From Candidatus Latescibacterota bacterium (lineage in GTDB: Bacteria; JAAXHH01; JACQVL01), in contig JACQVL010000242.1 of assembly GCA_016209865.1 (NCBI GenBank), forward strand, positions 1 to 21,375: DNA of 21,375 nt. Reading direction: 5' to 3'. Made by a program: the position numbers and the translations under genes. Shown here in pieces: positions 1 through 21,375 of the stretch. The notes under the pieces are model-generated. The model had not been told where the DNA came from and ran no database searches. It saw only the letters and a list, made by a program, of their open reading frames with translations. How positions within the stretch are numbered: position 1 is the first letter of the stretch; each line of letters opens with the position of its first letter.

Positions 1-969
1 GCCGGAGTGCGTGCCCGTCGCCATGGCGAACAGCGTATCCCCGTCGGATGGCAGGTGGGCCGGGTTGATCGCCCGCGCCAGGCCGTCATGGCCGATCTGG
101 GCGATGCGGTGCGCCTGCGTCTTCGTCAACGCGGCGTTCGTGGCGATCACCCCGATCGTGGTGTTCTGCGCGGGCGTATCCGGCCGGAATGTCCCCGTGG
201 TCTTGATCTTCTCTGCGACGTTCACGACCCCCTTGCCGTCCGGCAGCCGGGCTCCGGCCAGGATGTGGCCAGTCTTCGGGTCGTACACGTCCCCGACCGC
301 GTTCACCGCGACGATCGCCCCCACGCGCAGGCCGGTCGGGGTCGTCAGGCAGACCGTCCCGATTCCGCCCTTCATCGCGTGCGCCATCCCCAACGCCTTC
401 CCGACGGTCGCGCCGGTCCCCGCGCCCACGCTGCCCTCGGCGACCGGGCCGGCCGTCGCCGCCTGACACGCCCGATACCCGGCCTCGGCGTCGGGCCGGA
501 TGTTCGCGTCCCCCAGGCCAAGATCGAAGAGGATGGCAGCCGAGACGATCGGAATTTTAGCGACGCGCATATCGAACCCGATCCCCTTCTCTTCCAGGTA
601 GCGCATCACCCCGGTCGCGGTGTCCAGCCCGAACGCGCTCCCCCCTGACAGGACGATTCCGTGTATTTTCTCGACCGTGTTGACCGGGTTGAGCAAGTCC
701 GTTTCTCGAGTCCCTGGCGCCCCGCCGCGGACGTCCACGCCCGCGACCGCGCCCGCCTCAGTCAGGATGACCGTGCAGCCGGTCGGCCGCCGGGTCTCAG
801 TGAAATGCCCGACCTTGATCCCGTCGATGTCGGTCAGGCCGCCGGATACGGATTGTTCTATAGTGTTGAGAGGATCAGCGTTCATCGCATATCCTTTGCT
901 GAACGGGATGCCAAGACCCGCCAGCCCGGCCAGGCCCTGCATGAACCGGCGACGAGTGAGGAGAAACAT
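1..969 (-). CDS. P1/S58 family self-processing aminopeptidase, 3' end missing
   Basis: Translating the minus strand from ATG at 969 gives 323 residues open to the window edge. The family (DmpA, BapA, ThnT) comprises N-terminal-nucleophile aminopeptidases, some of them beta-peptidases, that cleave themselves into two chains. Visible hallmarks are LSGGSAFGLD (107-116), GSVGAGTGATVGK (179-191), NAVGDV (223-228) and QNTT (268-271). By analogy with ThnT, self-cleavage would fall between Asn269 and Thr270, making Thr270 the nucleophile. The start TRRRFMQGLAGLAGLG looks like a twin-arginine export signal, so the enzyme is probably periplasmic. An AGGGGG ribosome site lies about 7 nt upstream. The C-terminus, perhaps a few dozen residues by family length, is outside the window. 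The family call is firm; the substrate (alpha-amino, beta-amino or D-amino peptide) cannot be told. Confidence 0.9.
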   Translation of the reverse strand, partial: MFLLTRRRFMQGLAGLAGLGIPFSKGYAMNADPLNTIEQSVSGGLTDIDGIKVGHFTETRRPTGCTVILTEAGAVAGVDVRGGAPGTRETDLLNPVNTVEKIHGIVLSGGSAFGLDTATGVMRYLEEKGIGFDMRVAKIPIVSAAILFDLGLGDANIRPDAEAGYRACQAATAGPVAEGSVGAGTGATVGKALGMAHAMKGGIGTVCLTTPTGLRVGAIVAVNAVGDVYDPKTGHILAGARLPDGKGVVNVAEKIKTTGTFRPDTPAQNTTIGVIATNAALTKTQAHRIAQIGHDGLARAINPAHLPSDGDTLFAMATGTHSG

Positions 970-983
970 AAACCGCCCCCTGA

Positions 984-1102
984 CCCTCACTATCCCCCAG
1001 CCCCTTTCTCTCCCACCAGGGGGAGAGAAAGGGGAGCAAGACAATTGTTCATCGTACCGGTCTCCCCTCTCCCCATCGTGGGAGAGGGGCCGGGGGTGAG
1101 GG
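984..1102. repeat. Structured intergenic element: outer stem plus two hairpins
   Basis: An outer inverted repeat CCCTCAC (984-990) / GTGAGGG (1096-1102), continued by CCCCC (994-998) / GGGGG (1092-1096, sharing one base with the outer arm), encloses two hairpins. Hairpin A pairs 1001-1014 with 1021-1034 perfectly (14 bp, 6-nt loop). Hairpin B pairs 1064-1073 with 1080-1089 (10 bp, 6-nt loop). Both arms use CCCCTYTCTCCC-like sequence. The element fills the gap between the CPBP gene end and the peptidase start. No T-run follows, so it is a repeat element or RNA-processing/termination structure rather than a standard intrinsic terminator. Confidence 0.75.
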
Positions 1103-1108
1103 GCACCC

Positions 1109-2008
1109 TCAAAACCTCAACCCCACCTGCACCCCCAGCGGGTTTTCCTGGGGGTTGATGAGCCAGGTGGTTGTGGCTGAGACCACATCATACCAGAAAT
1201 GCGCCGCGATGACCGTGCTCAGCCTGTAGTCATGGCGCTGGACATGGTACCCGAACACGAACCCGGCGATCGTGGCCTGACTGAGAAAATACACAGGCTT
1301 GTCAATATCCGCGTTAAATAGATGCGCGAGGCCGAACGTCACCGACGTGGTGACGAGTCCGGTGCGTCTGCCGAACCGGTGATCGATCAGGGGGAGCAGG
1401 AGGCCCCGGAACGTCATCTCCTCGGAGACGGCTGCCCCGTAGCTGACCACACCTGCTGCACCTTCGTAATACGAGGTCCCCGTCGCGCGGCTCATCCGGC
1501 GGCTGAACGCCCGAACCGTCGCGATGTCCGAGAACGTGCGATGATGCCGGGGATAGGCGACGATGCCGTCGATGAAGCCGAGCGCGGCGAACGTGAGGAC
1601 GAACGGGTCGGACACCACGCGGGGATCGAACGGGGCGACGAGTAATCTCGGCAGGGGCGTGGGATCGACGCGAAGGGACGAGGCGTTCGGGTCGCGGGCT
1701 TGAAGCCGGAGCTGGCGTTTTTGGAACGAACTCCACTTATCGACGGCGTACAGTTGACCGGCCAGGAGTAATGGGACGTTCAACTCACGGCGGTCGAACC
1801 GGTGGTTGATGAGGATACCGGTGGTCAGCAACGACACCTCTGTGGCCGAGAACACCAGCCCTGTCCCGATATCCCCATCGTGAAAGTGAACGCCGCCGGG
1901 GACGAGCGCGTAGAACGGAGCAATCCGCGTATCATCCTGGGCAGAGGTGTTTGACGTTCCGAGCATGAAGACGAGGAGGAGTGCGAGGGCCAGACGGTTG
2001 AGCTTCAT
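1109..2008 (-). CDS. CPBP (Abi/Rce1-like) family intramembrane metalloprotease, exported
   Basis: The 299-residue protein carries the three motifs of the CPBP/Rce1 glutamate protease family: EEMTFR (196-201), FGLAH (225-229) and HFWYD (270-274). These supply the expected Glu196/Glu197, His229 and His270/Asp274. A hydrophobic signal peptide (1-23, cut likely after TSA) precedes a region with several moderately hydrophobic segments. The ATG at 2008 is preferred because it begins the signal peptide. A GTG at 2065 would add 19 residues, part of them read through a dispersed repeat (2018-2035). The ribosome site before 2008 is weak (AAAGA). Family members process prenylated proteins, bacteriocins or membrane peptides; no partner is visible here, so the substrate is unknown. 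The protein is more soluble-looking between residues 90 and 130 than typical members. Confidence 0.8.
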   Translation of the reverse strand: MKLNRLALALLLVFMLGTSNTSAQDDTRIAPFYALVPGGVHFHDGDIGTGLVFSATEVSLLTTGILINHRFDRRELNVPLLLAGQLYAVDKWSSFQKRQLRLQARDPNASSLRVDPTPLPRLLVAPFDPRVVSDPFVLTFAALGFIDGIVAYPRHHRTFSDIATVRAFSRRMSRATGTSYYEGAAGVVSYGAAVSEEMTFRGLLLPLIDHRFGRRTGLVTTSVTFGLAHLFNADIDKPVYFLSQATIAGFVFGYHVQRHDYRLSTVIAAHFWYDVVSATTTWLINPQENPLGVQVGLRF

Positions 2009-2017
2009 AAGACGATC

Positions 2018-2035
2018 TTTCGCGGGAATGACACC
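2018..2035. repeat. Dispersed TTTCGCGGGAATGACA-type repeat, truncated copy
   Basis: This is half of an imperfect palindrome family. Related copies lie at 8933-8960, 18103-18130 and 19661-19680 (opposite orientation in two). Here only the right arm is present, just upstream of the CPBP start codon. Confidence 0.65.
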
Positions 2036-2072
2036 CCCACACGGAGGGGATAACACACTCGTCACTGTTTTT

Positions 2073-2106
2073 CCCGAACCCCGAACCCCTGACCCCGAAT
2101 CCCGAT
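2073..2106. repeat. Heptanucleotide tandem tract CCCGAAY, about 5 units
   Basis: Units are CCCGAAC, CCCGAAC, CCCTGAC, CCCGAAT and CCCGAT in perfect 7-nt register. The tract lies between the NHL gene end (2121) and the CPBP gene start (2008). Confidence 0.75.
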
Positions 2107-2120
2107 TTCTTTTCCCCCTT

Positions 2121-3050
2121 TCACCCCTTTCTTCTCAATTTCGTCAGCCGTCCGGTCGCGATCCATTCCACGACGTACAGGTCCCCGTGTGAATCCACGC
2201 AGGCCGCATGGGGCGAGCTGAATTTCCCGACCTTGATCTCAGCGTGCAGGTCTTCAGCCGGACGGTTCGGCCATCCTTGCTTCGTCCACGCGCCCGGATT
2301 ATCGCCGATGTGGGTCACTAAGAGGTTGTTCTTGTCCAGGATCGTCACCCGGCTGTGCAAGTCGGGAATGTACAGCTCATCACCGAACTGGAAGAAACAG
2401 CAGGGGAGACGCAGGTCGTACGTCACAAACCCGATATGCTCGCCGACGAGCGAAAACGTCTGGATGCGATTGTTCCCCCGGTCCGCTACCAAGAGCACCG
2501 GGTCGGGCCCTCGTGTATCGACCCACAGCCCGTGCGGGCACCGCATCTTGCCGGGCTCGGACCCTGGGCCGCCCCAGGATCGAACCCATTCCGCGTTCGT
2601 GTTGTACTGATGCACCCAGCTCTGGCCGTAGCCGTCCCCGACGTAGACATCCCCGTTGGGCGCGACGGCGACATCCGTGGGTTTGTACTTGTCCGGGCTG
2701 TCGTACACGTGCGACAGCGGCGGCGGGCCGATTTTCCAGAGGATCGTCCCGTCCAGGGTCGTCTTGGCCACCAGATGGCGATCCGGGTCGGCTAAGTACA
2801 GGTATTCCGCGTCCCCTTCCCGGCTGAGGAACATCCCATGGGCTCCTGCGGCGAACTCTTCACCCCATGAGCTCAGGAAATTGCCCTCACGATCGAACAC
2901 GATGACCGCGTCCTTGCTCCGGTTATGCACGTAGACGCGGTCCTGCGCATCCGTGACCACCCCATGCGTGTACCCGTACTCCACCCCTTTGGGCAGCTTC
3001 CCCCACCCTTCGACGATCTCGTACGTATGCGAGCCGTTGCCTACGGTCAT
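2121..3050 (-). CDS. NHL-repeat six-bladed beta-propeller protein
   Basis: The 309 residues consist of NHL-type blades: repeated short runs such as THGVVTDAQDRVYVHN, PTDVAVAPNGDVYVGDGYG, PHGLWVDTRG...VLLVADRGNNRIQTF and SPHAACVDSHGDLYVVEW. The fold is that of the peptidyl-alpha-hydroxyglycine lyase domain and related bacterial NHL proteins. No signal peptide or membrane segment is seen, so the protein is probably cytoplasmic. The start at 3050 has a strong AGGAGG site about 10 nt upstream. It follows fdhA after a 110-nt gap that holds an inverted repeat pair able to form a hairpin, so co-transcription is possible but not shown. Function (lyase, hydrolase or binding scaffold) cannot be decided from propeller repeats alone. 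Confidence 0.85.
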   Translation of the reverse strand: MTVGNGSHTYEIVEGWGKLPKGVEYGYTHGVVTDAQDRVYVHNRSKDAVIVFDREGNFLSSWGEEFAAGAHGMFLSREGDAEYLYLADPDRHLVAKTTLDGTILWKIGPPPLSHVYDSPDKYKPTDVAVAPNGDVYVGDGYGQSWVHQYNTNAEWVRSWGGPGSEPGKMRCPHGLWVDTRGPDPVLLVADRGNNRIQTFSLVGEHIGFVTYDLRLPCCFFQFGDELYIPDLHSRVTILDKNNLLVTHIGDNPGAWTKQGWPNRPAEDLHAEIKVGKFSSPHAACVDSHGDLYVVEWIATGRLTKLRRKG

Positions 3051-3076
3051 GTTGATGATTCCTCCTCCCTATTGAG

Positions 3077-3157
3077 TTCACCACAAAGACACAAAGAGCA
3101 CAAAGAACACCTCAATAGCCTATAACTTCTTTGTGTCCTTTGTGCCTTTGTGGTGAA
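3077..3157. repeat. Facing pair of TTCACCACAAAG-type repeats (31-nt arms)
   Basis: The left arm 3077-3107 and right arm 3127-3157 are reverse complements at 28 of 31 positions, with 19 nt between them. Each arm begins TTCACCACAAAG and continues as loose CACAAAG units of 8-9 nt. A short extra inverted repeat, ATTGAG (3071-3076) / CTCAAT (3111-3116), overlaps the left arm. Located between fdhA and the NHL gene. An RNA copy would form a long stable hairpin. Confidence 0.8.
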
Positions 3158-3160
3158 TGA

Positions 3161-4351
3161 TCACGCGGCGATCTGACGGTGCGGGTCGAGGATGAACTTC
3201 TTCGCCGCGCCCTTGTCGAAGTCCTTGTAGCCTTGCGGGGCTTCATCGAGCGAGATGACCGTCGCGTTGACCGCTTTGGCGATCTGGATTTTATCGTGCA
3301 GGATGCAGCTCAACAGCTTCCGGTGGTACCGCATCACCGGGCACTGGCCGGTCGTGAACGCTAAGGATTTCGCCCAGCCCAGGCCGATGCGAATGCCCAA
3401 CATCCCGATCTTGGCGTTGTCATCGACCCCGCCCGGATCGCCCGTGACGTACAGCCCCGGAATCCCGACTGCGCCGCCCGCACGGGTCACTTCCATCACC
3501 GAGTTGAGGACGGTGGCCGGCCTTTCGACGACGGCATCGTGGCCATACCCGCGCGCCTCAAACCCGACGCAATCGACCGCCGCGTCGACTTCCGGCGCGC
3601 CGAGGATGGCGTCGATCTGGTCGGGCAGGGTCGCGTCTTTGCGCAGGTCGATCGTCTCGCAGCCGAAGCTCCGCGCCTGAGCCAGTCGCTCAGGAATCAG
3701 ATCCCCGACGATGACGACCGCCGCGCCCAGCAGATGGCAGGATGCCGCGCACGCTAAGCCGACGGGCCCCCCGCCCGCGACGTACACCGTCGACCCCGGC
3801 CCGACGCCCGCCGACACCGCGCCGTGATACCCGGTCGGGAAGATGTCCGACAGCATCGTCAGGTCCTTGATCTTGGCCATCGCTACATCTTTGGGCGGGA
3901 GCTTCAACAGGTTGAAGTCCGCATACGGGCACATCACGTATTCCGCCTGGCCGCCGACCCAGCCGCCCATATCGACGTAGCCGTACGCCGCGCCCGGACG
4001 CGACGGGTTGACGTTCAGACAGATGCCCGTCTTCCCTTCCTTGCAATTCCGGCACCGGCCGCACGCGATGTTGAACGGCACGGAGACGATGTCCCCGACC
4101 TTGATGAACTCGACGTCATGCCCGGCTTCGATCACCTCTCCGGTGATCTCATGACCGAGCACGAGTCCAGCGGGCGCGGTCGTTCGACCGCGGACCATGT
4201 GCTGATCGCTGCCGCAGATGTTCGTGGAGAGGATTTTCAAGATCACCCCGTGGTCGCATTTGCGACCGTTCAGCGTGAGTTTGGGGTAGTCGATGCTCTG
4301 GACCTCCACGACACCCGGCTTGATGTAGGCGACGCCTCTATTACTAGCCAT
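3161..4351 (-). CDS. fdhA: Glutathione-independent formaldehyde dehydrogenase (zinc MDR family)
   Basis: The 396-residue length matches this NAD-dependent zinc alcohol dehydrogenase subgroup, which oxidises formaldehyde to formate in the cytoplasm, or dismutates aldehydes, using tightly held NAD. Residues fall exactly where the Pseudomonas putida enzyme has them: catalytic zinc ligands Cys46 (NICGSDQH), His67 (GHE) and Asp169 (SDIFPTGYHG), and structural zinc ligands Cys97, Cys100, Cys103 and Cys111. The nucleotide-binding glycine motif AGGGPVG is at 192-198. The ATG at 4351 has a near-perfect GGAGGT site 6 nt upstream (complement of 4358-4363). Facing TTCACCACAAAG repeats lie on both sides of the gene. 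Its neighbours suggest aldehyde detoxification or C1 oxidation, but no C1 carrier genes are in view. Confidence 0.93.
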   Translation of the reverse strand: MASNRGVAYIKPGVVEVQSIDYPKLTLNGRKCDHGVILKILSTNICGSDQHMVRGRTTAPAGLVLGHEITGEVIEAGHDVEFIKVGDIVSVPFNIACGRCRNCKEGKTGICLNVNPSRPGAAYGYVDMGGWVGGQAEYVMCPYADFNLLKLPPKDVAMAKIKDLTMLSDIFPTGYHGAVSAGVGPGSTVYVAGGGPVGLACAASCHLLGAAVVIVGDLIPERLAQARSFGCETIDLRKDATLPDQIDAILGAPEVDAAVDCVGFEARGYGHDAVVERPATVLNSVMEVTRAGGAVGIPGLYVTGDPGGVDDNAKIGMLGIRIGLGWAKSLAFTTGQCPVMRYHRKLLSCILHDKIQIAKAVNATVISLDEAPQGYKDFDKGAAKKFILDPHRQIAA

Positions 4352-4380
4352 GCGAGTACCTCCTTAGTGTAGAGTATGTT

Positions 4381-4401
4381 TTCACCACAAAGAACACAAA
4401 G
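4381..4401. repeat. TTCACCACAAAG-type repeat, left boundary of GxxExxY unit
   Basis: Same family as 3077-3107, with one fewer CACAAAG unit. It lies 7 nt beyond the stop of the GxxExxY gene and faces an inverted copy at 4784-4812. Confidence 0.75.
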
Positions 4402-4408
4402 TAGTGAA

Positions 4409-4816
4409 CTATCCATTGACGAGTCGCTTGATGCCATTCTTGAGGGTCGAGACGTTGAAATTGATGAGAAGCCCAAGCCAGAGGTTTCGGAGACGTAAGT
4501 ACGTTAAGAGTTGAGCGTCATAAATCGGTTCCATCTTTTCAACAGCCTTCAGTTCAACGATAACCAGATTCTCGACCACAAGATCGAGACGATAGGCACA
4601 TTCGAGATGGACTCCTTTATATTCCACAAGCAGCGGTACCTGCCGTTCAAACGGGATTCTCTGTAGAGCTAATTCGTGACAGAGACACTCCTCATAAGCA
4701 GATTCAAGCAAACCCGGTCCCAAACAGCGATGCACCTCGATAGCTGCCCCAATAATTTTCTTCGATAAAAAATTCGCTTTCCCCTTTGTGTCCTTTGTGT
4801 CTTTGTGGTGAACCAT
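4409..4816 (-). CDS. GxxExxY protein (PD-(D/E)xK nuclease-like)
   Basis: A 135-residue protein. The family signature is GLLESAY (35-41), and the nuclease-like core is RLDLVVENLVIVELKAVE (77-94) with Asp78, Glu88 and Lys90, followed by QLLTYLR (102-108). The family belongs to the PD-(D/E)xK fold; its biological role is not established. The first dozen residues (VHHKDTKDTKGK) are encoded by a repeat copy at 4784-4812, and no later in-frame ATG, GTG or TTG before residue 16 offers an alternative start. The ribosome site is weak. Base composition is visibly AT-richer than in the genes around it, and inverted repeat copies lie on both sides, which together suggest a transferred or mobile unit. It sits 18 nt beyond the end of the respiratory operon. 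Confidence 0.88.
   Translation of the reverse strand: MVHHKDTKDTKGKANFLSKKIIGAAIEVHRCLGPGLLESAYEECLCHELALQRIPFERQVPLLVEYKGVHLECAYRLDLVVENLVIVELKAVEKMEPIYDAQLLTYLRLRNLWLGLLINFNVSTLKNGIKRLVNG
4784..4812. repeat. TTCACCACAAAG-type repeat, inverted, inside the start of the GxxExxY gene
   Basis: Reading the minus strand, the copy starts TTCACCACAAAG and carries two more ACACAAAG-like units. It overlaps codons 2-11 of the GxxExxY gene and faces the 4381-4401 copy. Confidence 0.8.
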
Positions 4817-4834
4817 CTTTTTAGACCCTCACCG

Positions 4835-6169
4835 TCATGGCTTCACCGAGGCGGCGCCGCCGGATGGGGGTGGCGCGATCTCTTTCGACAGGTACGCGGC
4901 TAAGGCTTTCAGGTCCGCATCCGCGCCGAGCAGGGGGGGCATGATGTCGCGGTAGGGGTTCTCGCTCCCCTTCTGGAGGACGACCAGAAAATTGTAGATA
5001 CTCTCCGCATCCCGCCCGGCCAGGGAGATGGCGAGCGACCGGTAGCCATGAAGGGTATGGCAGCTCATGCATTGCATCTTGAACATCGCCTCGCCGATAT
5101 CCGGGTTGAGCCGCGCCCAGCGGGCATTCTCGATGAATGGCGTGTTCAATTTCTTCCCCACATCCTGGAGATACAGCCCGTTGGAGTACATGAACCCGCG
5201 GATGGCGAACGGCTTCCGGATCACCTCCCGCGACCATTCCGTCGCGCCCGTCACGAAGAACCCGGCGATGAGCAGGGCGACCGCCTTCGCGCGGGTGAAA
5301 TCCTTCGGGTTGAGGTACGGGCCGAACAGGACGAGGAGGGCGATCGTCACCGTAAACAGTCCGATGAGCATCGCCACCCGTGTCAGGATGCTCAGGTTCC
5401 CCACTCCGGCCGTGGCGATCCCTCTGGTCATCGCCGCCATGCTGGGATCGGGAACCACCTGCAGGTACCAGATCAGGATGAACCCGGCGAACATGTACGA
5501 CGGGATCAGCCAGCGGGAGGAATACCGGAGGAGCCAGATGCGCAAGAACGAGTCGCGGTCGAGCTTCGTCCCCTGGTAGATCCCCCACAGTCCGGCCAAG
5601 GAGAGGGCGACGAAGGCGCGCATGATGAGGGACGGCCAGTACGTCGGGTTGAAGAACCCGCCCCAGAACGACCGGGTGACCAGCCAGGTGCCCGGCGTGA
5701 GCATGAACGTCAGGATGCCGTTGATGATGACCAGGCTGAGGAACGCGGTGGCGGCGTAGACCCAGCCGATCTTCTGGTGCAACTCCGGCGACATTTTCTC
5801 CCAGCCGTAATAGTAGAAGACGAGTGAGGCGACCTCGACCAGGAACACCACCCATTCCATCCCCCAGGCGAACACGAACGTCCGGATGAGCGTGGCGGTC
5901 GCTTCTGGCTGGACGAGGCTGATGGCGAACCAGATGCCCACCCCGGTCGTCGCCCCGGCGACGGCGGTCAGGACGAGGAAGAACCGGGTATGATGATGGA
6001 GAAAATCGAGGACGTCCGTCCGGCCGTGCTTCCGGGCAAAGTATTCCGTCACGGGCAGGAACAGGCCGGCGCCGACGGCAAAATGCGAGATGAACACATG
6101 GATGATCGCTATCAGTCCGATCACCCAACCGCTGCCGATCACGTCGATCGTCCAGGTCGGGTAATTCAT
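4835..6169 (-). CDS. CydA-like membrane protein with C-terminal cytochrome c domain
   Basis: A 444-residue protein. Residues 1-310 form about eight to nine membrane segments resembling cytochrome bd subunit I. The first holds His24/His29 (IIHVFISHFAVGAGLF). A later one, VEVASLVFYYYGWE, places Glu112 eleven residues before the GW motif, as in CydA. The GRQPW quinol-site motif of true CydA is absent. Residues 355-432 are a mono-haem cytochrome c domain, with CMSCH (367-371) for haem attachment and Met410 in IMPP as probable sixth ligand, facing the periplasm. The start at 6169 has GGAG about 9 nt upstream. As last gene after Rieske and cytochrome b, it probably accepts electrons from the Rieske protein in place of cytochrome c1, or passes them on. 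Whether it also holds b/d haems is open. Confidence 0.82.
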   Translation of the reverse strand: MNYPTWTIDVIGSGWVIGLIAIIHVFISHFAVGAGLFLPVTEYFARKHGRTDVLDFLHHHTRFFLVLTAVAGATTGVGIWFAISLVQPEATATLIRTFVFAWGMEWVVFLVEVASLVFYYYGWEKMSPELHQKIGWVYAATAFLSLVIINGILTFMLTPGTWLVTRSFWGGFFNPTYWPSLIMRAFVALSLAGLWGIYQGTKLDRDSFLRIWLLRYSSRWLIPSYMFAGFILIWYLQVVPDPSMAAMTRGIATAGVGNLSILTRVAMLIGLFTVTIALLVLFGPYLNPKDFTRAKAVALLIAGFFVTGATEWSREVIRKPFAIRGFMYSNGLYLQDVGKKLNTPFIENARWARLNPDIGEAMFKMQCMSCHTLHGYRSLAISLAGRDAESIYNFLVVLQKGSENPYRDIMPPLLGADADLKALAAYLSKEIAPPPSGGAASVKP

Positions 6170-6182
6170 CGCGTTCGCTCCG

Positions 6183-6292
6183 ATTTTGGATTTTGGATTT
6201 TAGATTTTGGATGAAGGTTGGATCACCTGCTGAGCCTCGTGTTGCACAATCGTGCGCAGTCAATCCAAAATCCAAAATCTAAAATCCAAAAT
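6183..6292. repeat. Inverted pair of ATCCAAA heptad tracts within the operon
   Basis: Tract 6183-6212 (TTTTGGA/TTTTAGA units) and tract 6263-6292 (ATCCAAA, with one ATCTAAA) are inverted copies separated by 50 nt. Positions 6190-6212 and 6270-6292 are perfectly complementary over 23 bp. The right tract touches the stop codon of the cytochrome b gene. The pair fills the only non-overlapping junction in the respiratory operon and could act as an mRNA hairpin that changes downstream expression. Confidence 0.85.
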
Positions 6293-7332
6293 TACAGCTT
6301 CCCATACGCCAGGATGGTCAGTCCGATCAGCCCGATGGCCGCGGCGATGCCGGCGTACGTCGCCAGCTTCCCCCGGCGCCCGGTCGCGGTCGCGGGGTTC
6401 CACAGCGGGACGATCGCCCAGAGCGCCCCGGCGGCCCCGAACAGGGTCATGGCGACCGGCTCCGGCATCATCTTCAGCAACTGGAATTGAGCCATGAAGT
6501 ACCATTCCGGGTGGATTCCCTGCGGGGCGGGTTTGAGGATATCCGCCTCCGGACCGAGCGGCCACGGGTAGATGGCGGCTAAGATGGAGAGCACGTTGAA
6601 CGCTAACAGCCACACGTACAGGTCGGCGTACAGGAAATTCGGGAAGAACGGGATCGTCCGGTAGGCGTTGGCCCGTTCGACCCCTTCCGGAATCTTGTTC
6701 CCGTGAATCTGGACGAGCAGCAGGTGCAGGCTCAGGATGGCGATGAAGATGCCCGGCAGGACGACCGCATGGAGGGCGAAGAACCGCTGGATCGTCAGCC
6801 CGGTGATGTCCGTCCCGCCCCGGAGGATGTTGGCGATTTCCTTCCCGATCACCGGCGTCCCGGCGGCGACGTCCACCCCGACCTTCGTCGCAAAAAACGC
6901 GATATCGTCCCAGGGCAGAAGATAGCCGGTGAACCCGAAGAGGAACGTCATCCCTAACAGGGCGAGGCCGGTGTACCAGGTCAGGTCGCGGGGCTTCTGG
7001 TACGCCTTCATGAAGAAGACGCTGAACATGTGGACGAAGATCGCCCCGACCATCAGGTTGGCCGACCAGCTATGGATCGACCGGATCAGCCAGCCGAAAT
7101 CGACTTTGGTCATGATGCGCAGGGCCGACGCATGCGCCGTCTCCGCGCCGGGCTGGTAGTGGAACAGGAGCAGCACCCCGGTGACCATCTGGACGAGGAA
7201 GAAGAACAGGGAGATCCCGCCCATGTAGTACCAGAAGGCGTGTTTGTGAATCGGGACCTGTTTATGCAGGGCGGCTTCCTTCAGGGGCGCTAAGGGCAGC
7301 CGTTCCTCAAGCTTTGACAATAAAGTCCCCAT
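6292..7332 (-). CDS. Cytochrome b of bc complex (b6 and subunit IV fused)
   Basis: A 346-residue quinol-oxidising membrane subunit. The four haem-b histidines are His87 (IHSWSAN), His101 (FVHMF), His188 (FALHAVVLP) and His203 (LSLHLLLVQIHG). There are 13 residues between the first pair and 14 between the second, the cytochrome b6 spacing. The Qo-site motif HPEWYF is at 274-279 in a fused subunit-IV-like part (about 230-346) giving roughly seven membrane helices. The position corresponding to the Cys that binds the extra haem c in plastid b6 is Tyr (FWYYMGGI), so that haem is probably absent. The start overlaps the Rieske gene by 26 nt, indicating coupled translation. It forms the core of the complex with the Rieske and CydA/c-type subunits. 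Confidence 0.95.
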   Translation of the reverse strand: MGTLLSKLEERLPLAPLKEAALHKQVPIHKHAFWYYMGGISLFFFLVQMVTGVLLLFHYQPGAETAHASALRIMTKVDFGWLIRSIHSWSANLMVGAIFVHMFSVFFMKAYQKPRDLTWYTGLALLGMTFLFGFTGYLLPWDDIAFFATKVGVDVAAGTPVIGKEIANILRGGTDITGLTIQRFFALHAVVLPGIFIAILSLHLLLVQIHGNKIPEGVERANAYRTIPFFPNFLYADLYVWLLAFNVLSILAAIYPWPLGPEADILKPAPQGIHPEWYFMAQFQLLKMMPEPVAMTLFGAAGALWAIVPLWNPATATGRRGKLATYAGIAAAIGLIGLTILAYGKL

Positions 7333-7801
7333 CCGACGAGACCTCCGTTTTCAACGGCGCTAAAGGGGCCGGGGGCGGACCGGCGATGTTCTTCCCGGTG
7401 TCGGGGTCGTACTGGCCGCCGTGACACGCGCAGGTGATACGGCGAAGGCCGGGGTTATAGTTGACGGTACAGCCGAGGTGGGTGCAGGTGGCTAAGTACG
7501 CCTTGAAGTCGTCCGGGCCTTGCCGGATGACGATCGCCGGTTTGCTCCCGAACTTGAACATCTGAAACTCTCCCGGCTTCAAGGTGAGCGCCGCCTTGAG
7601 GGAGATCTGCGTGACCTTCTCGCCCCCTTCCTCCGCGCTCCCCGACCGGAGGAACCGGACGACCGGGACGATGAACGCGATCGCGTAGAGGCCGCTGACC
7701 ACCCGAATCAGCCATTTGACCACCCCCCGGCGCATGAAGTCCGTTTCCGGCTCGGCCTGCTCGTCAAACTCCCGGTCCAGCGTGCTCCCCAGTTCGCTCA
7801 T
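7307..7801 (-). CDS. Rieske iron-sulfur subunit of bc complex
   Basis: A 164-residue protein with a single membrane anchor (about 28-48) preceded by RRGVVKW, which could be read by the Tat system, and a C-terminal Rieske domain. Box I is CTHLGC (106-111) and box II CACHGGQY (124-131). The 2Fe-2S ligands are Cys106, His108, Cys124 and His127, with disulfide Cys111-Cys126. The usual Ser after His-Gly is Gly129, a change associated with lower redox potential, while Tyr131 is kept. The ATG at 7801 overlaps the stop of the upstream gene as ATGA (7798-7801), so it is preferred to an upstream start that would add 26 residues running inside the previous gene. It passes electrons from quinol at cytochrome b to a c-type haem. 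Confidence 0.95.
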   Translation of the reverse strand: MSELGSTLDREFDEQAEPETDFMRRGVVKWLIRVVSGLYAIAFIVPVVRFLRSGSAEEGGEKVTQISLKAALTLKPGEFQMFKFGSKPAIVIRQGPDDFKAYLATCTHLGCTVNYNPGLRRITCACHGGQYDPDTGKNIAGPPPAPLAPLKTEVSSDGDFIVKA

Positions 7802-8787
7802 AGCGCCAGGCCTTCCTTTCCACGACGGTACATCCAGACAAGGGTATAGAGTCCGATCACCAGGACCGCCAGGAAACACACGACCACCGACCAGTTCGTC
7901 TGCACCGGCAGGTCAGCCAGCCGCTGATGCCCCTCCAGCGCCCCCCGGCGGACCGCATCCCGCAGCGCAACCATGACGACGACCTTGACGACCGCCCAGA
8001 GGGCGAGGAGCCGGTAGAACAGCCCGGCCGGCCGGATGGCGACGAGGACGACGACGAGGGCGGCGAGCAGGGCGAAGTCGATCAAGAACAGCCGGTGCGC
8101 CGCGTCCGCCTGCGCGCCTAAATGCTGCCGGAACAGCCAGCCGCCGGCACCGCCGAGCACGACGGTCACCCATCCCCAGGCCCGTGATTTGTGCAGCCAG
8201 GCGGCCACCACCGTCACGGCGGGCGCGATCGCCCAGAGCCAGCGGAAGATGACGTCGCCGGGGGTGGGGTACAGGTGCGCGCCTAAGGGGTTGGACTGGT
8301 ACGCCGCCGCCCACGTCTCCGGCTTGAGCATCCAGGTGACGTTGTTGGAGAAGAAGTAGGCGATCGTCAGCCCGCTGGCTAAGGAGATGACGAGCCAGAG
8401 CGGGATGCGGCCCTCATGCCGGGTATACCGGGCCAGGTACAGGCAGCCGTAACAGACGATCAACAGGGGAATCGTCAACAGCCAGGGAATCCCCATCAGC
8501 ACCGACGATGTATAGAAAAACGGGGCGTACAGGAGCTGGAGAAACAGCAACGGGGGGATGCCGAGGTTGATGACGAACGCCATGATGACCGGGAGCCGCT
8601 TGAGGCCTTCCATCACCTGGTCTCGCGGCTTTCCGGAGACCGATTCAACGAGGGTGATGATGAGCGTCCCCAGCAGCACCTGGACGGCGAGGAAATGAAA
8701 CCAGAACGTGACGAGCAGCAGCACCCAGAAGAAACTGCCAGGGGCGGGAAGCGGAAGCGGACTGGCCGCCGGGATGTAGGTCTCCAC
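7798..8787 (-). CDS. Bd-like polytopic membrane protein, first gene of bc operon
   Basis: A 329-residue protein with about eight hydrophobic segments. The first, FFWVLLLVTFWFHFLAVQVL, holds His31 and resembles the first helix of cytochrome bd subunit I and of the 444-residue protein three genes downstream. There is no CxxCH motif and no GRQPW motif. The GTG at 8787 has a GGGAG site 6 nt upstream, preferred because no better start lies nearby. It is translationally coupled to the Rieske gene by an ATGA overlap, so it very likely belongs to the same complex. Possible roles are a haem-b-bearing electron carrier or a structural membrane subunit. Sequence alone does not settle this, and the bd relationship is a pattern judgement. 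Confidence 0.75.
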   Translation of the reverse strand: METYIPAASPLPLPAPGSFFWVLLLVTFWFHFLAVQVLLGTLIITLVESVSGKPRDQVMEGLKRLPVIMAFVINLGIPPLLFLQLLYAPFFYTSSVLMGIPWLLTIPLLIVCYGCLYLARYTRHEGRIPLWLVISLASGLTIAYFFSNNVTWMLKPETWAAAYQSNPLGAHLYPTPGDVIFRWLWAIAPAVTVVAAWLHKSRAWGWVTVVLGGAGGWLFRQHLGAQADAAHRLFLIDFALLAALVVVLVAIRPAGLFYRLLALWAVVKVVVMVALRDAVRRGALEGHQRLADLPVQTNWSVVVCFLAVLVIGLYTLVWMYRRGKEGLAL

Positions 8788-8799
8788 ACGCGACTCCCG

Positions 8800-8817
8800 T
8801 GTTGAAAGACTTCAACA
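8800..8817. promoter_or_regulatory. Palindrome in leader of respiratory operon
   Basis: TGTTGAA-AGAC-TTCAACA is a perfect 7-bp inverted repeat with a 4-nt spacer, 13 nt upstream of the GTG start at 8787 and just 5' of its ribosome site. It could be an operator or a small mRNA hairpin. No regulator is identified. Confidence 0.35.
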
Positions 8818-8866
8818 TGACTGTATGGTCAGAGGACTGAGGCAGGACTGTCCGTTGTGTGGATAA

Positions 8867-8895
8867 CACTTAGCATAATCCGTCCCACTTGTCAA
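8867..8895 (-). promoter_or_regulatory. Candidate promoter of respiratory operon
   Basis: Minus-strand TTGACA (8895-8890) is a perfect -35. A 17-nt spacer leads to TAAGTG (8872-8867), a poor -10 preceded by TGC, which resembles an extended -10. This gives a leader of about 75 nt. The weak -10 keeps confidence low. Confidence 0.4.
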
Positions 8896-8932
8896 GCGGT
8901 TTCTGCGGAAAAATTTCGACTCACCCAGAATT

Positions 8933-8960
8933 GTGTCATTCCCATGCAAGCGGGAATCCA
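8933..8960. repeat. Dispersed GTGTCATTCCC...GCGGGAATCC repeat between divergent promoters
   Basis: Same family as 18103-18130 (opposite orientation). Arms ATTCCC and GGGAAT pair around an interrupted centre. It lies between the candidate divergent promoters. Confidence 0.65.
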
Positions 8961-8963
8961 TCC

Positions 8964-8992
8964 TTGTCAGTCCTGGGGAAATAGTGTATATT
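8964..8992 (+). promoter_or_regulatory. Sigma-70-type promoter of the plus-strand gene block
   Basis: TTGTCA (8964-8969), a 17-nt spacer and TATATT (8987-8992) each match consensus at five of six bases. Transcription would start near 8999, leaving about 50 nt of leader before the TIM-barrel gene at 9052. Confidence 0.6.
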
Positions 8993-9051
8993 GAGAACAT
9001 TCTCCGATTCTGCTCTTCACACACGACCATGCCGACACGAGGGCTTGCCCG

Positions 9052-9912
9052 ATGCGATTCTGCGCGACGACCGTGATGATTCCCGACCACGACCTGGAGG
9101 AGACCGCCCGGCTGTTGTCTGAACTCGGGTACGACGGCGCGGAATGGCGTGTCCGCCGCATCCCGGAGAGCCAGCGGGGTCAACCCTACTCGCCGTGGGG
9201 CAACGTCAAGAACGACCTGACCCCGGAGAAGCTGGCCGCGAACCCGACCCTGTTGCTCGACGCGTCGCAACGGGACAACTTAGCGATCGCCGGGCTGGCG
9301 ACCGCGGTGCGGGCGGACGACCTGGACGAAGTCAGGCTGGCGGCCGAAGGGTGCGCGGCCTGCGGCGCGCCGTTCTTCCGGGTCGGGGCTCCTGACGGGT
9401 ATAACCGGACGCAGGACTACAACGGCCTCTACCGCAGAGCGGTCGAGGCGTTCGGGAAGGCGCTTGAGATCGTCCGCGGGTACGGGGTTCGGGCCGTCGT
9501 CGAGATCCATCGGGGGACGTTGACGGTGAGCGCCAGCCTCGCCCACCGGCTCGTGTCCAACTTCGACCCTCGGGATATCGGGGTCATCTACGACCTGTCC
9601 AACATGACGATCGAGGGGTATGAGTGTTGCCGGATGGGGCTCGAGCTGCTCGGCCCCTACCTGGCCCACGTCCATGCCGGCGGCCACCGGCCGGTCCCGC
9701 ACGAGACGCGGCCCGACGGGACGGTCGTCTGGGGGTGGGAGGGGGCGTCGCTGGCCGCCGGGCTGATGGATTACGAACAATGCTTGACCGACCTGAAGGC
9801 GGTGGGGTATCAGGGGTTCATCTCGGTCGAAGATTTTCGTCCGTTGCCGATCCGGTCGAAGTTGGAAGAGAGTCTCCGCTATCTGAAAGCGTTGGACGAG
9901 CGGATCTCATAA
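9052..9912 (+). CDS. Sugar phosphate isomerase/epimerase-like TIM-barrel protein
   Basis: A 286-residue protein of the xylose-isomerase-like / AP endonuclease 2 TIM-barrel superfamily. The expected metal ligands stand at the ends of strands: Glu151 (VVEIHRG), Asp181 (VIYDLSN), His208 (LAHVHAGG) and Glu260 (ISVEDF). The N-terminus follows the usual beta-alpha pattern with [20 protein letters not shown]. No signal peptide is seen, so it is cytoplasmic. ATG 9052 has only a weak GAGG site upstream but fits the conserved start of the barrel and lies about 50 nt from a good promoter. The histidine kinase gene follows after 25 nt, suggesting one transcript. Substrates in this superfamily vary widely (sugars, inositols, hydroxypyruvate), so the reaction is not assigned. 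Confidence 0.85.
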
Positions 9913-9937
9913 GAGAGAAGGGGCAGGTGAACGAAAG

Positions 9938-12871
9938 GTGAGCAGACGTTCGACTGTCGTCTCGACTAAGCGGAAACAGGCGGGGGAAACGGTGCGCCCG
10001 GCGTACGACGAACTCGAACGACGGATGCAGAAGTGGAGCGCCGCGCTGGAGAAGTTAGAGGGGGTCCACCGGATCGCCTCTGCCGTCATGCATCTCCAGG
10101 ACCCGCAGAAGCTCGCCCTGGAGGTGGAGCTTCAGCTCAAAACCATCAAAGACTATGAGTCGGTCTTCATGGGCCTGGTGGAAGGCACGGAGCTCGTGCT
10201 CTACGGGTCGGGCGGAGCACGACGGTTCACCATCGGAACCGAGGGGTTGATCGGCTGGGTAACGGCGCAGGGACAACCCCTGTTGGTCAATGATGTGTCG
10301 ACCGATCCCCGGTTCCTTGTTGCTGGTCCCGATGACCCAACACGGGCGGAATTGGTCGTTCCGATTCTGGTGGAGCATCAGGTAGTCGGCGTGCTCGACA
10401 TCCATGGGGATCGGGTCGGCGCGTTCACCGAGGCAGACCTCCAGTTCGCGGAAACGATCGCTGGCTTCCTGGCCGTGGCCCTCCAGAACGCCCGGCTGTA
10501 CGAGGAAGCCCAGAAACAGGCCCAACGGTTGGCCACGGTCGCGGATATCACCGACCGCCTGACGCTCATCCAGCCGGTGATAACCCTGCTCGAGAACACG
10601 GTCCAGATGATCTGCGAGCGGCTTGGGTACGGGAGTACTTCGATTGCTCTGATCGAAGAGTCACGTCTTGTCTTCAAAACCTATTATGAGCCCCAAATCG
10701 GGTTCATTCGTCCCACCCTGCCCAAGCTGGTGATCGGAGAAGAAGGAGTGACAGGCCGGGTGGCAGCCACGGGACAGGCGATCATCATCGATGATGTCCG
10801 TCTCCATCCTGAGTACATCCCGGGCGTCGCCCCGATGCGTTCGGAGCTCGCCGCCCCGATTCGTAGCGGACCGCGCCTCCTGGGAGTTCTGAACGTGGAA
10901 AGTCCTCAGCTCGCCGCGTTTACCGACGACGATCGCCAGCTCATGCAGACGCTGGCGGATCAGGTCGGCGTGGCCCTGGAGAATGCCCGGTTGTATGAAC
11001 GAATCGCCCGTAACGTCACCCGGCGCAAACGGGTCGAAGAACGGTTGAAGGAATCCGAACGACGCTTCCGTCAAATCGCTGAAACCGTTCGGGAGGTCTT
11101 CTGGATGTCCGACTCCCAAAAGTCCGAGATGATCTACATCAGCCCGGCGTACGAAGGCGTCTGGGGTCGGACCTGCCAGAGCCTCTACGAACAGCCGTTC
11201 TCCTTCCTGGATGCCGTCCACCCTGACGATCGAGAACGCGTCCTCCGCGCCATCGAACAACAACGCCGGGGAGAGAACACGAGCGAAGAATACCGGATTA
11301 TCCGGCCCGATGGATCGATCCGGTGGGTCTGGGATCGCGGTTTTCCGATCAAGGACTCATCGGGCAACGTCTACCGTGTCACCGGGATCGCGGAAGATAT
11401 CACCGAACGCAAACAGGCGGAGGAGGTTCTGCATCGGGCGCACGACGAACTTGAACGCCGGGTGCAGGAGCGGACCGCCGCCCTGGCCGCCACGAATGCC
11501 ACGTTGCGGGCAGAAATCACCGAACGCAAGCAGGCAGAAGAAGCCCTGCGTGAGAGCGAGCAGCGATACCGAACCCTCTTTACGGCTGCCCAACGACAAG
11601 CCCAGGAACTGGCGTTGCGGGACCAGATCCACATGGCACTCGCCCGCGAGCTCGACCTCCCGGTCGTCTTCCGCACGGTGGTCGAGGCCATCGCCAAGAC
11701 GTTTGGCTACACGCAGGTCAGTCTCTATCTGCTCCAGGGCGAGACGCTCGTCCTGCAACATCAGGTCGGCTACGACCACGTCATCCTCCGGATTCCTCTC
11801 ACACAGGGCATCAGCGGGCGCGTCGTTCGGACCGGGAAGCCGGTGTTGCTCGAAGATGTCCGAACGGATCCCGAGTTTCTGGGTGCGATCGAAGACATCG
11901 TCTCTGAGGTCTGCGTCCCTCTGTTCGACCAGGGCCAGGTGGTCGGGACGCTCAACGTGGAGAGTACGCAGGGGGTGAAGTTCTCAGAGGCTGACCTGCA
12001 GTTCATCACGGTGTTGAGCGAATTGATCAGCATCGCCATCGGGCGGGCGCGGCTCTACACCGAGGCGCGGGAGAGCGAGATGGAGCTGGCGCGGCGGGTG
12101 GTCGACCTCAAGCGGACGGAAGAGGCCCTCCGCAACGCGTACGATGAGTTAGAGCTCCGTATTCAGGAACGGACCGCCGAGCTGGCGACCACGAATCAAA
12201 CATTGCGGGCGGAGATCACCGAGCGAAAACGCGCCGAGGACCGGTTGAAAGCCTCCCTCCGGGAAAAAGACCTCCTCCTCCAGGAAGTCCATCATCGGGT
12301 GAAGAACAACCTGCAGGTGATCGCCAGCTTGCTCAGCCTGCAGTCCGCCTCCATCCAGGATCCTCAGACGTTCGAGATGTTCCGGGATAGCCGGGACCGC
12401 GTCAAATCCATGGCGCTCATCCATGAAAAATTGTACCGGACCCAAGACCTGGCCCACATCGATTTCGCGGAATACCTCCACAACCTGGCCACCGAGCTCT
12501 TCCAGTCGTACCGCGTCAACCCCAGCCTCATCGTCCTGAACGTCCACGCCGATGACGTGTCCCTCAGCCTGGATACCGCCATCCCGTGCGGCCTCATCGT
12601 CAATGAACTCGTCTCCAATTCTCTGAAACATGCGTTTCCGGCAGGCCAGGAAGGGGAAGTCAGGATCGACCTCCATGCCCATCCCCAGCATCAATGGGCG
12701 TTGAGCGTCCGGGATACCGGGATCGGGTTCCCCGCAGATTTGGATTTCCGGAATACCACCACCTTAGGATTGCAACTGGTGATGACGTTAGTCGAGCAAC
12801 TTGAAGGGACTATCGAGCTTGAACGCAACGGGGGCACGACCTTTACCATCACGTTTACGGAGCTCCGATAG
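9938..12871 (+). CDS. Soluble multi-sensor histidine kinase (GAF-GAF-PAS-GAF-HisKA_2)
   Basis: A 977-residue cytosolic kinase without membrane segments. Domain order is: GAF1 about 45-190, GAF2 about 200-355, PAS/PAC about 371-492, coiled coil 497-545, GAF3 about 555-706, coiled coil 715-775, HisKA_2 dimerisation/phosphoacceptor 777-855 with [11 protein letters not shown] (His785/His786), and ATPase 880-975. The ATPase shows an N box [12 protein letters not shown] (889-900), G1 DTGIGF (926-931) and TTLGLQLV (941-948). The GTG start at 9938 is chosen because an AGAGAAGGGG tract precedes it and the coiled-coil-like N-terminus begins there. The two [13 protein letters not shown]-type linkers are near copies, indicating internal duplication. 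The response regulator starts 19 nt downstream and is the probable partner. GAF/PAS ligands are unknown; no bilin- or haem-binding motif is recognised. Confidence 0.95.
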
Positions 12872-12890
12872 CCGGAAAGGAGTGAGTCCG

Positions 12891-13886
12891 ATGGCTGCCA
12901 AGATTCTGATTGTTGAGGACGAGAGCATCACGGCCAAGTACATCCAGCATCTGTTAGAACGGTTTGGGTATGAGGTGCCGGGCATCGCCGCCTCTGGGGA
13001 GGAGGCGCTCAGAAAAACCGAAGACACCCAGCCCGACCTCATCCTGATGGATATCGGTCTCAAGGGCAAGATGGACGGCATCGCCACGGCTGAACAGATT
13101 CACGATCGTTTCATCGTCCCGTTCGTCTACCTCACCGCCTATTCCGACGATCAGACCCTCCAGCGCGCCAAGATCACCGCCCCGTTTGGCTACCTCCTCA
13201 AGCCATTCCAGGAGAAGGAACTGGAGATCACGATCGCGATGGCGCTGTACAAGTATGAGATGGAACGGAAATTAGCGGAGAGCGAGCAATGGCTGGCCAC
13301 GACGCTGAACAGCCTGGGGGATGCCGTCATCGCGACCGATACGAAAAGCCGGATCAAGTACATCAACCCGGTGGCCGAGGGCCTGACCGGCTGGACGCAA
13401 GCCGAAGCGGTGGGGAAAGACCTCACCGACGTCTTTCAGCTCGTCAACACCCGAACCTTAGCCCGGCTCGAAAGTCCGGTCAGTCCTGACCTCGAAGAGC
13501 CGGTCAGCGGTGGTCTGGCCAATCAGATGCTGATGGCCAAGGACGGTCGGACGACCCCGATCGATGCCCGCGCCACCTCGATCAAGAATGACCAGGGACA
13601 GAACCTGGGCGTCGTGCTGGTCTTCCAGAATATCACGGAACGCAAGCAGGCTGAAGCCGAGCGGGCCAAGCTGATCTTCGCCCTGCAGGACGCGCTCGGC
13701 AAGGTGAAGACGTTGAGCGGGTTTCTCTCTATCTGCTCATCCTGCAAAAAGATCCGCGACGAGAAAGGGTTCTGGACCCAGATCGAGGTCTACCTGCAGC
13801 AACACTCCGACGCGCAGTTCAAGTACGAGGTCTGCCCGGAGTGTGCGAAGAAGCGACGGACCGGGGTGTTGGGCGGGGAGGTGTAG
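12891..13886 (+). CDS. Response regulator: receiver, PAS, four-cysteine tail
   Basis: A 331-residue protein. The receiver domain (4-120) has the acidic pair Glu9/Asp10, phosphoacceptor Asp54 (LILMDIGL), Thr82 and Lys104 (YLLKPF). A PAS domain (about 130-250) ends in the usual NITERKQAE linker. A C-terminal module, LSICSSCKKIRDEKGFW (279-295) with VCPECAKK (314-321), supplies Cys282, Cys285, Cys315 and Cys318, a likely metal site seen at the end of some bacterial PAS proteins. There is no DNA-binding, GGDEF or kinase output, so it probably acts through protein contacts. The ATG at 12891 has a GGAAAGGAG site and matches the conserved receiver start. An upstream in-frame start would lie inside the kinase gene. 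Confidence 0.92.
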   Translation: MAAKILIVEDESITAKYIQHLLERFGYEVPGIAASGEEALRKTEDTQPDLILMDIGLKGKMDGIATAEQIHDRFIVPFVYLTAYSDDQTLQRAKITAPFGYLLKPFQEKELEITIAMALYKYEMERKLAESEQWLATTLNSLGDAVIATDTKSRIKYINPVAEGLTGWTQAEAVGKDLTDVFQLVNTRTLARLESPVSPDLEEPVSGGLANQMLMAKDGRTTPIDARATSIKNDQGQNLGVVLVFQNITERKQAEAERAKLIFALQDALGKVKTLSGFLSICSSCKKIRDEKGFWTQIEVYLQQHSDAQFKYEVCPECAKKRRTGVLGGEV

Positions 13887-13933
13887 GGCGTCGTCATGGA
13901 CGCGACCGGCCAAGACACCGTAAAGGAAGAACG

Positions 13934-16126
13934 ATGACCACAGACCCCTCGCACACGCGCCATGGTGCGTTGACCTTCGACACCATCCCCGAGACGGACA
14001 TCCCGCACGTCCGCTATACGTCGGGTCTCTTCATCTACGACGAAGTTTTCCTGAACGGCCGTCTCATCAGCCGCTACTGGAGCGCCACCGGCGGCATCCG
14101 CCCCGATATGCACTTTCGCTGGGGGAAATGGTACACGGACGTCGCGCCGTCATTGCCGGCTGATGCCTTCGCCCTCTCGCTCGAAGGGCAAGACCTCCGT
14201 CATGGCTGGCGCTGGGTGGGCGCTGAGGAGACCCCCGACCCCTCCGGTTTCCGGGACGACGGCCGGCCGGTCCGCCATGCGGTCATCCGTCTTGCTCACG
14301 AACAGTGCCCGGTGGACGTCGGGGTGCACACCCGCATCGACGGCAGTCCGTTCGTCATCCGCTGGCTGGACATCACAAACCGGAGCGACCGTCCGACGGC
14401 CATCTCCGCCGTCTCCCCCTGGAGTGGCCTGGTCTGGATGCACCGCGCCGCCGAGCATACCCCGTCCGATGCGTCCGGTCCGTTCGAAGTGGCCTACACG
14501 CACCATTTCCGCTGGGGAGAGGAGGGCGACCTGTGGTGGGAGCCCCTGCCGGCAGGAACCAAGACGATCGACGGCGGCCGCCAGGGACGATCAGGCTGGG
14601 GCCGGCCGGCTTTTCTCGCCCGCAACCGGGCGAACGGGGAGACGGTGTGGGTTGAACTCGGCTGGAGCGGCAACTGGCGGATCGTCCTTGCCTGCGGGAA
14701 AGACGACCGAAAAGGCGAAGCATCCCTCACCTTCTCCATCGGCCCGGACGCCAGCGATCAGGCTCTCCGTGTCCTCGACCCGGGCGAGACGGTCTCGACG
14801 CCTGCCGTCCACCTGGCCCTCTTCCATGCCGACCTCGACGCCTGCGTGCACGCGGCGCACGATCACGTCCGCCATGTCGTCATGCCCGCGCAGGTGTCCG
14901 GGCGGCATCAACGCATCGAGGCCAACCACCGAGGCTACATCTGCGACCGGGAGACCGAGGAGGGGATCAAGCGCGAGATCGACATCGCCGCGGCCATCGG
15001 CGCGGAACTGTTCGTCGTGGACGCGGGCTGGTACGGCCCTGAACCCAACACCTGGTGGAACAACGTGGGCGACTGGCATGCCGGCCGCTGGCTGCCGAAC
15101 GGACTGGAGCCAGTCGTCGCCTACGCCCACGAGCGCGGCCTGCTCTTCGGGCTGTGGGCGGAGATCGAGGCCATCGGCCAGGCAACCCGCCTGCGCCAGG
15201 AGCATCCCGACTGGGTGCTGACGCGCGACGGACAGCCGGTCGGGAGCGGGCGCGTCCTGGATTTGACGAAACCGGACGTCGTCGCCTGGATGGAATCGGA
15301 GATCGTCCGGCTCATCCGGCAGTACAACCTCGATCTCTTCCGGCTGGACTACAACACCGCCGTCGGTGAGGGCGGGAACCGGGTCTACCAGGGGTTCGTC
15401 GAGAACACGCTCTGGCGTCACTGTGAGGCGTTGTACCGTCTCTTCGATCATGCGCGGGCGCAATGCCCCGGCATCATCTTCGAGAACTGCGCGGGTGGGG
15501 GCGGGCGGCTTGACTGGGAGGTCCTGCGCCGGTTCCAGATCACCGAGATTTCCGACTGGATGCGGGCACCGCGCGGCCTGAAGATCCTCAACGGAGTGAC
15601 GTTCGCCCTCCCGCCCGAAGTCTGTCTCCGGACGTTCGGGACGGAGACCGGGGAGCATGTTTTAGAGGGCGACCTCGACTTCCAGTTGCGCGTTGTCCTC
15701 CTCTCGCATCCCATCTTCCGAGGCATCAGTCCGACCATAGACGAACTGAACCCTGTCTACCGGGCGCGGATCGTCCATGCGGTCGAGCTGTACAAGCGCT
15801 TTATCCGGCCATTGCTCCCGGACTGTCAGGTGTTCCATCACACCGGGATGTTGCCCCTCTTCGAGCAGACGCCGTGGTGCGTGCTGGAATATGCCGCAGC
15901 CGACCGGTCCCGCGCGGTGATCGGTCTCTTCCGCACCGCCGATATCGGTAATGATATGTATGTCGTGCGTCCGGCCGGTCTTGACCGGAGCCGTGAGTAC
16001 CGCGTCACCTTCGATACGACCGGGGAGACGACGGTGTGTCCCGGGTTCGCCCTGGCCCGGCACGGGATTCGGGTGCGCTTATCGACGATGCTGACCTCGG
16101 AGTTGCTCTTGATCGAGGTGGAGTAA
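13934..16126 (+). CDS. Alpha-galactosidase-like glycoside hydrolase family 36
   Basis: A 730-residue retaining glycosidase of GH36 size. The N-terminal beta-sandwich (about 1-320) leads into a catalytic barrel. Motifs are VVDAGWYG (361-368), NNVGDWHAGRWLPNGL (376-391), RGLLFGLWAEIE (401-412), LFRLDYN with probable nucleophile Asp472, and ENCAGGGGRLDWE (517-529) followed by ISDWMR, where Asp541 is the probable acid/base. The usual KWD before the nucleophile reads RLD, so the substrate may differ from raffinose or melibiose. No signal peptide is seen: it would act on imported alpha-galactosides. The ATG at 13934 has an AAAGGAAG site; an upstream in-frame start would overlap the regulator gene. 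It lies 47 nt after that gene, so control by the sensor system is plausible but unproven. Confidence 0.92.
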   Translation: MTTDPSHTRHGALTFDTIPETDIPHVRYTSGLFIYDEVFLNGRLISRYWSATGGIRPDMHFRWGKWYTDVAPSLPADAFALSLEGQDLRHGWRWVGAEETPDPSGFRDDGRPVRHAVIRLAHEQCPVDVGVHTRIDGSPFVIRWLDITNRSDRPTAISAVSPWSGLVWMHRAAEHTPSDASGPFEVAYTHHFRWGEEGDLWWEPLPAGTKTIDGGRQGRSGWGRPAFLARNRANGETVWVELGWSGNWRIVLACGKDDRKGEASLTFSIGPDASDQALRVLDPGETVSTPAVHLALFHADLDACVHAAHDHVRHVVMPAQVSGRHQRIEANHRGYICDRETEEGIKREIDIAAAIGAELFVVDAGWYGPEPNTWWNNVGDWHAGRWLPNGLEPVVAYAHERGLLFGLWAEIEAIGQATRLRQEHPDWVLTRDGQPVGSGRVLDLTKPDVVAWMESEIVRLIRQYNLDLFRLDYNTAVGEGGNRVYQGFVENTLWRHCEALYRLFDHARAQCPGIIFENCAGGGGRLDWEVLRRFQITEISDWMRAPRGLKILNGVTFALPPEVCLRTFGTETGEHVLEGDLDFQLRVVLLSHPIFRGISPTIDELNPVYRARIVHAVELYKRFIRPLLPDCQVFHHTGMLPLFEQTPWCVLEYAAADRSRAVIGLFRTADIGNDMYVVRPAGLDRSREYRVTFDTTGETTVCPGFALARHGIRVRLSTMLTSELLLIEVE

Positions 16127-16202
16127 CCAACAATCCTGACGCTACAGAAAGAGGGGGCTGCGGGAACGGGTAATCAGGAGATGATGAACAGGGGGCCTGA
16201 AC

Positions 16203-16592
16203 ATGAGCCAACAGATCACGTTAGACCTGCCCGACGAGGTGTTGACCCGTGCTAAACGACTGGCAACACTCGCACGACGCGAAGTGGCAGAAATCCTGGC
16301 TGAAGCGGTCTCAGTTGCGCTCCCGCCTTTGGATGTCGTGATAGGGGAGAGCCCGTCCGTTTCGGATTTGCCAGATGAGGAAGTCCTGAAATTAGCGGAT
16401 CTACAACTCGATCCTGAGCAGGACCACCGACTGAGTCAGTTGTTGGACAAACAGCAGGCTGGTCAGTTAACCGAGCAAGAAAGAACCGAGCTTCTGGCGT
16501 TGATGCAAGTCTACGAAGCGAAGCTCCTGTGCCAGGCTGAGGCACTTGTGGAGGCGGTACGACGGGGGCTACGGGAGCAACTCTCTCCATGA
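16203..16592 (+). CDS. RHH-like antitoxin-type protein paired with HNH gene
   Basis: A 129-residue acidic protein. Residues 3-43 (QITLDLPDEVLTRAKRLA and following helix AEILAEAVSVAL) look like a ribbon-helix-helix DNA-binding segment. The rest is a Glu/Gln/Leu-rich helical region (DEEVLKLADLQLDPEQ, LTEQERTELLALMQVYEAKLL). The stop overlaps the next start as ATGA (16589-16592), tying it to the HNH gene. Genes of this kind recur beside HNH nuclease genes in cyanobacteria and Chloroflexota (recollection, not searched). ATG 16203 follows a GGGGG site. Composition is AT-richer than the flanking glycan genes. The role is likely autoregulator or antitoxin-like. The partner's active core is gone, so the pair may be decaying. 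Confidence 0.7.
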   Translation: MSQQITLDLPDEVLTRAKRLATLARREVAEILAEAVSVALPPLDVVIGESPSVSDLPDEEVLKLADLQLDPEQDHRLSQLLDKQQAGQLTEQERTELLALMQVYEAKLLCQAEALVEAVRRGLREQLSP

Positions 16593-16792
16593 GTGATCGT
16601 ATCCCCAACGATGTAAAGGAACGGGTACGTCAGCAGGCAAGACATCGCTGTGGATATTGTCGCAGTCGTCAAGAATATGTGCTGGGCTTACTGGATCGGG
16701 CGACAGTCGTAGCACTTCACCTGAACAACTTGATTGCCACGATAGTCCGACAAAAATGGATAGAAGCAGGCTGGTATCCACCAAAGCATTGA
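16589..16792 (+). pseudogene. HNH endonuclease remnant with internal deletion
   Basis: The frame is open for 67 codons. Residues 1-35 (DVKERVRQQARHRCGYCRSRQEY, with Cys21 and Cys24) match the start of a common short HNH nuclease family. Residues 36-67 (RATVVALHLNNLIATIV and KWIEAGWYPP) match the C-terminal end of the same family. The intervening block, which in intact relatives carries the His-Asn-His metal-binding core and a conserved DP.TG...LFNPR stretch (recalled, not aligned), is missing, with the junction near 16695-16700. The deletion is in frame, so a short protein could still be made, but it cannot be an active nuclease. It overlaps the RHH-like gene by 4 nt. Confidence 0.8.
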
Positions 16793-16816
16793 GCCGGGAG
16801 TATGAAAGGAATCCTC

Positions 16817-18097
16817 ATGCCCACCCACTTAGTCAGCACGATCGCCGTGAAAGATTTCGGCTCGGAGACCCTGCGCGTCGGCGACCTCAACGGGGACGGC
16901 GCGCCGGATTTGCTCTTCGTCCAGAGCACCTACGGCCCCCGCGAGATTACCTGCTTAACAGCCACCACGATCCACGGTGATCTCTTCTGGCAGACCGGCA
17001 CCCCCGCTCCCGACAACGGCCGGCTCTACAGCGACCTGCCCGTGCAGGTCTACGATTGGGACGGGGACGGTCGCAACGAAGTGCTGTACGTCCGCCAGGC
17101 CCACTATGCCGAGGTGTACCCGGAGGACGGCTGGGCGCGCCAGCGCGCGCGCCGGTACGAAGGCCACGCGACGATGGTCGTGCTGGAAGGTCTGACCGGC
17201 CAGGAACGTTCGACGTTTCCCCTTCCCGCTCCGGCGGACGATAGCTTCCTGTTCGCCGACCTGACCGGCCGCGGCCGGCGCGAAGACTTCGTCGTGAAGG
17301 ATCGCTACTGGAACATGTGGGGTGTCTCGCGCGACGGCGACGTGTTCTGGCACTGGGAAGGCTCTACCGGACACTTTCCTGCCATCGCTGACCTCGATGA
17401 TGACGGCCGGGATGAAGTGTTCGTCGGGTTCGCCCTGATCGACCACGATGGGACAGTGCTCTTTTCTCATGATCCCGGCGACGGGCATCAGGACGCCGCC
17501 TACATCACACGGCTCCCGGATGGCGCCTGGCGTCTCCTCTTCGGGAATCACGGCATCCATTGCCTTGCTGCCGACGGCACCGAACTCTGGCATCACCCGC
17601 TCACTGAAGCACAACATGTCGTCGCCGGTCACTTTCGCTCCGATTCCTCCACGCAGTTCATGGTCATCGACCGCGGCCAGCGACACGGCCCGGAACGCGG
17701 CCAGGAACGCGATCCGGCGACCCTTTACCTCTACGATGTCGACGGGCGCGAAATCTGGCAGCGAAGCCAGCCTGCGGGGAGCTGGGCCGCTGCTCTTGTG
17801 AACATCAACTGGCTTGGACTCGATTCGCCACAGGCCGCACTCGTCTACAACCGCGGCCCGCTCGAACACGCCGCCGTCTACGACGGGGCAGGCGACATCG
17901 TCGATACCTTTCAGATGCAGTACACCTCAGACCTCCACGGGGTAGACCGCCAGTATTATTGCACCCGGGCTGACGTGTGGGGGGACAGCCGCGACGAGGT
18001 GATCTTCTTCGGGTCGGCCGGCGCGTGCATCTACGCGAACGCCCGACCGTGGGCGCTTCCGACACTGTACAATAACACTCTGTATCCGGGAATGTGA
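16817..18097 (+). CDS. FG-GAP/VCBS repeat beta-propeller, rhamnogalacturonan-lyase-like
   Basis: A 426-residue protein with calcium-type FG-GAP motifs: DLNGDGAPD (23-31), DWDGDGRNE (80-88), a decayed DLTGRGRRED (148-157) and DLDDDGRDE (192-200). The layout and the C-terminal LYNNTLYPG resemble the propeller of PL11-type rhamnogalacturonan lyases and their uncharacterised relatives. The protein is shorter than PL11 enzymes and lacks their N-terminal part, so lyase activity is doubtful. No signal peptide is seen, which is unusual for a pectin lyase. ATG 16817 is preferred over 16802 because AAAGGA sits 6-7 nt upstream, whereas the earlier start has its purine run too close. It lies between the HNH remnant and the peptidase, within the glycan block. 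Confidence 0.75.
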   Translation: MPTHLVSTIAVKDFGSETLRVGDLNGDGAPDLLFVQSTYGPREITCLTATTIHGDLFWQTGTPAPDNGRLYSDLPVQVYDWDGDGRNEVLYVRQAHYAEVYPEDGWARQRARRYEGHATMVVLEGLTGQERSTFPLPAPADDSFLFADLTGRGRREDFVVKDRYWNMWGVSRDGDVFWHWEGSTGHFPAIADLDDDGRDEVFVGFALIDHDGTVLFSHDPGDGHQDAAYITRLPDGAWRLLFGNHGIHCLAADGTELWHHPLTEAQHVVAGHFRSDSSTQFMVIDRGQRHGPERGQERDPATLYLYDVDGREIWQRSQPAGSWAAALVNINWLGLDSPQAALVYNRGPLEHAAVYDGAGDIVDTFQMQYTSDLHGVDRQYYCTRADVWGDSRDEVIFFGSAGACIYANARPWALPTLYNNTLYPGM

Positions 18098-18102
18098 AAG
18101 AA

Positions 18103-18130
18103 GGGATTCCGCTTTCGCGGGAATGACACC
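18103..18130. repeat. Dispersed GGATTCCGC...GCGGGAATGACA repeat
   Basis: Imperfect hairpin: ATTCCGC pairs with GCGGGAAT around a TTTC loop with one bulged G. It lies 5 nt after the FG-GAP gene stop. Same family as 2018-2035, 8933-8960 and 19661-19680; may act as a processing or weak termination signal. Confidence 0.7.
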
Positions 18131-18217
18131 ATTGCATGACATGAGTATCTTTAGTGTTGTATTACTGCACGTGTCCATGCGACTGAAGGCAACGAGGAGG
18201 CACGAGGGGGCGGGCAT

Positions 18218-18243
18218 GGGCGGGTGCCGCAGGCAACCCGCCC
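18218..18243. repeat. GC-rich hairpin
   Basis: GGGCGGGT (18218-18225) plus GCC pairs with GGC plus ACCCGCCC (18236-18243), with a GCA loop and one bulged A, giving 11 bp of nearly all G-C pairs. Confidence 0.6.
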
Positions 18244-18328
18244 GCGCAGGGGAAGGGGGTGGGGAATTTACACGCGGCAGAGCCGTGCGAAGCCGTCGCC
18301 GCGAGCCCGGACACGTGCGCTTCTTTGC

Positions 18329-18353
18329 GCCACTTTCTTCTAAAGAAAGTGGC
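18329..18353. terminator. Perfect 11-bp palindrome, possible terminator or REP-like element
   Basis: GCCACTTTCTT (18329-18339), loop CTA, AAGAAAGTGGC (18343-18353). There is no T-run on either side, so termination is uncertain and a REP-like repeat is equally likely. Confidence 0.4.
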
Positions 18354-18416
18354 AAACCCACAGCACGGCTTTTCCTTCTCCATCACCCTTGCTCCAAGGC
18401 ATAAGGAGTCGTCTCC

Positions 18417-19589
18417 ATGCCCTCTTTAGTTGACCGGCCGCGCGCATCGCGCATCCTCCACGAATCCGACCTCGACCTCCTCATCGCCTCGCGGCGCGAG
18501 AACGTCGCCTACCTCACCGGCGTCTTCAGTCATCTCTACTGGGAATACCCCGAAGTCGCCCACTGCCTCGAACGGGAAGATGACGGGTGCGACGCCCCAT
18601 ACTATTTTGCGGCCTTGCCCCGCGCCAGCGACTCCCCTCCCTTCGTCGTCGCCCACACCGGCCGCGCCAGTCTCTGGCAACGCGAAAGCTGGATGACAGA
18701 CGTGAAACCGTGCTGCTGGAAGGAACACGGCCAGACTCCGGTCGATCGATTAGTCGAGGGGATCGAGGATCGAGGGCTTTCGAACGGTCGTCTTGGCGTT
18801 GAGATGCGGCATCTCCCCGCAGGCATCCTCTCCGATCTGCAACAACGCCTCCCCCAGGCAACCTTCACGGACGCGACCGATCTCCTCTGGCGACTCCGCA
18901 TGGTCAAGACCGCCGAGGAACTCGCCCGGCAACGACACGCCTACCAGATCGGCGAGACCGTCTACTCAGGCGTCTTCGACGCCCTGCGCGACAACCCGCG
19001 CCGTCCGGTTCAAGAACTCCGGGGCCTGGAGATGGCCATCGCCACCGAAGCCGGATGCCCGCCCCTCCATTTTGGCTACCTCTTTCCCCAGGACAACGCC
19101 GCCAAACGCGCCTGGGCGCCGGATGCCGGAGGCTACACGACCGCGCCGGGCGATACCATCCTGCTCGACCTCGGCCTGATCTGGCACGGGTACACGACCG
19201 ACTTCGGACGGGTCGCCTCGATCGGGAAAGCCAGCCAGACCGTGCGGGATGCGTTCGAGCGCGTCCGCGACCTGCGCCGCACGATCGAGGCTGCCATCCG
19301 GCCGGGAGTCCGTGCGTGCGATGTCTGGAACGCCGCGGCTCAATTTCAACAACACCGTGGAGAGCCGGTGAACGAGGGCGTCGGCCACAGCCTGGGGATC
19401 GAATGCCACGAACCCCCGCGACTCGCCCCCGACGACGAGACCGTCCTCGAAACGGGGATGACGATCGTCATCGAGCTGGTCGCCAGCGTCGAGCACATCG
19501 CGTTCCTGCTCGAAGACGCCGGTCTGATCACCGAACAGGGCTGGGAAAGCCTGACGACGTTCGGGACTGATCTGATCGAGATTCTGTGA
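18417..19589 (+). CDS. M24 family metallopeptidase (Xaa-Pro-type)
   Basis: A 390-residue protein with a creatinase-like N-terminal domain (about 8-160) and a pita-bread catalytic domain. The five metal ligands of the family are in place: Asp251 (LLDLGL), Asp262 (YTTDFGR), His324 (GVGHSLGIECHE), Glu353 (VIELVAS) and Glu366 (LLEDAGL). His331 is the expected second active-site histidine. The overall pattern fits Xaa-Pro aminopeptidase/dipeptidase or a creatinase relative. No signal peptide, so cytoplasmic. ATG 18417 has AAGGAG 8 nt upstream. It lies between propeller proteins of the glycan block, so peptides released from glycoproteins are a possible substrate, though housekeeping dipeptide turnover is equally likely. 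Confidence 0.9.
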   Translation: MPSLVDRPRASRILHESDLDLLIASRRENVAYLTGVFSHLYWEYPEVAHCLEREDDGCDAPYYFAALPRASDSPPFVVAHTGRASLWQRESWMTDVKPCCWKEHGQTPVDRLVEGIEDRGLSNGRLGVEMRHLPAGILSDLQQRLPQATFTDATDLLWRLRMVKTAEELARQRHAYQIGETVYSGVFDALRDNPRRPVQELRGLEMAIATEAGCPPLHFGYLFPQDNAAKRAWAPDAGGYTTAPGDTILLDLGLIWHGYTTDFGRVASIGKASQTVRDAFERVRDLRRTIEAAIRPGVRACDVWNAAAQFQQHRGEPVNEGVGHSLGIECHEPPRLAPDDETVLETGMTIVIELVASVEHIAFLLEDAGLITEQGWESLTTFGTDLIEIL

Positions 19590-19596
19590 TGCAGGA

Positions 19597-19650
19597 GTCG
19601 GTGGTCAGTGGTCAGTGGTCGGTAAAACCAGTGACGAGTGACCAGTGACG
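19597..19650. repeat. Two heptad tracts: GTCRGTG x4 and AGTGACS x3
   Basis: Units 19597-19624 are GTCGGTG, GTCAGTG, GTCAGTG and GTCGGTA. Units 19630-19650 are AGTGACG, AGTGACC and AGTGACG. They start 8 nt after the peptidase stop. A complementary CCGACCACC lies at 19700-19708. Confidence 0.85.
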
Positions 19651-19660
19651 AGAAAAACCA

Positions 19661-19680
19661 GTGTCATTCCCGCGAAAGCA
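19661..19680. repeat. Dispersed GTGTCATTCCCGCGAAAGC repeat, left arm
   Basis: Matches the left arm of the 8933-8960 copy and the reverse complement of 18111-18130. The right arm has decayed (AGAAATT where GGGAATC would be expected). Confidence 0.65.
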
Positions 19681-19719
19681 GAAATTTATTCTGTTTTAAC
19701 CGACCACCAGAGGTGTTCC

Positions 19720-20994
19720 ATGCCGTCCATCTGTGATATCCAGCGTGAACGGTACATTCCCGCGCCCCGGCCGCACGTCTCGGCCGTGCTGGGAGTCCAG
19801 TACCTCGGCCACGGCCTTCGACGGGAGGAGAGACTCTCCAACGAAGGCTCCTCCGACTGGGTGGACACGATCCGCGTCCGCTCGTCCGACGACAACGGCC
19901 GGAGCTGGTCGGACTGGGAATTGCAGCACCGGGAATGGCCGACGCAGGGCGATTGCACGAAAGAGCAGATGCCCTTCTGTAACCAGTATGACCCGCGCTC
20001 CGGGCTGACGGTACAGATGGTCTTCCAGCGCGTCCTGCTGGGCGACCCTGAGCACGCGCTCGCCGAGCTCTGGAAGGGCCGCCGGCGGTATTACGACCAC
20101 GGGTTCTGGCAGGTTTCGGCGGACGACGGGCGGACGTGGAGCAATCTGCGCCAGCTCACCTACGAAGACGGGCCGGTGTTCGACCCGGAGCACTGGGGAA
20201 CCCCCGCGTTCCTGACCACGAACGAGATGTACGGCGGGTACAACCTCATCACCCGGCGGAACGGTAGCCTCGTCTACCCTGCCACCATCCCGGTCCCGTA
20301 TCACGATGAGGAAGACCGGGTAGTCGCCGACCTGGCCAACCACACGGGCCGGGAAGACCACGTGGCCGGAGTCCGGTGCTTCATCGGCCGCTGGAATCCC
20401 CAGCGCGCTGCCTACGAGTGGACAGCCTCCGACCCGGTTCTCGTCCCTCGGCGCGTGTCCTGGCGCGGCCTGCTCGAACCGGCGGTGGCGGAATTGACGA
20501 CGGGCGCGATCCTGCTGGAGATGCGCGGGTCGAACACGAAGATCACCCCGGGCAGAAAATGGATCGCTGTCTCGAAAGACGGCGGGCACTCATGGGGCCC
20601 GGTCACCGACCTGCGTTATGACGATGGAGAGCAATTTTACGCTCCGTCGAGCTTCGCCAGGATGATCCGGCACTCCAGGACCAGCGTCCTCTACTGGGTC
20701 GGGAATATCAGCGCCGCGCCGCCGGACAGAAACTCGCCCCGCTACCCGTTGTACATCGCTGAAGTGGACGAGACGATCCCGGCGCTGAAACGGGAGACGC
20801 TGACGGTCATCGATGACTACGACCCTGGCCATGACACCCCCCTGCTCCAGCTCTCCAACTTCAGCCTCTTCGAGAATCGTGAGACCAGCGAGTTCGAGGC
20901 CTACCTGACGCGTTACGGAGAGCGTGGGGACGGGAAGTCGTATACGGGGGATTTTTGGACGGCGGATGTGTACAAGTATGTCCTGACGTTCTGA
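19720..20994 (+). CDS. Asp-box (BNR/sialidase-like) beta-propeller protein
   Basis: A 424-residue protein with three Asp-box motifs of the SxDxGxxW type: SSDDNGRSW near 55-63, SADDGRTW near 132-139 and SKDGGHSW near 283-290. These mark the six-bladed propeller of the sialidase superfamily. The N-terminal ERYIPAPRPH lacks the (F/Y)RIP arginine motif typical of GH33 sialidases, so true sialidase activity is doubtful; hydrolases of other acidic or rhamnose-type sugars, or binding proteins, share the fold. No signal peptide. ATG 19720 has AGAGGTG upstream; an earlier in-frame ATG at 19645 would translate the intergenic repeat and is rejected. It is followed by a second Asp-box gene, so the two may work on the same substrate. 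Confidence 0.82.
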   Translation: MPSICDIQRERYIPAPRPHVSAVLGVQYLGHGLRREERLSNEGSSDWVDTIRVRSSDDNGRSWSDWELQHREWPTQGDCTKEQMPFCNQYDPRSGLTVQMVFQRVLLGDPEHALAELWKGRRRYYDHGFWQVSADDGRTWSNLRQLTYEDGPVFDPEHWGTPAFLTTNEMYGGYNLITRRNGSLVYPATIPVPYHDEEDRVVADLANHTGREDHVAGVRCFIGRWNPQRAAYEWTASDPVLVPRRVSWRGLLEPAVAELTTGAILLEMRGSNTKITPGRKWIAVSKDGGHSWGPVTDLRYDDGEQFYAPSSFARMIRHSRTSVLYWVGNISAAPPDRNSPRYPLYIAEVDETIPALKRETLTVIDDYDPGHDTPLLQLSNFSLFENRETSEFEAYLTRYGERGDGKSYTGDFWTADVYKYVLTF

Positions 20995-21029
20995 GTCGGT
21001 GGTCGGTGGTCAGTGGTCGGTGGTCGGTA
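20995..21029. repeat. Heptad tract GTCRGTG x5
   Basis: Begins at the base after the stop codon of the upstream gene: GTCGGTG, GTCGGTG, GTCAGTG, GTCGGTG, GTCGGTA. Like the tract at 19597-19624 it ends in GTAAAA(A)CCA, so the two are copies of one element with different unit numbers. Confidence 0.85.
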
Positions 21030-21064
21030 AAAACCAACAGCAAAAAAATGGCCAAGGAGCCAAC

Positions 21065-21375
21065 ATGGCAGCGATCACGGTTCTGCGCACCGGCCTCCTC
21101 TACCGGAACCCCAAGCCGCACATCCGGAGCGTCCATGCCTATTTCCCGTCGGTCGTGGTGATGAAGAATGGGGAACTGCTGGCGACGCTTGTCATCGGGG
21201 AAGCCTTCGAGGCGGTCAATCTGCGCACCTACGTCGCCCGTTCGATCGACCAGGGGGAGACCTGGCAGTTGGAAGGACTGATCTACCCGGGCACCGTCGA
21301 CCGGCTGACCTCAGACGCCTGCCGGCTCACCGCCCTGCCGGGCGGCGACGTCGTCGCGTTCATGGTGCGTCACGA
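21065..21375 (+). CDS. Second Asp-box (BNR/sialidase-like) protein, 3' end missing
   Basis: From ATG 21065 (AAGGAG site 6-7 nt upstream) 103 codons are open to the window edge. The translation begins MAAITVLRTGLLYRNPKPH and includes FPSVVVMKNGELLATLV, a first propeller strand pattern, and the Asp-box SIDQGETW (about 66-73). No signal peptide. It lies 70 nt after the preceding Asp-box gene, separated by a heptad tract, and probably shares its substrate class. Only the first blade or two are visible, so the family beyond BNR/sialidase-like cannot be stated. Confidence 0.75.
   Translation, partial: MAAITVLRTGLLYRNPKPHIRSVHAYFPSVVVMKNGELLATLVIGEAFEAVNLRTYVARSIDQGETWQLEGLIYPGTVDRLTSDACRLTALPGGDVVAFMVRH

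Follow-up and report, generated by a model that had tools for sequence, protein, structure and literature searches.

Genes of the locus

The locus described here raises the question of what kind of respiratory enzyme is encoded when genes for a Rieske protein and a cytochrome b are placed between two genes whose products resemble subunits of cytochrome bd oxidases, one of them carrying a cytochrome c domain. The four genes, hereafter called CydA', Rieske, cytochrome b and CydA-c in the order in which they are read, occupy positions 4835-8787 on the minus strand of the window, that is, the whole 21,375-nt stretch of DNA analysed. A check of the open reading frames found all of them there on one strand, just as the initial annotation had proposed. 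The features are:

7798..8787, minus strand: CydA'-like subunit, 329 aa, GTG start, 8-9 predicted membrane helices
7307..7801, minus strand: Rieske [2Fe-2S] protein, 164 aa, ligands in the CTHLGC and CACHGG motifs
6292..7332, minus strand: fused cytochrome b6/subunit IV, 346 aa, with H87, H101, H188, H203 and PEWY at residues 275-278
6170..6291: spacer of 122 nt between cytochrome b and CydA-c
4835..6169, minus strand: CydA-c, a CydA-like membrane part with 8 predicted helices followed by a C-terminal cytochrome c domain
4880..5104, minus strand: cytochrome c domain of CydA-c, residues 356-430, with CxxCH at 367-371 and the invariant M410

The sequence ATGA is common to the end of the CydA' gene and the start of the Rieske gene, and the Rieske and cytochrome b genes overlap by 26 nt, both overlaps being those already described in the initial annotation. 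The Pfam matches agree with the functions it had assigned to the remaining products as well. The Rieske protein was matched with an E-value of 1.4e-12, and the cytochrome b gene gave a Cytochrome_B match (1.3e-46) together with a C-terminal/petD match, which identifies it as a fused b6/subunit IV gene. CydA-c, proposed to be a CydA-like protein with a C-terminal CxxCH motif, matched Cyt_bd_oxida_I (1.2e-11) and a c domain containing C367-x-x-C-H371. The spacer carries inverted copies of a dispersed repeat (ATCCAAAATCTAAAATCC...), for which the 3.75-Mb genome contains 148 matches when as many as 2 mismatches are allowed; the insertion is missing from the closest relative, L006, where the spacer is 46 nt long.

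Conservation and distribution of the four-gene set

A scan of the GTDB genome collection yielded 510 relatives, of which the best 80 were used for the analyses. A gene-neighbourhood search for the four-gene order, suggested together with the initial annotation, recovered CydA'-Rieske-cytochrome b-CydA-c in one order and on one strand in 72/80 loci (best 80 of 510 relatives), the stop codons of CydA' and CydA-c being a median of 3.0 kb apart in these four-gene loci. Six of the eight exceptions lack the upstream genes because the contig ends, and the remaining two, L035 and L045, belong to near-identical Melainabacteria metagenome-assembled genomes with a clean deletion of Rieske and cytochrome b which, when compared with L027, fuses the first Rieske codons to the end of cytochrome b and keeps the CydA'/CydA-c pair in frame. 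The pairwise distances of the four proteins correlate with r values of 0.88-0.95 over 73 loci, the maximum for shuffled data being 0.33 (300 shuffles per pair). The four genes co-evolve, and this, together with the 72 conserved loci, rules out that they are chance neighbours.

According to the record titles, the best 80 of the 510 relatives come from Acidobacteriota, Verrucomicrobiota, Armatimonadota, Melainabacteria/Vampirovibrionia and Chlorobiota (Thermochlorobacteriaceae), and further from Hydrogenedentota, Sumerlaeota, Planctomycetota, Omnitrophota, Lindowbacteria and Zixibacteria, amounting to about eleven named phyla. Nearly all of these 80 are metagenome-assembled, with Bryocella elongata DSM 22489 being the named isolate. 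Nitrospirota and Methylomirabilota, where the initial annotation had thought that similar sets may exist, are absent from the record titles of the best 80 of 510, and such sets may exist elsewhere. Within the phylum of the window, CydA-c was found in 2 of the 16 genomes examined, namely the window's own genome and one sister, which possesses the complete four-gene set and a CydA-c that is 73% identical.

Apart from small clade-specific neighbours, no further gene family recurs around the best 80 of the 510 loci, and therefore the operon includes no separate cytochrome c1, CydB or oxidase. A haem-copper oxidase, also considered as a part of the operon, was rejected, none being conserved around these 80 loci. 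Upstream of the set, a divergent Rrf2-type regulator is encoded in eight acidobacterial loci, a feature limited to this one group.

Rieske and cytochrome b module

The Rieske residues C106, H108, C124 and H127 are kept in 100% of the sequences, and H87, H101, H188 and H203 of cytochrome b, along with the PEWY motif, in 98%. The cluster ligands, the four haem-b histidines and the PxWY Qo motif of a Rieske/cytochrome b complex are all present. The cysteine of b6 responsible for haem cn (Cys35 of b6) is replaced by tyrosine, and a WYY motif is conserved at 98%. No gene coding for cytochrome c1, f or cc is conserved around the best 80 of 510 loci, and the sole c-haem of the operon sits on CydA-c.

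CydA-c

The ligands of CydA-c were compared in an alignment of 84 proteins, including 81 of the four-gene type and three encoded on plasmids. The residues H24, E105, H131, R184, E311, E315, R318, K319 and P320, as well as C367, C370, H371 and M410 of the c domain, are invariant in 84/84, and position E112 is Glu in 83/84 and Asp in 1/84. H24, E105, E112 and E315 align with H21, E101, E108 and E378 of the Geobacillus structure 5doq. Characterized enzymes use H21 and E101 as ligands of the O2-binding haem, E378 as a ligand of the haem next to it, and H186 and M325 for haem b558 (PMC8324918). In CydA-c, the position of the b558 histidine (H186) is taken by the invariant R184, that of the b558 methionine is variable, and GRQPW is replaced by xRKP (RKP at 318-320); the site reads E315-VI-RKP, which bears out the absence of GRQPW claimed earlier. 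This ligand pattern indicates loss of the quinol/b558 side and retention of the oxygen site. The active-site ligand set of CydA, namely H19, E99 and E445 in E. coli numbering, is represented by H24, E105 and E315, and the c-haem probably has His/Met ligation, judging by the CxxCH motif and M410.

The CydA-c model (mean pLDDT 84; 59 sequences) matches CydA chains with Z of 26.8-28.1 and an rmsd of about 3 A over about 310 residues, and the tail matches cytochrome c6-type domains with Z of about 5-6.6. The c domain is suggested to lie in the periplasm, the compartment in which haem c becomes attached, as eight helices with an outside N-terminus, like that of CydA, are predicted, and it would adjoin E315 at the end of helix 8, a placement that is uncertain because residues 323-329 are modelled at low confidence.

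CydA'

The product of the leading gene had been called bd-like in the initial annotation, and the term fits, since its predicted structure (mean pLDDT 90) is similar to CydA as well as CydB chains, with Z of 20-22. As judged by this model, CydA' belongs to the proteins sharing the CydA/CydB fold, and the fold alone cannot say which of the two is nearer. H31, which is invariant and located in helix 1 at the position of the CydA H19-type ligand, marks a putative haem site only. CydA' of the window has no real Pfam match, 55 of its relatives scanned singly belong to no Pfam family apart from single chance matches, and a sequence search of solved structures found only a chance match to a de novo designed protein. 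The CydA' profile, on the other side, matches the partner subunit of the two-gene form described below over its full length (E 2.6e-32). CydB was considered as the partner of CydA-c and ruled out, the partner being a CydA paralogue.

The two-gene form and its resemblance to OR-C enzymes

On plasmids of Agrobacterium, Thermus and Methylosinus, the gene immediately after CydA-c (30-34% identical) codes for a homologue of CydA', and these pairs adjoin neither a Rieske nor a cytochrome b gene. Matches to the CydA-c model were found in 49 of the 149 sampled Acidobacteriota genomes. Among 20 acidobacterial loci, which span the score range and whose counts are not an estimate of frequency, 3 contain the four-gene set, 16 contain overlapping CydA-c/CydA' genes, and 1 contains CydA-c alone among the families sought. 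The two-gene CydA-c proteins show the pattern of a kept oxygen site and a lost quinol side in nearly all of the 20 rows. In the CydA-c tree, a quick one of 78 proteins with several long branches and an unsure order within the two-gene side, the four-gene and two-gene forms are split by one branch (SH-aLRT 100). This branch, lying in a tree that has no independent root, fits a gain of the bc genes as well as a loss. The initial annotation had named, as a finding that would speak against it, bd-like homologues located away from Rieske/cytochrome b genes together with a CydB; the first half of this was indeed observed and the second was not, with CydA' standing in the place of CydB.

The OR-C family of bd-type enzymes, for which Murali, Gennis and Hemp 2021 is reportedly the source, has a C-terminal cytochrome c domain. 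CydA-c and CydA' share with it the active-site ligands within a CydA core, the lack of a quinol site, the c domain and a CydA-paralogue partner, and judged by these features the pair resembles OR-C-type oxygen reductases. It differs in that Rieske and cytochrome b are inserted, in a conserved manner, between the two bd-like genes. OR-C is recognised along with qOR and OR-N as one of three families of bd-type enzymes (PMC13189123; PMC10839748).

Proposed electron path

It seems reasonable to suggest, with moderate confidence, that the operon codes for a quinol:O2 oxidoreductase made of a Rieske/cytochrome b core and a bd-superfamily reductase of the OR-C kind, the latter consisting of CydA-c and CydA'. 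In such an enzyme the bc and bd modules would be physically assembled, the haem sites would be occupied, O2 would be the acceptor, and electrons would pass directly from the Rieske cluster to haem c. Quinol would give up its electrons at the cytochrome b Qo site, one of them returning via haems bL/bH to quinone and the other going to the Rieske cluster and then to the c-haem of CydA-c, which would face the periplasm and take the place that the ninth helix and the Q-loop have in CydA. From the c-haem the electron would move to the haem ligated by E315 and on to the one ligated by H24/E105; reduction of O2 would occur there, with cytoplasmic protons arriving by way of E112. The haem c of CydA-c would in this manner stand in both for cytochrome c1 as the Rieske acceptor and for the quinol site as the donor of the bd part.

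Invariant ligands and the existence of a stand-alone CydA-c/CydA' pair make the bd-like parts appear to be an oxygen reductase module, and direct transfer is supported by the location of the bc genes inside the bd pair and by the absence of a separate cytochrome c. A bc complex and an OR-C oxidase acting as separate co-expressed enzymes, with electrons carried by a soluble cytochrome c, would be in line with the occurrence of the oxidase-like pair without adjacent bc genes and with its retention in the two Melainabacteria after the loss of Rieske and cytochrome b; however, no distinct cytochrome c gene is conserved with the operon, and Rieske and cytochrome b lie between the bd-like genes, overlapping, in 72 loci (best 80 of 510), so that we regard this arrangement as improbable. 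Regulators of the Rrf2 family often sense NO or iron-sulphur status, and the one found upstream in eight acidobacterial loci could point to a bd part that reduces NO or peroxide and serves detoxification, not aerobic respiration, but this link is seen in one group only and the ligands present are those of an O2 site, which leaves such a role very improbable in our opinion. As to the more general proposal of a widespread respiratory class, one whose members would unite a bd-family reductase and a Q-cycle module in a single complex wired through the c domain, we consider the chances to be about even.

Other oxidases of the hosts

For a last-resort oxygen reductase, hosts would be expected to have no haem-copper oxidase, and the opposite was found, with a haem-copper oxidase over the cut-off in 42 of the 44 sampled hosts; the CydB family is present in 14/44. 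Since 42/44 hosts have a haem-copper oxidase, O2 reduction by the four-gene unit is not required, and this unexpected result lowered our confidence in the O2-reductase reading. The bd-like subunits may instead be catalytically silent and replace cytochrome c1, the operon then coding for a quinol:cytochrome c (or other acceptor) reductase whose product would feed a haem-copper oxidase or other periplasmic enzyme. Besides the haem-copper oxidases themselves, the operon without c1/f, the c-haem on CydA-c and the lack of CydA glutamate ligands in CydA' are consistent with that. We nevertheless consider it unlikely, given that CydA-c of the four-gene form shows no variation in its active-site ligands, which the two-gene form keeps as well, and that most host haem-copper oxidases adjoin other complex III-like genes. 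The ligands count against an exit-only role because an electron exit needs none. Accordingly, of the initial suggestion that bd-derived subunits form the electron exit, the conserved unit with a c-haem on a quinol-site-less bd scaffold was retained, and the exit-only role, in view of the kept oxygen-site ligands, was not.

An NrfD gene, taken to mark alternative complex III, is located <=10 kb from a haem-copper oxidase in 28/42 hosts and a cytochrome b gene in 13/42, with one or the other in 38/42 together, so those oxidases seem to be served by other genes, NrfD being a broad family and the reading of these genes as an 'own complex III' an approximation. In seven hosts the cytochrome b of the operon is the sole one detected, and the haem-copper oxidase there has an NrfD neighbour. 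In agreement with these counts, superoperons have been described for Acidobacteria that combine an oxidase with a bc1 complex or an alternative complex III of its own (PMC8407424). The host gene context thus provides circumstantial support for the quinol:O2 oxidoreductase as a parallel branch, and an electron-exit role is still compatible with it.

In the window's genome (83% complete), no haem-copper oxidase over the cut-off, no CydB and no second CydA were detected, which is weak evidence because the genome is incomplete, and the sister genome has two haem-copper oxidases. The only COX1-like match in the window's genome is below the cut-off and NnrS-like and was not accepted as an oxidase.

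Comparison with known systems

Canonical CydAB is characterized by CydB, GRQPW and the b558 ligands, whereas the four-gene operon is without all of these. In Nitrospirales, an OR-N5 bd-like oxidase is encoded downstream of alternative complex III (PMC12342949), which likewise links the gene of a bd-family enzyme that does not use quinol to a module of the complex III type; however, this module is alternative complex III and not Rieske/cytochrome b, and OR-N has been described apart from OR-C. Nitrospira moscoviensis possesses Rieske/cytochrome b (CIII_1), bd-like_1, bd-like_2 and cytochromes c, for which a III-IV supercomplex has been proposed (PMC6606698). Here, too, Rieske, cytochrome b and bd-like genes share one region and the hypothesis is of the same type, but the region is larger, includes separate cytochromes c and an NXR gamma-like gene, and the four-gene order has not been described there; no homologue of this cluster is among the best 80 of 510 relatives.

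A complex III/IV combination with petB/petC beside a type C haem-copper oxidase is known from Melainabacteria (PMC6349859), and is similar in having petB/petC next to an O2 reductase, although one of the haem-copper type; these lineages have the four-gene set as well, in a different location. The actinobacterial bcc-aa3 III2IV2 supercomplex resembles the proposed enzyme in leading electrons from complex III directly to the oxidase without a soluble cytochrome c, and differs in its components, a dihaem cytochrome cc and an oxidase of the haem-copper type, which contrast with the bd-family oxidase and built-in c domain proposed here. In delta-proteobacteria, a CydA that is fused to multiple c-type cytochromes and has no accompanying cydB has been noted, but not considered further (PMC5322542). 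No description of the four-gene set itself was found in the texts covered, and an earlier mention may exist elsewhere.

Implications

The set is found in abundant soil and freshwater lineages and in at least one isolate, Bryocella elongata, and is hence testable. Genome surveys in which bd oxidases are recognised by CydA/CydB, or bc complexes by cytochrome c1, would overlook or mislabel it; CydA' itself belongs to no Pfam family. Textbook bd oxidases take electrons straight from quinol, bypassing complex III, and conserve little energy. If the proposed reading is true, the Q-cycle together with the bd charge separation would, as estimated from known stoichiometries, translocate approximately twice as many charges per electron as CydAB does. 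Acidobacteriota, Verrucomicrobiota, Armatimonadota, Vampirovibrionia and others would then possess a class of complex III that has no cytochrome c1/f and whose acceptor is built into the oxidase, and with it a bd-type route conserving energy at two sites.

CydA′ family and a natural deletion in Melainabacteria

CydA′, the bd-like membrane protein encoded by the operon (window 7798-8787), belongs to a conserved membrane protein family which has no Pfam model and in which residues H31, P79, Q84, Y87, Y92, R182, R276 and R280 are invariant. In two near-identical Melainabacteria found among the best 80 of 510 relatives, the Rieske and cytochrome b genes are naturally deleted in place, leaving CydA′ and CydA-c intact; all four genes are present in L027, a locus differing from these two by about 1%.

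L035 3180-3345, in-place deletion of Rieske and cytochrome b
L045 5860-6010, in-place deletion of Rieske and cytochrome b

Neighboring and inserted genes

Eight acidobacterial loci (L018, L011, L014, L015, L016, L042, L057 and L063) carry a divergent gene for an Rrf2-family regulator upstream of the operon, and in a few Acidobacteriaceae Rieske is split from cytochrome b by an extra gene, which by eye looks like a short-chain dehydrogenase.

L018 133-705, divergent, Rrf2-family regulator
L014 2321-3085, inserted gene
L021 3627-4391, inserted gene
L034 3899-4663, inserted gene
L073 3584-4348, inserted gene

In the window, the operon is directly followed by a gene coding for a GxxExxY-type protein, with no apparent link to it. 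Proteins of this type are commonly scattered across genomes.

4409-4816, same strand as the operon, PD-(D/E)XK_3 (GxxExxY-type) protein

Dispersed repeat and other bc-like genes

The window's genome contains 148 copies of the dispersed repeat ATCCAAAATCTAAAATCCAAAATCC and its complement (up to 2 mismatches allowed), frequently arranged as inverted pairs, one of which separates cytochrome b from CydA-c in the window.

6170-6291, repeat-bearing spacer between cytochrome b and CydA-c
L110 (contig C116) 1161-3238, second Rieske-type cytochrome b gene

The latter gene, located elsewhere in the same genome, adjoins one coding for a multihaem cytochrome c, and the organism therefore has further bc-like units.
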